Source: Spirosoma montaniterrae (GTDB lineage: Bacteria > Bacteroidota > Bacteroidia > Cytophagales > Spirosomataceae). Taken from it: DNA of 64,000 nt. Of this stretch, positions 1 to 64,000 are shown piece by piece. Numbering within the stretch: position 1 is the first letter of the stretch; each line of letters starts with the position of its first letter. Below the pieces are notes generated by a model. It did no database searches and was not told the origin of the DNA. It worked only from the letters and a program-made list of their open reading frames with translations. The translations under genes were made by a program, and so were the position numbers. The DNA is taken from the NCBI RefSeq assembly GCF_001988955.1, contig NZ_CP014263.1, positions 1,860,001 through 1,924,000 of the forward strand, given 5' to 3'.

Positions 1-550
1 AGCCTGCAATCTGGCGACCATCTTTCAGCAGGAGGGTGAATTTGAATACGAAATAATCGTTCTGGGCCACCGTCGCCAGATTAGTACCGGTAAAAGCCGC
101 CAACTGGGCCGCAGTTACCGTAAACGTTTTTGGGAACTCGGTTACGGTGGCGTAAAGCTTGTCGGTCGTGCCTACGCGGCTCGGCAGTGGGTACTGCGTT
201 ACGCTCGGATACACCCCGCCCGGCTGCGACAGTACAATCGGATAAGCCGGGTTGCCCGTAGCAGGAGCTTTTACGAAGCCCAGAAACACATTAATGGATT
301 GCACCTCGGCTTTCCCGAAGCCTTCCCAGCGCAGCGTGTACTCAAACACCTGATCGGCCATATTGGCCGCACTCAGGTCGAAAAACGAGGTGTTGGCCGT
401 GGCTACCGTAGGCAGGGCCGATTTGCTGGTGTTGACCGCTACCAGCGGCACGGCAGTGTATGCCCAGTTTTCCCAGACGTATTCTTCGGTTTTGCAGGCA
501 TCGAGCACTACCGGCAACGTCAGTAAGAGGTATAAAAACAGTTTTTTCAT
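1..550 (-). CDS. SusCD-associated surface lipoprotein (partial, runs off window start)
   Basis: The reading frame opens at 550 and is still open at base 1, so about 183 residues are visible and the C-terminus lies outside. It begins MKKLFLYLLLTLPVVLDAC: a lysine n-region, a hydrophobic core and a lipobox-like LDAC, with Asp at -2 being unusual. The mature part is rich in Thr, Val and aromatic residues and looks like a beta-sandwich. It is the last visible gene of a minus-strand run after susC and susD, a position often held by a substrate-binding surface lipoprotein. I do not recognise the exact family. A 95-bp palindrome separates it from susD. Confidence 0.75.
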   Translation of the reverse strand, partial: MKKLFLYLLLTLPVVLDACKTEEYVWENWAYTAVPLVAVNTSKSALPTVATANTSFFDLSAANMADQVFEYTLRWEGFGKAEVQSINVFLGFVKAPATGNPAYPIVLSQPGGVYPSVTQYPLPSRVGTTDKLYATVTEFPKTFTVTAAQLAAFTGTNLATVAQNDYFVFKFTLLLKDGRQIAG

Positions 551-565
551 GGCGATTGATTGTTA

Positions 566-660
566 ACCCCACCCCAACCCTCCCCGTTAGGGAGGGGCTT
601 ACTTCTAAAGAAGCTTACGCGAGTAAGTCCCTCCCTAACGGGGAGGGGTTGGGGTGGGGT
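566..660. repeat. Long palindrome, CCCCACCCCAACCCC family, between susD and lipoprotein gene
   Basis: Two arms of about 37 bp beginning ACCCCACCCCAACCC are inverted around a short AT-rich centre with AAGCTT. The element fills nearly all the space between the susD stop (662) and the next start (550). The same arms recur inside icmF at 20475-20564. As RNA it would form a very stable hairpin in the middle of this operon and could reduce readthrough or protect the 3' end of susD mRNA (inference). Confidence 0.9.
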
Positions 661-661
661 G

Positions 662-2284
662 CTATTTGTCCCAGAATACGGGGGTGATTTGCTGGGCGGT
701 CTGTACCTGATCGGCTTTGCCCGATACAGTGGCGTTGGTTGCCAGTTCGGTGATGGAATAGGCTAACCGGAGCGGGAACGAGTTCAGGGGTGCAATGGGC
801 GCGGCCAGAGTGGGCAGGTTTGTTCGGCGGTAGTCCGTATAGGCTTCGATGCCGTTGCCATAGAGAGCAATGTATTTCTGCGTCATCACGGCGGCTAATT
901 TACCCCCCGCGTCAGCCGCGTCGTACTGCGCCGTTCGGTTTGCCACAAAAGCCGTAATCGTGGCCGTGGGCAGCACCGGAGCCGAGTTACCCGACGTTGT
1001 GGCGATGGTGTTGATGCTGTTCAGACTCGCCGTTATACCTTCCTGAAACAGTTGTTTCGGGTCGCCCGCCGTACCCATAGTCAGCGCGGCTTCGGCCAGT
1101 ATGAACTTCATCATGGCGTTGGTGATAAACGGGAACACACCCGCCCCCGACCCGTCGATATTGGTCACGACTTTAGGCGCACCCGTGGCCCCGCTGTTGG
1201 TAACAAACACATTAGCCGCCGTCAGGTTGTTGATCGGGCTGGCGTCGTACAGCCCACCCGCCGGATATACACCCACTGTGGCTTTCAGGGCATTGTCGTT
1301 GGGAGCCGCCGTAGCATCGCCCGTGTAGCGGCCAAAGTAGCCGTTGCCGGTGGGCGTAAACCCAACCGTATAGTTCGACGTTTGCCGGAAGAAATAATAC
1401 CGGATGCGCGGGTCGTCGGTGCCAAACAGTCGCTCCATAAAATTCTGGCTCATGTAATAACTCTTCCCCGCCTGGTATTCGGTACGGTGCCAGGGGTGGC
1501 GATTGGCCGGGGTTTCGGTGGTGCCGAAGCGGAACGAGAAATCCTGCGCGTTGGTGCTGATGAGGGGCGCATTGGCACTCAGGAGCGCGGCAATACCCGC
1601 CTTCGCCTTGTCGGGCTGCACCAGCCGAATCTGGTTAAAGAGCTTTATTTTGAGCGAGTTAGCCATCCGAATCCAGGCCGCTTTGTCGCCCCGGTAAATC
1701 AGGTCGGCGGTGGTAGGTTGAATGGCGAAGTTGCCTTTATTGGCATCGGCCAGCCCTTCATCAATGAGCAGAAACAGCTTGTCGTAGATGGCGGCTCCGC
1801 TTTCAAAGGTCGGGTCCGACACGGTCAGGCCCTTCGAGGCATCGGCGTAGGGAATGTCGCCCCAGAGGTCAACCATCAGGCTGTAGACATACGCTTTTTG
1901 CAGTTTGGCAATAGCAACGTAATCCCAGCGTTGCAGGCGGGTGCCTTCGCGGATAATGATTTCCAGGTCGTTCAGCACCTGCGTGTACAGCGAATTCCAC
2001 GACTGCTGATAATCGGTGCCGTCCTGAAAATTGCGGCTCGTAGCGATTGTGTACAGGTGTTGCGACAGCACCGAAGCACCCTGATTTACGTCGCGCAGAC
2101 TACCCGTCATCGACACCTGCGTGGCGGGCAGCAGCAACTCCAGCACGGGCGTGGTCGGGTTGTTGGGGTCGGCATTGATATCGACAAATTCGCGGCAGGC
2201 TCCGGCCAGCATCAGCAGCCCCAGTAGCGAAATCGTTCGGAACGTTTGCATGAGATTCATGATCGTTTTTTTGGTCAGAAACAA
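662..2284 (-). CDS. SusD/RagB-type nutrient-binding lipoprotein
   Basis: A 540-residue SusD-like protein, the lid that binds substrate over a SusC channel at the outer-membrane surface. The N-terminus has a signal peptide ending in a lipobox (LMLAGAC). The early stretch DINADPNNPTTP and the helical repeats that follow (LWGDIPYADA, MANSLKIKLFNQIR) are typical of the SusD-like_2 branch. An internal ATG at 2260 gives a more compact signal peptide (MNLMQTFRTISLL) and may be the real start. The gene follows susC by 15 bp, so the two are co-transcribed. The substrate cannot be read from sequence; no glycosidase of a classical polysaccharide locus is adjacent. Confidence 0.93.
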   Translation of the reverse strand: MFLTKKTIMNLMQTFRTISLLGLLMLAGACREFVDINADPNNPTTPVLELLLPATQVSMTGSLRDVNQGASVLSQHLYTIATSRNFQDGTDYQQSWNSLYTQVLNDLEIIIREGTRLQRWDYVAIAKLQKAYVYSLMVDLWGDIPYADASKGLTVSDPTFESGAAIYDKLFLLIDEGLADANKGNFAIQPTTADLIYRGDKAAWIRMANSLKIKLFNQIRLVQPDKAKAGIAALLSANAPLISTNAQDFSFRFGTTETPANRHPWHRTEYQAGKSYYMSQNFMERLFGTDDPRIRYYFFRQTSNYTVGFTPTGNGYFGRYTGDATAAPNDNALKATVGVYPAGGLYDASPINNLTAANVFVTNSGATGAPKVVTNIDGSGAGVFPFITNAMMKFILAEAALTMGTAGDPKQLFQEGITASLNSINTIATTSGNSAPVLPTATITAFVANRTAQYDAADAGGKLAAVMTQKYIALYGNGIEAYTDYRRTNLPTLAAPIAPLNSFPLRLAYSITELATNATVSGKADQVQTAQQITPVFWDK

Positions 2285-2299
2285 GTGACGTAGAGACCG

Positions 2300-5200
2300 T
2301 TAGAAGCTTAACCGGAGGTTGACACCCACCCGGCGCGTGGTCGGAATTCCGATAAAATCGAAGCCCTGCGAGTTGCCCGCACCCAGCGAACTAACCTCCG
2401 GGTCGAAGTTGAGGTACTTCGGGAAGTTGGGAGCCAGATACCACAGGTTGCGCCCGCTCATCGACAGCACCGCCATACCAAACGGCGTTTTCGACAGCCA
2501 TTTTTTTGGCAGTTGATACCCCAGCGACACTTCGCGCAGCCGGAACACGGTGGCATCGAAGACGTTGACTTCGCCCGCGCCCCCCGGCCCGAAACCGCCG
2601 GAGAAGTAGTAATCGGCCACGGCAATGCCGATGTTGTTGGGAATCTTTTTACCCTCGCCGTCTAAAATTGGCTGAAGCGTATTTACGTTACCCAGCACCC
2701 CCGGCCCGACCAGAATGGCCTCGCGCTCGTCGGTATCCCGCGTAACGCCCCGGCTCAGGAGTTCATAGGCCGTGAACGAGTACATGTCTCCGCCCTTCTT
2801 CCAGTCGAATAAGGCACTGAGCGTAAGCCCTTTATAGCTCAGCGTGTTCGTTACGCCCAGGATAAAGTCGGGGTTGGGATTGCCAATGGGTCCGGTTCTG
2901 CCGCTTAGAATTGGCTTGCCCGTGTTGGGATTCACGAGAATGTTGCCTTCGTCGTCGCGGGCGTAAGTCGAACCGCGAATCTGTCCGTAAGGTTGACCGG
3001 CAATGTGTACGCTGCCGAGGTCGGAGAAGCCGCCGTAGGGCAGTTCTTTCAGCGCACCAATATCCAGCACGATGTTGCGGTTCAGGGTGAAGGCCGACGA
3101 AATATCCCACGAAAACCCGTTGGGCAGTTTCACGGGCGTAGCACTCAACCCAATCTCTATCCCTTCGTTCGACGACTTGCCGAGGTTAATCACCTTCTGC
3201 GTGTAGCCCGTCGACGGGGCCGCGTTGACGGTGAAAATCTGCGAGGTGCTGATTTTGTTGTAGTACGTAATATCTAACCCGATTCGGTTGTTGAAAAACT
3301 GCAACTCTGCGCCCAACTCCAGTTCGGTAATAAATTCGGGTTTGAGTTCGGCGTTGGCGAGCAGGTCCGATTCGGTCAGCGTACTCTGCCCGTTGAAGGG
3401 CGAGGCAATGGCCCCCGTGCCGGTGCCGGCCCCCAGCACCGGGTTGGCGATGTACACGGTCTGGGTCTGGTAGGGCGTGGCTTCGTTGCCCACCCGTGTG
3501 TAGCCCGCCCGGAATTTGCCGAACGACAGCACATTCTTGGGCAGTCGGAGAGCCTCCGTAAAAATCAGCGACGCACTGGCTCCGCCGTACAGGTAACTCC
3601 GGTTGCTGGCAGGCAGCGTTGACGACACATCGTTGCGGGCCACGAGGTTCAGAAAGGCGTAGTTTTTATAGTCGAGCGAGATGTCGGTAAAAAACGCAAA
3701 ATACCGCTGTTTGAAGTTGTTGCGGTTGTTGGGCAGCACGCGCGGAATGGTCACGCTGGTGTTGTTGAGCGAGTTGATGCCCCGGAAAATAATTCCGTCG
3801 CCAAATACCACGGCCCGCTCCGTCAGTCGCTGGTTTACGTTGTTACCCAGAATCACTTTCAGACCGAAGTCTTCGCTGAGGGATTTGGTTGCGGTGATTA
3901 ACAGCGTGTTGTCGATTTCCTGGCGGTAAATATTATCGTTGGTAACGTTGCCATTCGGGAAATAGTCGCCCCCTTTGCCGTTGACCACTACGCGCCGGTC
4001 GGTGTAGGCGTTGAAGCCAATGGTATTCTGAATATTCAGCCAGGGCAGCACGTCGGTGCCCAACACCATGTTGCCGTAATAGCGGTCTACCTTGCTGGTG
4101 GTGGGGCTGTTTTGCACCGACCAGTAGGGGTTGTCGGTGCCAACGCGGTCGTACACATTGTTGCCGTTCAGCGGGTTCGTGTTCGGAAAGCCCGTGAGAT
4201 CGAAGCTCGTCGGTACAAACAGCAGGATGTCCATGATAGATGCTCCTGCGCCGTTTGCCGCCGTCACCTGGGGTGATACCTGATTGGTATTCACGTAGTT
4301 GAGCGATCCGCTGACGTAAAACTTATTGTCGAGCTGGGCGTTGCCGCCGATGTTGATGCCGGTACGGGTAATTTCATTTTCCGGCACTACCCCCTGATTG
4401 CCCGTCCGCGACAGTCCTACGGTCAGGTTGCCCTTCTCGCCCCCGGTCGATACCGACAGTGCGTTCTCGAAGACGTTGCCCGTTCGGAAAAAATTCTTCG
4501 CGTTGTTCTGTGAATACGACTGGTACGGCACCTGAACGGGTGTTCGGCCATCGGCCTGATAGAACTCTGGAAATACCGAGACCGGGTAGCGGTTGTTGGT
4601 CGTAAGCGGGTGCGGAATGGTAGCCCGCGTCGGAATCAGGCTGGATACGCCCTGATACGGTGGTCCCCACGACCCAAACACGCCACTCCGGTAGTCGAAG
4701 TTGGTGCCTTGCCCGTAACGGGTCTGGTACTCCGGCAAACCGGCTACCGTTTCGATGGAATAGCCTGTGTTATAGGTGATTTCCAGCCCTTTTCGGCTCT
4801 GACTTTTTCCGGCTTTGGTCGTAACGATTATGGCTCCGTTGGCCGCCCGCGACCCGTAGAGCGCGGCTGCTGCGGCTCCTTTCAGCACGGTCATGGTCAG
4901 GATGTTGTTCGGGTCTAAGTCGAAGGCCCGGTTGGTGATCGTGGACCCGCCCACGGTGCCGTCGGTGCCGCCGAAACTGGAGTTGTCGAACGGCACGCCA
5001 TCGACTACAAACAGCGGCTGGTTGTTGTTGCCCAGCGACGAATTGCCCCGAATGGTGATGTTGGTAGCTCCGCCAGCCGCCCCACCCGACCCCTGAACGT
5101 TGACCCCTGCCACTTTCCCCGTCAAGGCCCGCAGTGGATCGGGTTCGGAGCGTTGGGCGAGTTTGGCGGCATCGAGTGTGGTGACGGCATAGCCGAGTGC

Positions 5201-5545
5201 GTTTTTGTCGCGTTTGATCCCGGCGGCTGTTACAACCACTTCGCTCAACTGCTTGGTATCGACGGTCAGCACAACGTCGACCACGTCTTTGTTGCCAACG
5301 ACGACTTCCTGCGGTCGGAAACCTACCGACGAAAACACCAGCGTGGCATTTCGTTCGGGAACGTTGATCTGATACGTTCCCTGCGCATCGGTGACTGTAC
5401 CCTGCGTACCGCCTTTTACCGTGATGGTCGTGCCGGGCAAGGCCGATTTTTCAGCAGCATCCGTAACCCGCCCCCGCACCACGCGCTGCTGCGCCAGAGC
5501 GACAACGGGCAACGTCAGAACAAGCAGAAATAAACATGTTTTCAT
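2300..5545 (-). CDS. SusC/RagA-type TonB-dependent outer-membrane transporter
   Basis: A 1081-residue TonB-dependent channel of the SusC class. Order of parts: signal peptide (MKTCLFLLVLTLPVVALAQ), a carboxypeptidase-regulatory-like beta-sandwich (about 22-100), the SusC signature LSEVVVTAAGIKRDKNALGY, a plug domain (GKVAGVNVQGSGG, FVVDGVPFD) and a long beta-barrel. The C-terminus ends GVNLRLSF, with a terminal Phe as expected for barrel insertion. There is no extra N-terminal STN domain, so coupling to an anti-sigma factor is not indicated. It is the first gene of the susC-susD-lipoprotein run. Confidence 0.95.
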   Translation of the reverse strand: MKTCLFLLVLTLPVVALAQQRVVRGRVTDAAEKSALPGTTITVKGGTQGTVTDAQGTYQINVPERNATLVFSSVGFRPQEVVVGNKDVVDVVLTVDTKQLSEVVVTAAGIKRDKNALGYAVTTLDAAKLAQRSEPDPLRALTGKVAGVNVQGSGGAAGGATNITIRGNSSLGNNNQPLFVVDGVPFDNSSFGGTDGTVGGSTITNRAFDLDPNNILTMTVLKGAAAAALYGSRAANGAIIVTTKAGKSQSRKGLEITYNTGYSIETVAGLPEYQTRYGQGTNFDYRSGVFGSWGPPYQGVSSLIPTRATIPHPLTTNNRYPVSVFPEFYQADGRTPVQVPYQSYSQNNAKNFFRTGNVFENALSVSTGGEKGNLTVGLSRTGNQGVVPENEITRTGINIGGNAQLDNKFYVSGSLNYVNTNQVSPQVTAANGAGASIMDILLFVPTSFDLTGFPNTNPLNGNNVYDRVGTDNPYWSVQNSPTTSKVDRYYGNMVLGTDVLPWLNIQNTIGFNAYTDRRVVVNGKGGDYFPNGNVTNDNIYRQEIDNTLLITATKSLSEDFGLKVILGNNVNQRLTERAVVFGDGIIFRGINSLNNTSVTIPRVLPNNRNNFKQRYFAFFTDISLDYKNYAFLNLVARNDVSSTLPASNRSYLYGGASASLIFTEALRLPKNVLSFGKFRAGYTRVGNEATPYQTQTVYIANPVLGAGTGTGAIASPFNGQSTLTESDLLANAELKPEFITELELGAELQFFNNRIGLDITYYNKISTSQIFTVNAAPSTGYTQKVINLGKSSNEGIEIGLSATPVKLPNGFSWDISSAFTLNRNIVLDIGALKELPYGGFSDLGSVHIAGQPYGQIRGSTYARDDEGNILVNPNTGKPILSGRTGPIGNPNPDFILGVTNTLSYKGLTLSALFDWKKGGDMYSFTAYELLSRGVTRDTDEREAILVGPGVLGNVNTLQPILDGEGKKIPNNIGIAVADYYFSGGFGPGGAGEVNVFDATVFRLREVSLGYQLPKKWLSKTPFGMAVLSMSGRNLWYLAPNFPKYLNFDPEVSSLGAGNSQGFDFIGIPTTRRVGVNLRLSF

Positions 5546-5722
5546 AGAGATTGATCATAGATTTTGAGAGGGGACATTTTAAATCAGATTGAATTTATGT
5601 GTTTTTATTCGTCGCTATCACAATATCACAGCATAAAATTTTAATTTGTTTTTAATATTCAAAATTTTCTTTTTTAATGTCTATTTACTTTATCCCCAAC
5701 AAGCATTTATGTGTATGAGTGT
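5546..5722 (-). promoter_or_regulatory. AT-rich leader and promoter region of susC
   Basis: About 175 bp of strongly AT-rich DNA lie between the susC start and the terminator of the upstream gene. The composition contrasts sharply with the GC-rich flanking genes and is what is expected of a promoter and 5' UTR. I could not find a convincing TAnnTTTG box in the right orientation, so the promoter position is not resolved. Confidence 0.4.
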
Positions 5723-5753
5723 AAAAAAACAGCCTATCCGAAGGCAGGCTGTT
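5723..5753 (-). terminator. Intrinsic terminator downstream of the sialidase-like gene
   Basis: Read on the minus strand, AACAGCCTG and CAGGCTGTT-type arms form a hairpin with a small loop, directly followed by seven T residues. It lies after the sialidase-like gene and its palindrome and before the susC promoter region, so it insulates susC from upstream transcription. Confidence 0.75.
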
Positions 5754-5787
5754 CTGAATAATAATATGAAATTGAATCAGGTATGAC

Positions 5788-5887
5788 GTATTGCTGACGC
5801 GAGTGAGACGCAAGGGGTTGCGTCTCTACAACGGGATGGTCACATGTAGAGACGCAACCCTTTGCGTCTCACTCGCGTCAGCAATAC
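5788..5887. repeat. Long palindrome, GTAGAGACGC family
   Basis: Arms of about 43 bp (GTATTGCTGACGCGAGTGAG onwards) pair with one mismatch across a 14-bp centre. Each arm holds a smaller palindrome (GAGACGCAA...TTGCGTCTC). It lies 41 bp after the stop of the sialidase-like gene. Pieces of the same family sit inside icmF at 19446-19567. Confidence 0.9.
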
Positions 5888-5928
5888 ATCAATGCAATGT
5901 CAAATTGGTATAAGTTACCCTTTGTAGT

Positions 5929-7179
5929 TTACAACTTCACGAGCGAAACGCCAAGCGCGTTTTTATTGTTGGCCTGCCGCACTTCATAGGCAACCACCAA
6001 CTGCCCATCGGCAGCAAGCCCGCTGGCATTGGTTCCGTTTGCCGAACCCGTAACTACCTGCATATCGGTGACTTTACCACCCTGAATGCTGCGATAGGCA
6101 ATGGTCGATACTGGCGTCGATTCGGTGGGCTGATTTTGCTCCCAGAGCAGCACCGAAGCCGAGGGCGTTGGCACCAAATACGGGTTCTTAGCCGTAGCCT
6201 CGCTCAAAACAACCAATTTCCTGCCATTCTGGTCGGCCACCCGAATGCCGGGGGCATCGGTCGCGCCGGAGAACCAGGCCACCAGATTCTGCCCACCGCC
6301 TGCGCTCGACGTTGGCCCCGAATGCGGGCAACCGTTGACCCGCCAGTTGTCGGGCGAGAAAATACTGGCTTTCGAGAAGGTGGCTCCGTTGTCGGTCGAG
6401 CGCATGGCGGCAATGTCACGAATATTATCCTGATTCTCCCGATAATACAGGTGCAGCGTACCGGCTTTATCGACTAACAGGCTGATGTTGCAACAGTCGC
6501 ACACGAACGGATCGAGTACCTGTTCATCGCCAAATTTGCCGCCCGCTGTGCGTACCAGACGTAGATCACGCTCGTGCGGCTTGCCAGGAATATCTTTCAG
6601 ATAGGTTACGGCCACTTCACCATTCGCCAGTATGGTGGCATCGAAAAAGCCGCGCACGGTGTTGGGCGTGCGGTCGGCATGAACGGGCGCGGGCTGCGTC
6701 CAGGCGGTGCCATCAGCCGAAGTCGTATAAACAATCTGCAAATCGGATGGTCGCCCGCCCGCACGTCCCTCCTGTTTTGGTTTTTCACCTGCCGGGGCTG
6801 CGCCGTGGTTATGATGATCGGCCTGAGCCGGAGCTACGTCGGTGCCACGCAGGGCAAATACGGCCATTATAGAGCCGTTGGGCCGGAACAGCAGCCGGGG
6901 GCGCATCAGCCGCGACCCGCTCATGCCCGGTGAGGCAAAAATCTGTTTCTTCGTCCCGAACGTGCGGCCCTGATCGACAGACTCGGCCCAGTAGAAATAT
7001 ACCATGCCATTGGCGTCTTTTTCGGTCCACGACAGCGCGACCGTGCCTTTGGGTGTTTTTGCCAGCGTCGGAACAGCGAAGGTGCGGGTCGAATCAGCGA
7101 AGATAGTGCCGGCCTGAGTCGGCAACAGGGCCGTCAGCATGATGAAGGCCGTAAGAATGAATCGTGGGGAAAGGCTCAT
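5929..7179 (-). CDS. Exported sialidase-like beta-propeller protein with Asp-box repeats
   Basis: A secreted protein of 416 residues with Asp-box motifs (SVDQGRTF, SADGTAW, STDNGATF), the hallmark of BNR/sialidase propellers. I place the start at 7179 because it gives a clean signal peptide (MSLSPRFILTAFIMLTALLPTQA) and because a TACCTTTG -7 box at 7210-7217 would leave any start at 7239 untranscribed. Odd features are a CDCC cluster, a later NGCPHSGP motif and a His-rich insertion (ADHHNHG). These suggest metal or disulfide chemistry rather than plain sialidase activity. Asp boxes are structural, so an enzymatic role is not established. It lies upstream of the SusCD genes but has its own terminator. 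Confidence 0.8.
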   Translation of the reverse strand: MSLSPRFILTAFIMLTALLPTQAGTIFADSTRTFAVPTLAKTPKGTVALSWTEKDANGMVYFYWAESVDQGRTFGTKKQIFASPGMSGSRLMRPRLLFRPNGSIMAVFALRGTDVAPAQADHHNHGAAPAGEKPKQEGRAGGRPSDLQIVYTTSADGTAWTQPAPVHADRTPNTVRGFFDATILANGEVAVTYLKDIPGKPHERDLRLVRTAGGKFGDEQVLDPFVCDCCNISLLVDKAGTLHLYYRENQDNIRDIAAMRSTDNGATFSKASIFSPDNWRVNGCPHSGPTSSAGGGQNLVAWFSGATDAPGIRVADQNGRKLVVLSEATAKNPYLVPTPSASVLLWEQNQPTESTPVSTIAYRSIQGGKVTDMQVVTGSANGTNASGLAADGQLVVAYEVRQANNKNALGVSLVKL

Positions 7180-7209
7180 GCGAACAAGCTTATTTAGATT
7201 GATTTGAAA

Positions 7210-7217
7210 CAAAGGTA
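7210..7217 (-). promoter_or_regulatory. Bacteroidota -7 box of the sialidase-like gene
   Basis: The minus strand reads TACCTTTG, an exact match to the Bacteroidota housekeeping -7 consensus TAnnTTTG. It lies about 30 bp before the chosen ATG. No clear -33 TTTG was assigned. Confidence 0.6.
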
Positions 7218-7365
7218 CAGATCGTTGTGTGAAATGCACATAGTTATTAAGAATTGTTCCAAATAATTTTTAACCGAATTCCCCTATAATTATTTCAATT
7301 AGTGTGATTTACGTTCTGTGATTATCGATTCCGTTGCTGACAGGCTGCGTATCAGCACAATATCC

Positions 7366-7761
7366 CTACTTCTCGAAATCGCCGGGGGTTTCGGGGCCGG
7401 TTTTGAAACCCACCGCCCGAATGTTTTTAACCGGGCTGTTGGGGTTGGCTGGGTCAGCCGCATACTCGAAAAGCAGCGTGACGGGCTTTTCGTTGCTCAG
7501 CACGGCATAGAACGAATCAAAGGCCGACGGGTCAATCCAGGCGGCAAGGTCAACGGGCTTCAGGCTCTGGGGCGGGTAGTTGCCCACCTGCCCCACACTA
7601 CCGGGACCATACACGTTCTTGGGAAAGCTGAGCAACGTGGCCTTCACCACCGAGCTGTTAGTCATGAAGTCGCTGACGAGTTCGATGACCCGCGTGGCCT
7701 GACCGGCCTGCTGCGAGGTCGTTACCTTGTACGATTTTACGGTAATCTGGATGGTTGGCAT
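7366..7761 (-). CDS. Hypothetical protein, second copy of a tandem pair
   Basis: A 131-residue protein without signal peptide or membrane segment; I do not recognise the family. It is a diverged paralogue of the gene just upstream (7800-8186). Both contain a VKSYKV/VESYKV strand near the N-terminus, a ATLLS motif, a W-I-S/D-P-x-x-F-D-S-x-Y-A-x-L motif in the middle, EKPV, and the identical ending ETPGDFEK. The alternating hydrophobic pattern suggests a small beta-rich fold, and the fixed C-terminus suggests a functional tail. Small beta proteins in tandem occur among contractile-injection tube and baseplate proteins, but nothing nearby supports that here. Confidence 0.75.
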   Translation of the reverse strand: MPTIQITVKSYKVTTSQQAGQATRVIELVSDFMTNSSVVKATLLSFPKNVYGPGSVGQVGNYPPQSLKPVDLAAWIDPSAFDSFYAVLSNEKPVTLLFEYAADPANPNSPVKNIRAVGFKTGPETPGDFEK

Positions 7762-7799
7762 ACGTAATAGCGAGAAGTGGTCTGAAGAGGAACGTGGGG

Positions 7800-8186
7800 C
7801 TATTTTTCAAAATCACCGGGAGTTTCGGTATCGGTTGTTATATCTACCGTGTTCAGGTTCCAGCTTGTGGTTTTAGGCTGGTCTGTGTTGATGGTGTAGT
7901 TATAGCGACAGAACACCGGCTTCTCGGTTAGTAGTATGGCATACATACTGTCGAACAGGCCGGGACTGATCCATGATACCAACTCGACCGAACTCGTTTC
8001 AACGGCACCGAGGGTGGGTGCGAAGGGATTGACTGGCTGACTCAGCAGCGTGGCAGTGGTACGCTTGCCCCCCGCCACCTGCGGACTAACGAGCGTGAGG
8101 GTGCGCTCAGGGCCACCCGGTTTCTGAATCACGCTGACTTTGTAGGATTCGACCGTAAACTGATCGGTTTTGGAAACGGCTGGCAT
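7800..8186 (-). CDS. Hypothetical protein, first copy of a tandem pair
   Basis: A 128-residue soluble protein paralogous to 7366-7761 and 38 bp upstream of it on the same strand. The two share ATLLS, the WISPGLFDSMYAIL-type core and the C-terminal ETPGDFEK, while loops differ freely. It is not exported by any visible signal. The pair probably forms a two-gene transcript. No function can be assigned from sequence. Confidence 0.75.
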   Translation of the reverse strand: MPAVSKTDQFTVESYKVSVIQKPGGPERTLTLVSPQVAGGKRTTATLLSQPVNPFAPTLGAVETSSVELVSWISPGLFDSMYAILLTEKPVFCRYNYTINTDQPKTTSWNLNTVDITTDTETPGDFEK

Positions 8187-8508
8187 TGGGCTGGCGGTTG
8201 GTTGTTTAGGTGAACTGGCAAGTAGGTCATGGAGGGCAGACTGAAAGCAACCCCGGCACGGCGTTCGCAGAGCAAAATATATTACCTTTATGAGTCAATG
8301 TTCATAAAAACATATATCTTTTGAGTAAGCGGTAGAAAAAACTAAACCGCTTAACCCAAAAAGCCTTCATTTTCACGCGCAGATGTCTACTGTGCCCGGC
8401 CACCCGGCGTTTTCAGTCACTCATTATGTATCTTACTCATCAGTTGGGAAAAAACTCAGCCATGAATGGTTATCTTTGTGAATTACTCTTTTCAGCTAAA
8501 TCCGTATT
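8187..8508. other. Intergenic region between divergent genes
   Basis: About 320 bp with no credible gene. The middle (8270-8340) is AT-rich and probably carries the promoter of the minus-strand pair. The right end carries the glmM -7 box. I see no large inverted repeat, unlike most gaps in this window. Confidence 0.5.
8471..8478 (+). promoter_or_regulatory. -7 box of glmM
   Basis: TATCTTTG matches TAnnTTTG and lies 30 bp upstream of the GTG start of glmM. A possible -33 TTG at 8444 is spaced rather far away, so only the -7 part is well supported. Confidence 0.5.
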
Positions 8509-9909
8509 GTGGCATTAATTAAGTCTATTTCCGGTATCAGAGGTACAATTGGCGGGCGCAGTGGCGACGGGCTTACGCCAGTAGATGTAGTGAAATTTAC
8601 GGCGGCTTTCGGGCAATGGCTGCGGCAGCGCAACCCCGACCGCCAAACCGTACTTGTTGGGCGCGATGGTCGTTTGTCGGGCGAAATGGTCTCGCGCTTA
8701 GTGGTCGGCACCTTGCAGGGGCTGGGTCTGAACGTCGTTGATCTGGGTTTATCGACTACGCCAACGGTGGAAATGGCCGTGCCTGATGAAGGCGCAGTGG
8801 GTGGTATTATCCTGACAGCCAGCCACAACCCTATCCAATGGAACGCGCTCAAGCTGCTCAACGAAACAGGTGAATTTATTTCAGCAGAGGACGGAGCCGA
8901 GGTGCTGTCTCTGGCCGAAAGCGAAGCATTTGATTTTGCCGAGGTGCGTAAGCTGGGCCAGTACCGGGCCGACGATACCTGGCTTCACAAACATGTTGAG
9001 AAAATTCTGGCCCTGCCGTTGGTTGACCGCGACGCTATTGCCAACCGGAATTTCCGGGTAGTAGTCGATGCGGTGAACTCAACTGGTGGACTGGCCGTGC
9101 CGATACTACTCGAAGCCCTTGGCGTTGAACACGTTGCCAAACTGCATTGCGAACCCACCGGCCAATTCGCCCACAACCCCGAACCGCTGCCCGAAAACCT
9201 CCGCGATATTATCAAGGAAATGGAAAAAGGTAATGCCGATCTGGGTATCGTGGTTGACCCCGACGTCGACCGGCTGGCCCTGATCTGCGAAGATGGTTCC
9301 CCTTTCGGTGAAGAATATACACTGGTTGCCGTTGCCGATTACGTGCTGAAAAACAGTCCGGCTAATGGCAATACGGTCTCAAACATGTCGAGTACGGTGG
9401 CCCTGCGCGACGTGACGAAACGCTACGGCGGGCAGCATTTTGCGTCGGCGGTGGGTGAAGTGAACGTGGTCGAGATGATGAAAGCGCAACAGGCAATCAT
9501 CGGGGGCGAAGGCAACGGCGGTATCATTTACCCCGAACTGCACTACGGGCGCGATGCATTGGTAGGTATCGCGCTGTTTCTGAGCCATTTGGCCCGCTCC
9601 GGCAAGTCGGCGTCCATGCTGCGCCGGACGTATCCGAACTACTACATTTCCAAAAACAAAATCGAACTCACCCCCGACATCGATGTCGATGCGGTATTGG
9701 AGCGGATTCAGGCCAAATATGCCCGTAACCCCATCAATACCATCGACGGTGTGAAGATTGAGTTCGATAAAGAATGGGTACACCTGCGAAAATCGAACAC
9801 CGAGCCTATTATTCGCATCTACTCCGAATCCGACACCCTCGCTACCGCCGACCACCTCGCCGGCAAACTCATCAGCGACATCCGGGAAGTACTTGCGGAG
9901 AAGCGATGA
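8509..9909 (+). CDS. glmM: Phosphoglucosamine mutase
   Basis: Interconverts glucosamine-6-phosphate and glucosamine-1-phosphate on the route to UDP-GlcNAc for peptidoglycan. The 466-residue protein shows all four domain signatures of the alpha-D-phosphohexomutase family: the phosphoserine loop TASHNP with catalytic Ser105, the metal loop DPDVDR, the sugar-binding EGNGG motif and the C-terminal phosphate clamp RKSNTEP. The start is GTG; no ATG fits better, and the sequence MALIKSISGIRGT is the usual beginning of the Bacteroidota protein. A TATCTTTG box precedes it. The related phosphomannomutase is the only alternative; length and motifs favour GlmM. Confidence 0.93.
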   Translation: MALIKSISGIRGTIGGRSGDGLTPVDVVKFTAAFGQWLRQRNPDRQTVLVGRDGRLSGEMVSRLVVGTLQGLGLNVVDLGLSTTPTVEMAVPDEGAVGGIILTASHNPIQWNALKLLNETGEFISAEDGAEVLSLAESEAFDFAEVRKLGQYRADDTWLHKHVEKILALPLVDRDAIANRNFRVVVDAVNSTGGLAVPILLEALGVEHVAKLHCEPTGQFAHNPEPLPENLRDIIKEMEKGNADLGIVVDPDVDRLALICEDGSPFGEEYTLVAVADYVLKNSPANGNTVSNMSSTVALRDVTKRYGGQHFASAVGEVNVVEMMKAQQAIIGGEGNGGIIYPELHYGRDALVGIALFLSHLARSGKSASMLRRTYPNYYISKNKIELTPDIDVDAVLERIQAKYARNPINTIDGVKIEFDKEWVHLRKSNTEPIIRIYSESDTLATADHLAGKLISDIREVLAEKR

Positions 9910-9921
9910 GTTTTTTTATAG

Positions 9922-10021
9922 AGGGGAACACGGATTAAACGGATGGTACTGACAAACACGGATTCTATCTAACAAAAAAATCTGTGTTTATCAGTACCAT
10001 CCGTTTAATCCGTGTTCCCCT
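9922..10021. repeat. Long palindrome, CACGGATTAAACGGAT family
   Basis: Arms of about 45 bp starting AGGGGAACACGGATTAAACG are inverted around a short A-rich centre, with few mismatches. The element fills the convergent gap between glmM and the stress protein at 10028. A one-armed relative lies at 37292-37333 over the start of the DUF1080 gene. Confidence 0.9.
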
Positions 10022-10027
10022 TAAAAA

Positions 10028-10960
10028 TTATATCCCTCGCTGTGTACCCGTATTGGTACTGGTACCCAGATTTTCTACCTCTACATCGGTACTGCGGACG
10101 GTCTCGTGAACGGTTTCTACCCGTTCGTTCACCTCTTTGCCAATCGAAATTTCTTCAACCACATTAGCCGTTTTCGATACAACAGGCACTTCAGCGTGTT
10201 CGGTTAGTTCAATCTGACCTTCCTGGAATGCCGTCATGTCGGCGTCGGTGGCCGGGCGGTTTACGGGCGTGCGGGTTACGTGAACGCGCTCTTCGCGCAA
10301 ACGTACACTTTCTTCGACGGGCCGCTCAATGATGCGGCTCCGTACCCGAACACCACCGGTTTCTACCTCACGCTTACCCACCTGCAAATCTTCCTGAATT
10401 ACCTTGATCGTCTGATCGGTGCCGGTGGTCAGGTCGCGGTCGGTGGTCAGGTCCGCTGCGCCGTAGCCCATCGTGGCCGAACTGCCCGTTGCGCCCAGCG
10501 TAGCGTCGGTGCCCGTCATGGTGCTGCTGTAGCCGTACTGCTCGTCCTGCTCATCCACGTTGATAGCTCCGTTGTCGTCGAGGATGTCGGCAGCGCGTTC
10601 GGCCTCGTCATTACCTGTAACGTGTACTGTTACAATTGAGCTGCGTTCGCCTACGCGGGTGTATCGCTCCCGGCGGTCGTCATCGTCGCCACCAAACAGC
10701 GAACTGAAGAAATTACCGATGCTGCTGCCTACGTCTTTGGTGTCGTCAACAACCTCTTCGGCATAGGTTCCGCTGGTGTTCCGGTGGCGATCAGGCACCG
10801 TGCTGTTTGAGGTATCGGCATACGTTGTGCCATCGCTAAGCGAGCCCGTCTGGGCCGATAAATCGATGTTGCTGCGCGAGAAACCGTCACTTACTAATTC
10901 GTCTACTGCGTTTTGGGCGTCGGTGGCGTTGTCGAATACGCCGACTACTGTAAAAGCCAT
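10028..10960 (-). CDS. YflT-like plus YsnF/AvaK (DUF2382) stress protein
   Basis: A 310-residue cytoplasmic protein of two parts. The N-terminus (MAFTVVGVFDNATDAQNAVDEL) is the general-stress YflT/GSP17M-like domain. The C-terminal half carries the DUF2382 pattern (VIQEDLQVGKREVETGGVRV and RIIERPVEESVRLREERVHV), as in Bacillus YsnF and cyanobacterial AvaK. The centre is acidic, Thr/Ser/Gly-rich and probably disordered. DUF2382 proteins are associated with stress responses in several phyla, but their biochemical role is not known. A second DUF2382 gene lies 69 bp upstream on the same strand, so they probably form one operon. Confidence 0.85.
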   Translation of the reverse strand: MAFTVVGVFDNATDAQNAVDELVSDGFSRSNIDLSAQTGSLSDGTTYADTSNSTVPDRHRNTSGTYAEEVVDDTKDVGSSIGNFFSSLFGGDDDDRRERYTRVGERSSIVTVHVTGNDEAERAADILDDNGAINVDEQDEQYGYSSTMTGTDATLGATGSSATMGYGAADLTTDRDLTTGTDQTIKVIQEDLQVGKREVETGGVRVRSRIIERPVEESVRLREERVHVTRTPVNRPATDADMTAFQEGQIELTEHAEVPVVSKTANVVEEISIGKEVNERVETVHETVRSTDVEVENLGTSTNTGTQRGI

Positions 10961-11029
10961 GATTGTACTGGGTTTACGTTGAGAAATTGATTTTGATTTA
11001 TAACGAAGGCCATCGCTATGGCCGAACGT

Positions 11030-11443
11030 TCAGATTTGTGGCGGCAACCGTTCAACGGTCACGGCCTCGGTTCGTACTGGCACCGACTGCGTTTCTACGC
11101 GAGTTTGCTGGCGTTTCGTCACACGCACTTCTTCCAGCAGCATCAGCCGCTTTTCCACAATCAGCACTTCCTGTAACACCGGATACACAACCGTATCGCC
11201 CTCGTAACGAACCGCCGGGGCCGTGTCTACATATTGGTTCATAGCCACCCGCTCCACCTCATACGATTCGTTCATCAGCGGCACGTCTACCGTCTGCTCC
11301 TGCGTTTGCACGGACTTAACGATACGGATTCGACCTGTTTCCATCTGCTGCGTATCGACCGTTAGCTGTTCGGCGATGACAGGAATTGTCAGCGCGTCGA
11401 GTTGGTTTAGGTCAGGCCGTTGCGTTGCCTCGGTATCGCTCAT
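11030..11443 (-). CDS. YsnF/AvaK-domain (DUF2382) protein
   Basis: A 137-residue protein made almost wholly of a DUF2382 repeat. Two related segments (IPVIAEQLTVDTQQMETGRI and YPVLQEVLIVEKRLMLLEEV) show the alternating pattern of the family, and the first has the EQLxVxxxxxxTGxIRI signature. There is no signal peptide. It is the first gene of the pair with 10028-10960. Function beyond a stress association is unknown. Confidence 0.8.
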   Translation of the reverse strand: MSDTEATQRPDLNQLDALTIPVIAEQLTVDTQQMETGRIRIVKSVQTQEQTVDVPLMNESYEVERVAMNQYVDTAPAVRYEGDTVVYPVLQEVLIVEKRLMLLEEVRVTKRQQTRVETQSVPVRTEAVTVERLPPQI

Positions 11444-11679
11444 TGGGCGTATGGATTTGGCGTATTAGTGTTACTCGTAGTAATAAAGAGACGAGCGGCA
11501 TATTTGTTCTATAAATTCTGTAGAAATTATCTACATAACCCACTATTCAGTAAGTACAAATCGGTAAAAATCAACATCTCTTTAATCGTATCATCCGGTT
11601 AATCAAATTCTTAACCATAATGTAGGCTGTGTCTGATAGTTTTCCGACTAATCAGACATACCTATCATACGCACTACTT

Positions 11680-12015
11680 ATGTTATGCCCGCCTGTCTTC
11701 CGTCTTGTTTTGGTTGTGTTGTTATCTCCGCTATTATCGGGCTGTATGACCGTGCGCGTTGTCACAGAACCCGACTGCGATACGCCCGCCAGCGTACCCT
11801 ACACAAAAACCGTAGCCACGGCCTATTTCTGGGGATTAATGCAGCCTAAAGACATCGAACCGCCCTGCGATAAACGGTTCTATCACCTCAATGGAGTTAC
11901 GGTACGCTCTACGTTTGGGCAGTATCTGTTGTCGGGCGTTACGCTTGGCATTGTCAACAAACGGCGCATCGAATGGTGCTGTGCGCCTTACGTCCCACCC
12001 ACCGATTCGCTCTGA
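11680..12015 (+). CDS. Small Bor-like lipoprotein
   Basis: From the ATG at 11680 the product is 111 residues, with a signal peptide and lipobox LLSGC; an upstream GTG at 11629 is possible but gives a worse signal. After the lipidated Cys the pattern (VATAYFWGLMQ, a CD pair, then GQYLLSGVTLGIVNKRRIEWCC) resembles phage-lambda Bor lipoproteins, which end with a GLLGFITLGIYTPxEARVYC-type motif. This is my reading of the pattern, not a search result. Four Cys in the mature part could form disulfides. The FAD oxidoreductase starts 27 bp downstream, so the two may be co-transcribed. Confidence 0.65.
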   Translation: MLCPPVFRLVLVVLLSPLLSGCMTVRVVTEPDCDTPASVPYTKTVATAYFWGLMQPKDIEPPCDKRFYHLNGVTVRSTFGQYLLSGVTLGIVNKRRIEWCCAPYVPPTDSL

Positions 12016-12041
12016 ATATAAATTTTTTAGCAATTCCCGCC

Positions 12042-13658
12042 ATGAGTCTCCCCAACGGTCTCGAACAGGTATCGGTGCATTCGCTAACGAATCGCCACCA
12101 GAATTTCACCCAGCCGCTCACGCCCGGCGCATCGTTTAAACTGCGCATTCCCAACGGCTTATCGAGCCGCGCGGCCTACCAGCAAACGACTGCCAACTTT
12201 CAGTGGCTGATCCAGTACGCCCTCGACCGGAATCTGCGGCTGCGGGCCATCGGCAAAAACTGGTCGTTCACCAAAGTGGGCGTTACCAACGGTGGCATGG
12301 TCGATACCAATGCGCTGATGCAGACGTTTACGCTCACAGCCGCATCGGTAGCTCCGGCCTACACAAATGCGGGCAAATCGGCGAGTAATCTGTTTTTTAC
12401 CGAATGCGGCACTACGGTGCATATTCTGGAACAAAAGCTTGAGGCTATCGGCAAATCGATCCGGGCGTCGGGGGCGAGCAACGGCCAAACCATTGCCGGG
12501 GCTATCTCGACCGGTACGCACGGGGCCGCGTTCGGGTTCGGGGCCACGCAGGATATGGTTGTCGGTATTCACCTTGTCTGCGGTCCCGACCGGCACGTAT
12601 GGCTCGAACGGGCCACGTATCCGGTTGTCAGCCAGTCGTTTACCGATGGCTTAGGCATTTCAGAAGTGCTGCGCGACGATGATCTGTTCAACGCGGCTCT
12701 CGTCAGCTTCGGCTCATTCAGTTTTATTCACGGCGTGTTGCTCGACGTTGAGGATTTATTCTGGCTGAAGTCGTACAGTAAAACGAGTGTGCCGTACAAT
12801 ACGCTCGAAAAAGCCATGAGCGAGTGTGACTTTTCAGCCTTGAAAGCAGAAATGAATCTGCCCGACGATACAGACCCGACAGCGGGCGAAGCCTATCATT
12901 TTCAGACGATTGTCAACCCACACCAGATCGACCTGACGGGTCAGAACAACGATAGAGGTCCGTTTGTGCGGGTGCTTTACAAACACAAAGCAAAGCCCGA
13001 CGGCGAATCGGTGGCCGACGTGCGAAAAGCCGATTTTACGTATGGCGACGATACGCTGGGCTTGATTCAGACGCTTTTGGATAGACTTCGCCCCCGCATG
13101 CTCGTGCCAACGCTCGTCAATAAACTTTACCCGATGGCCCTTGAACATACCGACGGCTTAGTTGGCACCATGCGTGAATTTTTTGCACCTACCAACATCC
13201 GGGGAAAAGCGTGTAGCTCGGCCATCGGCATCGACGCCAAAGACAGCCTGCGCGTACTGGCCGAAATCTGCGCCCTCAACCGCGAATCGGCCTTTCCGGG
13301 GGTAATGGGCCTGCGCTGGGTCAAAGGCACACAGGCCACGCTTGGGTTCACGAAATTTCCGATTACCTGCGTACTCGAACTCGACGGAATCGAATCCAAC
13401 CTGACCAATGCGTTTCTGCACCGCGTCTGGAACCGGCTCGATGCACTCCATATTCCATTTACGATGCACTGGGGTAAAGTGAATTTCGGCTTAGATGCCG
13501 CCCGCATTCGTCGGATGTACGGCAGCCGGGTCGATGCCTGGCTTATGGCCCGCGAGCGGCTGTTAGACGCGCCCACGCGGGCCGTTTTCACCAACGAATT
13601 TATGGAGCAGTGCGGCCTGGCAATAGTGCCGGTTCCGGTGGCTGACCCTGTTGCCTGA
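12042..13658 (+). CDS. FAD-linked oxidase, VAO/PCMH family
   Basis: A 538-residue flavoenzyme. The FAD-binding part spans about residues 40-230, with LRLRAIGKNWSFTKVG and a STGTHGA motif that in aldonolactone and alditol oxidases carries the flavin-linked or flavin-contacting residues. The C-terminal half is the substrate domain (ALO-like, with TFLHRVW- and RIRRMYG-like stretches). Such enzymes oxidise sugars, lactones or alcohols using oxygen. The first ATG consistent with the N-terminus is at 12042; an earlier start would overlap the Bor-like gene. The exact substrate cannot be inferred. Confidence 0.8.
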   Translation: MSLPNGLEQVSVHSLTNRHQNFTQPLTPGASFKLRIPNGLSSRAAYQQTTANFQWLIQYALDRNLRLRAIGKNWSFTKVGVTNGGMVDTNALMQTFTLTAASVAPAYTNAGKSASNLFFTECGTTVHILEQKLEAIGKSIRASGASNGQTIAGAISTGTHGAAFGFGATQDMVVGIHLVCGPDRHVWLERATYPVVSQSFTDGLGISEVLRDDDLFNAALVSFGSFSFIHGVLLDVEDLFWLKSYSKTSVPYNTLEKAMSECDFSALKAEMNLPDDTDPTAGEAYHFQTIVNPHQIDLTGQNNDRGPFVRVLYKHKAKPDGESVADVRKADFTYGDDTLGLIQTLLDRLRPRMLVPTLVNKLYPMALEHTDGLVGTMREFFAPTNIRGKACSSAIGIDAKDSLRVLAEICALNRESAFPGVMGLRWVKGTQATLGFTKFPITCVLELDGIESNLTNAFLHRVWNRLDALHIPFTMHWGKVNFGLDAARIRRMYGSRVDAWLMARERLLDAPTRAVFTNEFMEQCGLAIVPVPVADPVA

Positions 13659-13660
13659 AC

Positions 13661-13692
13661 GAAAAACGCCCGGTTTGCGCCGGGCGTTTTTC
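13661..13692. terminator. Bidirectional intrinsic terminator
   Basis: GAAAAACGCCCGG and CCGGGCGTTTTTC form a GC-rich stem with A/T runs on both sides. It serves the convergent FAD oxidase and guaA. This gap uses a compact standard terminator instead of a long repeat. Confidence 0.9.
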
Positions 13693-13702
13693 ATCTATTT
13701 TG

Positions 13703-15235
13703 TTACTCCCACTCAATTGTAGCGGGGGGTTTCGAGGAAATATCGTAGACCACGCGGTTAACACCCTTCACGCGGTTGATGATTTCGTTCGATACGTCGG
13801 CCAGAAATTCATACGGCAGATGCGCCCAGTCGGCGGTCATCCCATCCACGCTCGTTACGGCCCGCAAGGCTACGACGCGCTCGTAGGTACGTTCGTCGCC
13901 CATTACGCCTACCGATTGCACGGGCAGCAGCATCGCACCCGCCTGCCAGACTTTGTCGTACAGTCCTTCACGCTTCAATCCATTGATAAACAGCGCGTCT
14001 ACTTCCTGCAAAATCTGCACTTTCTCTGGGGTAACATCGCCCAGAATCCGAATTGCCAGACCAGGACCGGGGAACGGGTGACGACCCAGAATGGCGTCGG
14101 GCAGGCCGAGTGTTCGCCCTACAGCCCGCACCTCATCTTTGAAGAGCGTGTTTAAGGGTTCTACTACTTTCAGTTTCATGAAATCGGGCAGGCCACCCAC
14201 GTTGTGGTGCGACTTGATGGTAGCCGACGGCCCTTTTACCGATACGGACTCGATTACGTCGGGATAGATCGTGCCCTGCCCCAGCCACGAGACGCCTTCA
14301 ATCAGATGCGCTTCCTGGTCGAAGACCTCGATAAACGTTTTGCCGATGGCTTTGCGCTTGGCTTCTGGGTCGGTCAGCCCGGTCAGGGCGGTATAAAACT
14401 GCTCTTTAGCATCAACGCCTTTCACGTTCAGGCCCAGCGTTTTATACGATTCCAGCACGCCCGAAAACTCGTCTTTCCGCAACACGCCATTGTCTACAAA
14501 AATGCAGTACAGGTTTTTGCCAATGGCCCGGTGAATCAGCGTAGCAGCCACCGACGAATCGACCCCGCCCGACAGCCCCAGCACAACCTTGTCGTTGCCA
14601 AGTTTCTGCTGTAGCTGCGCCACCGTGCTCTCGACAAACGAGTCGGCGGTCCAGTTCTGCGAGCAGCCACAAATGTTCACTACGAAGTTATGCAACAGCA
14701 CTTTGCCTTGCAGCGAATGCGTTACTTCGGGGTGAAACTGAATGCCATACGTCGGTTCATTCGCTACGTGAAAAGCCGCCACCCGAACACTATCGGTTGA
14801 GGCAATGATCTCAAAATCAGCCGGAACGCTCGTGATGGTATCGCCGTGCGACATCCAGACCTGCGAATGAGAATCGATACCCTGCATCAGCGGACTACCG
14901 GCAGTAACCGTACCCAGTTTAGCCCGGCCATATTCGCGGATAGCCGACGCCTGCACCTCGCCCCCGCTGGTCTGAGCCAGCAGTTGCGCCCCGTAGCAAA
15001 CACCCAGGAGCGGCAGTTTTTGCCGGAACAGGCTCAGGTCAATGTTGGGTGCGTCGGCATCGCGCACGGAGGAAGGACTGCCCGATAGAATAACGCCTTT
15101 TACGTTGGGCGTCAGTGCAGGAATATTGTTGTAGGGATGGATTTCGCAGTAAACGTTCAGCTCGCGCACCCGACGGGCAATGAGTTGGGTGTACTGCGAG
15201 CCGAAATCCAGAATCAGAATCTGTTCGGTGGTCAT
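13703..15235 (-). CDS. guaA: GMP synthase (glutamine-hydrolysing)
   Basis: Converts XMP to GMP using ATP and glutamine. The N-terminal class I glutamine amidotransferase has the nucleophile in LLGVCYGAQ (Cys80) and the QFHPEVTHS motif. The ATP-pyrophosphatase domain has the PP-loop [10 protein letters not shown], and the protein ends with the usual dimerisation domain and PPATIEWE terminus. Starting at 15235 ([15 protein letters not shown]) gives 510 residues, as expected; the upstream ATG at 15256 would overlap the -7 box at 15254-15261 and is unlikely. It appears to be a single-gene transcript. Confidence 0.97.
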
Positions 15236-15253
15236 GGATTGCTCTCTAAAGTA

Positions 15254-15261
15254 CAAAGGTA
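15254..15261 (-). promoter_or_regulatory. -7 box of guaA
   Basis: The minus strand reads TACCTTTG, an exact TAnnTTTG match, 18 bp before the ATG at 15235. That leaves a very short 5' UTR and decides the start codon. Confidence 0.6.
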
Positions 15262-15275
15262 GAGCATTTTCGCGC

Positions 15276-16520
15276 TCAATCTGGGTACAACAGGTACTTT
15301 TTCCGCATCACTTTGTAGGTCGTCAGACCCGTTTGCCAGCTTTTACGGATAGTCTTGGGCGATACTCCGGCCAGCAGTTGCAGCCGAAGCTGATCTGTTC
15401 CGGCCAGTCTGTCGATGTAATTTGTGGGCAGGAAAAACTTGCTTTTGTCGGTAGCACGGTTAAAAAAATCGAAGAAATAATCGAGCATCAGCCCCTGCCG
15501 CGACACGGTGATTTTCGACAAATCCAGCCCATAACACAGCTTACCTTCGAGGGGTGGGTTCATGGCACCGGGCTTATCGACGGGTGTGAACGTGAACGGG
15601 CCGTATTGGGTGTAGGGCGAACCAATTACCTGAAACTGCTTGTCGGTGCCGCGCCCTACGCTTACGGTTGTGCCCTCAAAGAAGCAGATAGACGGATAGA
15701 GCAGAATAGCCTGCTGGTTGGGCAGATTGGGCGAGGGCGGCACGGGCAGCACATAGGGCGTTTTGCGCGTGTAGCTTTTCACCGGAATCACCGTAAGGGG
15801 GCAGGTTTTACTACCCGCCAGCCAGCCTTCGCCGTTAATCATCCGGGCCAGTTCGCCCACGGTCAGGCCATGAACCACCGGAATGGGGTGCATTCCCACA
15901 AACGACTTAAACTTCGGGTCGAGTACGGGGCCGTCGATGTAGTGGCCGTTCGGGTTGGGACGGTCCAGCACCAGCAGCGGCTTATTGGTTTCGGCGCAGG
16001 CTTCCATCACATAATGCATGGTACTGATGTAGGTATAAAACCGGGTGCCCACGTCCTGTACGTCGAAAATAATGACATCGAGCGAGTCCATTTGCGCGGG
16101 CTTGGGCTTGCGGTTATCGCCATACAGCGACGTGATTCGAATCCCGGTTCGGGTATCGCGCCCGTCGCTGATGGTTTCGCCATCGGTAGCATCACCCCGG
16201 AAACCGTGTTCGGGCGCGAAAATCGTTTTGATGGTTATGCCCCGCGCCACCAAACTATCGACTAAATGCGTTTTGCCAATGCGCGACGTATGGTTTACGA
16301 CCATGCCAACGCGTTTGCCGGCCAGGGTGGGCAGATAGAGATTGGTTTGGTCGGCTCCTGTTTGGAGCGACTGTGCTGTGCAGTGAACAGTTGTCAGCCA
16401 ACAGCCAACAGTGAGCAACAAGAGCAGGTGTCGGTTAATAAGTTTGGCGGTTCTTCCCGGCACAGTGGGCTGGGTTACTGCGGTGTCCGTTTCAGGGACA
16501 TTTGTGAACTGGTGAATCAT
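15276..16520 (-). CDS. NamZ-type exo-beta-N-acetylmuramidase (DUF1343)
   Basis: A 414-residue exported protein of the DUF1343 family, known from Bacillus and Tannerella as an exo-acting muramidase that removes terminal MurNAc from peptidoglycan fragments. Family marks are [14 protein letters not shown], the conserved [11 protein letters not shown] loop, [17 protein letters not shown] and LDRPNPNG. The first 35 residues are not a compact signal. The hydrophobic core ([16 protein letters not shown]) is encoded by a copy of the CAACAGC repeat family also found in the adjacent intergenic palindrome, so the export signal appears repeat-derived. MurNAc salvage fits a Bacteroidota cell-wall recycling role. 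Confidence 0.88.
16381..16424. repeat. CAACAGC-family repeat arm inside the NamZ-type gene
   Basis: The plus strand reads CAGTGAACAGTTGTCAGCCA followed by ACAGCCAACAGTGAGCAACA, the same vocabulary as the palindromes at 16574-16669 and 44536-44634. Here it lies in the coding sequence and supplies the signal-peptide core of the muramidase. Confidence 0.8.
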
Positions 16521-16573
16521 TAGTGATGGCTTTCTGCAAAACTCTTACTTTTACGGACGATTACAAAACGAGT

Positions 16574-16669
16574 CAGTGAACAGGCGGCAACCAACAGCCA
16601 ACAGTTGCTGCACTGATTCCGTTTGTACACATAGTACTGTTGGCTGTTCACTGTTGGCTGTTCACTGTC
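16574..16669. repeat. Long imperfect palindrome, CAACAGC family
   Basis: Left arm CAGTGAACAGGCGGCAACCA with AACAGCCAACAG; right arm CTGTTGGCTGTTCACTG given twice. It fills the divergent gap between the NamZ-type gene and the FtsX-like permease and ends exactly where the conserved permease sequence begins, so it must contain or abut both start regions. Confidence 0.8.
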
Positions 16670-17896
16670 TTGAACGTTCCGCTTTTTTTGGCCCGCAAGG
16701 TCCGCCACGCCCCGCAGGGCAGTTTTTCGGCTACGGTAACACGGGTCGGCATTGCCAGCATCGCGCTCGGTTTAGCCGTTCTGATTGTCGCATTTGCTGT
16801 TCTGTTTGGCTTTAAAGACACCATCCGGCAAAAAATTTTCCTGTTCGGGGCGCATTTGCAGGTGGGCAAGTTCACCAATAATCTCTCGTATGAAGAATCG
16901 CCCCTGCCGCTGAACACGAAGCTGTATCAGGAACGCGACCAGATTCCCGGCATTCAGCACATGCAGGCGGTGGCTCTGAAAGCAGGCATTCTGAAAACGA
17001 AAGACGAACTGGCGGGCGTGGTCTTGAAAGGCGTTGGCCGCGATTATAACTGGGATCTCGTGCGTGAGTCGCTCGTGGCCGGTACTGTACCCGATGTTGG
17101 AGCCGACACCGGTACGGGCAGTACGCAACTGCTGCTGAGTCAGTATATGGCGAATCAGTTGCGGGTGAAGGTAGGCGATAACGTGCCGCTGTATTTTCTG
17201 GGCAATCCGCCCCGCGCCCGCCGAATGAAGGTTGTCGGCATCTACGACACGGGGCTGGAAGAAGTTGACAAAACCATTGCGCTGGGCGATATTCGGCTGA
17301 TTCAGCGGCTCAATCGCTGGGGCGTCGATTCGGTGGGGAGTTACGAAATTTTCGTTACCGATTTTGAGCGGCTACCCCAGATTGAAGGCAACGTTTTCGA
17401 CCGCATGGCCCCCGACATGCGCCTGACCCGCGTAACGGACCAATACCGCCCGCTCTTCGACTGGATGGTGCTACTCGACCGCAACATGGTGATTCTGCTG
17501 ACGCTGATTGCCTTTGTGGCTTCGTTCAACATGGTGTCGGTATTGCTGGTGCTGATGATGGAACGCACACCAATGATTGGTCTGCTGAAAGCCCTCGGTG
17601 GCCCCGACCCGCTCATCCGGCGCATGTTTGTATACGTGGGCCTGAACATGGTTGGCTGGGGCCTGCTCATCGGCAACGTGGTTGGGCTGGGCCTGTGCTT
17701 CGTGCAGGACCGCTTCAAAGTGATTCCGCTCGACCCGAAAAATTATTACATGAACTACGTTCCAATTTCGTGGGACTGGCCCACAATTCTGGCCCTGAAC
17801 GCAGGCACCATTCTGCTCATCGCGCTGGTATTGTGGCTTCCTACGTTCATCATCAACCGCATTCAGCCCGTAACGGCGATTCAATTTAAAAAATAG
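16670..17896 (+). CDS. FtsX/LolE-type ABC transporter permease
   Basis: A 408-residue membrane protein with the FtsX layout: one membrane helix near the N-terminus (about 20-45), a large extracytoplasmic domain and three C-terminal helices (about 270-400). It resembles the LolC/LolE permeases that, with an ATPase, extract lipoproteins from the inner membrane. No ATPase gene is adjacent. The conserved sequence begins LNVPLFLARKVR, where relatives start MNVP..., so the most likely start is the TTG at 16670; another TTG at 16640 lies inside the palindrome. There is no ATG nearby, so the repeat seems to have displaced or redefined the start. Confidence 0.82.
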   Translation: MNVPLFLARKVRHAPQGSFSATVTRVGIASIALGLAVLIVAFAVLFGFKDTIRQKIFLFGAHLQVGKFTNNLSYEESPLPLNTKLYQERDQIPGIQHMQAVALKAGILKTKDELAGVVLKGVGRDYNWDLVRESLVAGTVPDVGADTGTGSTQLLLSQYMANQLRVKVGDNVPLYFLGNPPRARRMKVVGIYDTGLEEVDKTIALGDIRLIQRLNRWGVDSVGSYEIFVTDFERLPQIEGNVFDRMAPDMRLTRVTDQYRPLFDWMVLLDRNMVILLTLIAFVASFNMVSVLLVLMMERTPMIGLLKALGGPDPLIRRMFVYVGLNMVGWGLLIGNVVGLGLCFVQDRFKVIPLDPKNYYMNYVPISWDWPTILALNAGTILLIALVLWLPTFIINRIQPVTAIQFKK

Positions 17897-17901
17897 TCTT
17901 T

Positions 17902-18031
17902 GAACCGGGATTAGCCAGGATTATCAAGATTAAACAGGATTTATACGCTGCGCTTACTCGCTTAGCTGAATCTTGCAAAGCAAGATGATAAATCCTGTTT
18001 AATCTTGATAATCCTGGCTAATCCCGGTTCG
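17902..18031. repeat. Long palindrome, GGATTATCAAGATTAAACAGG family
   Basis: Arms beginning GAACCGGGATTAGCCAGGAT and their inverse (ATCCTGGCTAATCCCGGTTC) enclose a centre with a smaller inverted repeat (CTTGCAAAGCAAG). The 130-bp element fills the convergent gap between the permease stop (17896) and the TraB/GumN stop (18035) almost to the base. Confidence 0.92.
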
Positions 18032-18034
18032 GAA

Positions 18035-18898
18035 TCATTCCACCGCCTTCACGGTATACCCTTTCTTTCTGAGGAGGCTCACGACGCCTTTTTCATTGCC
18101 GAGGTGGCCCGCGCCGAAGGCGAAGAATGTGGGCTTTTCTTTAGCGGCTTTCTCTATAACCGGAATCCAGTTGACGTTGCGTTCGGCCAGTAGTTTGTCT
18201 TCAAATTGGGTGGTGTTGCCCGCAAACTGGCTGGTTTTAATCTGACTCATCATCTTCGCCAGATCGTGCGCTTTGTAGGCCGCCAGCATTTCCATAAATT
18301 CCTTTTGCGCGGCTTCGGGCTTTTTTGCCATGTCGACCAATCCTTTCAGTTGTTCTTCCATCGGGATATTATCCAATGCGGCCAACTGTGCGTCGAGGGT
18401 TTCGAGACCCAGCACCTCTTTCTTGCTTTGCCCGGCCATCTGCGCGAAGGTCATGTCGTAGGAAGCGGGCTGGCATTTGAGCAGCGACATGTACATGAGC
18501 GACATAATGCCGATAGGCTTCATCATGCCTACCTGCGTGAGGCCCATTTTCATGTTGTCTTTCAGGTAATTATCCAGCAGCGTATAGTCGTCGGGTTTCA
18601 GGTAGTCTCTCACGGTTTTGCCGCCGGGCAGCATCATGGCTTTCATCATACCCTGCATCATGGCCGGGTCGTCCATGTCGAGTTCGAGATACACCTGCTG
18701 AGCGTCGCCGATGGCTTTTTTGGTAGCTTCGGTAATAGTCAGGTCAGTAGGACAAACGAGGTGGAAGGTGCCATACAGGTACGATGGCTGCGTAAGACCA
18801 TTGCCCGACACTTCATAGAGCAGGGCGTTATCCTGCGCCTGGGCCTCGCTCAGGAGGGTTCCGGCAACCAACAGGCCGGTCATCAGTTGTTTCTTCAT
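18035..18898 (-). CDS. TraB/GumN family protein
   Basis: A 287-residue exported protein (signal peptide MKKQLMTGLLVAGTLLSEAQA) of the TraB/GumN family. Typical motifs are SYLYGTFHL near the N-terminus, a YLELDMDD acidic stretch, VLGLETLDAQ in the middle and the C-terminal FFAFGAGHLGNEKGVVSLL. Conserved GTxH, E and GxxH positions suggest a metallo-hydrolase related to the Tiki proteases; activity of the bacterial members is poorly defined. The gene is divergent from icmF, with only about 75 bp between the starts. Confidence 0.88.
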   Translation of the reverse strand: MKKQLMTGLLVAGTLLSEAQAQDNALLYEVSGNGLTQPSYLYGTFHLVCPTDLTITEATKKAIGDAQQVYLELDMDDPAMMQGMMKAMMLPGGKTVRDYLKPDDYTLLDNYLKDNMKMGLTQVGMMKPIGIMSLMYMSLLKCQPASYDMTFAQMAGQSKKEVLGLETLDAQLAALDNIPMEEQLKGLVDMAKKPEAAQKEFMEMLAAYKAHDLAKMMSQIKTSQFAGNTTQFEDKLLAERNVNWIPVIEKAAKEKPTFFAFGAGHLGNEKGVVSLLRKKGYTVKAVE

Positions 18899-18923
18899 GC
18901 GATTGGTAAGCGTTGTTTGTTTT

Positions 18924-18953
18924 TTTGTAGTAAAGTTATGACGTGTACCTTTG
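18924..18953 (+). promoter_or_regulatory. Complete Bacteroidota promoter of icmF
   Basis: A -33 TTTG at 18924-18927 and a -7 TACCTTTG at 18946-18953 are separated by 18 bp, close to the consensus for the Bacteroidota primary sigma factor. Transcription would begin near 18960, which rules out the start at 18943 and supports the ATG at 18976. Confidence 0.7.
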
Positions 18954-18975
18954 CTTTCTGACTTTCTTCATCAAT

Positions 18976-21471
18976 ATGATTGCTCAACCCGCTAAACCCG
19001 AGTCGCTTTTGGCTCAACCTTTTCTACATAAAATCCGCATCGTTACGGCGGCTTCGCTCTTCGACGGCCACGATGCGGCCATCAATCTTATGCGTCGGCT
19101 GATGCAGGCGTCCGGGGCTGAAGTGATTCACCTCGGCCACAACCGTTCGGTAGCCGAAATTGTTGACTGCGCCATTCAGGAAGACGTACAGGGCATTGCC
19201 GTTACGAGCTATCAGGGCGGCCACCTCGAATTCTTCAAATACATGTACGACCTGTTGCACGAACGTGGCGCGGGTCATATCAAAATCTTCGGGGGCGGGG
19301 GCGGCACCATCCTCCCTTCCGAAATCAAAGAACTCCACGCCTATGGCATCGCCCGTATCTACAGCCCCGACGATGGCCGCGCCATGGGTCTGCAAGGCAT
19401 GATTGACGACCTGCTGCGCCAGTGCGATTTCGAATTACCGCCACCTGTAGAGACGCGACCCTTCGCGTCTCCTTCGCGTCAGCAACAACCATCCGGGAAA
19501 GAACCATCCGGGAATGAGACGCAACATCTATCCGGGGGGAATGAGACGCAACATCTTGCGTCTCTACACAATGACATCGCGCGGCTCATCACGACCGCCG
19601 AAAACCACCCCGACCAATTCAATCATTCCATCAGTCAATCAGTCAACAAATCCACGCCCGTTCTCGGCATTACCGGCACGGGGGGCGCGGGCAAATCGTC
19701 ATTAGTCGATGAATTGGTGCTGCGCTATCTGCGAACGTTTCCCGACAAAACGCTGGCGATTATTTCGGTCGATCCGTCGAAACGCAAAACGGGCGGTGCG
19801 CTGCTCGGCGACCGGATTCGGATGAATGCCATTCACAACCGCATCGGCGGCCCGGCCCGTGTGTACATGCGGTCGCTGGCAACGCGGCAGAGCAATCTGG
19901 CCCTGAGCCGCCACGTCCAGGACGCCATCGACGTGTGCAAAACCGCTGGTTTTGACCTGATTATCGTAGAAACATCGGGCATTGGGCAGTCGGACACCGA
20001 AATTACCGAACACGCCGACAAAACGTTGTACGTGATGACCGCCGAGTACGGCGCGGCTACGCAGTTGGAAAAAATCGACATGCTCGACTTTGCCGACGTC
20101 ATTGCCATCAACAAATTCGACAAACGCGGCTCACTCGACGCCCTGCGCGACGTCAGAAAACAATACCGGCGCAACCACAACCGCTGGGACACGCCCGACG
20201 ACGATCTGCCCATCATCGGCACCATTGCTTCGCAATTCAACGACGCAGGCATGAACGCGCTGTTTGCCCGACTGATGAGCGTATTTGGCACTGACGTACC
20301 GGCGATCAGTCTGTCTGCTATCGATAGCCGGGACGTCAGTGCCATTATCCCCCCCGACCGGACGCGCTATTTGGCTGAGATTGTGGAAGAAAGCCGCCGG
20401 TACGATCAGTTTGTGAACGAGCAAACGGCCATTGCCCGGCACTTGTATCAGTTGGATGGGGTGATGAAAATGCCCACCCCACCCCAACCCCTCCCCGTCA
20501 GGGAGGGACTAATCCATCCGGGTGCTGTTAGCCCCTCCCTGACGGGGAGGGGTTGGGGTGGGGTGGTTGATGAACTTCAGCAGCTTTACACCGACCTCGA
20601 CGCCCGGCTGCACCCCGACTCCCGCGCCCTGTTGCAGCAGTGGCCGCAGATGCAGCAACGATACACGGCTGACTATTATGAGTTTACGGTGCGCGGCAAG
20701 GTGATTCGGCAACCGCTCTATACCGAAACATTGTCGCACCTGAAAATACCGAAAGTGGCCTTGCCCAAATACAGCGACTGGGGCGACGTGCTGCGGTGGC
20801 TGCTGACCGAGAACGTGCCGGGTGAGTTTCCCTACGCGGCTGGCGTGTTCCCGCTCAAGCGCGAAGGCGAAGACCCCACGCGCATGTTTGCGGGCGAAGG
20901 TGGCCCCGAACGCACCAACCGGCGGTTTCATTACGTGGCAAAAGACATGCCCGCCAAACGGCTGTCGACGGCCTTCGATTCGGTTACACTCTATGGCGAA
21001 GACCCGGCCATGCGCCCCGATATTTTCGGCAAAATCGGCAACTCCGGCGTCAGCATCTGCACCCTCGACGATGCCAAGAAACTCTACTCCGGCTTCGACC
21101 TCTGCGACCCGGCTACGTCGGTATCCATGACCATCAACGGCCCCGCGCCGATGATTTTAGCCTTCTTCCTGAATGCCGCCATCGACCAGCAGTGTGAGAA
21201 ATGGCTACGCTCCCCCCTCACCCCCGGCCCTCTCCCAGAACGGGAGAGGGGAGCAGAGCTCCCGGTTTGTCTCCCCTCTCCCGTTCTGGGAGAGGGGCCG
21301 GGGGTGAGGGTACATCGCGTTACAACGGCCCCCTGCCCGATGGCAACAACGGCCTGGGTCTGCAACTGCTGGGCACTACGGGCGACAAGGTGCTGCCACG
21401 CGACGTGTATGAACAGATCAAAGCCGACACGCTACAGAAGGTGCGCGGCACGGTGCAGGCCGATATTCTGA
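18976..21471 (+). CDS. icmF: Fused acyl-CoA mutase IcmF, N-terminal part up to frameshift
   Basis: IcmF fuses a B12 domain, a G-protein chaperone and a substrate domain, and interconverts isobutyryl- and butyryl-CoA. Residues about 15-145 are the B12-binding Rossmann domain with cobalt ligand His32 in DGHDAA and the GGGGG loop. The chaperone carries a Walker [10 protein letters not shown] at about 234. The mutase barrel starts about residue 570. The promoter at 18924-18953 fixes the start. Three unrelated palindromes lie within: 19446-19567, 20475-20564 (both in frame) and 21211-21317. After 21210 this frame is no longer conserved and runs to a stop at 21471. Adding one C in the third palindrome rejoins it to 21201-22544, giving about 1189 residues against about 1090 usual, and the inserts explain the excess. 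Confidence 0.85.
19446..19567. repeat. GTAGAGACGC-family element inserted in icmF
   Basis: GTAGAGACGCGACCC at the left and TTGCGTCTCTACAC at the right flank a degenerate centre with ATCCGGGAA and GAATGAGACGCAACATC repeated. It falls in the linker between the B12 domain and the G-protein domain, keeps the frame and encodes about 40 polar residues (SGNETQHL is repeated). It is related to the intergenic palindrome at 5788-5887. Confidence 0.85.
20475..20564. repeat. CCCCACCCCAACCCC-family palindrome inserted in icmF
   Basis: Arms CACCCCACCCCAACCCCTCC onward and their inverse are nearly identical to those at 566-660, with a different centre. The insertion is in frame, encodes a Pro/Gly-rich segment ([12 protein letters not shown] ... 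SLTGRGWGG) and lies between the G-protein domain and the substrate domain. TGATGAA occurs on both sides (20462-20468 and 20568-20574), a possible target duplication. Confidence 0.9.
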
Positions 21472-22544
21472 AGGAAGATCAGGCGCAGAATACCTGCATT
21501 TTCTCGACTGAGTTTGCCCTCCGCATGATGGGCGACATTCAGCAATATTTCACCGACAACCGGGTGCAGAATTTTTACTCGGTGTCGATTTCGGGGTATC
21601 ACATTGCCGAAGCGGGCGCGAACCCGATTTCGCAGTTGGCTTTTACGCTTTCCAATGGCTTTACGTTCGTAGAATACTACCTGAGCCGGGGAATGCACAT
21701 CGATGATTTCGCGCCGAATCTGTCGTTCTTTTTCTCGAATGGCATGGACCCCGAATACACGGTGCTGGGCCGGGTGGCGCGTCGGATCTGGGCGAAGGCG
21801 ATGAAAAACAAATACCGGGCCAACGAGCGCAGTCAGAAGCTGAAGTATCACATCCAGACGTCGGGGCGGAGTTTGCACGCGCAGGAGATTGCCTTCAACG
21901 ATATTCGTACCACGTTGCAGGCCCTGCTGGCAATCTACGATAACACCAACTCGCTGCATACCAACGCCTACGACGAAGCTATTACGACGCCCACCGAAGA
22001 ATCGGTTCGGCGGGCGATGGCGATTCAGTTGATTATAAACCGCGAGTTTGGGCTGACCAAAAACGAAAACCCGCTGCAAGGCTCGTTTGTGGTTGAGGAA
22101 CTGACCGATCTGGTCGAAGAAGCTGTTTATCAGGAATTTCTGGCTCTCAACGAGCGGGGCGGTGTACTGGGCGCAATGGAACGGATGTACCAGCGCAGCA
22201 AAATTCAGGAAGAGTCGATGTATTACGAGACGCTGAAACACAACGGCGACCTGCCCATCGTGGGCGTCAACACCTTCCTCGACCCGAACGGTTCGCCCAC
22301 TATTGTTCCCGCCGAAGTCATTCGCAGCACCGACGACGAAAAACGGTATCAGGTCGAAAATTGCCGGGCTTTTCAGGAGCGTAATCGCGAAGCCGCAGCG
22401 ACGGCATTACATCAGTTGCAGGCAGCGGCACTGGCCGGAGGTAACATTTTTGAGAGCTTGATGGAAGCCGCTAAAGTGTGTTCGCTGGGGCAGATGAGCC
22501 ACGCGCTTTATGCCGTAGGCGGGCAGTACCGCCGGAATATGTAG
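21201..22544 (+). CDS. icmF: Fused acyl-CoA mutase IcmF, C-terminal part after frameshift
   Basis: The remainder of the mutase substrate domain. From about 21318 the sequence is strongly conserved ([85 protein letters not shown]), including the Tyr and His positions around the B12 face. It ends QYRRNM as in intact IcmF. The first 38 residues are palindrome-derived, so translation from 21201 is unlikely to be native; this part is best read as continuous with 18976-21210. If the frameshift is real, the barrel is split and the enzyme probably inactive. Confidence 0.8.
21211..21317. repeat. CTCACCCCCGGCCCCTCTCCC-type palindrome inserted in icmF with one-base deletion
   Basis: The left arm reads CCTCACCCCCGGCCCTCTCC while the complement of the right arm reads CCTCACCCCCGGCCCCTCTC: the left has GGCCCT where the right implies GGCCCCT. 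The insert is 107 bp as given and 108 bp (36 codons) with the missing C. With it the frame stays open and joins the conserved mutase sequence on both sides. Confidence 0.9.
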
Positions 22545-22547
22545 TAG

Positions 22548-23407
22548 CTACGTCCTTCGTAACGTCATCACATACTGACCATCGACCAGCAGCGTCAGGC
22601 GGTTTTGACTGACCCGAAATAGCGACACCTGCCGCAGCGCGTCTACGAAGCTGGTTTCAAACGGGTTCGCCGGGCGCGGGTTGGTTTTCGGGTCGATGGT
22701 CAGTTGGTCGGCGTTGGCGCGGATGTCGCCTTTGAGTTTGCTCCAGCCGGTTGAGCCGGTCAGCTTACCGGTTTTCAGGTCAAATTCCAGCGTGGGCAGC
22801 ATTTTGTCGCCGAATTGTTCGGGGCGAAGGCGTTGCCCGCGAAACGTTTCGAGTGTCCAGATGCCGTTGAGCCGGTGGCTGGCGTGCAGAAACGCCCCGC
22901 CCCCACATACTGCCGGGCGTTGGCTTCTACCCGAACGGTGTAGGCATAATCGCGTTTCGTCAGCGGGTCGCGGTAGGTTGTGGGTTCTATGGAAACAACT
23001 AATTTGCGTTTACCCGTTGAACTACGCTGGCTCACGTTTTTGCGCCGACTGGCCGACGCCAGCACCGGCTCTGCCTGCGCGTCGAGTAGCACGCCCATGC
23101 CCCGGCTGCTGGGTTTCGGCTTGGGCACAGGCACGAGCAGTTCGTAGCCATCGGACGCCTGAAACTGTATTTGTTTAGCGAAGTCAATATCGAGTTGCCA
23201 GGCCAGCGCACCCGTTTTGGCCGGGCTGCTGCCAACGGCTACAAAATCAATACCTTGCCGCCGTTTGTTGGCCCAGTCGTTGCTTAATACTGGCTGCTTT
23301 TCAGCCTGTTTCGGCGTTTTCGACAGCGGTTGAATCGCGCGGTGGCAGCTCAGGTTAAGCAGCACCAGTATCGGCAAGAGCCAGCCGTTGCGCCCCTGGA
23401 ATGTCAT
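22548..23407 (-). CDS. META-domain (HslJ-like) lipoprotein, frameshifted
   Basis: Two frames make one protein. 23407 down to about 22905 encodes a signal peptide with LLNLSC, then a domain (DFVAVGSSP...LAWQLDIDFAKQIQF) like the COG3650 lipoproteins. The conserved META domain (LNGIWTLETFRGQRL, then LEFDLKTGKLTGSTGWSKL and FVDALRQVSLF) continues in another frame from about 22900 to 22548. Adding one G to the G5 run at 22900-22904 (C5 on the plus strand) restores a 286-residue protein. META-domain proteins such as HslJ are linked to stress and novobiocin tolerance in E. coli. Either an assembly indel or a recent pseudogene. It is convergent with icmF, 3 bp apart. Confidence 0.75.
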
Positions 23408-23515
23408 AAAAAGATAGTCTGGATAAAGCCGTATCGCTTATTGTAACGTTTTGCTTTACCAAAATAGTGTAGCTTTTCGACCAAACGAAATCCTGCGTAG
23501 TCGGTTACTTAACCT

Positions 23516-24514
23516 ATGGTGAAATCATCATTTACAGCACTGCTGGCCCGTGTGGGCTTAGATTGGTTTATTCTGGCCCTGCTCGGCATGGTTGGTCTGG
23601 CAAAACTATGGCCCGGCCCCGGCATTCTGGAGGGGCCGCTGTCGGTATCGGCACTGGCGGGCTATGGCGTCTCGCTGATCTTCTTTTTCTATGGGCTAAA
23701 ACTTAATTTCGGGCAGCTACGGGCGGGTTTGCGCAATTACCGGCTGCACCTGCTGATTCACCTGACCACGTTTGTGCTGTTTCCGGTGGTGGTGCTGCTG
23801 GCCCGCTATCTGTTTCAAACGCCCGCTACCGAACTGCTCTGGCTCGGCATTTTTTACGTAGCTGCGCTGCCGTCCACCGTTTCGTCGTCGGTGGTGATGG
23901 TGTCTATTGCGGGGGGCAACTTGCCAGCGGCCATCTTCAACGCCAGCATTTCGAGCCTGATCGGCGTGTTTATTACGCCCCTCTGGATGAGCTACTTACT
24001 TACCACTACCGATGGTTCTTATGACCTCGGCGGTGTAATTGGCAAATTAACCCTGCAAGTTATTGTACCGGTGCTGCTGGGGCTATTGCTCAACCAACGC
24101 TTTGGCTGGTTTGCCAGCCGCTACAAAACACACCTGCGTTATTTCGACCAGTTTACGATTCTGCTGATCGTTTACACATCGTTTTCAGAGTCGTTTTCGC
24201 GTAACCTCTTTGCCGGGTATTCGGTTCGCGACCTGATGGTGCTGTCGGGATTGATGCTCGGCCTGTTTTTTCTGATCTACGGATTTATCTGGCTCGGAAG
24301 TCGCCTGTTGGGGTTCAACCGCGAAGACCGCATTACCGCTCTGTTCTGCGGCTCCAAAAAGTCGTTGGTGCAGGGAAGCGTAATGGCGAACGTACTGTTT
24401 CCGGTCAGCGTTGCGGGTATTGCCCTGCTGCCCATCATGGTCTATCATGCGCTTCAACTGATTGTAGCCAGTATGCTGGCACAGCGAATGGCCCAACAAG
24501 GGTTGAGTGGTTGA
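23516..24514 (+). CDS. SBF-like (bile acid:sodium symporter family) transporter
   Basis: A 332-residue membrane protein with about ten hydrophobic segments, of the SBF-like branch related to SLC10A7. Conserved features are GVSLIFFFYGLKLNF in an early helix, AALPSTVSSSVVMVSIAGGN (the crossover-helix region that binds ions in BASS transporters) and CGSKKSLVQG near the C-terminus. The substrate is unknown; bacterial relatives move organic anions. The stop codon lies inside a TTGAATGA-type repeat, whose first bases encode the last residues (GLSG). Confidence 0.88.
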   Translation: MVKSSFTALLARVGLDWFILALLGMVGLAKLWPGPGILEGPLSVSALAGYGVSLIFFFYGLKLNFGQLRAGLRNYRLHLLIHLTTFVLFPVVVLLARYLFQTPATELLWLGIFYVAALPSTVSSSVVMVSIAGGNLPAAIFNASISSLIGVFITPLWMSYLLTTTDGSYDLGGVIGKLTLQVIVPVLLGLLLNQRFGWFASRYKTHLRYFDQFTILLIVYTSFSESFSRNLFAGYSVRDLMVLSGLMLGLFFLIYGFIWLGSRLLGFNREDRITALFCGSKKSLVQGSVMANVLFPVSVAGIALLPIMVYHALQLIVASMLAQRMAQQGLSG

Positions 24515-24626
24515 ATGGTTGAATGGTTGAGTGATTGAATGATTGAATGATGGAATGGGGTGCTGAGGTAGTAGCCCCCATTCAACCATTCCATCATTCA
24601 ATCATTCCATCATTCAATCATTCAAT
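24503..24626. repeat. Long palindrome, TTGAATGA family
   Basis: Direct copies of TTGAATGG/TTGAATGA on the left are inverted as CATTCAACCATTCCATCATT on the right around a GGTGCTGAGGTAGTAGCC centre. The element occupies the whole convergent gap between the transporter and the kinase-fold gene and supplies the stop codon of the former. A close relative with the same centre is at 28863-29008. Confidence 0.92.
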
Positions 24627-25648
24627 TAGTGCTGGCTGACGAGTTCCAGACTTTGCCACACGACATCGCCCATTGTGTGGCAGTGGTCGAACTGGCGGGT
24701 GCGGTAGTGTCGGTTCAAAGCCTGACTCAGTTGCCCGACATTCGTTGCCGGGGCAATTTGATCCTGACGCATGGCCGTCATGAGATCGCCGGTGCGGGTT
24801 TGCTCCACGCGCAGCCGCCCGGCCATCAGCGACCGTTCTTCAATCTGATACTGCCGCACACTTTCGGGCGTCAGATACTGCGTGCCGAGGTCGATGATGG
24901 GCTGGTTTTGCCGGTAATACTGCGGCATATAAACCGATTTGCGGCCTTCATATGATTGCTGATCGAAGTCGATGGCCCGGATGCGGTAGTAAACTTCATC
25001 GAAATCGGGGGTAATATCGACCACAAAATTGCTGGAATGCATATCGCCGAGCAGCCGCACAAAACAGCGTTCGTTGAACTTTATAAACTCTTTGCTCAAC
25101 CGAATCGGGTTCATGTCGGCATCGCGCATTTGCTGGTCGAAGAACATATCGCCCGGCACGCCCGCAATGTGTTCTTCGATGAGCGTTTGCCCGCTGGTGA
25201 GGTAGCTGATGCGATTGGGCGACAGAATATGCTCTAACTCAAGGCCATAAATACGCGACGCGTCGGCATTCTTGATGTAGAAATAGTCGAAATTGTCGTT
25301 CACCTTGTTACGTATCCGCACCCGAAACGGGCGCGTATTACCATACAGGCACAAGTCTACGCGGTCGATGGTCAGGTGGCCCGTTACCGACATATCGCCG
25401 TCGGCTTTCAGTATCGCATAGATCGTTTTGAGTGCCAGTAGAATATCATCGGTTTCGATAGCCGGGTAATAAACTGTTTCCCAGAGCGTATCACGGTCGC
25501 GTTTGTCGTAGAGCGTGGCCGAGTTGTCGTACCGCAGCAGGTCGGCGTACTGAATAGGCAGCGTATGTTCGCGGTTGTACTGTTGCAGATACGACCGTAA
25601 CGGCCCGCTGATTGGGTACGTCAGTTTTTTCTTTGAAATAATAGGCAT
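24626..25648 (-). CDS. Uncharacterised protein with a protein-kinase-like fold
   Basis: A 340-residue soluble protein; I do not know a named family. The order of motifs is that of aminoglycoside-phosphotransferase/protein-kinase-like folds: FYIKNADAS with a candidate ATP Lys126, a helix YGLELEHIL with Glu137/Glu139, a hinge-like LIEEHIAGVPG, a catalytic-loop LLGDMHSSNFVVD (Asp202, His204, Asn207) and a metal-binding AIDFD (Asp227/Asp229). This is inference from motif spacing. The start at 25648 (MPIISKKK) is preferred because the longer frame from 25750 overlaps the promoter of the divergent kinase gene. Possible roles are small-molecule phosphotransfer or protein AMPylation-like chemistry; no partner is evident. 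Confidence 0.7.
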   Translation of the reverse strand: MPIISKKKLTYPISGPLRSYLQQYNREHTLPIQYADLLRYDNSATLYDKRDRDTLWETVYYPAIETDDILLALKTIYAILKADGDMSVTGHLTIDRVDLCLYGNTRPFRVRIRNKVNDNFDYFYIKNADASRIYGLELEHILSPNRISYLTSGQTLIEEHIAGVPGDMFFDQQMRDADMNPIRLSKEFIKFNERCFVRLLGDMHSSNFVVDITPDFDEVYYRIRAIDFDQQSYEGRKSVYMPQYYRQNQPIIDLGTQYLTPESVRQYQIEERSLMAGRLRVEQTRTGDLMTAMRQDQIAPATNVGQLSQALNRHYRTRQFDHCHTMGDVVWQSLELVSQH

Positions 25649-25731
25649 GGTCAACTCCAGAATGGCGCGTGGGTAAAGATAAGTGCTGACCCGACGAGGC
25701 CAACCACCGTGGGTATATTTGCTTATTTTAG

Positions 25732-25739
25732 TAGCTTTG
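25732..25739 (+). promoter_or_regulatory. -7 box of the PAS histidine kinase gene
   Basis: TAGCTTTG matches TAnnTTTG 34 bp before the ATG at 25773. A start at 25683 would lie upstream of the promoter. Confidence 0.5.
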
Positions 25740-25772
25740 CCTGCTATCATATATTACCGTACTCAACCGGTT

Positions 25773-27320
25773 ATGATGTCTACTTCTACATCAGCGGAAC
25801 AGATGCTCCGCAGGTTACTCAACGACTCGCCGGTAGGCATGTTTATTGCCAATGCCGTGCGCGACGAAACAGGTCAGCTTATCGATTTTCGATACGCAGC
25901 CGTTAACTATAAAATTGCCGACATCACCGGCCTCACCGACGTGCGGCAACTGGAAGGGCGGCTTATGAGCGAGGTTCTTCCGGGCTCAGTTCACCCGAGC
26001 AATTCTTTCAACCGCATCAAAGAGGTACTTGAACGTCGTGAATCCGTTACGTTTGAGACGCAGTATACGAACCAACTAAGCCAGAACGGCTGGTATCGAA
26101 TCACTATCACCCCTCACGATGACAGCGTTACGGTCATAATCGTCGACATCACCGATATTAAGCAAACCGAGCAACAACAGCAGGCCGAACGGCTTGTGCG
26201 CCTTTTAGATTGTTTACCAATTGCTGTCTTTGTTTCAGAAGCGGTTTATGACTACAGCAAACCGGAGCAGATTATAGATTTCGTGATTCGGGACGTCAAT
26301 ATGCTGGGGGCGCAGCCGCATGGTATACTACGTGAGCAGATTGTTGGTTATCGGGCATCGGAACTGTTTCCCAACGACCGACGGAATGGCATTTTCGAGC
26401 GATACGTTGCCGTTATTCACAATCAGCAGGCGCAAACATTTGAGTTCGATTACGTGGCCGCCGATGGCGTTCGACGCTGGCTCGACATTCGGTTAGCCCC
26501 CTTCGATACGTCGTCGGTGGTGTCAACTACGCTCGATATTACCCCCATCAAGCAGGCGCAGGTGTCGCTCGAAGTCATGAACGACGAACTCCGACGCTCG
26601 AACGAAAATCTCCAGCAGTTTGCCTACGTTGCCAGTCACGATTTGCAGGAACCGCTTCGCAAAGTGCAGTCATTCGGCGATTTACTGCTGAGCCAATATG
26701 CCGACCAGATTGATGCCGACGGAATCGATCTGGTTCAGCGGATGCAATCGGCGGCCAATCGCATGTCGGTTCTTATCAAAGACCTGCTCACTTATTCACG
26801 ACTGGCAACACAGCAGGAAACATCTGAACCCCAATCACTTAATAAGCTGATTACCACTGTGCTCGATGATCTCGATTTAGTTATTCGGGAGTCGTCGGCA
26901 GCGGTCTACGTAGAGGAGTTGCCAACCATTACGGGCGATGCGGGGCAACTTCGGCAACTCTTTCAGAACCTGATTGGCAATGCACTCAAGTTTCGAAAAC
27001 CGAACCAGTCGCCGGTAATTTCCATTACCCACCGTCGATCCGGCCCTGATAATCTGCCAATGCATGTCTCTCTATCAGGCAAAAAAACAGGCCGGTTTTA
27101 CTGGGAAATCTGCGTAACCGACAATGGCATTGGCTTCGACGAGAAATATACCGACCGTATTTTTCAGGTCTTTCAGCGGCTTCACAGCAAATCACATTAT
27201 GCCGGTACGGGTATCGGGCTGGCAATCTGCCAGAAGGTAGCTGAAAACCACGGCGGCTTTATCAGGGCCAGTAGTAAGCCCGGCGAAGGAGCTACGTTCC
27301 GTGTGTTTCTACCTGCCTGA
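25773..27320 (+). CDS. PAS-domain sensor histidine kinase
   Basis: A 515-residue soluble kinase. Two PAS domains occupy about residues 8-135 and 140-265; then a HisKA helix with the phosphoacceptor His289 in YVASHDLQEPLRKVQSFGDL, a signature typical of bacteriophytochrome-like kinases. The ATPase domain has the N box (LIGNALKFR), G1 (DNGIGFD) and G2 (GTGIGLAI). There is no membrane segment, so the signal is probably intracellular. No response regulator is adjacent, so it is an orphan kinase here. The -7 box at 25732 supports this start. Confidence 0.9.
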   Translation: MMSTSTSAEQMLRRLLNDSPVGMFIANAVRDETGQLIDFRYAAVNYKIADITGLTDVRQLEGRLMSEVLPGSVHPSNSFNRIKEVLERRESVTFETQYTNQLSQNGWYRITITPHDDSVTVIIVDITDIKQTEQQQQAERLVRLLDCLPIAVFVSEAVYDYSKPEQIIDFVIRDVNMLGAQPHGILREQIVGYRASELFPNDRRNGIFERYVAVIHNQQAQTFEFDYVAADGVRRWLDIRLAPFDTSSVVSTTLDITPIKQAQVSLEVMNDELRRSNENLQQFAYVASHDLQEPLRKVQSFGDLLLSQYADQIDADGIDLVQRMQSAANRMSVLIKDLLTYSRLATQQETSEPQSLNKLITTVLDDLDLVIRESSAAVYVEELPTITGDAGQLRQLFQNLIGNALKFRKPNQSPVISITHRRSGPDNLPMHVSLSGKKTGRFYWEICVTDNGIGFDEKYTDRIFQVFQRLHSKSHYAGTGIGLAICQKVAENHGGFIRASSKPGEGATFRVFLPA

Positions 27321-27326
27321 AACACC

Positions 27327-27390
27327 GCCGATTTCCGTAAGTTCCGTAAGGGGGCGAATTAATTCGCCCCCTTACGGAACTCACGGAAAT
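27327..27390. repeat. Palindrome with no loop, TTCCGTAAG family
   Basis: A 32-bp arm (CGATTTCCGTAAGTTCCGTA...) is immediately followed by its inverse, with one mismatch and a central GAATTAATTC. It begins 7 bp after the histidine kinase stop and can act as its terminator. Confidence 0.9.
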
Positions 27391-27466
27391 CGCTGTTAAG
27401 TTTTTGTTACGCCTAAACCCATCGGGCCATTTTAGGTGTTATTAATGAATAGTTACTTATTCTGCT

Positions 27467-28867
27467 TTGTCGATACCTATTACGTCGCCCGGATCACATG
27501 CATCCGGCCCACGGCTGTCCCGCTCCGATTTTGGCCCCGATTTTGTTTGGGGGACCGCCACAGCCGCCTACCAGATTGAAGGTGCCACCGACCGCGACGG
27601 ACGCGGGGCGTCAATCTGGGACACGTTCTGTAAACAGAAAGGCAAAATCAAAACCGGCGAACATGCCGATACTGCCTGCGAATTCTACGACCGCTACGAA
27701 TCCGACCTGCATCTGCACAAAGCACTCGGTTTCGAGAACTTTCGCTTCTCGATTTCGTGGTCGCGTGTGCTGCCCGACGGCCTGTCGCCCCTGCGCGGAG
27801 GGCGCATCAACGAAGCGGGGCTTGCTTTTTATAACCAACTGATCGACCACTGTTTATCCTTGGGAATCACGCCCTGGATTACGCTATACCACTGGGATTT
27901 GCCGCAGGCACTGGAAGACCGGGGCGGCTGGGCCAACCGCGAAATTGTGTACTGGTTTGCCGACTTTGCCGACCTCTGTACCCGCGCCTTTGGGCACAAG
28001 GTGAAGCACTGGATTATTCTGAACGAACCGCTGGCGTCGTCGGTGCTGGGCTATTTTACGGGTCAGCACGCCCCCGGTCGGCGCAGTTTTCGGAGTCTGT
28101 TACCAGTCATTCACCACACGGCACTGGCGCAGGCCGAGGGCGGACGGATGGTGCGGCAGAATATTCCTGACGCACAAATTGGCACCACCTTTTCGTGTTC
28201 GCCCGTGGAGCCGTTTTCCTCGTCAAAAGGCGACCGCGAGGCAGCCGCCCGCGTCGATGCGCTGCTCAACCGGCTGTACATCGAACCCGCACTGGGACTG
28301 GGCTACCCAACGCAGGAGTTACCCTTTCTGGCCGACATTCCCAAAAAAGTAGCCAAACCCGGCGATATGGAGCGGTTGGTGTTCAACTTTGATTTCATTG
28401 GTTTGCAACACTACTTCCGGGCCGTGGTCGAACAGTCGTATTTTATGCCTTACCTGTGGGCCAGGGAAGTTTCTCCGCTTCAGCGTCGGGTGCAAACCAT
28501 TACGGAGATGGGCTGGGAGGTGTATCCCGAAAGCATGTACCGCATTATTCAGCAGTTTTCGCAGTACGACGGCGTTCGGAATATTTACATCACCGAAAGT
28601 GGAGCCGCCTTCTACGACAGCGTTCAGCAAGGTATTGTCAACGACTCGGCCCGGCTCGATTATCACCAGAACTACCTGCAAAACGTGTTGCGGGCCAAAC
28701 AGGAAGGTTTACCCGTATCGGGCTATTTTGTCTGGACATTCATGGATAATTTTGAATGGGCCGAAGGCTACCGTCCCCGCTTCGGGCTGGTCTACGTCGA
28801 TTTCCGAACGCAGCAACGCATCGTCAAAGCATCGGGCCGCTGGTTTCAGGAATTGTTGATAGAATGA
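27467..28867 (+). CDS. GH1 beta-glucosidase
   Basis: A 466-residue family 1 glycosidase that releases glucose or related sugars from beta-glucosides. It has the N-terminal FVWGTATAAYQIEGA signature, the acid/base in ILNEP (Glu187) and the nucleophile in ITESG (Glu377; the usual form is ITENG). There is no signal peptide, so it acts in the cytoplasm. No ATG occurs in frame before the conserved domain; the best start is the TTG at 27467, just after an in-frame stop at 27446. The stop codon lies in the following TTGAATGA repeat, and the last residues (LLIE) run into it. Confidence 0.92.
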   Translation: MSIPITSPGSHASGPRLSRSDFGPDFVWGTATAAYQIEGATDRDGRGASIWDTFCKQKGKIKTGEHADTACEFYDRYESDLHLHKALGFENFRFSISWSRVLPDGLSPLRGGRINEAGLAFYNQLIDHCLSLGITPWITLYHWDLPQALEDRGGWANREIVYWFADFADLCTRAFGHKVKHWIILNEPLASSVLGYFTGQHAPGRRSFRSLLPVIHHTALAQAEGGRMVRQNIPDAQIGTTFSCSPVEPFSSSKGDREAAARVDALLNRLYIEPALGLGYPTQELPFLADIPKKVAKPGDMERLVFNFDFIGLQHYFRAVVEQSYFMPYLWAREVSPLQRRVQTITEMGWEVYPESMYRIIQQFSQYDGVRNIYITESGAAFYDSVQQGIVNDSARLDYHQNYLQNVLRAKQEGLPVSGYFVWTFMDNFEWAEGYRPRFGLVYVDFRTQQRIVKASGRWFQELLIE

Positions 28868-29008
28868 TTGAGTGGTTGAATGATTGAATGATGGAATGAT
28901 TGAATGGGGTGCAGAGGTAGTAGCCCTCATTCAATCATTCCATCATTCAATCATTCAACCACTCAATCACTCTATTATTCAATCATTCTATCATTCAACC
29001 ACTCAACC
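28863..29008. repeat. Long palindrome plus extra arm, TTGAATGA family
   Basis: The left arm has TGATTGAGTGGTTGAATGAT; the centre GGTGCAGAGGTAGTAGCC nearly matches that at 24503-24626; the right arm is followed by a further run of CAATCATTC words to 29008. It overlaps the glucosidase stop and ends 21 bp before the CoA-transferase ATG. Confidence 0.9.
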
Positions 29009-29029
29009 ATAATTACCCCCTTTCTCCCC

Positions 29030-30307
29030 ATGACTCTCCCCTTCACTACTGCTACCGAGGCTGTTTCGGCCATCCAGTCGGGCAACCGGGTGTTTATTCA
29101 TAGTGTGGCCCAAACTCCGCACGTACTTATTCGGGCAATGGTCGATCAGGCCGACCGCCTGCGCGACGTTGAACTGTGCCACATCCATACCGAAGGCCCT
29201 CTGCCCTACTTAGACGCAGCTTTGCAGGAAAGTTTTCATCCGAATGCGTTTTTCATCGGGGCCAACATGCGGAAACAGTTGGCGCAGGGCATTGGCGATT
29301 ACGTGCCGGTGTTTCTGAGCGAAGTGCCGCTGCTCTTTAGCCGGAAAGTGTTACCCATCGACGTGGCTCTGATTCAGGTGTCGCCCCCCGACGCGCACGG
29401 GTACTGTTCGCTCGGTCCGTCGGTCGATGTTTCGCTGGCGGCCATTCGGTCGGCCAAGTATGTGATTGCTCAGGTGAACCCGCGTGTGCCGCGTACTCAC
29501 GGCGACGGTCTGATTCCGGTCTCGATGCTTCATGCTGCGGTGGAGGTCGATGAGCCGTTGTACGAGGTACTGCCGGGCGCAATCAGCGAGCAGGACCGGA
29601 AAATCGGACAGTACGTAGCCAGTTTGGTAGAAGACGGAGCCACGCTGCAACTCGGCATCGGCGGCATCCCAAACGCTACCCTGGCCGAACTGATTCACCA
29701 CAAAGGCTTAGGCATTCATACCGAAATGTTTACCGACGGCATCATCGACCTTGTCGAACGGGGTGTAATCACGGGCGAACACAAAACTGTATTGCCCTAT
29801 CGGATTGTGTCGGCTTTCGTGATGGGCAGTCAGCGCGTCTATGATTTCATTGACGACAACCCCAGCGTGGCGATGAAACAGGCCAGCTACACCAACGACA
29901 CGGCCATTATCCGGCGCAACCCCAAAGTCACGGCCATCAACTCGGCCATTGAAATCGACCTGACGGGTCAGGTGTGCGCCGACACTATCGGCACCATGCA
30001 GTACTCGGGCGTGGGCGGGCAGATGGATTTTGTGCGGGGCGCGTCGCTGTCGGAAGGCGGCAAACCAATTATTGCGCTGCCGTCGGTGACGAGCAAGGGG
30101 CTAAGCAAAATCGTGCCGTTTCTAAAAGAAGGCGCGGGCGTAACCACCACCCGCGCCCACGTGCATTACATTGTGACCGAATACGGCATTGCTGATTTGT
30201 ATGGCCGCAACCTCCGCCAACGCGCCCGTTCCCTGATCAACATCGCCCACCCCGACCACCGCGAAGCCCTCGAACGTCAGGCCCACGAGCGGTTCGGGCG
30301 TTTGTGA
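29030..30307 (+). CDS. Acetyl-CoA hydrolase/CoA-transferase family protein
   Basis: A 425-residue member of the family that includes 4-hydroxybutyrate and acetate:succinate CoA-transferases. Marks are the SPPDAHGYCSLGPSVD loop, the GIGGIPNA glycine motif, GLGIHTEMFTDG with the candidate catalytic Glu232, and AIEIDLTGQVCADTIG...YSGVGGQMDF. It probably moves CoA between short-chain acids. The ATG at 29030 is the natural start; the open frame continues upstream only because the repeat is open in this frame. The acceptor acid cannot be read. Confidence 0.9.
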   Translation: MTLPFTTATEAVSAIQSGNRVFIHSVAQTPHVLIRAMVDQADRLRDVELCHIHTEGPLPYLDAALQESFHPNAFFIGANMRKQLAQGIGDYVPVFLSEVPLLFSRKVLPIDVALIQVSPPDAHGYCSLGPSVDVSLAAIRSAKYVIAQVNPRVPRTHGDGLIPVSMLHAAVEVDEPLYEVLPGAISEQDRKIGQYVASLVEDGATLQLGIGGIPNATLAELIHHKGLGIHTEMFTDGIIDLVERGVITGEHKTVLPYRIVSAFVMGSQRVYDFIDDNPSVAMKQASYTNDTAIIRRNPKVTAINSAIEIDLTGQVCADTIGTMQYSGVGGQMDFVRGASLSEGGKPIIALPSVTSKGLSKIVPFLKEGAGVTTTRAHVHYIVTEYGIADLYGRNLRQRARSLINIAHPDHREALERQAHERFGRL

Positions 30308-30310
30308 AAG

Positions 30311-33300
30311 TTAGAGTTTGAGGACGCGTTTAGTAGCTGTTTTATCGCCTACCCGGATGCGAAGCAGGTACGCTCCTGCTGCTTGCTGATCGAGCGGCAA
30401 CGTAGTTGTTTCGCGCCGGATGTCTGTCCGCAAAATCGCCCGCCCACTGGCGTCAAGCAGTTCTGCATAAGCCGACTGCGTAGCCGAAAGCCCACGCACC
30501 GCTACGGTCAGTGCCGAGGTGGCTGGCACTGGATAAACCGAAAGGCTTTCGGCCAGTGTTGGGTCGTCAACGCCCAGCAACGGCGATACAGTGATCACAA
30601 TCAAGTTTTTATTGATAGCGTTGTTGCCGCAGACATTGCTTACGCCTGTCAGATAGTAGGCTGTGGTCCTTAGCGGCATCACGTCAAACTGGTAGGGGTT
30701 TACGTCGGTCTGAACCGAGCGAATTTCGCCTGTTCCCGTAGCCGAACTATCGCGGTAAGAAAATATCCAGGGCGCATCGCCCGTTAGTGCAACGGATAGT
30801 TTGGCCGTTTCGCCTTCGTAAATTGACTGCGTACCTGTTAAGGTAGCTGTAGCAATCGGTCTGACAGTCAGGCGGGTTGGGCTTATAGTACCATAAATCG
30901 GAATTTTCGGGTTGGTTGCCATGACCCGAACCCAGTACGTTCCGGTCGCTACTGTTGTTGGCATTATGCCCGTTATCCGCCCGTTTAATGCAATAGCATT
31001 TGCCATATCCATAAAATTGGCCCTATTTGAATCAGAATCAACTTTAGCTAATTGCAATTTGAAAATACTGCCCGGATTAAACGACCCGGTAGTGGTATAG
31101 TCGATTGCTACACTGGTTCCAACACAAACTGAGTTCGACACCGAAGCCAGCGTTTGAATCGTAGGTATCAACACCGTTATGGTAGCACTACCTAACGCTT
31201 GCCCTACTCCACACCGGTTTGTTACTTCCACAACCTGATAGGTCGTTGTGCGTTCGGGCAAAACCAAAATCGTTGTGTCTTTGGTAGCCGTTCCGGTAAT
31301 TTCCGCAGATAGCCGATAACGGTAAGGACCGACACCAGCAAAGGTCAGTTTTAGGGGTACTTCCAGCCCCAGATTAGTTGTTGCGCTTCCGCCAACAGCA
31401 AGCGACGGCGTCGTTTGCACAAAAACCCGAATGACAACCCGTGGGCTTTCGCAGCCGTTGTTCCCGGTTTGCGTGACGTAATACACATTCCCATCTGCAT
31501 TCGAGGTAGGCGTTGATGTAGATGGTACGGGCGCATTGGCTGATGTGGCTCCGCTCGGGTCGGTCCATTTCAGATTCGTACCTGTGGCGTCAAGTGGTTG
31601 GGCCGTAGTACCCTGGCATAATTCGAGGGTGGTCTTCGGCACGATTGGCGTGGGCGTGGTCAGCACATTGACCGACAGCGTTGCGCGTGGCCCCTCGCAA
31701 CCATCAACCGTTTGCGACACCTGATAGCTAAAGGCAGCTCCTTTTTCGGTGTTGATGATGGGCGTTTCGTTAAATCGATTTCCCTCCGGGTTGTACCATT
31801 TGAGATCGACTCCGGTAGCCGTTACTGGCTCAGGTTTGGCGAACTGGCAAATATCGCGTTGTGTAACACCCGGCGCAGGCGGCAATGGTTTCACCGTGGC
31901 AGTGAGCGTAGCGCGTGGCCCTTCGCAGCCGTCGAGCGTTTGGCTCACGTAATAAGTAGTCTGGCCTGACTGGTTTGTATTAATAGTAGGGGCCATACCC
32001 GCTCCCGTTCCGCCCGTGTTGGTGGTGTACCAAAGCAAGTTCTGCCCCGATGCAGTTACTGTTTGTGCATTTGCGTTTTGGCAAACTGTCACTGCCGAAG
32101 TTCCCGGTGCACCGGGGGTGGGCTTCGTAGTAATTTTAATGTCGACGCGCCCACTTTCACAATTCTCAACGGTTTGGGTCACGAAATAACTTACCGTACC
32201 GGGCGTGTCGGTCGAAGGAGTCGGGGCTGTATCGCTGCGTTTTCCGCTTGCATCATACCATGTCAACGCATTACCCGTGGCTTTCAGCGCGGTAGCAGCG
32301 TCTTTCTGGCAGTAGCTGTAAGCCGTAATGGCACTGGGCAAAGTAGGCGCAGGAGTTATTTTCACGGTAAAGCTACTCCGCCCGCCCTCGCAGCCGTTGA
32401 TGCTCTGGCTAACATAATATGTAAAACTGCCCGGCTCTTTTGTATCGGGCGTAACGGTACTTCCCATCGATGCTCCCCCCGATGCATCACGATACCATTT
32501 TAGGTTCTGCCCGGTAGCCACAACCGGCAGAGCCTGCGTATACTGGCAATATGGCCCAGCCGGTTCAACTTTCGGCAAATCAGGCGTTGCATAGACCGTC
32601 ACGGGCAAAACCGCCCGTCGACTCTCACAGCCATCTAACGACTGACTGACGTAATAGCTGTTCTGGCTGGCCTGTGACGTACTGACGACGGGAGCCGCAA
32701 CCGAGCCAGTGCCACCCTCCTGGCTGTTGTACCAAAGCAGGTTTTGGCCCGTTGCCCGCAACACCGGAGCCGTTTCCTGCTGGCAAGCCGTTACGGGCGA
32801 TGCGTCGGGAGCGGCTGGCGTGGGTTTAATGACAACCTCGATAGACGTTCGCTCACTTTCGCAATCGTTTAGTTGCTGGGCTACATAGTAGTTGAGTGTT
32901 CCGGCATTAGCGGTTTCGGGTGTCGATGCCACAGTTGAACCTTTACCGCCCGTTGCACTCGTGCCATACCAAACCAATGACGCCCCGCTGGTTGCCGACG
33001 CATTCAGCGGTTCAGCTTTTTGTCCCTGACACCACGAGAGCGATTTTACGGAAGCGGTAGCTTTATCAGGTCGTGGTTTTATCGTAACAACCAACTGATT
33101 ATGTGGATTTAAGCTGGCTGGGCAACCGTCTAAATAGGTCATGAACCCTAAAGTAGCCGTGCCTGCCTTATCAGTTTTCGGAGTTGGAGAATTAGTAGAG
33201 GTCTCCAGATCAATATCGCCTGACAGTTTAATTACACTCAACGTGATATTGGCTGGTAGCGGCTTTACGCCATACTCAACAATTGGCTTTGCCTGACTAC

Positions 33301-34888
33301 CCACGCAGTATTCGATCTTACCCCAAAGACTATTCACACTACTATACACATTAATCGGTTCGGCATAAACGTTGGCTTTAGGCTTAATAATCAACCTAAC
33401 TTCGCTGCTTCGGCTTTCGCAGCCATTCAACACCTGCGTAACCCGGTAAATGGTTGTGCTGGGAAAACCGGGCTTGGGAACTACAAACGAGCTAAGCGAC
33501 CGATCAACATACTGAGCCGGGCGACCAGCTTCGTCGTATAGTTTTGTAACGGCATCTGCCGAACTGGCCGTTACCGATATGAGACTGGTGATATTATTTG
33601 ACCCGTCGGCCTTCTGACAGTTGACAACTTCAGGCAGCACAGTTGGTGCATTGGGTGCTTTTTTTACTTCTACCGTAATTTCAGCCCGTTCACCTTCGCA
33701 ATCGTTAACCCTCTGAGCCACATAGTATTTGAACGTTCCAGCGTTAGTAGTTGCCGGGCGCGACGCATTTGCCGACCCGGTGCCACCCGTTGCATCGGTG
33801 CCATACCATACTAACGAGGCTTCGCTTGCTGTGACCGACGCGCTAAGTGGGTCACTTGTCTGATACTGGCACAGCGAAACGGTGCTTGCCGGAACCGCTG
33901 GTTTGACAGGTCGAGCCGTAACATTGACGAAAAGAGTTGTTCGTGTTGTCGGTTCACTATTGCATCCTCGCTGGTCATTGGAGATAAACCTCATTGTATA
34001 GGTAGTTGACCCAGGATTCTTGGTATCAGGTACCGGAGGTTCCATAGTGATGTTCTGGTCACGTTCATAAGCCACTCTGTAGTTTTCAGGAGCAGGACCG
34101 TGTCCATTTTGGTTGAGCGGGAGAGCTACATCATTTTGACAGTATGAAAGTCTGCCATGCAATCCTCCTATCGGATTAGCTGGTGAAGGACCGCTCCCAG
34201 GTTTATAGAGTGTTCTCAGGACAATAGGCACTTTCTCGCTCTCACACCCATCCACCGTTTGTGTGGCGTAGTATGTGGTTTCATTCACAGGATACACGAA
34301 AGCGGGCGTATTGTAATAAGGTTTTGTAAGCTCAAAATTCCCAGCGTGAGCTATATAATTGCCTACCGCTTCGCCACTCTGATTATACAGTTTTGGGATA
34401 GCACCCTGAATTGTAGGAACCATAATCCAAGCGGTTAACTCATTCATCGAGCCACCCCCTCTACGTTCACAAGTGGTTTGAACAAAATTAGGCTTTGGCG
34501 CAGCCGGTTTTGCTTTGATAGTCAGCACAGTTGGACTTGGCGTACCAATCACTGCCGGGCTGCTTGACACAACGCGAACCCGGTAGGTTGTTCCAGCCGC
34601 ATGACTAGCTGGAATATTGGCAACAATAGTAAATAGATTCTTCTTACTATCGTATATGAGCGACTTTCTTTCAAGATTTTTGTAGTCCCCCCCATCTGAA
34701 AGTTGCACTGTAAAAACGTTGTCTGAGCCATAAGACAGCCCGGCATTAAAAGGTACAGTGAGTGGCGAACCGGGACACACCGATTCTACTGGAAGTTCTA
34801 ACGTACTGATTGGTAGCTGCGCCCACACCTCGGAACAGAGCGACGAGATTATCAGAAAAAGCAGGGTAATAGATAGACGTTGAGTCAT
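30311..34888 (-). CDS. Giant T9SS-secreted Ig-like repeat protein
   Basis: A 1525-residue cell-surface protein: signal peptide (MTQRLSITLLFLIISSLCSEVWA), about a dozen degenerate repeats of 75-85 residues, and a C-terminal type IX sorting domain (SLSVYPVPATSALTV ... ATKRVLKL). Each repeat has a strand pair ending YYVxQxxxxCES/EGxR and a CQ...A...LxWY motif, so one Cys pair per repeat may cross-link it. This is the Ig-like repeat type of Cytophagales gliding and adhesion proteins. Repeat divergence at DNA level argues against recent expansion. A -7 box TATTTTTG lies at 34920-34927. The CoA transferase is convergent, 3 bp away. Confidence 0.88.
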   Translation of the reverse strand: MTQRLSITLLFLIISSLCSEVWAQLPISTLELPVESVCPGSPLTVPFNAGLSYGSDNVFTVQLSDGGDYKNLERKSLIYDSKKNLFTIVANIPASHAAGTTYRVRVVSSSPAVIGTPSPTVLTIKAKPAAPKPNFVQTTCERRGGGSMNELTAWIMVPTIQGAIPKLYNQSGEAVGNYIAHAGNFELTKPYYNTPAFVYPVNETTYYATQTVDGCESEKVPIVLRTLYKPGSGPSPANPIGGLHGRLSYCQNDVALPLNQNGHGPAPENYRVAYERDQNITMEPPVPDTKNPGSTTYTMRFISNDQRGCNSEPTTRTTLFVNVTARPVKPAVPASTVSLCQYQTSDPLSASVTASEASLVWYGTDATGGTGSANASRPATTNAGTFKYYVAQRVNDCEGERAEITVEVKKAPNAPTVLPEVVNCQKADGSNNITSLISVTASSADAVTKLYDEAGRPAQYVDRSLSSFVVPKPGFPSTTIYRVTQVLNGCESRSSEVRLIIKPKANVYAEPINVYSSVNSLWGKIEYCVGSQAKPIVEYGVKPLPANITLSVIKLSGDIDLETSTNSPTPKTDKAGTATLGFMTYLDGCPASLNPHNQLVVTIKPRPDKATASVKSLSWCQGQKAEPLNASATSGASLVWYGTSATGGKGSTVASTPETANAGTLNYYVAQQLNDCESERTSIEVVIKPTPAAPDASPVTACQQETAPVLRATGQNLLWYNSQEGGTGSVAAPVVSTSQASQNSYYVSQSLDGCESRRAVLPVTVYATPDLPKVEPAGPYCQYTQALPVVATGQNLKWYRDASGGASMGSTVTPDTKEPGSFTYYVSQSINGCEGGRSSFTVKITPAPTLPSAITAYSYCQKDAATALKATGNALTWYDASGKRSDTAPTPSTDTPGTVSYFVTQTVENCESGRVDIKITTKPTPGAPGTSAVTVCQNANAQTVTASGQNLLWYTTNTGGTGAGMAPTINTNQSGQTTYYVSQTLDGCEGPRATLTATVKPLPPAPGVTQRDICQFAKPEPVTATGVDLKWYNPEGNRFNETPIINTEKGAAFSYQVSQTVDGCEGPRATLSVNVLTTPTPIVPKTTLELCQGTTAQPLDATGTNLKWTDPSGATSANAPVPSTSTPTSNADGNVYYVTQTGNNGCESPRVVIRVFVQTTPSLAVGGSATTNLGLEVPLKLTFAGVGPYRYRLSAEITGTATKDTTILVLPERTTTYQVVEVTNRCGVGQALGSATITVLIPTIQTLASVSNSVCVGTSVAIDYTTTGSFNPGSIFKLQLAKVDSDSNRANFMDMANAIALNGRITGIMPTTVATGTYWVRVMATNPKIPIYGTISPTRLTVRPIATATLTGTQSIYEGETAKLSVALTGDAPWIFSYRDSSATGTGEIRSVQTDVNPYQFDVMPLRTTAYYLTGVSNVCGNNAINKNLIVITVSPLLGVDDPTLAESLSVYPVPATSALTVAVRGLSATQSAYAELLDASGRAILRTDIRRETTTLPLDQQAAGAYLLRIRVGDKTATKRVLKL

Positions 34889-35255
34889 ACGTAGAATAAG
34901 ATAAAAAGTTGAACAGTTTCAAAAATACGTACACTTACTGTTTTACCCAACCACGTTTATCAATTAAATGTAATAATTGATTTTTCGGTAGCTACCTGAA
35001 TGAATAAGTGTGTCTGCCATCTACACGGAGCAATAGAAAGCCTTGCCATAGTGGTGTCTTGGCTTAATCAGTGAAAACAGGAAAAGGTGAATGATTTTTC
35101 TGACAGAAATAATAATTATATTTCAATTACCTAATAATCAACACTTTACACTCTAACTATTACTCCAATATCTCGGCCAGCACGGTTTCAAAACCCACCA
35201 GCACAGTCTCGCACGACAGCGTTTCGGTAAATGCTCTGGTTTCGACGGATAACCT
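34889..35255. other. AT-rich intergenic region
   Basis: About 365 bp without a clear gene. The left part holds the -7 box TATTTTTG (minus, 34920-34927) of the T9SS protein gene; the middle is AT-rich. At 35160-35255 the minus strand stays open for 31 codons in frame with, and just after, the stop of the acyltransferase gene. Confidence 0.5.
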
Positions 35256-36410
35256 TCACACATACCGCAGCCAGCCAATTTCGGGGTGGGCGGCTTTGTA
35301 GCGGCCATACCAGCGGCAGAGCGGATACAGAGCCAGCACTAACCCCGCCCAGACCAGATACACCCCGCCCAGCGAAATACCCGCACCCGACGGTCGACCA
35401 AAGTTGAGCGGGCCGCTGGGGATGTCGGCCCCGGTGTAGCCTTGTAAAAAAACCATTGCCAGCATGAGCAGATGCACAGCGTACCAGTGCAGAATGTAAT
35501 AAAACATTGGCACTTTCCCATACACTATCAACCACTGCGTCAACGCGTTACGGCTCCGCTCTGCCGCTGCCAGCACCAGTAATGCAAGCCCCAGCATCAG
35601 CAGCGTGTACAGCAGCGAAGGCGGATATTTACTTACGTTCAGGAGAGACAGCATGGTAAACACCGTGTCTGTCTGAACGGCCCAGCGTTTCGGATCGCCG
35701 TAACTGTTCTGTAGCCGGAGCATAGCAAACAGAGCCAGGAAAATCCCGCCCAAATACCATAAGACTTTTTGGCGCGTTTCGGAATCCTGATAAAAAACAG
35801 GGCCAAGCGCATAGCCCAACAGCATAATTCCCAGCCAGGGAATCAGCGGATAACTAACGACCACCGTCAGGGCCGGGCTAACCGCAAAGAGGTTTACGCC
35901 AAAGAGTAACGACCAGCCGAAACGCGCCACCGGGTCGGTAAACGGGGCCGGAGGCAATAGGCCATGCCCGGCCACGATGATAACGCCGAGTATAGCCACC
36001 CACCAGACGGGCAGTTTCGATATGACCGACAACAGTACCAGCCCGCCCCCAATGGCAAAAATGACCTGCAATAGAATGGTACGAAACTGAATATCGAACC
36101 AGAATGCAAAGTTGATGACGGTCAATTCCAGCAGAATAAGCACCAGCCCCCTTTTCAGCAGAAACCACCGGGTTGTTTTGCCATTTCGTTTCTGCAACGA
36201 CAGGTAAGCCGACGTTCCCGATAAAAACACGAACGTGGGGGCGCAGAGGTGCGTAATCCAGCGCGTCAGAAACAGGGCGGGCGTGGTAGTGGCAAGGTCG
36301 GTAGGGTCCTGCGTCATAGCGGGCGTATGCAGCAGGTCGCGCACGTGGTCGAGGGCCATAACGACCATTACTAAGCTACGCGTGACGTCGATACTCTGGA
36401 TGCGGTTCAT
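35256..36410 (-). CDS. Multi-pass acyltransferase (DUF1624/HGSNAT-like)
   Basis: A 384-residue integral membrane protein with about ten helices. The N-terminus IDVTRSLVMVVMALDHVRDLL, with Asp and His at the membrane face, and the PTFVFLSGTSAYL motif fit the heparan-alpha-glucosaminide N-acetyltransferase family (DUF1624), which acetylates terminal glucosamine across a membrane. Bacterial members probably decorate glycans. Its start overlaps the stop of the DUF1080 gene by 4 bp (ATGA), so the two are translationally coupled. A polysaccharide-handling role for this run (acyltransferase, DUF1080, Kelch) is inferred. Confidence 0.82.
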   Translation of the reverse strand: MNRIQSIDVTRSLVMVVMALDHVRDLLHTPAMTQDPTDLATTTPALFLTRWITHLCAPTFVFLSGTSAYLSLQKRNGKTTRWFLLKRGLVLILLELTVINFAFWFDIQFRTILLQVIFAIGGGLVLLSVISKLPVWWVAILGVIIVAGHGLLPPAPFTDPVARFGWSLLFGVNLFAVSPALTVVVSYPLIPWLGIMLLGYALGPVFYQDSETRQKVLWYLGGIFLALFAMLRLQNSYGDPKRWAVQTDTVFTMLSLLNVSKYPPSLLYTLLMLGLALLVLAAAERSRNALTQWLIVYGKVPMFYYILHWYAVHLLMLAMVFLQGYTGADIPSGPLNFGRPSGAGISLGGVYLVWAGLVLALYPLCRWYGRYKAAHPEIGWLRYV

Positions 36411-37324
36411 TTTTTATACCAGCATTGCGTAGTATCTGACTTTACGTAGTACGACTTGTAATTCAACGCTTTAGGGTCGGTACAGCCTTTCAGATTCAGG
36501 ATTTCGACGCGCCGGAAATCAATCGGGTGGCTCTCGGCCTGAAGCGCGATGTAGCCTTCGCCCAGTGGCGTATTCTGGCGGCTCATCCAGTAATCGGCGT
36601 TATCGACACCGGCCTGTTTCCAGCCATAAATGGCACTCACAAAGCCCCCGCCCACTTCGGGCCGCTGATAGGTCAGCACCGTATCGCCCTCCACGACGTG
36701 ATGCACCACCGAGTCGCCCAGAACGATGGCTTCGGCAGTTACCCATTGGTCGCCGTCGTAGGTTTTTGAGTCGGAGTCGATGCAGTGATTCGAGTTTAGT
36801 TTGCCATCCATAAAGACCTGCGTACCGGGGGTGCAGAGATTACCCGTGTGCCGTGCTCCCTTGCCCAGTCCGCCCAGCAACTGCACCTCCAGCGACACCG
36901 GAAAATCCTGCTTCATCGATAAACTCTGCGCCGACTGCGAATGCACCATCACGCCACTATTTCGCACGTTCCAGGGTGCCCCGCCTTTAGTTTGATCGCC
37001 CACGAAACGATAGGTGAACCGGACGATGTAGTGCGAAAAGGGTTTGTTGTAATACAGATGCCCGTATTTACCATCAAACTTGTCGTACTCGTCATACCGA
37101 ATCCGCAGGATACCGTTTTCGACCCGGAACGTGTTTTTGTAGTTGTCGTTGAGCGGTTGTCCGGCAATTTTAATGTCCCAGCCCGTCAGGTCTTTACCAT
37201 TGAAAAGCGGCTCCCACTCGCGCTTGTCGGGTTGCGCCATTACTGACAACGTGGCCCAGAAGCAGCAGGTTAGTGTAAACAGGATTTTAAAACAATCCGT
37301 GTTCATCAGTCGCATCCGTATCAT
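36407..37324 (-). CDS. DUF1080 protein (3-keto-disaccharide hydrolase family)
   Basis: A 305-residue exported protein with the DUF1080 concanavalin-like fold: EWEPLFNGKDLTGWDIKI at the start, PFSHYIVRFTYRF and NSGVMVH in the core, and ESHPIDFRRVEILNL at the end, then a C-terminal extension with paired Cys (GCTDPKALNYKSYY). Some members hydrolyse 3-keto sugars. The signal peptide is preceded by MIRMRLMNTD, encoded by a CACGGAT-family repeat; an internal ATG gives MNTDCFKILFTLTCCFW and may be the real start. It is 15 bp after the Kelch gene and overlaps the acyltransferase start. Confidence 0.88.
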   Translation of the reverse strand: MIRMRLMNTDCFKILFTLTCCFWATLSVMAQPDKREWEPLFNGKDLTGWDIKIAGQPLNDNYKNTFRVENGILRIRYDEYDKFDGKYGHLYYNKPFSHYIVRFTYRFVGDQTKGGAPWNVRNSGVMVHSQSAQSLSMKQDFPVSLEVQLLGGLGKGARHTGNLCTPGTQVFMDGKLNSNHCIDSDSKTYDGDQWVTAEAIVLGDSVVHHVVEGDTVLTYQRPEVGGGFVSAIYGWKQAGVDNADYWMSRQNTPLGEGYIALQAESHPIDFRRVEILNLKGCTDPKALNYKSYYVKSDTTQCWYKK

Positions 37325-37333
37325 CCGTGTTCC
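37292..37333. repeat. CACGGAT-family repeat arm over the DUF1080 start
   Basis: CAATCCGTGTTCATCAGTCG followed by CATCCGTATCATCCGTGTTC uses the same words as the palindrome at 9922-10021 but is one-sided. It covers the gap between the Kelch and DUF1080 genes and the first codons of the latter. Confidence 0.7.
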
Positions 37334-37339
37334 AATTTA

Positions 37340-38299
37340 TTATTTCAGCACTTCCACCGTGTTCAGTTCCGGCCCGCCCCCATGATTAGCCGATCCGGCC
37401 ACGATATAGATTTTGCGGTCATAAACTACCGCCTGTGTACCGTGTCGGCCCTGTTGCAGCGTAGGACCGGCGGTCCAGCGGTTGGTCGCAGGGTCGAAGA
37501 TTTCGGCTTCGTTATGGGCTTTGAGTTGCACCGTCTCGCCCCCAATGACGTAGGCTTTGCCGTTCAGCGTTACGGCTGTAGCCCCGGCACGTTGCGTGGG
37601 TATGTTCGACGTTGCGGGCAGCGTTTCCCACCGGCCTGTTTTGAAATCATAGACATCTACTTCGGCAATAGTGGTTTCGAGCACCTTACCGATACGGGCC
37701 GTGGAGTTACGACCACCAGCCAGAACAAGTTTATCGCCAACAAGGGTCGCGCTGATGTGGTCGCGGGTGCGGGGCGCGTCGGGCAGGCGTTTCCACGCAT
37801 TGGTTTTGGGGTCATATTCATCGAACCACGCTACATGTCCATCGTAATGTCCGTCGATAATGCCGCAGACCATGTAGATTTTGTTCTGCCGGACCACCAC
37901 GCCCGCCGACCCACGCAGCCGCTCGGTCGGAATCGTCGGTCCTGTGCGCCACTTTCCCTGACGCGGGCTATACATGTGGATGTTTGGCAGGGCTGTTTCG
38001 TGCGGGTACTTACCCTGAAACGCGCCCATCACATAAATCTCGCCGTTATACGTAACCGCCTGAAAGTGATTCATTTCGACGGGGGGCGAGGGCAGACGTT
38101 GCCAGACCAGCGTCTTCAGGTTCAGGGCTTCGAGCGGCTTCATACCCCGCCCACCAATGGCGTAAAGGCTATCGCCGACCAGCGCGGCTGCGTTCTCGTG
38201 CCGAACGTCGCAGGTATTCTGCGTCTGTACGGGCTGCCACGTTTGGGCCTGGGCGATAGTGGTTAGTAGGATAAAAAGAGGAAGGATCGTGCGTTTCAT
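37340..38299 (-). CDS. Exported Kelch-repeat beta-propeller protein
   Basis: A 319-residue secreted protein (signal peptide MKRTILPLFILLTTIAQA) with about six Kelch blades. Each has the GG-(X)-Y/W pattern, for example SLYAIGGRGM, KLVLAGGRNS, KAYVIGGETV and KIYIVAGSAN. Such propellers bind ligands or act as sugar-processing enzymes such as sialate mutarotase (NanM). It is the first gene of a minus-strand run with DUF1080 and the acyltransferase, so a carbohydrate role is plausible but unproven. Confidence 0.85.
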   Translation of the reverse strand: MKRTILPLFILLTTIAQAQTWQPVQTQNTCDVRHENAAALVGDSLYAIGGRGMKPLEALNLKTLVWQRLPSPPVEMNHFQAVTYNGEIYVMGAFQGKYPHETALPNIHMYSPRQGKWRTGPTIPTERLRGSAGVVVRQNKIYMVCGIIDGHYDGHVAWFDEYDPKTNAWKRLPDAPRTRDHISATLVGDKLVLAGGRNSTARIGKVLETTIAEVDVYDFKTGRWETLPATSNIPTQRAGATAVTLNGKAYVIGGETVQLKAHNEAEIFDPATNRWTAGPTLQQGRHGTQAVVYDRKIYIVAGSANHGGGPELNTVEVLK

Positions 38300-38376
38300 A
38301 GGTAGTTAGTAACGTATCAGCCTATACGCTCATAAGCCAGAATCGGCGCAATCTACTTTTTCAATAAGGCCATTTC

Positions 38377-38841
38377 TCACTCCACCGGCACAACCGTCGT
38401 ATTTTTTATCTCGGCCATGACAAAGAAACTGCTGATATGCAGCGCACTCGGAATAACCGATAGCCGCTCCTGATAAAAGCGGTTGTAGGTTTCCATGTCG
38501 CGGCTTACAATCTTGAGCAGGTAGTCGAACGTGCCGGATACCCGGTTGCATTCGAGTACTTCGGGCAGTTCGCGGATGGCCGCATCGAAGTCGGCAAACG
38601 AATCGCGGGTTTGTTTGTCGAGCGTCACCTGGCAATATACCGTAAGCAGATTGCCCAGCTTTTTCCTGTCGATAATTGTTACGTATCGTTCGATAATCCC
38701 TTCGCGTTCGAGTCGTTTGATGCGCTCATGCACGGGCGTTTTCGAGAGGTTGATCCGCTGCCCGATTTCCTGAATGGTTAGTTGTGCATCCTCCTGCAAT
38801 AGCCGCAGAATCTGCCGGTCGGTTTTGTCTAAAATCTCCAT
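38377..38841 (-). CDS. Lrp/AsnC-family transcriptional regulator
   Basis: A 154-residue regulator with the N-terminal winged helix (DRQILRLLQEDAQLTIQEIG, then NLSKTPVHERIKRLEREGII) and the C-terminal RAM ligand-binding domain. Lrp members sense amino acids. It is divergent from alanine dehydrogenase with 172 bp between the starts, the classical arrangement in which Lrp controls ald in response to alanine. The intergenic region is AT-rich and includes a TTTTCTGTAAATTATAG tract that could hold an operator. Confidence 0.92.
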   Translation of the reverse strand: MEILDKTDRQILRLLQEDAQLTIQEIGQRINLSKTPVHERIKRLEREGIIERYVTIIDRKKLGNLLTVYCQVTLDKQTRDSFADFDAAIRELPEVLECNRVSGTFDYLLKIVSRDMETYNRFYQERLSVIPSALHISSFFVMAEIKNTTVVPVE

Positions 38842-38967
38842 CAGAACGTTTTACGGAAACGGTGTCTAATCAGGGGCCGTTTACAGACTAATTTTCTGTA
38901 AATTATAGATAATGCGTACTATTTTCCTAAATAAACGACAGCTAATAGAAAACACATACGGCAAATT

Positions 38968-38975
38968 TACCTTTG
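38968..38975 (+). promoter_or_regulatory. -7 box of ald
   Basis: TACCTTTG matches the Bacteroidota -7 consensus exactly, 38 bp before the ald ATG. No -33 TTTG lies at the expected distance, which fits a promoter that needs an activator such as the adjacent Lrp-type protein (inference). Confidence 0.6.
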
Positions 38976-39013
38976 CACTATTGTTCATAAAACCCTAAGC
39001 ATCCCGAAACGTC

Positions 39014-40147
39014 ATGGTTATTGGTGTTCCGAAAGAAATTAAAAATAACGAAAACCGCGTAGCCCTCACCCCGGCAGGCGTTACCGAACTGCGTAAATAC
39101 GGCCACACGGTTTACGTGCAGGTCAACGCGGGTGAAGACAGTGGTTTTGACGATGAAGAATACATTGCCGCCGGTGCTATCATGCTCCCCACCATCGAAG
39201 ACGTCTACGGCATTGCCGAGATGATTATGAAGGTGAAGGAGCCAATCGCGCCTGAATACGATCTGATCAAGGAAAATCAACTGCTGTTTACGTATTTCCA
39301 CTTTGCCTCGTCGGAAGAACTGACGCGGGCCATGCTGGCGAAAGGAGCCGTTTGTTTGGCTTACGAAACCGTAGAACGGCCCGACCGTAGTTTGCCGCTG
39401 CTGGTGCCGATGTCGGAAGTGGCTGGCCGCATGGCAATTCAGGAAGGTGCTAAATACCTCGAAAAACCGCTGAAAGGCCGGGGTATTCTGCTGGGTGGCG
39501 TACCGGGCGTAAAACCCGCCAATGTGCTGGTCCTGGGCGGGGGCATTGTCGGTACGCAGGCCGCTAAGATGGCCGCCGGGCTGGGCGCACACGTCACGAT
39601 TATGGACGTTAGCCTGCCGCGTCTGCGCTATCTGTCGGATATTATGCCGCCGAACGTGCAGACCATGATGTCGAACGAATATAACATCCGCGAGATGATT
39701 CGGGTATGCGACCTGATTGTCGGTGCTGTACTGATTCCGGGTGCTAAAGCTCCGCACCTCATCACCCGCGAGATGCTCAAGCTGATGCGTCCCGGTACGG
39801 TGCTGGTCGACGTGGCTGTAGATCAGGGTGGCTGCATCGAAACCTGCCGACCCACTACCCACGAAAATCCAACGTATATTATCGACGGCATTGTGCATTA
39901 CTGCGTGGCTAACATGCCGGGTGCAGTACCCTACACCAGCACGGTAGCCCTGACGAACGCAACCCTGCCCTACGCGCTGCAATTAGCTAACAAAGGCTGG
40001 CAACAAGCCTGCCGCGACAATAACGACCTGAAACTGGGCCTGAATGTAGTTGATGGTAAAGTGGTCTACAAAGGCGTTGCCGACGCATTCGGTCTGCCGC
40101 TGACGTCAGTAGAAGAGATTCTGCGTGAAGAAGAAGTAGACGCTTAA
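39014..40147 (+). CDS. ald: Alanine dehydrogenase
   Basis: NAD-dependent interconversion of alanine with pyruvate and ammonia. The 377-residue protein begins MVIGVPKEIKNNENRVALTP as expected, with catalytic Lys75 (KVKEP) and His96 (TYFHFA) at the canonical positions and the Rossmann loop VLVLGGGIVGTQAA. It is divergent from an Lrp-type regulator and followed by a strong terminator, so it is a monocistronic unit probably controlled by alanine. Confidence 0.96.
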   Translation: MVIGVPKEIKNNENRVALTPAGVTELRKYGHTVYVQVNAGEDSGFDDEEYIAAGAIMLPTIEDVYGIAEMIMKVKEPIAPEYDLIKENQLLFTYFHFASSEELTRAMLAKGAVCLAYETVERPDRSLPLLVPMSEVAGRMAIQEGAKYLEKPLKGRGILLGGVPGVKPANVLVLGGGIVGTQAAKMAAGLGAHVTIMDVSLPRLRYLSDIMPPNVQTMMSNEYNIREMIRVCDLIVGAVLIPGAKAPHLITREMLKLMRPGTVLVDVAVDQGGCIETCRPTTHENPTYIIDGIVHYCVANMPGAVPYTSTVALTNATLPYALQLANKGWQQACRDNNDLKLGLNVVDGKVVYKGVADAFGLPLTSVEEILREEEVDA

Positions 40148-40244
40148 TCGACGCTCCGGCCAAAGCATAACCCGCGTTGGTGGTGCGCGAAACATTTCAT
40201 AACGACACATCGTTATACGTTCATTACACTTTATAAACAAACGC

Positions 40245-40275
40245 AGACCGCTCTCCCTGAGGGCGGTCTTTTTCT
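40245..40275 (+). terminator. Intrinsic terminator of ald
   Basis: AGACCGCTC, a CCTGA loop region and GGGCGGTCT followed by TTTTTCTTT form a standard terminator about 100 bp after ald. Confidence 0.9.
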
Positions 40276-40563
40276 TTACAGGTTTTGCGTCACCAGCATC
40301 TGCCACTCCTCGTCCAGCGATTCGTTGAAGAAGGACGTACCGGCCCGACGATACCAGTAAGCAGCGTTGAAGCGGTCGCCTTCTTTGCGGTGCAGGTACG
40401 CGTGCAGCCGGTCGTAGCGGGGTTCGCCTTCGCGGTGCTGGGCAATGTTGTGGGCGGCTTCCCATTGCCCGTTGGCATCATACCACAATGCCTGCAACAC
40501 CGGATGAACGTCCGTTGGCGGCTGCGGTTGGGTGAGCGTTTGGGTAAATTCGGTAAACGTCAT
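40276..40563 (-). CDS. Small conserved hypothetical protein
   Basis: A 95-residue acidic, Trp/Tyr-rich protein with no signal or membrane segment. The core (WYDANGQWEAAHNIAQ, RYDRLHAYLHRKEGDRFNAAYWYRRAG) looks like two helical-hairpin units of the TPR type. I recognise the pattern as widespread but know no function. It is 13 bp downstream of the membrane protein gene at 40577 and probably in one transcript with it. Confidence 0.75.
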   Translation of the reverse strand: MTFTEFTQTLTQPQPPTDVHPVLQALWYDANGQWEAAHNIAQHREGEPRYDRLHAYLHRKEGDRFNAAYWYRRAGTSFFNESLDEEWQMLVTQNL

Positions 40564-40576
40564 ACTGAGCGAAAAA

Positions 40577-41593
40577 TTACACCGGCAACCGCTCGCGGAG
40601 TTGCAGATAGCGCGGGTCGCGGTCGAGGCCGGTCAGGGATTCAAACATGCTGATGAAGGTGCGTACCAGTTCGGGGTCGGCGGTGAGCATGGCGCGGGCG
40701 TCCTGAATGCGATTCATGTTGTATTGTCCCACGAAGATAATCAGGGCTTTAAACGGTTCGTGATGTTCCAGATCTACCCGAATAAATGCCTGAAACGGCA
40801 GGGTGGTCAGCTCATGACAGGGCGGTACGCCCAGTTCACGCTGTTCTTTGTGGTTGGTGTAATAGGCAAATGCATCCTGAATCTGGCGGATGGTCGTTTG
40901 GTGCAGCCCCAGATGCTCCTGCCAGTGCGTTTCGGGCAGCGGTTCATTGTGCAGCGTTTGCCAGATTGGCAGCACGTAATGCTGATACAGACTGTTGGTA
41001 TGCCCGACTTCACCCGCCGTTTCGTCGTCGCTGAGGGTGGCAATATAAAACTCGCGGGTATCGCGCACCCGTTCGAGCAGCAGTTCGTGCAATCGGTCGG
41101 CCAGCCGGTCGAGTTCGGGCGACGAGTGGTGCAGGCCGGGGTTATAGTGTGCCGGGAATTTGCCGATGGCTGCCGTGTCGGAAATAATGTACAGGCATTC
41201 GCTGTTGGTGCCCTGTTCGAGAAACTGCTGAATTTCGGTCAGAATCTGGTGATAGCCCCGGTAGAGTTCGCGCGTTGAGTCGGAGATGGTTGCTACGGCC
41301 ATCTGAATCCGCTGATCGATTTCGTAATTGCTGCGGGCTACGCGGTGTGTTTCCTGCGCGATGTTTTCGATTTGCCTAATGGCTTCGTCCGTTTTGCGCG
41401 AGGCATCGTCGGCGGCTTTCCAGCTTTGAAACGCCACAAAGAACGCCAGAAACGACGCTACGCTGCCAATGATGGAGTAATGACCGTTCAGAGCCTCGAA
41501 AAACAGTAACCCAAACGTAATCAGGGCACCGAACAACAAAAAGTAGAAAATGCCGCTCTGTGCCGGGTCGAACAGAAATGATTTGCGATTCAT
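40577..41593 (-). CDS. Membrane-anchored protein of unknown function
   Basis: A 338-residue protein from the ATG at 41593. Two membrane helices near the N-terminus (FYFLLFGALITFGLLFF and IIGSVASFLAFFVAF) are followed by a coiled-coil-like region (ASRKTDEAIRQIENIAQE) and a cytoplasmic domain of about 240 residues. The C-terminal stretch (FKALIIFVGQYNMNRIQDAR...LTADPELVRTFISMFESL) resembles the strand-loop-helix end of PLD-like sensory modules in some regulators; this is a weak impression. It probably forms a two-gene unit with the small protein at 40276. Function unknown. Confidence 0.65.
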   Translation of the reverse strand: MNRKSFLFDPAQSGIFYFLLFGALITFGLLFFEALNGHYSIIGSVASFLAFFVAFQSWKAADDASRKTDEAIRQIENIAQETHRVARSNYEIDQRIQMAVATISDSTRELYRGYHQILTEIQQFLEQGTNSECLYIISDTAAIGKFPAHYNPGLHHSSPELDRLADRLHELLLERVRDTREFYIATLSDDETAGEVGHTNSLYQHYVLPIWQTLHNEPLPETHWQEHLGLHQTTIRQIQDAFAYYTNHKEQRELGVPPCHELTTLPFQAFIRVDLEHHEPFKALIIFVGQYNMNRIQDARAMLTADPELVRTFISMFESLTGLDRDPRYLQLRERLPV

Positions 41594-41642
41594 AAGACGG
41601 TGTCGGTTCTCGCACAAATCTGCGAAAATCTGCGCGAAAAAA

Positions 41643-42440
41643 TCACAATACGCCTTCGCGTAGAATGCCGTTCAGTTGCTCATACGGCACAACTACTTCA
41701 ATGGGGCCAACTGCATACGCGGCAATTTCATACGGATTGTAGTAGAAGATCATTCCCTGCCTGCTCAGCCCTATGTTGGCGGGCAGAAAAAACTGACCAT
41801 CGCGCAGAAAGTAGCCGCGCTCTTCCAGGCTGATTGGCGATGGCACCTGCTGTTGTTTCCGAAATGCCTGTTCTACCACGTTGAGCAGAACCGTTGTATC
41901 AGAAATCATGTCTGTCAGGTCCAGCGTTTGGCCGGTTCGGCGGTCGAAGGTGTAAAATGATAGATTTGAGTTAGGATGCGCTCCGCCCGTATAGGCATAG
42001 GTTTCACATTTGGCCGTTAGCACCCGCTCATTCGAATAGGCTGTATCGACGCTTGTTTTTAACTCCCAGCAACCCTCCAGACCACCCATTTCGCGAGCCA
42101 TATCGCGGTAGCTGTCGGCAAACAGCAACGTGGCTTTGGCAAGGTCGGCGCGGGCATCGGGCTGACTGGCAACCAGCGCACTATCGAGCCAGCCAACAAC
42201 ACTGTTCACCACCAACTGGCGCAAACTATCGTTGATAAGCCTGGTTCCCTGCGACTTATCGCGCAGCAGAAAATAATCCACCGCCACGTCGACACCCTGA
42301 TTTGTGGTTGTATCGCAGCGATTGGAGTCGGCTAAAGCATACTGTTGTCGTTCAAGCACCGGCGGCCCTGACGGGGTTTCGCGGCAGGCACTCAGAAAAC
42401 CAGCAAAAGCAATTGATAACGTTGCGAAAATATACTTCAT
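41643..42440 (-). CDS. DUF3298-family lipoprotein
   Basis: A 265-residue lipoprotein (MKYIFATLSIAFAGFLSAC, start at 42440). The body shows the DUF4163/DUF3298 arrangement of RsiV-like proteins: TYAYTGGAHPNSNLSFYTFD, LDLTDMI, LPANIGLSRQGMIFYYNPYEIAAYAVGPIEVVVPYEQL. RsiV binds lysozyme and is an anti-sigma factor in Firmicutes, but this one lacks a sigma-binding domain and a transmembrane helix and has no sigma gene beside it. A cell-envelope ligand-binding role is the cautious reading. Confidence 0.85.
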   Translation of the reverse strand: MKYIFATLSIAFAGFLSACRETPSGPPVLERQQYALADSNRCDTTTNQGVDVAVDYFLLRDKSQGTRLINDSLRQLVVNSVVGWLDSALVASQPDARADLAKATLLFADSYRDMAREMGGLEGCWELKTSVDTAYSNERVLTAKCETYAYTGGAHPNSNLSFYTFDRRTGQTLDLTDMISDTTVLLNVVEQAFRKQQQVPSPISLEERGYFLRDGQFFLPANIGLSRQGMIFYYNPYEIAAYAVGPIEVVVPYEQLNGILREGVL

Positions 42441-42533
42441 GAAGTCGTTGTACGCCGGAACGCGCTTGCAAAGTGTCGGCAAACAAAGCTGGCTTTGACC
42501 AGCTTAGACCGGCAGCAACCGCGTTTGTTTACG

Positions 42534-43262
42534 CTACAAACTTAGTAAATCTTTGAACCGAATAGCCTGCCGCCGACTGATTTCAATTTTATCTCCCCCG
42601 CGCAGCGTCACCAGCAGACCACCACTAAACCAGGGTTCAATTTTTTCAATCCATTGCAGATTGATAATGTGTTTGCGGTTAGCCCGGAAAAACGTAGTCG
42701 GGTTAAGTCGGTCTTCGAGGGCATTCAATGATTTGAGAACCAGCGGCTTCTGATCGTCAAAATACAGCCGCACATAATTGCCCATCGACTCGAACAGCCG
42801 CACCTTGCCCAATTTCACGAACCAGCACTTTTCGCCGTCTTTCACAAACACCTGATCGTTTTCGCCGAGCAGCTTTGTTCCCTGCGCCGGGGTGGTGGCT
42901 TCGGGTGCGTGTTGTTCTTCTTCTACCCGGTGAATAGCCTCCGACAACCGGGCCAGTTCAACGGGTTTGAGCAGATAGTCGAGCGCGTTGAACTCAAACG
43001 CTTTGATGGCGTATTCGTCGTAGGCAGTCGTGAAGATTACCTCCGGCGTTTTGCCCTCGATGGACTGTAGCAATTCGAATCCATTTTTGCCCGGCATCTG
43101 AATGTCGAGGAACAGCAGTTCAGGTTCGAGTTCATCGATCATCGGCAAAGCCTCATCGGCATTGGCGGCTTCGCCTACTACCTGAATTTTTGGGAAATTT
43201 TCCAGCAGCCGGCGCAGTTCATTTCGGGCCAGCCGCTCGTCGTCAATGATAAGAGTTTTCAT
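42534..43262 (-). CDS. LytTR-family response regulator
   Basis: A 242-residue two-component regulator: receiver domain with phosphoacceptor Asp53 (LLFLDIQMPGKNGFELL) and conserved Lys (LLKPVEL), then a C-terminal LytTR DNA-binding domain (about 140-242; VRLFESMGNYVRLYF, RANRKHIINLQWI). It is directly downstream of its likely kinase (43330), separated by a GATGAGTGAT palindrome that overlaps the kinase's last codons. Targets are unknown. Confidence 0.94.
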   Translation of the reverse strand: MKTLIIDDERLARNELRRLLENFPKIQVVGEAANADEALPMIDELEPELLFLDIQMPGKNGFELLQSIEGKTPEVIFTTAYDEYAIKAFEFNALDYLLKPVELARLSEAIHRVEEEQHAPEATTPAQGTKLLGENDQVFVKDGEKCWFVKLGKVRLFESMGNYVRLYFDDQKPLVLKSLNALEDRLNPTTFFRANRKHIINLQWIEKIEPWFSGGLLVTLRGGDKIEISRRQAIRFKDLLSL

Positions 43263-43353
43263 ATTTAGTGATGAGTGATGAGTGATAAACGATGAGTGAT
43301 GAGTGAGCTTACGCTGGTCAACTCATCACTCATCGTTTATCACTCATCACTTT
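43262..43353. repeat. Long palindrome, GATGAGTGAT family
   Basis: TGATGAGTGATGAGTGATAA on the left and CTCATCACTCATCGTTTATC on the right surround a GCTTACGCTGG centre. It lies between the histidine kinase and its response regulator and encodes the kinase's C-terminal residues (VMSDKR) and its stop. A sister element is at 49194-49290. Confidence 0.92.
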
Positions 43354-44421
43354 TAAGTTTCGTCTAAAAAGTCCTTCCGATTGGGCAGGAATGATAATGT
43401 CGGCGCGAACAACGGGCGTATCGCTGCTGTCGTCTTCCTGAACGATCTGAAAGTGGGCATCGGGACCATAGAGGAGTTCGAGTCGCTGAGACGTATTTTC
43501 CAGCCCAAACCCGCCCGATGCTGTTTTGTTGCCCAGTACACCCGTGTTCCGAATGGTGATATGCAATCGGTCGGCTTCGATAGCTGAGGTAACAACGATA
43601 AAGCCGCCCCTAACTGCTTTGGAAACACCATGCTTGATGGCGTTTTCGACCAGCGTTTGCAGCATCATGGGCGGCACCTGCCAGAACAGCGTTCGCCCAT
43701 CAAGTTCGATGTGCGAGGTAAGCCGGTCTTCATAACGTACCTTTTCGAGGGCTAAATAATCTTCGACTGTCTTGATTTCTTCACGCAGTTCAACGGTTTT
43801 GCGCCGGTCGGCCAGCAGCGAATTACGAAGCAGATTCGAGAGTTGGGTAATGCTGTGTTGTGCTTTGTCAGGGTTTTCATAGACCAACGCCCGGATGCTG
43901 TTGAGGGCGTTGAACACAAAATGCGGATTCAACTGCGACCGCAGCACTTTGGCTTCGGTTTCGCGAATACTGGTTTTGAGCAGTATTTTCTCGATTTCAG
44001 CATTGCGTGTCTGTTCAACGTAGTGGTACACCGTATAGCTCAGCACCCACGCCAGCATCGCCTTACCCCAGCTTAAAATATAACCAATAACGGGCCACGG
44101 TTCGGCAATGAACTTATCGGGAATGATTTGCCAGTCGAAGGGCATGTTCACCACTGTCATAATAACGGCCAGCACGAATACCGAAAACAAGACGCGGGGT
44201 GCCAGTTGAATAAACGGCAAACGCACCCAGTTCCAGCGTCGAATCATAAGCCGATACAGGTGCGTGAGCGTGATACCCAGAAAAATATTGGCGATGGCTA
44301 AATAGAGTGCGTCGGGGTCGAAGCCGTCTTCCAGCACATAGGCCAGATACTCCACCAGAATCAGGAGCGTCCAGCCGAAGAACTGGCAAATCCAATAAAT
44401 TTTCTGCTTCGCAATCCCCAT
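43330..44421 (-). CDS. LytS/YehU-type sensor histidine kinase
   Basis: A 363-residue membrane kinase with four helices in the first 140 residues, a short coiled coil and the His_kinase/HATPase pair of the LytS family. Phosphoacceptor His167 lies in RSQLNPHFVFNALNSI; the ATPase N box is LVENAIKHGVSKA and the G box SGGFGLENTSQRL. It has no extracellular sensor domain, so it probably senses the membrane. It pairs with the LytTR regulator just downstream. The last six residues come from the adjoining repeat. Confidence 0.93.
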   Translation of the reverse strand: MGIAKQKIYWICQFFGWTLLILVEYLAYVLEDGFDPDALYLAIANIFLGITLTHLYRLMIRRWNWVRLPFIQLAPRVLFSVFVLAVIMTVVNMPFDWQIIPDKFIAEPWPVIGYILSWGKAMLAWVLSYTVYHYVEQTRNAEIEKILLKTSIRETEAKVLRSQLNPHFVFNALNSIRALVYENPDKAQHSITQLSNLLRNSLLADRRKTVELREEIKTVEDYLALEKVRYEDRLTSHIELDGRTLFWQVPPMMLQTLVENAIKHGVSKAVRGGFIVVTSAIEADRLHITIRNTGVLGNKTASGGFGLENTSQRLELLYGPDAHFQIVQEDDSSDTPVVRADIIIPAQSEGLFRRNLKVMSDKR

Positions 44422-44535
44422 AATAGTATCCGCTCACTACCGGATAATTCGCGAAAATACAGTTTTCGGCAAGTTATACGCAGCAGGCAGTGAGCAGTGG
44501 CAGAATATGGGGACTATCGGCAGATATCAGTGGTG

Positions 44536-44634
44536 ACAGTTATCAGTGAGCAGCCAACAACCAACAGTTGCTGTGTCTCCAATGTAACCGAACGGAACTG
44601 TTGGTTGTTGGCTGCTCACTGATAACTGTTCACG
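44536..44634. repeat. Long palindrome, CAACAGC/ATCAGTGAGCAGCC family
   Basis: ACAGTTATCAGTGAGCAGCC then AACAACCAACAGTT on the left is inverted as AACTGTTGGTTGTTGGCTGC then TCACTGATAACTGT on the right. The right arm overlaps the end of the phosphatase gene (44616) and supplies its stop codon. Related words lie at 16381-16424 and 16574-16669. Confidence 0.9.
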
Positions 44635-45284
44635 GCCAGTGTCAGCAAATGTGCCGTATCGTTCGCCAGTTCGATGGTAAACGTTTGGGTGGCGTAATCG
44701 TACTGTAGTTTATACAGGCACAGGTTGCTGTGTTCAAAATGATCCATTTCGGCCAGCGGACGGTTAGTGAGCCAGCAAAGCAGAATGCGCATTGCCCGGC
44801 CATGCATAGTAATCAGGATGGGCGTTTCGTCGGGGTGCGAGAGGATAACGTTAAAAGCTGTTTTTTGCCGGGCCGCTACCTGCTCCGGGCTTTCTCCGCT
44901 ATCGGTAGGCAGGGCCGTATTACCCGACGACCACGCTTCGATGAGGGCGCGGTAATATTCATTATCGAGGTTGCCCGGTACTTTGCCTTCCATCACGCCC
45001 CAACTGATTTCGTTAAGGCCGGTCAGTTTTTCATAGGGAATACCCAGTTCAATGAATGGCAGCGCGGTTTGGTAGGTGCGCTTCAGGCCGGAGATATACA
45101 CTTTACTAAATGGAACGTGTTGGTAGGCGTCGAAAAACGCCTGCGCCTGCGCACGTCCCATGTCGTTGAGGTCAGAATCAACGCCACTGCCCTGCACCAC
45201 GCCCCGGCGGTTGTAGTCGGTTTCGCCGTGGCGAATGAGGTAAATAGTTTTTTGTATCAAGCGAGGTTGGTTGCCTATTGGCAT
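44616..45284 (-). CDS. Histidine phosphatase (phosphoglycerate mutase-like)
   Basis: A 222-residue cytoplasmic enzyme of the histidine phosphatase superfamily: nucleophile His19 in YLIRHGETDYN, then YISGLKRTYQTALPF, LNEISWGVMEG and a second-His motif ITMHGRAMRILL. The length and lack of the full PGAM loop suggest a cofactor-independent-context phosphatase (CobC/GpmB-like) rather than glycolytic mutase. The last residues (VNSYQ) and the stop codon are encoded by the repeat at 44536-44634. It is divergent from the hotdog thioesterase. Confidence 0.88.
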   Translation of the reverse strand: MPIGNQPRLIQKTIYLIRHGETDYNRRGVVQGSGVDSDLNDMGRAQAQAFFDAYQHVPFSKVYISGLKRTYQTALPFIELGIPYEKLTGLNEISWGVMEGKVPGNLDNEYYRALIEAWSSGNTALPTDSGESPEQVAARQKTAFNVILSHPDETPILITMHGRAMRILLCWLTNRPLAEMDHFEHSNLCLYKLQYDYATQTFTIELANDTAHLLTLAVNSYQ

Positions 45285-45329
45285 TTTTTACCCAATTTGG
45301 CCGCGAAATTACACAAAAACCCTGTCAAT

Positions 45330-45746
45330 ATGAAAGCAGGAATCGACCTGAATAACTTAGGCTTTACGCACAATCAATCCATTGTAGGGCATCTGGGCAT
45401 CGAGTTCATCGAAGCGGGTGAAGGCTACCTGATAGCCCGAATGCCGGTCGACCACCGCACGCATCAGCCGTTTGGCATTCTGCACGGGGGCGCGTCGGTG
45501 GTGCTGGCCGAATCGCTGGGCAGCGTAGCCTCGTTCCTGATGCTGCCCGACCCCACTACGCAGCGGGCCGTTGGGCTGGAAATCAACGCCAACCACATTC
45601 GGTCGGTGCGCGAGGGCTGGGTCTATGGCCGCTGTACGCCTATCCACGTTGGCCGCAGCACCCACGTCTGGGACATCCGCATCACCGACGAGCAGAACCG
45701 TCCCGTCTGCGTCAGCCGACTCACGATTGCGGTGGTGAACGCGTAA
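45330..45746 (+). CDS. Hotdog-fold thioesterase (PaaI/MenI-like)
   Basis: A 138-residue single hotdog domain. FGILHGGASVVLAESLGSVAS is the family signature, with Gly-His at the CoA face and the catalytic Glu in AES. Relatives hydrolyse aryl-CoA thioesters such as DHNA-CoA in menaquinone synthesis or phenylacetyl-CoA intermediates. No menaquinone gene is adjacent, so the substrate is open. The start at 45330 gives the usual length. Confidence 0.88.
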   Translation: MKAGIDLNNLGFTHNQSIVGHLGIEFIEAGEGYLIARMPVDHRTHQPFGILHGGASVVLAESLGSVASFLMLPDPTTQRAVGLEINANHIRSVREGWVYGRCTPIHVGRSTHVWDIRITDEQNRPVCVSRLTIAVVNA

Positions 45747-45773
45747 GCAGGTTAATAACACTGAGACCAGAAA

Positions 45774-46787
45774 ATGACCAGCGAACCCTTTATTGCAGCT
45801 TTGAAATACCAATTTCTGTGGTGGTTCGGAATCGGATTAGTAGCACTAAGCACATTGCTCATTCCTTTTCTAATCGCCACAGACAATACACCCAACCTCG
45901 ACCTGCTGCTTACAAGTTATTCCATCGCTGGTTTTTTCTGGATTGGGCTGCTATACGAATCCGGCAAGCGAACAACGGCTGTTACGCTGCATCCAGAAGG
46001 TTTTGCAGTAAAAAAAGCAGGTCGCTCAGCCCGGCATTTTCTCTACTCGGCGATACAAAGCCATAACGAACGGCCAAACTACAACCGCCAGGGAAGTTTC
46101 AGCGAGTTAACTATTTACCTGCCTGGCTATTGGTTCGCTGTTCGGTCGAATGAGTTCACCGACTATGAGTACCTGAAATCAGTGTTAACACAGTATGGGC
46201 AAGCAATGATCTATCGGCCCGCGCTGACACTACCGGAACGCAACTGGCTGAGAGTCGCCATCGTTGCACTGGTGGGGCTGATTCTTGCCAACATGGCATT
46301 TGGCTATCTGGCTCACGATGAAGCGAATCCCAACCCGGCCCGGCTCAAAACCCTCCCGGTTGTGGTCGCAGAGGTCAAAGCGCAATACGTCAAAAGCAGG
46401 TTCAAAGGCGTGAGCATTTGTTCGCCCGACTGTTCCGGGATTACGTTCTACGTAGCCCGCCGTCATTACGAAGCCGCCATCGACACCTTGCCAGAAACCA
46501 TTGTTGCGGGTATGCTTATTGAGTTGTTGATTCGGGAAAGCGACTACCGCAAGAAAATAGCGAAGACCCAGCCACTGACCTTTGGCGATAAATACACGGG
46601 TGATTTTGACGAGGTCAACGTCTTTGGTGTGCGGCAGGGCAGTTGGGTTCGGGTCAGAAGTAGCCAGCCCGTCTACGAACCTACGCATACGAAACCCCAT
46701 CAGCGGGCGATGCTGCTCAGTTTTCTACTCCTGCTATGCTGGACCGGCTGGGTACAGATTGACCGGTACGTCGTGCTGCGAATTTAA
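45774..46787 (+). CDS. Membrane protein with a YcxB-like cytoplasmic region
   Basis: A 337-residue protein with two N-terminal helices (about 11-37 and 48-62), a soluble strand-rich segment (TTAVTLHPEGFAVKKAGRSARHFLYSAI) that looks like a bacterial PH domain, a third helix at about 163-180 (VAIVALVGLILANMAFGYLA), a domain with CSPDC and a last helix at the C-terminus. I do not recognise a named family. It starts 27 bp after the thioesterase and is probably co-transcribed. Function unknown. Confidence 0.65.
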   Translation: MTSEPFIAALKYQFLWWFGIGLVALSTLLIPFLIATDNTPNLDLLLTSYSIAGFFWIGLLYESGKRTTAVTLHPEGFAVKKAGRSARHFLYSAIQSHNERPNYNRQGSFSELTIYLPGYWFAVRSNEFTDYEYLKSVLTQYGQAMIYRPALTLPERNWLRVAIVALVGLILANMAFGYLAHDEANPNPARLKTLPVVVAEVKAQYVKSRFKGVSICSPDCSGITFYVARRHYEAAIDTLPETIVAGMLIELLIRESDYRKKIAKTQPLTFGDKYTGDFDEVNVFGVRQGSWVRVRSSQPVYEPTHTKPHQRAMLLSFLLLLCWTGWVQIDRYVVLRI

Positions 46788-46921
46788 CAAACTCAGATTT
46801 ACGTCCGTCTCTCTACGCGCCGGGTTCACTCTTTTCGAATTGCGGCACATATCGGCTTCTTCCGTACCTTCGCAGTCCCGAAACCGGCTTATCGAAGCCT
46901 ACTCGTCAACACGCGGAACCT

Positions 46922-49189
46922 ATGCAGCAGAAAATACGGCGCGAAGATGCCCTCGACTACCACGCCAAAGGAAGGCCCGGCAAGCTCGAAGTCGTGCCAA
47001 CCAAAGAGTATAACACCCAGCGCGACCTCTCGCTGGCCTATTCGCCGGGCGTGGCCGAACCCTGCCTCGCCATCGAAGCCAACCCCGACGACGCCTATAT
47101 CTACACCGCCAAAGGCAATCTGGTAGCCGTAATCTCCAACGGCACCGCTGTGCTGGGCTTGGGCGACATTGGCGCAGCCGCCAGCAAACCCGTCATGGAG
47201 GGTAAGGGGCTACTATTCAAGATTTACGCCGACATCGACGTGTTCGACATTGAACTGAATACCAAAGACGTCGATGAATTTGTGCGGACGGTTACGATTC
47301 TCGAACCTACGTTCGGGGGCGTCAACCTCGAAGACATCAAAGCACCCGAATGTTTCGAAATCGAAGAACGGCTGCGTCGCGACATGAACATTCCGGTCAT
47401 GCACGACGATCAGCACGGCACGGCCATTGTGAGCGGGGCGGCTCTGCTCAATGCGCTCGAACTGGTTGATAAACAGATTGAAACAGCGAAGTTCGTGTTT
47501 CTGGGAGCCGGGGCTGCGGCCATTTCGTGTGCCCGGCAGTACGTGGCCCTCGGTGCCAAAACCGAAAACATTGTGATGTTCGACGTGAACGGCCCGCTCC
47601 GCACCGACCGCACCGACCTTAACGACATTACCCGACCGTTTGCCACTAATCGCGACATCCGCACAGTGGCCGAAGCGTTCGTCGATGCCGACGTGTTTGT
47701 GGGTTTGTCGAAAGGCAACATCGTCACGCAGGACATGATTCGGTCGATGGCCCGCGACGCGGTTGTGTTTGCCATGGCGAACCCCACGCCCGAAATCAGC
47801 TACGACGATGCCCGTGCCGCCCGGCCTGATATTATCATGGCAACGGGCCGCTCCGACTACCCCAATCAGGTCAACAATGTGCTGGGCTTTCCGTACATTT
47901 TCCGGGGTGCGCTCGACGTGCGGGCCACGGAGATCAACGAAGCCATGAAATTAGCCGCTACCTACGCACTGGCCGACCTCGCCAAAAAATCCGTTCCCGA
48001 CATTGTGAATCTGGCCTATGGGCAGGATAATCTGATGTTTGGGCGCAATTATATTTTGCCCAAACCTGTTGATCCGCGACTGCTGGCAACGGTAGCCCCG
48101 GCAGTGGCGAAAGCCGCGATGGAGTCGGGTATGGCGCGGTTGCCGATTACCGACTGGGAAGCCTACGAAACGCAGCTTGCCCGGCGGCTCGGCCACGACA
48201 ACCAGATTTCGCGGGTGATTCTGAACAAAGCCAAAACCAATCCGAAGCGGGTGGTTTTTGCCGATGCCGAAAATCTGAAAGTGCTGAAAGCGGCTCAGCA
48301 GGTGCGCGACGAGGGCATTGCCTTCCCGATTTTGCTTGGCGAAGTGGCTAAAGTACAGCAGATTATTCTCGACAGCGGGCTTGATCTGGGCCAGATTCCA
48401 ATTATCGACCCCCGTTCGCCCGAACAAAATGATCTCATCGACCGCTTTACGGCCCTGTATTTCGACAAACGCAAACGCAAGGGCGTGAACGCGACCGAGG
48501 CCCGGAAGCTGATGTATTACCGCAACTACTTCGGAGCGATGATGGTGGAGACAGGCGAGGCCGACGCGCTGATTTCGGGTCTGACCCGCTCCTACCCCGA
48601 TACCATCCGGCCCGCGTTGCAGGTGATTGGCAAGGAGCCGGGCGTGCAGAAAGTGGCGGGTATGTACATTCTGCTCACTAAACGCGGGCCGCTGTTTTTC
48701 TCCGACACAACGGTGAACTTCAACCCCACCGCCGAAGAAATTGTGGAGATTACCGAGATGACAGCCCGCGCCGTGGAGCGGTTCAACATCAAGCCGCGCA
48801 TCGCCCTCGTAACGTATTCCAACTTTGGCAGCGCGAAGGGCGACGACGCCGAGAAGATGAACCGGGCGGTCGAGACGTTACAGCGAAAACATCCCGATTT
48901 AATCGTAGATGGCGAAATTCAGGCGCACTTAGCCTTCAATACCGAACTGCTGCAACAGAATCACCCGTTCAGCAAACTCGTGGGCGAGGGAGCCAACACG
49001 CTGATTTTCCCGAACTTATCGGCAGCCAACATCGCCTACAACCTCATGAGCGAAACCGCCGGGTTCGACACCATCGGCCCGATTTTGCTCGGCATTCGTA
49101 AACCCGTTTATGTACTTCAACTCGGCTCTTCCGAACGCGAAATCGTCAATATGGTGGCGATTGCCGTGGTCGAAGCGCAAGGTAAATAA
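46922..49189 (+). CDS. maeB: NADP-dependent malic enzyme, MaeB type
   Basis: A 755-residue two-domain enzyme that decarboxylates malate to pyruvate with NADP reduction. The malic part (1-425) has [12 protein letters not shown], the metal-site [14 protein letters not shown] (here [13 protein letters not shown]) and the NAD-binding [12 protein letters not shown]. The C-terminal part (about 430-755) is a phosphotransacetylase-like regulatory domain ([41 protein letters not shown]), as in E. coli MaeB, where it binds acetyl-CoA. It is followed by a GATGAGTGAT palindrome. Confidence 0.95.
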
Positions 49190-49193
49190 ATTT

Positions 49194-49290
49194 TAGTGAT
49201 GAGTGATGAACGATAAGTGATGAGTAGCTGACGCAACAAGCACTTATCACTTATCACTTATCACTCATCACTCATCACTCATCGTTCGTC
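49194..49290. repeat. Long palindrome, GATGAGTGAT family
   Basis: TTAGTGATGAGTGATGAACG and its inverse (CACTCATCACTCATCGTTCG) enclose AGCTGACGCAACAAGC. It fills the tandem gap between the malic enzyme stop (49189) and trpS start (49294). It shares words with 43262-43353. Confidence 0.92.
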
Positions 49291-49293
49291 ACT

Positions 49294-50268
49294 ATGAGAA
49301 TCTTAACTGGTATTCAATCGAGCGGGCGACCGCATCTGGGAAATATTCTGGGGGCCATTAAGCCCGCCGTTGATTTGTCGCTGCAACCCGGCAACGACTC
49401 GTTTCTGTTCATTGCCGACCTGCATTCGCTTACGAGCCTGCGCGACGGCACCACCCGGCGCGAATACGTCCGGGCCATTGCCGCTACCTGGCTGGCGTTT
49501 GGGCTTGATACTAACCGGAGTACCTTCTGGCGGCAGTCGCGGGTGCAGGAGCATACTGAACTGTACTGGTATCTGAACTGCTTCACGCCCAAGCCAATGC
49601 TTGAAAATGCTACGTCGTTTAAAGACAAGTCGGAGAAGGGGCTGGAAGCCAACGCGGGGCTGTTTACCTACCCGGTGTTGCAGGCGGCTGATATTCTGCT
49701 GTACGACGCTGAAGTCATCCCGGTTGGCAAAGACCAGCGGCAGCATATCGAAATGACCCGCGACATTGCCGGGACACTCAACCGGGCCGTGGGCGAGGCC
49801 ATTCTGGTACTGCCCGAGCCGCGTATCGACGAACGGCTGATGGTGATTCCCGGCATCGACGGGCAGAAAATGAGCAAGTCGTACAACAATTACATCGACA
49901 TCTTCCTGCCTGAAAACGAGTTATGGAAGGTGGTTAAGAAAATAAAATCGGATTCGACCCCGCTCGAAGAACCGAAGAATCCCGACACGGATATTACGTT
50001 CCAGTTGTTTTCGCTGCTGGGGTCGGATGAGCAGATTCAGGAGCAGCGCAGTTTGTACGAAGCGGGCGGCTACGGCTACGGACAGGCCAAAAAAGCGTTG
50101 TACGAGCTGATTATTCAGAAATATGCTACCGAGCGCGAGCGGTTCAACTATTACATGCACGAAAACCCCGACGCGCTGGAAACCGAACTCCAGGCGGGCG
50201 AAGAAAAAGCCCGCGCCGTGGCCCGCCAAACCATTCGTCGGGTGCGCGAAAAATTAGGCTTTAGCTGA
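49294..50268 (+). CDS. trpS: Tryptophanyl-tRNA synthetase
   Basis: A 324-residue class I synthetase: RILTGIQSSGRPHLGNILGA holds the HIGH-like motif (PHLGN), VIPVGKDQRQHIEMTRDIA the tryptophan pocket and DGQKMSKSYNN the KMSKS loop. The length is normal for bacterial TrpRS. The start at 49294 follows the palindrome directly, so its 5' UTR is probably repeat-derived. Confidence 0.96.
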   Translation: MRILTGIQSSGRPHLGNILGAIKPAVDLSLQPGNDSFLFIADLHSLTSLRDGTTRREYVRAIAATWLAFGLDTNRSTFWRQSRVQEHTELYWYLNCFTPKPMLENATSFKDKSEKGLEANAGLFTYPVLQAADILLYDAEVIPVGKDQRQHIEMTRDIAGTLNRAVGEAILVLPEPRIDERLMVIPGIDGQKMSKSYNNYIDIFLPENELWKVVKKIKSDSTPLEEPKNPDTDITFQLFSLLGSDEQIQEQRSLYEAGGYGYGQAKKALYELIIQKYATERERFNYYMHENPDALETELQAGEEKARAVARQTIRRVREKLGFS

Positions 50269-50340
50269 TTACCAACACCGTTAGTAGATCAGAGCCAACG
50301 GTGAACTTTAAACCCTTAACCTCGAACAACGCAATACGCT

Positions 50341-51255
50341 ATGCTTTCTCTCGGCTTTGTATCGGCCATTCTCGCCGATTATGACCTGAACTCAGTGCTG
50401 AAATTCGCGTCGGAACACCGTTTCAAATGCGTTGAACTGATGTGCTGGCCCGCCGATAACGCCGATGCCCGCCGGTATGCAGGTGTCACGCACATCGACG
50501 TCGACAATCTGAACGTCAGGCAGATACGCGATCTGGCGCGGCAGCACGGCGTTCAAATTTCGGGCTTAGGCTACTATCCCAACCCGCTCGACCCCGACCC
50601 GGAGAAGGCTGAGTTTTACCGCGAACACATCAAGAAAATAATCCGGGCGGCTGCCAAACTTAACGTGCCGGTGGTAAACACATTTATTGGCCGCAATCCG
50701 TCGCTCAGTATGGCCGACAACCTGAAACTGTTTGCCGACCACTGGCCGGGCATTGTAAAAGCGGCCGAAGAAAATAACGTAAAAATCGGCATCGAAAACT
50801 GCCCGATGTGGTTTACAGACGACGAATGGCCGGGTGGTAAAAATCTGGCTACTACGCCCGCTGTCTGGGATCGCATGTTTGAGATTATCCCGTCGCGGGC
50901 GTTGGGGCTGAACTACGACCCCAGCCACCTGATCTGGCAGATGATGGACGAAGTTCGGCCCATTTACGATTACCGCGACCGCCTGCACCACATTCACCTC
51001 AAAGACGTAAAACTGTATCGCGACAAGCTAAACCGGGTGGGCATCATGGCGAACCCGCTCGAATACCATTCGCCCAAGTTGCCCGGCCTCGGCGACGTGC
51101 GCTGGCGTGATTTCTTCGCGGCCCTGACCGACGTGCGCTACCGGGGGCCAGTCTGTATTGAAGTAGAAGACAAAGCCTACGAAGGCAGTTTCGCCGACGT
51201 GCAAACCGCCATCCTAACCGCCCGAAACTACCTAAGCCAGTTTTTAGTGCTATGA
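50341..51255 (+). CDS. Sugar phosphate isomerase/epimerase-like TIM barrel
   Basis: A 304-residue xylose isomerase-like (AP endonuclease 2) barrel. Metal ligands appear as Glu in FKCVELMCWP, His/Glu around IGIENCPM, Asp/His in LNYDPSHLIWQ and His in HHIHLKDVK, with a late Glu in CIEVEDKAY. This is the standard set for divalent-metal sugar epimerases and isomerases. No signal peptide. It is 72 bp after trpS and could be co-transcribed, but I see no functional link. Confidence 0.88.
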   Translation: MLSLGFVSAILADYDLNSVLKFASEHRFKCVELMCWPADNADARRYAGVTHIDVDNLNVRQIRDLARQHGVQISGLGYYPNPLDPDPEKAEFYREHIKKIIRAAAKLNVPVVNTFIGRNPSLSMADNLKLFADHWPGIVKAAEENNVKIGIENCPMWFTDDEWPGGKNLATTPAVWDRMFEIIPSRALGLNYDPSHLIWQMMDEVRPIYDYRDRLHHIHLKDVKLYRDKLNRVGIMANPLEYHSPKLPGLGDVRWRDFFAALTDVRYRGPVCIEVEDKAYEGSFADVQTAILTARNYLSQFLVL

Positions 51256-51349
51256 TGGTCAAGGGCAATCTTCCTATCTTTACCGCAGATGAATACGAAT
51301 ACCGACACGCGACGTATAGCACAAGATTGAACGAAATCGTTGGTTAACT

Positions 51350-51781
51350 ATGAATAAATTCACCGTTTTTCTGGTCATCGTTTGCCTCTGTTCAACCGTT
51401 ACGCTGGCGCAACGCTCTGCTCCTGTCGCTATCGTTGATTTTGTCAAAATCCTTAACGGACGGCAGCAGGAGGCTATTTTTTACTACGAAAACAACTGGA
51501 AAGTTTATCGGGAAGTCGCGCTGGAGAAAGGGTATATCAAAGGATATAAACTAATGAGAACAGCATCTGATTCTACAGCCAACTTCGACTTGATGCTAAT
51601 TACAGAATATACTGACAGTTTACAGTACAATTTGAGCGAAGAACGATTTCAACAGATCATCAAAGACAGAAGTCCCAATGGCTCAAAGCTGCTGAATGAT
51701 TATAAACCGGGTGATTTTCGGAAGAATCTGTTTTTCAAGAAGAGCCGAATCCTATTGGAAGGTGGCTTGAACCGAAAATAA
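51350..51781 (+). CDS. Small secreted protein of unknown function
   Basis: A 143-residue protein with a signal peptide (MNKFTVFLVIVCLCSTVTLA). The mature part (EAIFYYENNWKVYREVALEKGYIKGYKLM ... FDLMLITEYTDS) has the rhythm of NIPSNAP/dimeric alpha-beta barrel proteins, a weak inference. A TATCTTTA box lies about 70 bp upstream. It is somewhat more AT-rich than its neighbours. Confidence 0.7.
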   Translation: MNKFTVFLVIVCLCSTVTLAQRSAPVAIVDFVKILNGRQQEAIFYYENNWKVYREVALEKGYIKGYKLMRTASDSTANFDLMLITEYTDSLQYNLSEERFQQIIKDRSPNGSKLLNDYKPGDFRKNLFFKKSRILLEGGLNRK

Positions 51782-51811
51782 ACGCACCGCTTCCTATTAT
51801 CTGTGCGCCCC

Positions 51812-52378
51812 ATGCGCGAAACGCTGAACTATCTCGATACGCAACTTTTCCTCTGGCTCAACGGCCAACACGCCCCCTGGCTCGACGGGCCGATGGTATT
51901 TGCCACCGAGCGCAATAGCTGGTTTCCGTTCTACGCCGTGCTGATTGGCTGGCTGGCCGTGCGTTACCGCAAACAGGCCTTCGGTATGATTCTCGCCCTC
52001 GTTGCCGCCGTTGCCATCAGCGACCAAACGGCGTCGGCTCTACTAAAACCCCTCACCCATCGGCTGCGACCCTGTCACGAACCGGCTCTGCAACAACTGA
52101 TTCATCCGGTACTGGAATGTGGCGGCTTATACGGTTTTGCATCCTCACACGCGGCCAATACGTTTGCGCTGGCAACGGGCGTGTGGCTGCTGGTCGGGCG
52201 GCAGTACCCGGCTGTTAAATGGCTGTATCTGTGGGCGTTCTGGGTATCGTATAGCCGCCTGTACGTGGGCGCACACTACCCGCTCGACCTGCTGGCGGGC
52301 GCGGGCATAGGCACATTGGCGGCTGCGGGCTGCGTGGCCCTGTACCGACGCTGGCAGATGCGTAACCTTATCGTATAG
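51812..52378 (+). CDS. PAP2-family membrane phosphatase
   Basis: A 188-residue integral membrane phosphatase with five or six helices. The three catalytic motifs are present: KPLTHRLRP, FASSHAANTFA (acid/base His) and SRLYVGAHYPLDLLAG (nucleophile His). It probably removes phosphate from a lipid such as undecaprenyl pyrophosphate or phosphatidic acid. The ATG at 51812 is preferred over the GTG at 51803. Confidence 0.9.
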   Translation: MRETLNYLDTQLFLWLNGQHAPWLDGPMVFATERNSWFPFYAVLIGWLAVRYRKQAFGMILALVAAVAISDQTASALLKPLTHRLRPCHEPALQQLIHPVLECGGLYGFASSHAANTFALATGVWLLVGRQYPAVKWLYLWAFWVSYSRLYVGAHYPLDLLAGAGIGTLAAAGCVALYRRWQMRNLIV

Positions 52379-52435
52379 CCCTAACAATACCTATAAACAC
52401 AGGTTCATTATGTATAGGCAGCGAACAATAATGTT

Positions 52436-53665
52436 ATGCTGACCATGCACCTGATGACCATCAACGTTACTGAAAATCAAAGTTTTACGCCTGCAAAACG
52501 CTATCTATTTCCTGTTCCGCCCAATACCCGGCTTCATACCACCGTAATTGTTCCGGTTCGGAATGAAGCGCACCACCTCGCTCAAACGCTCGATGCACTC
52601 CGGCAGCAGGCGAACCCCGATGGTTTATTACTACATCCAGCTTGTTTCGAAGTCTTGCTATTAGCCAATAATTGTACCGACGACTCCTATGAAATCGCGG
52701 TTCGCTACCAGCAACGTTTTCCCGATTTCCGGCTGCATGTGGCTCAGATTCAGTTGCCGCCCCAGCACGCCAACATCGGTACGGTTCGGCGTATGCTTAT
52801 GGATGAAGCTCATCGGCGGCTTACCAATCTTGGCAAACGCAACGGCATTATTGCGTCTACCGATGGCGATACGGTAGTCGATAAACTGTGGCTGCATCAT
52901 ATCGTGCGCGAAATTTCGGCGGGCAGCGATGCCGTTGGCGGTCGCATCCTGACCCAACCCGATAAAAGCCACGTTCGGCTGTTTCACCTGCGCGACGTTA
53001 CGTACCGCACCCTGATAGCCCGCGCTGAAAGTCTGTTCGACCCTTGCCCACACGATCCCTGGCCGCGTCATTTTCAGCACTTTGGAGCCAGTATTGCCGT
53101 TACCTGCCAGACGTATGAGCGCGTAGGCGGTTTGCCCGTAAAGCCGTTTCTGGAAGACGAAGCCTTCTACCGTGCTTTGATTCGGATGGATGCTAAAGTT
53201 CGACAGAGTCCGCACGTAAAAGTGTTTACGTCAACCCGGATACAGGGCCGTGTGGCGGTGGGGTTCTCGGAGCAACTGCGCTGCTGGTCCGACATGAGCC
53301 GGGTCGGGCAGTGTCAACTGGCCGAACCTGCCGACGCCGTTTTGGCACGGCTGAACGCCCGGCGTCAACTGCGCTTGTGCTGGTCGGCTCAAACCGTTTC
53401 GTTGAACGACATAGAACCTATAGCCCAAACCTTGCACATCGACCCGCTTTGGTTAGCCAGTGAAATCAGCAAATACCGTTACTTCGGGGAACTTTGGGAA
53501 AACATAGAGGAAAAAATGACGAGCGGTTTGTGGAGCCAACGCTGGCAGCCCGTGCCGATTGTTGACGCCATTCGGGAATTGAGAAAACTTATCCGTCAGT
53601 CCGTACCTGCGAATGAACCGTTCGCGATACAAGATCCAGCCGATAACTATCTGTGCGCTGGTTGA
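52436..53665 (+). CDS. Family 2 glycosyltransferase of a four-gene cassette
   Basis: A 409-residue GT2-type enzyme without transmembrane segments. It has TTVIVPVRNEAHHLAQTL for the nucleotide, a DGD in ASTDGDTVVD as the metal motif, and FLEDEAFYRALIRMDAK near the catalytic base position. The donor and acceptor are unknown. Its 3' end overlaps the convergent methyltransferase gene by 77 bp. The same four families (GT2, methyltransferase, PIG-L, acyl-CoA dehydrogenase-like) are, to my knowledge, often neighbours in other bacteria, which supports a joint pathway. Confidence 0.85.
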   Translation: MLTMHLMTINVTENQSFTPAKRYLFPVPPNTRLHTTVIVPVRNEAHHLAQTLDALRQQANPDGLLLHPACFEVLLLANNCTDDSYEIAVRYQQRFPDFRLHVAQIQLPPQHANIGTVRRMLMDEAHRRLTNLGKRNGIIASTDGDTVVDKLWLHHIVREISAGSDAVGGRILTQPDKSHVRLFHLRDVTYRTLIARAESLFDPCPHDPWPRHFQHFGASIAVTCQTYERVGGLPVKPFLEDEAFYRALIRMDAKVRQSPHVKVFTSTRIQGRVAVGFSEQLRCWSDMSRVGQCQLAEPADAVLARLNARRQLRLCWSAQTVSLNDIEPIAQTLHIDPLWLASEISKYRYFGELWENIEEKMTSGLWSQRWQPVPIVDAIRELRKLIRQSVPANEPFAIQDPADNYLCAG

Positions 53666-54197
53666 GCAGGTGCGTAAGCGGTTGACCTTCGCCCGTTGCA
53701 GCCATAAACAGGTCGTGAACCTGGTCGCCGGTGAGCGGGTAATCGGGTACGAACGGTGTCCAGTGTACGAGTAGCAGATGCCCGCCATCAGCAAGGTGAT
53801 CGATAAGAAGTTGCCGCGCCCGCGTCAGGTCGTCCAGCGACAGGTAATAACCGACTTCCGACAAAACAATCAGGTCGAACATCTGATCCGGGAAATCAGT
53901 CGGAAAGCTGTGTTGCGCTACCGTTACGTGGGCATACGGCGCAAGCCGCTGGCGAGCCGTTTGAAGCGGCAGTTCGCTGGCATCGACCGACAGCAGCCGT
54001 TCGCACCGATGGGCGAACATTTCGCTTAGTACACCAATCGAGCAGCCAATTTCGTAGGCGTTCTGATACCGCTCACTGGGCAGGGCGGCTATGGTAGCCT
54101 CGTACTTAGCGCGTTCGTAAGGGCTGGTTTCAAACGACCACGGATCGGTATTGGCCCGGTACACGTCGTCGAAATAGGTAGTTGGCAATGTTTTCAT
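53589..54197 (-). CDS. NodS-like SAM-dependent methyltransferase
   Basis: A 202-residue methyltransferase. YFDDVYRANTDPWSFETSPY and ERYQNAYEIGCSIGVLSEMF match the NodS family; the glycine motif EIGCSIG binds SAM. NodS methylates the deacetylated glucosamine nitrogen of Nod factors, and here a PIG-L deacetylase lies directly upstream, so N-methylation of an amino sugar is a reasonable guess. Its start sits in a 22-bp sequence also present at the end of the PIG-L gene. Confidence 0.85.
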   Translation of the reverse strand: MKTLPTTYFDDVYRANTDPWSFETSPYERAKYEATIAALPSERYQNAYEIGCSIGVLSEMFAHRCERLLSVDASELPLQTARQRLAPYAHVTVAQHSFPTDFPDQMFDLIVLSEVGYYLSLDDLTRARQLLIDHLADGGHLLLVHWTPFVPDYPLTGDQVHDLFMAATGEGQPLTHLLNQRTDSYRLDLVSRTVHSQVRTDG

Positions 54198-54265
54198 AAC
54201 GTTGGTTTTTCTTCTCAGGGCGGGTTTCCACCCGCGTTACGTCTTCATAACGTTGGCTTTTCTTC
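54193..54265. repeat. 22-bp direct repeat flanking a small hairpin element
   Basis: TTCATAACGTTGG followed by T or C and TTTTCTTC occurs at 54193-54214 and 54244-54265 (21 of 22 bases identical). The 29 bp between hold GCGGGTTTCCACCCGC, a 6-bp stem with a 4-base loop. Each copy carries the stop or start codon of one of the two genes, so both stayed intact. Confidence 0.85.
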
Positions 54266-55006
54266 CAGAAACAGTTCCCTCGGTGCCTTGAAATGCGTCA
54301 GTAATTCGGGCGACAAATAAAACCCGGCGGGGTCGTCGTCAATCAGGCGCGTCACTTGCGAGCGATGCGCGGCAATGGCCCGATCACGCTGCTCCAGCAC
54401 CCGGTCGATGGGTACGCGCCAGACAATCATCTCGTCGGGGCGGGGCATATCGGTTTCGCTGCCTAATTCCCAAAGCCAGATCAGGTATTCAAACACGCGG
54501 GGTCGGGCGCGGTGGTGCTCCAGGGCGGTCCGCAACAACTGCCACGATGCGCGGTGGTCGGGGTGCGGGTCGCGACGCCACGGAGCGAAAATAGTGGCGG
54601 GGCGTAACGTTCGCAGCAGGTTCGCAACAAACGCAGCGGCACTGGGAAAGTCGGGATTATCGGGCAAGGGTACGCTTCTGTCTTTCAGGCGCATGAACGT
54701 GGCATTTTCGGGCGGCACGTTCAGAACACGCAGCGCATCGAGGGCTTCGGCTTCGCGCAGGTCACGCAGACGCTCGGCAGGATAGCCGGGCGAATTGGGG
54801 TGCGACATTGTACCGTCGCTCACGAACAGCACATGTACGGGTATGTTGCGTTCGCGAAGCCGGGCAATGGTCCCCCCACAGCCCAGCGATTCATCGTCGG
54901 GGTGCGGAGCAATAACCAGCACGGAGTCCATTTTCTCGAGATCGCCGGTGGGCATAGCACGGGCACGCTGGTCTAATACGGTGGATTTGTCAATGCCAGA
55001 TGTCAT
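54245..55006 (-). CDS. PIG-L family deacetylase
   Basis: A 253-residue LmbE/PIG-L zinc hydrolase. VLVIAPHPDDESLGCGGT carries the His-Pro-Asp-Asp zinc motif, and PWRRDPHPDHRAS supplies the second His. Members remove acetyl groups from N-acetylglucosamine in GPI anchors, mycothiol and bacillithiol. From ATG 55006 it overlaps the end of the acyl-CoA dehydrogenase-like gene by 17 bp, showing translational coupling. It is the second gene of the minus-strand trio. Confidence 0.9.
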   Translation of the reverse strand: MTSGIDKSTVLDQRARAMPTGDLEKMDSVLVIAPHPDDESLGCGGTIARLRERNIPVHVLFVSDGTMSHPNSPGYPAERLRDLREAEALDALRVLNVPPENATFMRLKDRSVPLPDNPDFPSAAAFVANLLRTLRPATIFAPWRRDPHPDHRASWQLLRTALEHHRARPRVFEYLIWLWELGSETDMPRPDEMIVWRVPIDRVLEQRDRAIAAHRSQVTRLIDDDPAGFYLSPELLTHFKAPRELFLEEKPTL

Positions 55007-56171
55007 GGATATGTGTTGGGTCAGTGGAAACAAAACGGCCAATATCGGCGACGGTGGCGTCGGGTGCCGGTTGGCGGAGGTAGAACGTCAGGTCGCGGTG
55101 AATCCGTTCAAACGGCAGCGGTCGCATTAGTCCCCTTGCCCCCACACACCGCTCGGCCAGCGGCATCACGCGCAGGCAAATGTCCTCGATGGCCGTCCGG
55201 GTCATGTTGGCATAGGCCACAATCCGATCAGCTTGCTCCCCCTGCGCCAGCCACTGGTCTATTTTCTGTCCGGCAGTATAAATCCACTGATTGCCAGACT
55301 CAACCAACCATGCCATTTCGGCCAAACGTGCCCGTTGCATCATATCGTCGGTTCGGTTCATCGACCTCAGTAACAAGCGCGTATTCTCAAGCAGTGCTTC
55401 TGCCCCACCCAACTGCACAGCCGCGAATCGGACGGCTCCGCCACTAAAAAACGGTTGCCGATAATAATCGTCAGGCTTTCCCAATAGGTCATCTTCGGTT
55501 AGTTCAACACCCGTGAAATCGAGTTTATAACTGACCGACGCCCGCATACCGAGCGGTTGCCAGAAACGGTTGTCCTGCGGAATTAGGTTGACGCGCTCTG
55601 TGGGAATGATGCACATTTGCCACCCCGACGCGCCTTCGCCCATTAACTGCCCCGTTATGAGGGGTCGGTGAATCCAGCCCGCGCCGGAGCAGAACGTTTT
55701 GCATCCTTCAAGCCGGTAACGCCCATTGCCGAGCGGGTGAATACGCACACCATCGTCGGCCTGCGTATTCCAGACGCTGAACAAACGGCGGTGTTGGCTA
55801 ACGTCGTCGTGCCAATGTCGTTTTTGCGTCGATGTTCCGTATAAATCAATGAGACTGAGCGCGTTGATATGTCCTTCGTATACCCGCCCCACCGCCAGAT
55901 TGCCCGTGCCGATGCGTTTCAGGAGTTGGAGAAGTTTACCGGTCTGACCCGGCTGCTTACCGATTGGCTGTCCGGGCAACGTTACGGCCAGCAAGCCCGC
56001 GTCGGCCAGCCAGCCGAATGCCTCGACGGGGAATGTGTCTTCGCGGTCGGTGTCTGGAGCAGATTCGGCCAACTGACAAACCAGCACGTCGATGCGCTTC
56101 CCAAACGAGTCACTTGTTTCGGCAGTGGGGGTATGAACGGGTGCGGTAAACGTTGAGATTGTCATAAGCAA
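54990..56171 (-). CDS. Acyl-CoA dehydrogenase-like flavoprotein
   Basis: A 393-residue member of the acyl-CoA dehydrogenase family: an N-terminal helical domain (FGWLADAGLLAVTLPG), a middle barrel (GNGRYRLEGCKTFCSGAGWIHRPLI) and a C-terminal four-helix bundle (GARGLMRPLPFERIHRDLTFYLRQP). I could not place the usual catalytic Glu with confidence. It heads the PIG-L and methyltransferase run. In such cassettes it may oxidise an acyl or amine group on the product. Confidence 0.82.
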   Translation of the reverse strand: MLMTISTFTAPVHTPTAETSDSFGKRIDVLVCQLAESAPDTDREDTFPVEAFGWLADAGLLAVTLPGQPIGKQPGQTGKLLQLLKRIGTGNLAVGRVYEGHINALSLIDLYGTSTQKRHWHDDVSQHRRLFSVWNTQADDGVRIHPLGNGRYRLEGCKTFCSGAGWIHRPLITGQLMGEGASGWQMCIIPTERVNLIPQDNRFWQPLGMRASVSYKLDFTGVELTEDDLLGKPDDYYRQPFFSGGAVRFAAVQLGGAEALLENTRLLLRSMNRTDDMMQRARLAEMAWLVESGNQWIYTAGQKIDQWLAQGEQADRIVAYANMTRTAIEDICLRVMPLAERCVGARGLMRPLPFERIHRDLTFYLRQPAPDATVADIGRFVSTDPTHIHDIWH

Positions 56172-56275
56172 AGAAGGTGCAGAGCAACTACTTTGTTTGG
56201 CTGAAGGGCCTACCTATTTACCTTTCTGATTGAATGGTTTTTGAGGACAACGAAACATTCATACCGTTTTTTCCG

Positions 56276-56283
56276 TACCTTTG
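56276..56283 (+). promoter_or_regulatory. -7 box of prs
   Basis: TACCTTTG, an exact TAnnTTTG match, 22 bp before the ATG at 56305. It excludes the TTG at 56281 as a start. Confidence 0.6.
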
Positions 56284-56304
56284 CGGGAAATTTTTGCAGT
56301 ACCA

Positions 56305-57246
56305 ATGGCATCATTCAATCCGGTCAAGATTTTTTCGGGCAGTCAATCCACCTACTTAGCCGAGAAAATCGCGCATTACTACGGCAAAGACCTTGGCGGC
56401 TATACCTGCCGTCGGTTCAGTGACGGTGAAATGTCGCCCAGTTTTGAAGAGTCGGTGCGGGGCTGCGACGTGTTTCTGATTCAATCGACCCCGCCCCCAG
56501 GCGACAACCTGATGGAGTTGCTCCTGATGGTCGACGCAGCCCGGCGGGCTTCGGCACACTACGTAACGGTGGTGATTCCGTATTTCGGTTATGCCCGGCA
56601 AGACCGCAAAGACCGCCCCCGCGTGGCAATTGCGGCCAAATTAATGGCAAACATGCTGGCCGCGTCGGGTGCCGACCGGCTGATGACGATTGACTTACAC
56701 GCCGGGCAAATTCAGGGTTTCTTCGACTTTCCGGTCGATCACCTGGAAGGTACGTCAGTGTTTGTGCCGTACATTAAAAGTCTGAACCTTGATAATCTGG
56801 TGATTGCCTCGCCCGATGTGGGGGGTGCCAACCGTGCCCGCGTGTTTGCGAAGCATTTCAATGCCGATATTGTGCTGTGCGATAAACACCGCAAACGGGC
56901 CAACGAAATTGCGTCGATGCAGGTCATCGGCGACGTAGAAGGGGCTAACGTGGTGCTGGTCGATGACCTCATCGACACTGGCGGCACAATGGCAAAAGCT
57001 GCTCAGATTATCCTCGAAAAAGGAGCCAAGTCGGTGCGGGCCGTTTGTACGCACCCGGTGATGTCGGGCAATGCACACGACAATATCGCCAACTCGGTGC
57101 TGGAAGAACTGGTTGTGTCAGATTCGCTGCCGCTACGCCAGTCCAACGCCAAAATTCAAGTGCTGTCGGTGGCTGAGTTATTTGCCAAAGCCATTGGCCG
57201 CATCCGTGACCATGAATCTATTAGTTCACTTTTTATTCGATATTGA
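56305..57246 (+). CDS. prs: Ribose-phosphate pyrophosphokinase
   Basis: Makes PRPP from ribose-5-phosphate and ATP for nucleotide, His and Trp synthesis. The 313-residue enzyme has KIFSGSQSTYLAEKIA, the ATP/metal loop YFGYARQDRKDRPRVAI, DLHAGQIQGFFDFPVDH and the PRPP loop VVLVDDLIDTGGTM. The sequence is complete. rplY follows closely, a common pairing. The stop codon begins the TTGAATGA repeat. Confidence 0.96.
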   Translation: MASFNPVKIFSGSQSTYLAEKIAHYYGKDLGGYTCRRFSDGEMSPSFEESVRGCDVFLIQSTPPPGDNLMELLLMVDAARRASAHYVTVVIPYFGYARQDRKDRPRVAIAAKLMANMLAASGADRLMTIDLHAGQIQGFFDFPVDHLEGTSVFVPYIKSLNLDNLVIASPDVGGANRARVFAKHFNADIVLCDKHRKRANEIASMQVIGDVEGANVVLVDDLIDTGGTMAKAAQIILEKGAKSVRAVCTHPVMSGNAHDNIANSVLEELVVSDSLPLRQSNAKIQVLSVAELFAKAIGRIRDHESISSLFIRY

Positions 57247-57330
57247 TTGAATGAGTGAATGATTGAGTGATTGACTGTTTCGGTCGCTTAGCCATTCAAC
57301 CAGTCAATCAGTCAAAATTCAATCATTTTA
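57243..57330. repeat. Palindrome, TTGAATGA family
   Basis: TTGATTGAATGAGTGAATGA on the left and GTCAATCAGTCAAAATTCAA on the right enclose TTTCGGTCGC. Pairing is looser than in the sister elements. It fills the gap between prs and rplY. Confidence 0.75.
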
Positions 57331-57335
57331 CAAAC

Positions 57336-57902
57336 ATGAAACAAATCGAGATTGTAGGGTATCAACGAGCGAATCTCGGCCGTGCGGAATCACAGGCGAT
57401 TCGGGCTGAGGGTAATGTTCCGTGCGTGTTGTATGGCGGCAGTGAGCAGGTGCATTTTTCCGCGCCCGCTATTCTGTTCCGGTCTTTGCTGTATACGCCA
57501 AATGTGTATGAGGTGCTGCTGAACATCGAAGGCACTGAGTACCGGGCTGTTTTACAGGAAGCCCAGTTCCATCCGGTTAGCGACACGCTGCTGCACGCCG
57601 ACTTTTTGCAGATTATTGAGGGTAAGCCGGTTAAACTGGCAGTACCCGTTCGGCTGATCGGTACGGCTCCGGGCGTTCAGAAAGGTGGCAAGTTAGTAAC
57701 ACGCGTTCGGAAACTGCGCGTGAAAGGGGCTATCGAAAATATTCCTGATTTCATTGATGTCGATGTGTCGGGTCTCGACCTCGGCAAGTCGGTTCGCGTG
57801 GGTCAGATTCCCGTGCAAAACATTGAAATGCTGGAGCAGGCATCAAACCCTGTTGCGAGCATTGAAATTCCCCGTGCATTGCGCGGTACGGTGGGCAAGT
57901 AA
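57336..57902 (+). CDS. rplY: Ribosomal protein bL25, Ctc type
   Basis: A 188-residue 5S rRNA-binding protein with the N-terminal L25 domain (about 1-95; IEIVGYQRANLGRAESQAIR, VPCVLYGG) and the C-terminal CTC domain (about 100-185; KPVKLAVPVRLIGTAPGVQKGG). Start at 57336. It follows prs as in many genomes and ends before a hairpin at 57941-57974. Confidence 0.94.
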   Translation: MKQIEIVGYQRANLGRAESQAIRAEGNVPCVLYGGSEQVHFSAPAILFRSLLYTPNVYEVLLNIEGTEYRAVLQEAQFHPVSDTLLHADFLQIIEGKPVKLAVPVRLIGTAPGVQKGGKLVTRVRKLRVKGAIENIPDFIDVDVSGLDLGKSVRVGQIPVQNIEMLEQASNPVASIEIPRALRGTVGK

Positions 57903-57940
57903 GTTTATTATTTGCCTGATTTTTAAGCTAATAGATATAA

Positions 57941-57974
57941 CCAAATGCCCGGCCACTATTGGTCGGGCATTTGG
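57941..57974. terminator. Hairpin terminator after rplY
   Basis: CCAAATGCCCG and CGGGCATTTGG form an 11-bp stem; the T run after it is weak (TTGTT). It lies between the convergent rplY and the HMA protein gene and may serve both. Confidence 0.75.
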
Positions 57975-58007
57975 TTGTTATGCGGGTACATACACGCCCG
58001 TCGGTAT

Positions 58008-58214
58008 TTACTGCATTAGCTCGGCCCTATAGCCGGCTTTCTCAACGGCCTGCCGGGCATCGCTCGCATCTTCTCCCTTTACGGTCAGCACTTTAGCCGG
58101 GTTTTGCGTGTCGACTTGCCAGTTACCTTCACCTACTGCCTCATTCAGAAAAGGGGTTACAGTAGCTACGCAGTTGGCACATTTGATATTGGTTTTAAAC
58201 TGAGCGGTTTCCAT
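58008..58214 (-). CDS. HMA-domain copper-chaperone-like protein
   Basis: A 68-residue heavy-metal-associated domain protein with the metal loop IKCANCVATV (Cys12 and Cys15). The small beta-alpha-beta fold binds Cu(I) in CopZ/Atox1. No P-type ATPase lies next to it, so its partner is elsewhere. Start at 58214 rather than 58238. Confidence 0.88.
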   Translation of the reverse strand: METAQFKTNIKCANCVATVTPFLNEAVGEGNWQVDTQNPAKVLTVKGEDASDARQAVEKAGYRAELMQ

Positions 58215-58654
58215 GAATCTGTTTGTTATTGAGAACAATCTGGTTTTCCCTATAACACCTGTTGCCGCGAAAAAGCACCAGGTTGGTCTGGTAAAATTCG
58301 GGTTATTATTTACACAATTTGCGGCATATTTATCTCCTCGAATCGATTAGCCTACGTTCCATACAATAACTTTCAATCGACATGCCAATAGACGCCCGAT
58401 GTACCAGCAGTTCCTTCAAGTAACTATATGTTTTGATTGAACAACAGCTTAAGTATATTTCTCTTAAACAAAGACTTACCGAATGTAGTTGCGGGGTTGT
58501 TTTTTTGCTACGTTTAATAATATTAGCTATTCGGGTAGCGTTATTATTGTGTAATGTCGCCAATTTTAAGGTGTGCAAGGACGTACAATACGGGTTATTG
58601 AAAAATAAAAATTTGCCTGAGATATTGTACTCTCAAAGAAACTGCTTAGTTTAG
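58215..58654. other. Gene-poor AT-rich region
   Basis: About 440 bp, AT-rich, with short overlapping open frames on both strands that have no family features and poor codon use. I do not accept a gene here. It probably holds the promoter of the HMA gene and of the RNA candidate to the right. Confidence 0.5.
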
Positions 58655-58776
58655 CATGACAATCCTTTACAAAGGGAAGGTTGAACATCAAGATTAGACG
58701 GCCGCCCGGTCGTCGGTCTTGAAATGGTGTGGATAGAAGCGGAAAGCCGCCCCGAGTTTCGGAGCGGCTTTTTTGT
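58655..58776 (+). ncRNA. Candidate structured small RNA or leader RNA
   Basis: A non-coding stretch with two hairpins. One is GACGGCC / GGTCGTC (about 58697-58715) and includes a G-U pair; the other is a full terminator at 58743-58776. It lies between an AT-rich region and a lipoprotein gene that starts 33 bp after the terminator. It may be a free-standing sRNA or a leader that attenuates the next gene. I see no match to a known riboswitch, 6S RNA, tmRNA or RNase P core. Confidence 0.35.
58743..58776 (+). terminator. Strong intrinsic terminator ahead of a lipoprotein gene
   Basis: AAAGCCGC and GCGGCTTT arms with an inner CCGA/TCGG pair, then a run of T. Its position upstream of a gene in the same direction, with no gene ending before it, implies that it ends a non-coding transcript. 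Confidence 0.85.
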
Positions 58777-58808
58777 ATTTTTAGAATCCCTTCAATTAGT
58801 ATTACCCT

Positions 58809-59489
58809 ATGCGTCTCGTCGCGCTGCTTTCAGCATTGTTGTTACTCCACAGTTGTCTGTCTCCCCCGGTTGCGGCCCCACCCGATACCGCGTACTTGCC
58901 AATCGAAACAGGCCGGTACATACTATATACGGTTGACGAAGAACGGTACGCACCAGCCCGGTTGGTTCAGCGGCAGACGTATCAGCTTAAAGAAATCACG
59001 GGCGAAGCCTATACAGACGTCAGCGGTCGGCCTGCCTTTCGGCTCTTGCGATTTCGGCGGGCTGATGCCGCACAAGCCTGGCATCCCGATTCGATCTGGT
59101 CGGTGCGGCTAACGGAAAATGCGGCCATTCGCACAGAAAATGGACGCGATTATGTTAAATTGATGTTTCCTCTGCGTACCGGACTTCGATGGAACGGCAA
59201 CCGGTTCAATAATCTGGGCGAAGACATCTACGAAGCTCATACTACCAATGAGCCGTACCGCGTTGTAGATAAGCCATTTGCGCCAGCAATACGCATTGTT
59301 CAGCGCAATGACTCAACACTTGTTTCGCAAGACAGACGCACCGAAATCTACGCGCTCGGCATCGGTATGATTTATAAAGAACGAATTCAACTAACGTACT
59401 GCACGGCCACGCCCGCCTGCATCGGGAAAAAACAAATCGAGTATGGCATCCGACAAATCTACCGCATCACTGACTACGGCGTCGAGTAA
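58809..59489 (+). CDS. Lipoprotein of unknown function
   Basis: A 226-residue lipoprotein (MRLVALLSALLLLHSC). The mature protein is strand-rich (YLPIETGRYILYTVDEERY, YQLKEITGEAYTD, TEIYALGIGMIYKERIQL) and has a late Cys pair (TYCTATPACIG). I do not know the family; similar proteins are found beside T9SS-secreted enzymes in this phylum. Its last 47 bp overlap the start of the subtilisin gene, so the two are translated together. Confidence 0.78.
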   Translation: MRLVALLSALLLLHSCLSPPVAAPPDTAYLPIETGRYILYTVDEERYAPARLVQRQTYQLKEITGEAYTDVSGRPAFRLLRFRRADAAQAWHPDSIWSVRLTENAAIRTENGRDYVKLMFPLRTGLRWNGNRFNNLGEDIYEAHTTNEPYRVVDKPFAPAIRIVQRNDSTLVSQDRRTEIYALGIGMIYKERIQLTYCTATPACIGKKQIEYGIRQIYRITDYGVE

Positions 59490-61110
59490 AGCTATTTTGC
59501 TGCTTGTAGTTTTTTTGCTGACGCATACCCTGTCGTTTAGCCAAACCACGACCCGCACCTATTTGGTTCGGCTGCGCGACAAGGTCAGCTCACCCTACAG
59601 TGTCAGCCGTCCCGAACAGTTTTTATCGCAGCGATCCATTCAGCGCAGGCAGAAACAGAACATCGCCGTGCTGGAACGCGACCTGCCCGTAAATCCAGCT
59701 TACGTAACACAACTGCAACAGGCCGGAGCTAAAGTCCGGTTTACCTCGCGCTGGCTCAACGCTGTGCTGATTGAGGCTACCGACGCCACAATGACCGCCG
59801 TGCAGCGATTGCCGTTCGTGACAGGATTGGAGTTTAACCGTGCCCTGTCGAGACCCGTTCGGAGTGGTGGGCGCCTTGGTGCAGAGACAGATACGAAGTT
59901 TGGGCAGGTGCAAACGGCCATCAACTACGGCACGTCGCAGACGCAGATTACACAGCTTGGCGTCGATAACATGCACGCTGCGGGCTTCCGGGGCGAAGGT
60001 ATCCTGATTGGCGTGCTGGATTCCGGGTTTATGAACGCCGACGAGGTCAGTTTTCTGAAACCGCTGTTCGATGAAAAACGGATACTCGCAACCTATGATT
60101 TTGTAAAAAAAGAGACAAGCGTATACGAAGACGACTCGCACGGCACCTCTTGTTTAGCGGCCATTGCCGCCACCGCCGACGGACAACTGTACGGCACAGC
60201 CTTCAAAGCCTCCTTTGTGCTGCTCCGCACCGAAGACGCCGACAGCGAACAACAGGTAGAAGAAGCCAACTGGCTTTTCGGAGCCGAATACGCCGACAGC
60301 GCGGGCGTCGATGTCATCAGTTCCTCATTAGGTTATACTACCTTCGACGACCCTTCACAGAACTACACCTACGCCAACATGGATGGTAAAACAGCCCTCT
60401 GTACGCGGGCCGCGCAGATTGCTTCGGAAACGGGCATGGTAGTGGTGGTAGCGGCTGGTAATGAGGGCAGTAATGCGTGGCGATACATTTCGGCACCGTC
60501 TGATGCTGCCGGGGTGCTGTGCATTGCCGCCGTTAATCAGACTGGGCAATGGGCTTCGTTCAGTTCTATCGGCCCGGCTGCCGATGGGCGCGTAAAACCC
60601 GATCTGGCAGCTCGCGGACAGGGTACCATCATCGGCAATCCTGACGGACGTATTGCTTCGGGCAATGGCACGTCGTTTGCCACGCCGTTGGTAGCGGGGC
60701 TGGCGGCTGGGTTCTGGCAGGCAAATTCCCGGCTCACGGCGGTGCAGGTGGTAGAAGCCCTGCGCCGGTCGGGTACTCAGGCCGGTGCGCCCGATGCGCA
60801 GCTTGGCTATGGCATCCCGAACTTTGCCCGGCCATTGGCTACCGAAGAGCCAATGGCCCCGTTTGTGGTGTTTCCTAACCCATTTAGTGATGGCGAACCA
60901 CTCACTATCGACTGGCAAACGATCAATGCCAACGCTTCTGTCGACGCCACGCTCGCTGACCTAACGGGCCGGACCGTGTGGCAGTATCGTTATCAGCCCG
61001 GCAAACTCGGCACCCTGACTGTGCCCAGCCTGAATCTGTCGGCAGGCTTCTATGTGATGACGATTGTATCGGGCGATAAACGACGGGTAATCAAGCTTTT
61101 AAAACGATGA
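59443..61110 (+). CDS. T9SS-secreted subtilisin-like serine protease
   Basis: A 555-residue S8 peptidase: signal sequence to about residue 34, a propeptide (about 35-165), and the catalytic triad Asp193 (IGVLDSGF), His233 (DDSHGTSC) and Ser411 (GNGTSFATP), with oxyanion Asn340 (AAGN). The C-terminus (VVFPNPFSDGEPLTI ... KRRVIKLLKR) is a type A sorting domain, so it is exported through the outer membrane by T9SS. It overlaps the lipoprotein gene by 47 bp in a different frame. Confidence 0.93.
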   Translation: MASDKSTASLTTASSKAILLLVVFLLTHTLSFSQTTTRTYLVRLRDKVSSPYSVSRPEQFLSQRSIQRRQKQNIAVLERDLPVNPAYVTQLQQAGAKVRFTSRWLNAVLIEATDATMTAVQRLPFVTGLEFNRALSRPVRSGGRLGAETDTKFGQVQTAINYGTSQTQITQLGVDNMHAAGFRGEGILIGVLDSGFMNADEVSFLKPLFDEKRILATYDFVKKETSVYEDDSHGTSCLAAIAATADGQLYGTAFKASFVLLRTEDADSEQQVEEANWLFGAEYADSAGVDVISSSLGYTTFDDPSQNYTYANMDGKTALCTRAAQIASETGMVVVVAAGNEGSNAWRYISAPSDAAGVLCIAAVNQTGQWASFSSIGPAADGRVKPDLAARGQGTIIGNPDGRIASGNGTSFATPLVAGLAAGFWQANSRLTAVQVVEALRRSGTQAGAPDAQLGYGIPNFARPLATEEPMAPFVVFPNPFSDGEPLTIDWQTINANASVDATLADLTGRTVWQYRYQPGKLGTLTVPSLNLSAGFYVMTIVSGDKRRVIKLLKR

Positions 61111-61468
61111 TGTAGACCTGCTCAGCAGATTCAGGCTAATATTCGTTTCAATCCTCGCAGTGGCCGTCAGCCGGGGCGGCTTACGTTATTTTGATAAACT
61201 ACTTGCTACACTAACTCTAATTGATTTTACTAAGTAATTTAGTATATTCTTTAGACAAAAAATTTTGCAAAAAAAACAGCCCTTTCAAAAACACTATACT
61301 CTTACAAAAATAACATCGCTTAAGATATTGGTTCTACCAATATCTTAAGCGATGTTATCGATACTGATGTGGATGAACTCCCAGAGGTATTTCAGGTCGG
61401 AACTAATCGGCCCGGTGCGGGTTTATACGAGAGAAACAAGAACAACTTAATTCAAACCGTTTTCAATT
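61111..61468. other. Intergenic region upstream of thioredoxin
   Basis: About 360 bp with no gene. AT-rich in the middle (61195-61310) with a perfect inverted repeat at 61311-61357. It should hold the trx promoter, which I could not place. Confidence 0.5.
61311..61357. repeat. Perfect 22-bp inverted repeat with 3-base loop
   Basis: TAACATCGCTTAAGATATTGGT and its exact inverse are separated by TCT. Unlike the other palindromes it is AT-rich, has no internal direct repeats and no T run follows. It could be a terminator for the protease gene or a protein-binding site. Confidence 0.9.
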
Positions 61469-61798
61469 ATGGCAGCAGGATCACTTGCCGTAGAAGCGAC
61501 CGACGCGAACTTCAACGAGTTAATAAATTCCGATATACCGGTTCTGGTCGATTTCTGGGCCGAATGGTGCGGACCCTGTAAAATGATCGGCCCGGTTGTG
61601 GAGCAACTGGCTGGCGAATACGAAGGCAAAGCCGTTATCGCTAAAATGGACGTTGACCAAAACGCCCAGATTCCGGCTAAATTCGGCATTCGTAGCATTC
61701 CCACGCTGATGGTGTTCAAGAAAGGCGAACTGGTCGATAAAGTGATCGGTGCTGTTCCCAAAACCGTGCTGGAGCAAAAATTACAAGCCGCGCTGTAA
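61469..61798 (+). CDS. trxA: Thioredoxin
   Basis: A 109-residue thioredoxin with the redox motif WCGPC (Cys34 and Cys37), the conserved cis-Pro in IRSIPTLMVFK and Asp in LVDFWAEW. Cytoplasmic disulfide reductant. Start MAAGSLAVEATDANF fits the family. Followed by a palindrome that fills the convergent gap to the E2 gene. Confidence 0.96.
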   Translation: MAAGSLAVEATDANFNELINSDIPVLVDFWAEWCGPCKMIGPVVEQLAGEYEGKAVIAKMDVDQNAQIPAKFGIRSIPTLMVFKKGELVDKVIGAVPKTVLEQKLQAAL

Positions 61799-61799
61799 A

Positions 61800-61892
61800 T
61801 AATCAGGGGTAAAGGAGAAGGGGGTAAGGTGTAAGGGGATGACGCGAATCAACCCCCTACACCTTACCCCCTTCTCCTTTACCCCTGATTAT
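61800..61892. repeat. Long palindrome, GGGGTAAAGGAGAAGGGGG family
   Basis: AATCAGGGGTAAAGGAGAAG then GGGGTAAGGTGTA is inverted as TACACCTTACCCCCTTCTCC then TTTACCCCTGATT. The arms are almost perfect around GGGGATGACGCGAATC. It occupies the whole convergent gap between trxA and the E2 gene. Confidence 0.93.
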
Positions 61893-63647
61893 TTACACCA
61901 GCATCCGCATGGGGTTTTCCAGCAAGTCTTTCAGCGTTTGCAGGAAAGCCGCGCCGGTAGCACCGTCGACCACGCGGTGGTCACAGGAGAGCGTTACTTT
62001 CATGACGTTGGTCGGTTGCGCCTGACAGTCAACGAATTTCACGGTTTCTTTGATCGTTCCTACGGCCAGAATGCACGCATCGGGCGGGTTGATGATAGCC
62101 GTAAACTCGTCGATGCCGAACATGCCGAGGTTCGAGATCGAGAACGTGCTGCCTTCCCAATCTTTCGGCTGAAGTTTTTTGTCTTTCGCCTTGCCCGCGA
62201 GGTCTTTTACTTCGGCGGCAATGGTCGAAAGCGTTTTCTGGTCGGCGTTGCGTACTACCGGCACCAACAGACCATCGGGAATCGCTACGGCCACGCCTAT
62301 ATTTACGTACTTGTATTTCCGAATCTTATCGCCGAGCCACGATGCGTTAACGTCGGGGTGTTGTTTGAGGGCCACCGCCGAGGCTTTCAGCACGAAATCG
62401 TTGAACGAAATTTTGACCGGGCTAACCGTGTTGACCGTACCGCGCAGTTCCATCGCCTTGTCCATGTTGATTTCCATGGTCAGGTAGAAGTGCGGAGCCG
62501 TAAACATGCTCTCACTGAGTCGGCGGGCAATGACTTTCCGCATCTGACTAACCGGCACGTCTTCAAAGTCGCCGGCTGGTGTGGGTGCTTGTTGAGCCGC
62601 CGGAGCCGGTTGCGCGGCTGGGGCGGGTTGTGCGGCTGGCTGCGCTGCCGGTTGTGAAGCCGCTTTTTCCGATGCGTCGGACCGTTTGGGCACGAACGAT
62701 TCTACGTCGCTTTTCACGATGCGGCCTTCGGGGCCGGAACCCTGCACCTGCGCGAGGTTAATGCCTTTTTCGGCGGCAATGGCTTTCGCCAGCGGAGACG
62801 CTTTCACGCGTCCGTTCGATTCGGCACCGCCCGTTTTATCGCCCGCATACGACAGGTCGGTAGCGGCATTGGCAGGTACGTCCGCCTGTGCCGGTCCGTC
62901 ATTACGGTTTTGCCCGGCGGTTTCCGAACCGCTGCCATTTGCTGCCGGAGCCGGTGCGCCCGAACCACCGTCGAGCAGTACTTTAAAGTTGGCACCTTTT
63001 TCGCCCACCACAGCGATAATTTCATCGACCGCCACCGACGCACCTTCTTTCACGCCGACGTACAGCAATGTACCTTCTTCGTAGGCTTCGAGATCCATCG
63101 TGGCTTTGTCGGTTTCGACTTCGGCCAGAATATCGCCCGACTTCACCGTATCACCTTCTTTTTTGTGCCACGCTACAATGGTGCCTTCGGTCATGGTGTC
63201 GCTCATTTTGGGCATCCGAATCACCGACGCGTTCACGTTCTCAGCCGGTGCCGCCGACAGGGCTTTCTGGTCGGGCAGGTTAGTGGCTACTTCGGCTTTG
63301 TTGGCATCGCCACTCGGTGCCGGGGCGGGTTCGGATTTTGGCGATTCGGCTGCTGCTGGGGCCTGACTGCCGCCACTGCTGCCGTTGAGCAGTGCTTTGT
63401 AATCTTCGCCCTCCGCCCCGATAATGGCTAACACGCCATCGACCGGCACCGACGCGCCCTTTTCAACACCGATGTAGAGCAGCGTACCTTCTTCATACGA
63501 CTCTAAATCCATCGTGGCTTTATCGGTTTCGACTTCGGCCAGCACGTCGCCGGATTTTACTTTATCGCCCACCTTTTTGTGCCACTCCGCAATGACGCCT
63601 TCGGTCATGGTGTCGCTCATTTTGGGCATTCGGATTAACTCAGCCAT
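61893..63647 (-). CDS. Pyruvate dehydrogenase complex E2 (dihydrolipoamide acetyltransferase)
   Basis: Transfers acetyl from lipoamide to CoA in the PDH complex. From the ATG at 63647 the protein has 584 residues: two lipoyl domains with lysines 43 and 181 (VETDKATM in both), Ala/Pro-rich linkers, a peripheral subunit-binding domain (VKASPLAKAIAAEKGINLAQ ... GRIVKSD) and the catalytic domain ending with the CDHRVVDGATGA motif (His about 557). Two lipoyl domains are common in Bacteroidota E2. No E1 gene is adjacent in the window. Confidence 0.94.
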   Translation of the reverse strand: MAELIRMPKMSDTMTEGVIAEWHKKVGDKVKSGDVLAEVETDKATMDLESYEEGTLLYIGVEKGASVPVDGVLAIIGAEGEDYKALLNGSSGGSQAPAAAESPKSEPAPAPSGDANKAEVATNLPDQKALSAAPAENVNASVIRMPKMSDTMTEGTIVAWHKKEGDTVKSGDILAEVETDKATMDLEAYEEGTLLYVGVKEGASVAVDEIIAVVGEKGANFKVLLDGGSGAPAPAANGSGSETAGQNRNDGPAQADVPANAATDLSYAGDKTGGAESNGRVKASPLAKAIAAEKGINLAQVQGSGPEGRIVKSDVESFVPKRSDASEKAASQPAAQPAAQPAPAAQPAPAAQQAPTPAGDFEDVPVSQMRKVIARRLSESMFTAPHFYLTMEINMDKAMELRGTVNTVSPVKISFNDFVLKASAVALKQHPDVNASWLGDKIRKYKYVNIGVAVAIPDGLLVPVVRNADQKTLSTIAAEVKDLAGKAKDKKLQPKDWEGSTFSISNLGMFGIDEFTAIINPPDACILAVGTIKETVKFVDCQAQPTNVMKVTLSCDHRVVDGATGAAFLQTLKDLLENPMRMLV

Positions 63648-63749
63648 AAACGGTATGTGTATATCGGGTTGTACAGATGCAGTCGGCGCGTTGGCCGGGT
63701 CGCCAAAATTAACGCAAAGCCGCAAAGTTTGTATCGCTCGGTAGGGTTT

Positions 63750-64000
63750 TTACTCTACCCAAAGCACTAATCCTTTCAGATAACCACCTTCTGGATGGAA
63801 CAGGCTAACGGGATGGTCGGCGGGTTGACTCAGGTGATGCAACACGCGCACCTGCCGCCCGGCTTCGATGGCAGCCGCTACGATGGTGTTATAAAATAAC
63901 TCGCGGTCAACTACCTGCGAACAGGAGAACGTAAACAGAATCCCGCCTTTCGCCACCCGGCGCAGCCCTTCGGCATTCAGGCGTTTGTAGCCCTGCACGG
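63750..64000 (-). CDS. RlmI-like class I rRNA methyltransferase (partial, C-terminus)
   Basis: Only the last 83 or so residues are inside the window; the frame is open to the right edge. The end (RLNAEGLRRVAKGGILFTFSCSQVV, then DHPVSLFHPEGGYLKGLVLWV) matches the C-terminus of RlmI/RlmK-type 23S rRNA cytosine-5 methyltransferases, with the conserved SCS and DHPV motifs. The PUA and SAM-binding parts are outside, so the assignment is provisional. Confidence 0.8.
   Translation of the reverse strand, partial: VQGYKRLNAEGLRRVAKGGILFTFSCSQVVDRELFYNTIVAAAIEAGRQVRVLHHLSQPADHPVSLFHPEGGYLKGLVLWVE

Follow-up and report, generated by a model that had tools for sequence, protein, structure and literature searches.

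Palindromic repeats recur at three sites of icmF in Spirosoma montaniterrae and its relatives

The window, by which we mean the whole stretch of 64,000 nucleotides analysed here, comes from the genome of Spirosoma montaniterrae, a single contig of 5.80 Mb. It carries icmF on the forward strand at 18976-22544, split in the assembly into two ORFs (18943-21471 and 21201-22544). The IcmF domain order, a B12-binding domain followed by a MeaB-type G domain and the mutase domain, is confirmed and is spread over both ORFs. Compared with 32 relatives in which icmF is one long ORF, identity is 65-78% for the 5' part and 81-93% for the 3' part. The features of the gene are listed in Table 1.

Table 1. 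Parts of icmF and palindromic features within it, in window coordinates
Feature	Position	Strand	Description
icmF 5' part	18976..21210	+	Pfam B12-binding, MeaB and MM_CoA_mutase: B12-binding domain, MeaB-type G domain, linker region, start of mutase domain
Site 1	19447..19567	+	GTAG-type REP pair (GTAGAGACGC...GCGTCTCTAC) in the linker between B12 domain and G domain, in frame; profile match 19448-19567
Weak stem	20286..20344	+	12-bp perfect arms; fourth variable stretch, between G domain and linker helices; unique in the genome
Site 2	20474..20566	+	CCCC-family palindrome in the linker region, in frame; predicted RNA hairpin -90 kcal/mol
icmF 3' part	21201..22544	+	Remaining mutase domain, its frame open as far as the usual C terminus; MM_CoA_mutase profile 151-510
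Site 3	21216..21309	+	CTCA-family palindrome in a mutase-domain loop, where the frame changes; predicted RNA hairpin (21214-21311) -100 kcal/mol

The earlier note placed three palindromic elements in icmF, the first two of them in frame. We confirm both points, and each element is repeated elsewhere in the genome. In BLAST searches in which 40 of 324 candidates were scored, the CCCC element was found at no fewer than 29 other genomic places, the CTCA element at at least nine and the GTAG element at at least two. When an iterated profile was run across some 900 kb, the GTAG element matched at 34 places, half copies and the icmF copy counted. An ordinary variable linker without elements is rejected, as the segments are genome-wide repeats. 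The weak stem was considered as a fourth repeat element and likewise rejected, since no second copy was found in the genome. The length of 108 bp proposed for the third element does not hold; the icmF copy measures 94 bp and seven other copies 95-96 bp.

At site 1 the linker stretch is 171 nt long in S. montaniterrae compared with 51-114 nt in 34 relatives. The second half of this linker (19614-19647) has a weak match elsewhere in the genome (E 8e-4) and resembles the GAATGATTG repeat family; it is perhaps the relic of a further element. Part of the native linker seems to be lost, and thus the icmF elements are not pure insertions.

The only solved structure that we found among close relatives of the protein is that of Cupriavidus IcmF (4xc6 and other entries), and solved IcmF can be aligned with the protein of one relative, L045. 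The alignment to the Cupriavidus enzyme is interrupted at site 3, a position at which the latter has about nine residues. In a docking study, Cupriavidus IcmF was treated as two fragments, 22-442 with the B12 and G domains and 443-1093 with the substrate domain and the linker region (PMC10481361). As the latter fragment includes the linker region, we place site 2 within that region. A structure model of the L043 protein, made with 44 sequences, is of low confidence (mean pLDDT 61, pTM 0.43; 400 of 1155 residues below 50 pLDDT, including parts of the cores), and the sole use made of it is that residues 468-491 and 715-745 are predicted to be coil.

The wider distribution of palindromes was scanned in a sample of 864 kb, consisting of the window and forty 20-kb stretches, with genes called by a simple hexamer method made for this analysis. 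The scan gave 136 palindromes, and the same sequence shuffled in 40-bp blocks gave none; chance would not be expected to produce palindromes of this strength. There are 106 intergenic palindromes, 21 across gene edges and nine within called genes, which cover 90% of the sample. The elements are thus short palindromic repeats with many, chiefly intergenic copies, as is typical of REPs and BIMEs. It should be noted that the scan overlooked the GTAG pair at site 1 of icmF, and similar pairs in relatives may therefore go unseen. Further palindromes in the window are found at 566-660, 5787-5891, 28859-28975 and 49195-49279; one is a CCCC copy, one a GTAG pair, and the remaining two belong to other families. 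That at 28859-28975 overlaps an ORF start.

The nine palindromes within genes comprise icmF sites 2 and 3, the unique weak icmF stem, one in the exonuclease VII gene (L101) that is probably upstream of the true start, and one in each of five other genes whose ORF is continuous. These five encode PurH, an MFS transporter, a PMT-type glycosyltransferase, an FG-GAP/ASPIC protein and an amine-oxidase-type FAD enzyme. In PurH of S. montaniterrae the element occupies the place of the native linker, and no element was found at this linker in 29 aligned relatives (36 genomes matched, 30 loci fetched). At the sampled density, three elements in one gene are expected by chance with a probability of about 3e-4 over all genes, a value that has to be read knowing that icmF was picked for having three.

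We fetched 35 icmF regions from relatives, 32 from the same genus and three from the same order. In 32 of the 35, icmF is one ORF of more than 1100 aa; those left out are L042 and L053, which have several frame changes perhaps due to poor assemblies, and the partial L073. The alignment of the relatives has length-variable stretches at the insertion sites of S. montaniterrae icmF. The three sites, defined from S. montaniterrae icmF alone, make up 11.0% of the residues. Nine strong DNA stems were found in icmF of the 32 relatives, and eight lie within the three sites (P 1.7e-7, assuming independent stems, although nine are few and two species give two each). They belong to L062 at site 1, to L063, L046 and L043 at site 2, and to L052, L060, L043 and L063 at site 3; the ninth, a weak stem in L047, was counted outside the sites. 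Across seven thresholds P ranged from 1.5e-4 (4/4 stems) to 2e-8 (8/8), with 16/37 and 11/21 stems within the sites at the two lowest. In codon-shuffled genes, two stems were found at threshold 12 and none at 13 or 15. No strong stem was found at the three sites in 26 of the 32 relatives.

Because the inserts differ in sequence between species, we infer several independent insertions. Three of five tested inserts are clearly repeated in their own genomes, those of G022 (17 other places), G030 (8) and G010 (about 4), and the inserts of G020 and G017 have weak or partial matches elsewhere in theirs. The frame-shifted icmF of L042 carries CTCA elements at sites 2 and 3. As relatives too carry elements at the same sites, the proposal that the linkers of icmF tolerate them is supported, and far beyond the S. 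montaniterrae genome. The segments are not ordinary conserved sequence in the relatives, where they are absent, shortened or replaced by other repeats. The icmF of L063 also holds, near residue 420, a diverged copy (76%) of its site-3 insert (G017:C1:6584627-6584694); this part of the gene is a fourth variable stretch.

A search of the wider Bacteroidota used the best 80 loci, of which 68 had a usable long ORF and 12, one of them from S. terrae, were skipped. The 68 loci contain eight stems, two of them at site 2, each in a Spirosoma locus that the set of relatives had already included: L185 is the same as G010, and L119 is the same as G007, whose stem (score 13) fell outside the site in the count of 32 relatives. 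No further stem at the three sites was found among these 68 loci. The six others lie away from the sites (L121, L154, L174, L187, L190 and L193); the one in L154 is a run of N. Site 2 could be anchored in only 3 of the 68 loci, but judged by residue number it is not close to any of the six. The L193 stem is a strong palindrome in icmF of a Chitinophagaceae MAG, at about residue 410.

A GTAG-type peptide at site 1, in the same frame as in S. montaniterrae, is present in 6 of 92 extracted Spirosomaceae proteins and is perhaps shared by descent. Peptide signatures of elements, sought among 120 listed proteins, were found in 4/92 at site 1, 3/58 at site 2 and 14/88 at site 3, counts that are indicative as the pattern is over-inclusive. 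Two IcmF records, P0001 (748 aa) and P0030 (732 aa), end at site 3, through contig ends or frame changes.

Closely related pairs differ by whole or partial elements. L046 (taken as S. sordidisoli) and L047 (taken as S. lacussanchae), with about 94% DNA identity, have a site-2 element in common, which is full in L046 and lacks 66 bp, a multiple of three and in frame, in L047. Loss in L047 is the likelier direction, since L047 still has one arm together with the outer end of its partner. The chief difference between L043 and the protein P0077 (95% identity) is 26 extra residues at site 3 of L043, encoded by a CCCC-type element; P0077 is known from the protein alone. L042 and L043 have different site-3 elements in genes that are 89% identical over the best segment. 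This series of full, shortened and replaced elements suggests a route from selfish DNA to protein linker. As regards MITEs, which have terminal inverted repeats with a target-site duplication, long inverted arms were seen here, and no exact empty site was found at the DNA level, the L046/L047 pair representing a shortened element.

The three families had been described as unrelated. Their arms do differ, but the CCCC and CTCA profiles each match copies of the other family, with scores inflated by C-rich arms, and the loops of all three families share the core ACCATCCGG. This core is present once in the site-2 copy, twice in the site-1 copy and in part in the site-3 copy, and also in the CTCA copies L002, L003, L005, L006, L007 and L109. 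Among the 136 loops, CCATCCGG occurs in 12 against 0.25 expected and GCGTCAGC in 9 against 0.39 expected; the 12 loops with CCATCCGG are nine GTAG-family and three CCCC-family copies, and copies of one family inflate the excess.

We tentatively raise the possibility, itself rather doubtful, that the families are built of modules, the shared loop cores ACCATCCGG and GCGTCAGC being combined with exchangeable arms, and that linker evolution in Spirosoma IcmF is mainly driven by mobile palindromes. The loops would then have been built up by successive insertions, each new one overwriting what partial deletion had left of the one before. If arms are exchangeable in this way, one mobilising system may build or move palindromes with quite different arms, as the shared loop core suggests. 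The site-2 inserts of L042 and L043 look as if a single element had been changed by a GC-rich palindrome nested in it. That GC-rich sequence also forms the end of the site-3 insert of L042, and copies thus seem to exchange their ends.

The left arm of the site-3 element in S. montaniterrae is one base shorter than its right arm and than both arms of all seven copies examined (L002-L007 and L109). In all 33 relatives measured (L042 and L073 left out) the site-3 loop is a multiple of three nucleotides, 54-138 nt, and the break is thus either new or an error. We give about even chances to a sequencing or assembly error in this very stable GC-rich hairpin. The change sits in one arm, where the seven copies, out of at least nine others that exist, are one base longer, and one-base arm differences also occur in other copies (window 566-660, L006 and L109). 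Moreover, the 864 kb contain 10 frame-change candidates, some perhaps overlapping genes, of which two are in the window, 1.7 kb apart, one of them being site 3. A real loss of one base from a C run within the hairpin is, however, also a plausible mutation. The gene directly downstream of icmF on the negative strand (22548-23407) is apparently split by a frame change near 22900.

The frame change could also mark icmF as a decaying pseudogene in S. montaniterrae, in which insertions piled up under relaxed selection, and separate methylmalonyl-CoA mutase genes are located at the contig end. We find this unlikely, as a single break is seen in 3.6 kb, both halves of the gene are well conserved, and relatives with open icmF frames bear elements at the same sites.

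We consider it very probable that REP- or MITE-like elements insert at many places, that they are cleared from most coding DNA, and that three stretches of icmF, where length and sequence are almost free, let them survive. In brief, short palindromic repeats would insert across Spirosoma-type genomes, presumably by transposition and with the help of a mobilising enzyme. Copies that disrupt coding sequence would be lost, and in-frame copies would persist, nearly neutral, and be translated where length and sequence hardly matter. The tolerant stretches of icmF would be the linker between the B12 and G domains, a loop in the linker region and one loop of the mutase. Having three such stretches may be the reason why icmF was struck repeatedly, by different families in different species. 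The inserts would replace part of the native linker and then decay by in-frame deletion, and the site-3 copy that breaks the frame in S. montaniterrae would reflect a very recent mutation or a sequencing error in the hairpin.

The strong recurrence at the same three places could instead reflect target choice, with a transposase that prefers these icmF sites. The PurH linker, bearing an element in S. montaniterrae and empty in the 29 relatives, fits such a preference. However, the icmF sites are used by families with different arms, loops of other genes are struck too, and the per-site rates, 8 of 96 site-species for icmF vs 0 of 29 for PurH, are small numbers. We therefore regard targeting as improbable.

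It had further been proposed that selection acts on the elements to make them readable as stop-free spacers. Mean numbers of open frames, out of six, were compared between copies not inside genes and shuffles, in classes made from simple patterns (three places make up the CTCA class, and the stem at icmF site 3 was sorted into 'other'). The means were 1.25 against 2.52 shuffled for CCCC (8 copies), 2.00 against 3.08 for CTCA (2 copies), 1.75 against 2.41 for GTAAC (4 copies), 0.08 against 0.64 for GAATGATTG (12 copies) and 1.55 against 1.62 for other palindromes (87 copies). Only GTAG copies were slightly above their shuffles (2.00 against 1.51; 14 copies). As copies outside genes are generally not enriched in open frames, selection for readability is not supported, and a survival filter acting on in-frame insertions suffices. 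That the families evolved stop-free frames rich in Pro, Gly and Ser, making insertion into genes harmless, seems to us quite unlikely; copies within genes are indeed open and Pro/Gly-rich, but in five of the six classes the number of open frames is below or close to that of the shuffles, and a comparison by hand shows CCCC elements in different reading frames in S. montaniterrae and L043. It is barely credible that the hairpins are kept for ribosome pausing at domain borders as an aid to co-translational folding of IcmF: hairpins of -47, -90 and -100 kcal/mol are predicted in the RNA at or near such borders, but 26 of 32 relatives do without a strong stem there and in L047, whose element is 66 bp short, most of the hairpin is missing.

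The pattern in icmF is real and recurrent. Intragenic REPs are known as a kind of event, and here they take an unusually informative form. The palindromic elements of Rickettsia (RPE) are palindromes translated in frame within unrelated genes. Similarly, elements are read in frame in a conserved protein at sites 1 and 2 of S. montaniterrae and at the sites of the relatives, site 3 of S. montaniterrae being out of frame. The likeness to Rickettsia drawn in the earlier note is apt for the way of working, in a different phylum; it does not extend to the mostly intergenic location of the copies or the general lack of open-frame enrichment.

REPs tagged with GTAG or CGTC have been described as mostly intergenic palindromic repeats, a minority of which lie in ORFs and add residues; ORFs with two insertions are also reported, as are insertions at nearly the same site in recB of two Xanthomonas (BMC Genomics 2013, PMC3733652). 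Like those intragenic GTAG REPs, the site-1 element of icmF starts with GTAG, a tetranucleotide that is found at one end of this element only and is absent from the CCCC and CTCA elements. Unlike the cases in that paper, three sites of one metabolic gene are struck recurrently here, by several families, genus-wide and with decay intermediates. The word 'Spirosoma' is absent from the main text of that paper, and an open-library literature search gave no paper on palindromes inside Spirosoma icmF. What is new here is the recurrence of palindromes at the same three icmF sites across relatives. Nature has in effect run the same experiment several times, asking where a large multidomain enzyme can accept added sequence.

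The S. montaniterrae genome has three Y1_Tnp genes. One of these, the RAYT-like L041:1124-1933, has GTAACGCGGGTGG / GTAACGCGGGTGGAAACCCGC palindromes on both flanks, and a copy of this family is also found inside the FG-GAP/ASPIC gene (L105:15371-15431). No icmF element family was found within 1.5 kb on either side of the three Y1_Tnp genes, where other repeats are present; we therefore call the icmF elements REP-like and not RAYT-linked REPs. The genome thus resembles RAYT/REPtron systems in having Y1_Tnp genes, one of them flanked by palindromes, and differs in that the icmF families are not beside them, RAYT flanking being seen for the GTAAC family only. Y1_Tnp matches occur in 29 of 36 genomes of the genus.
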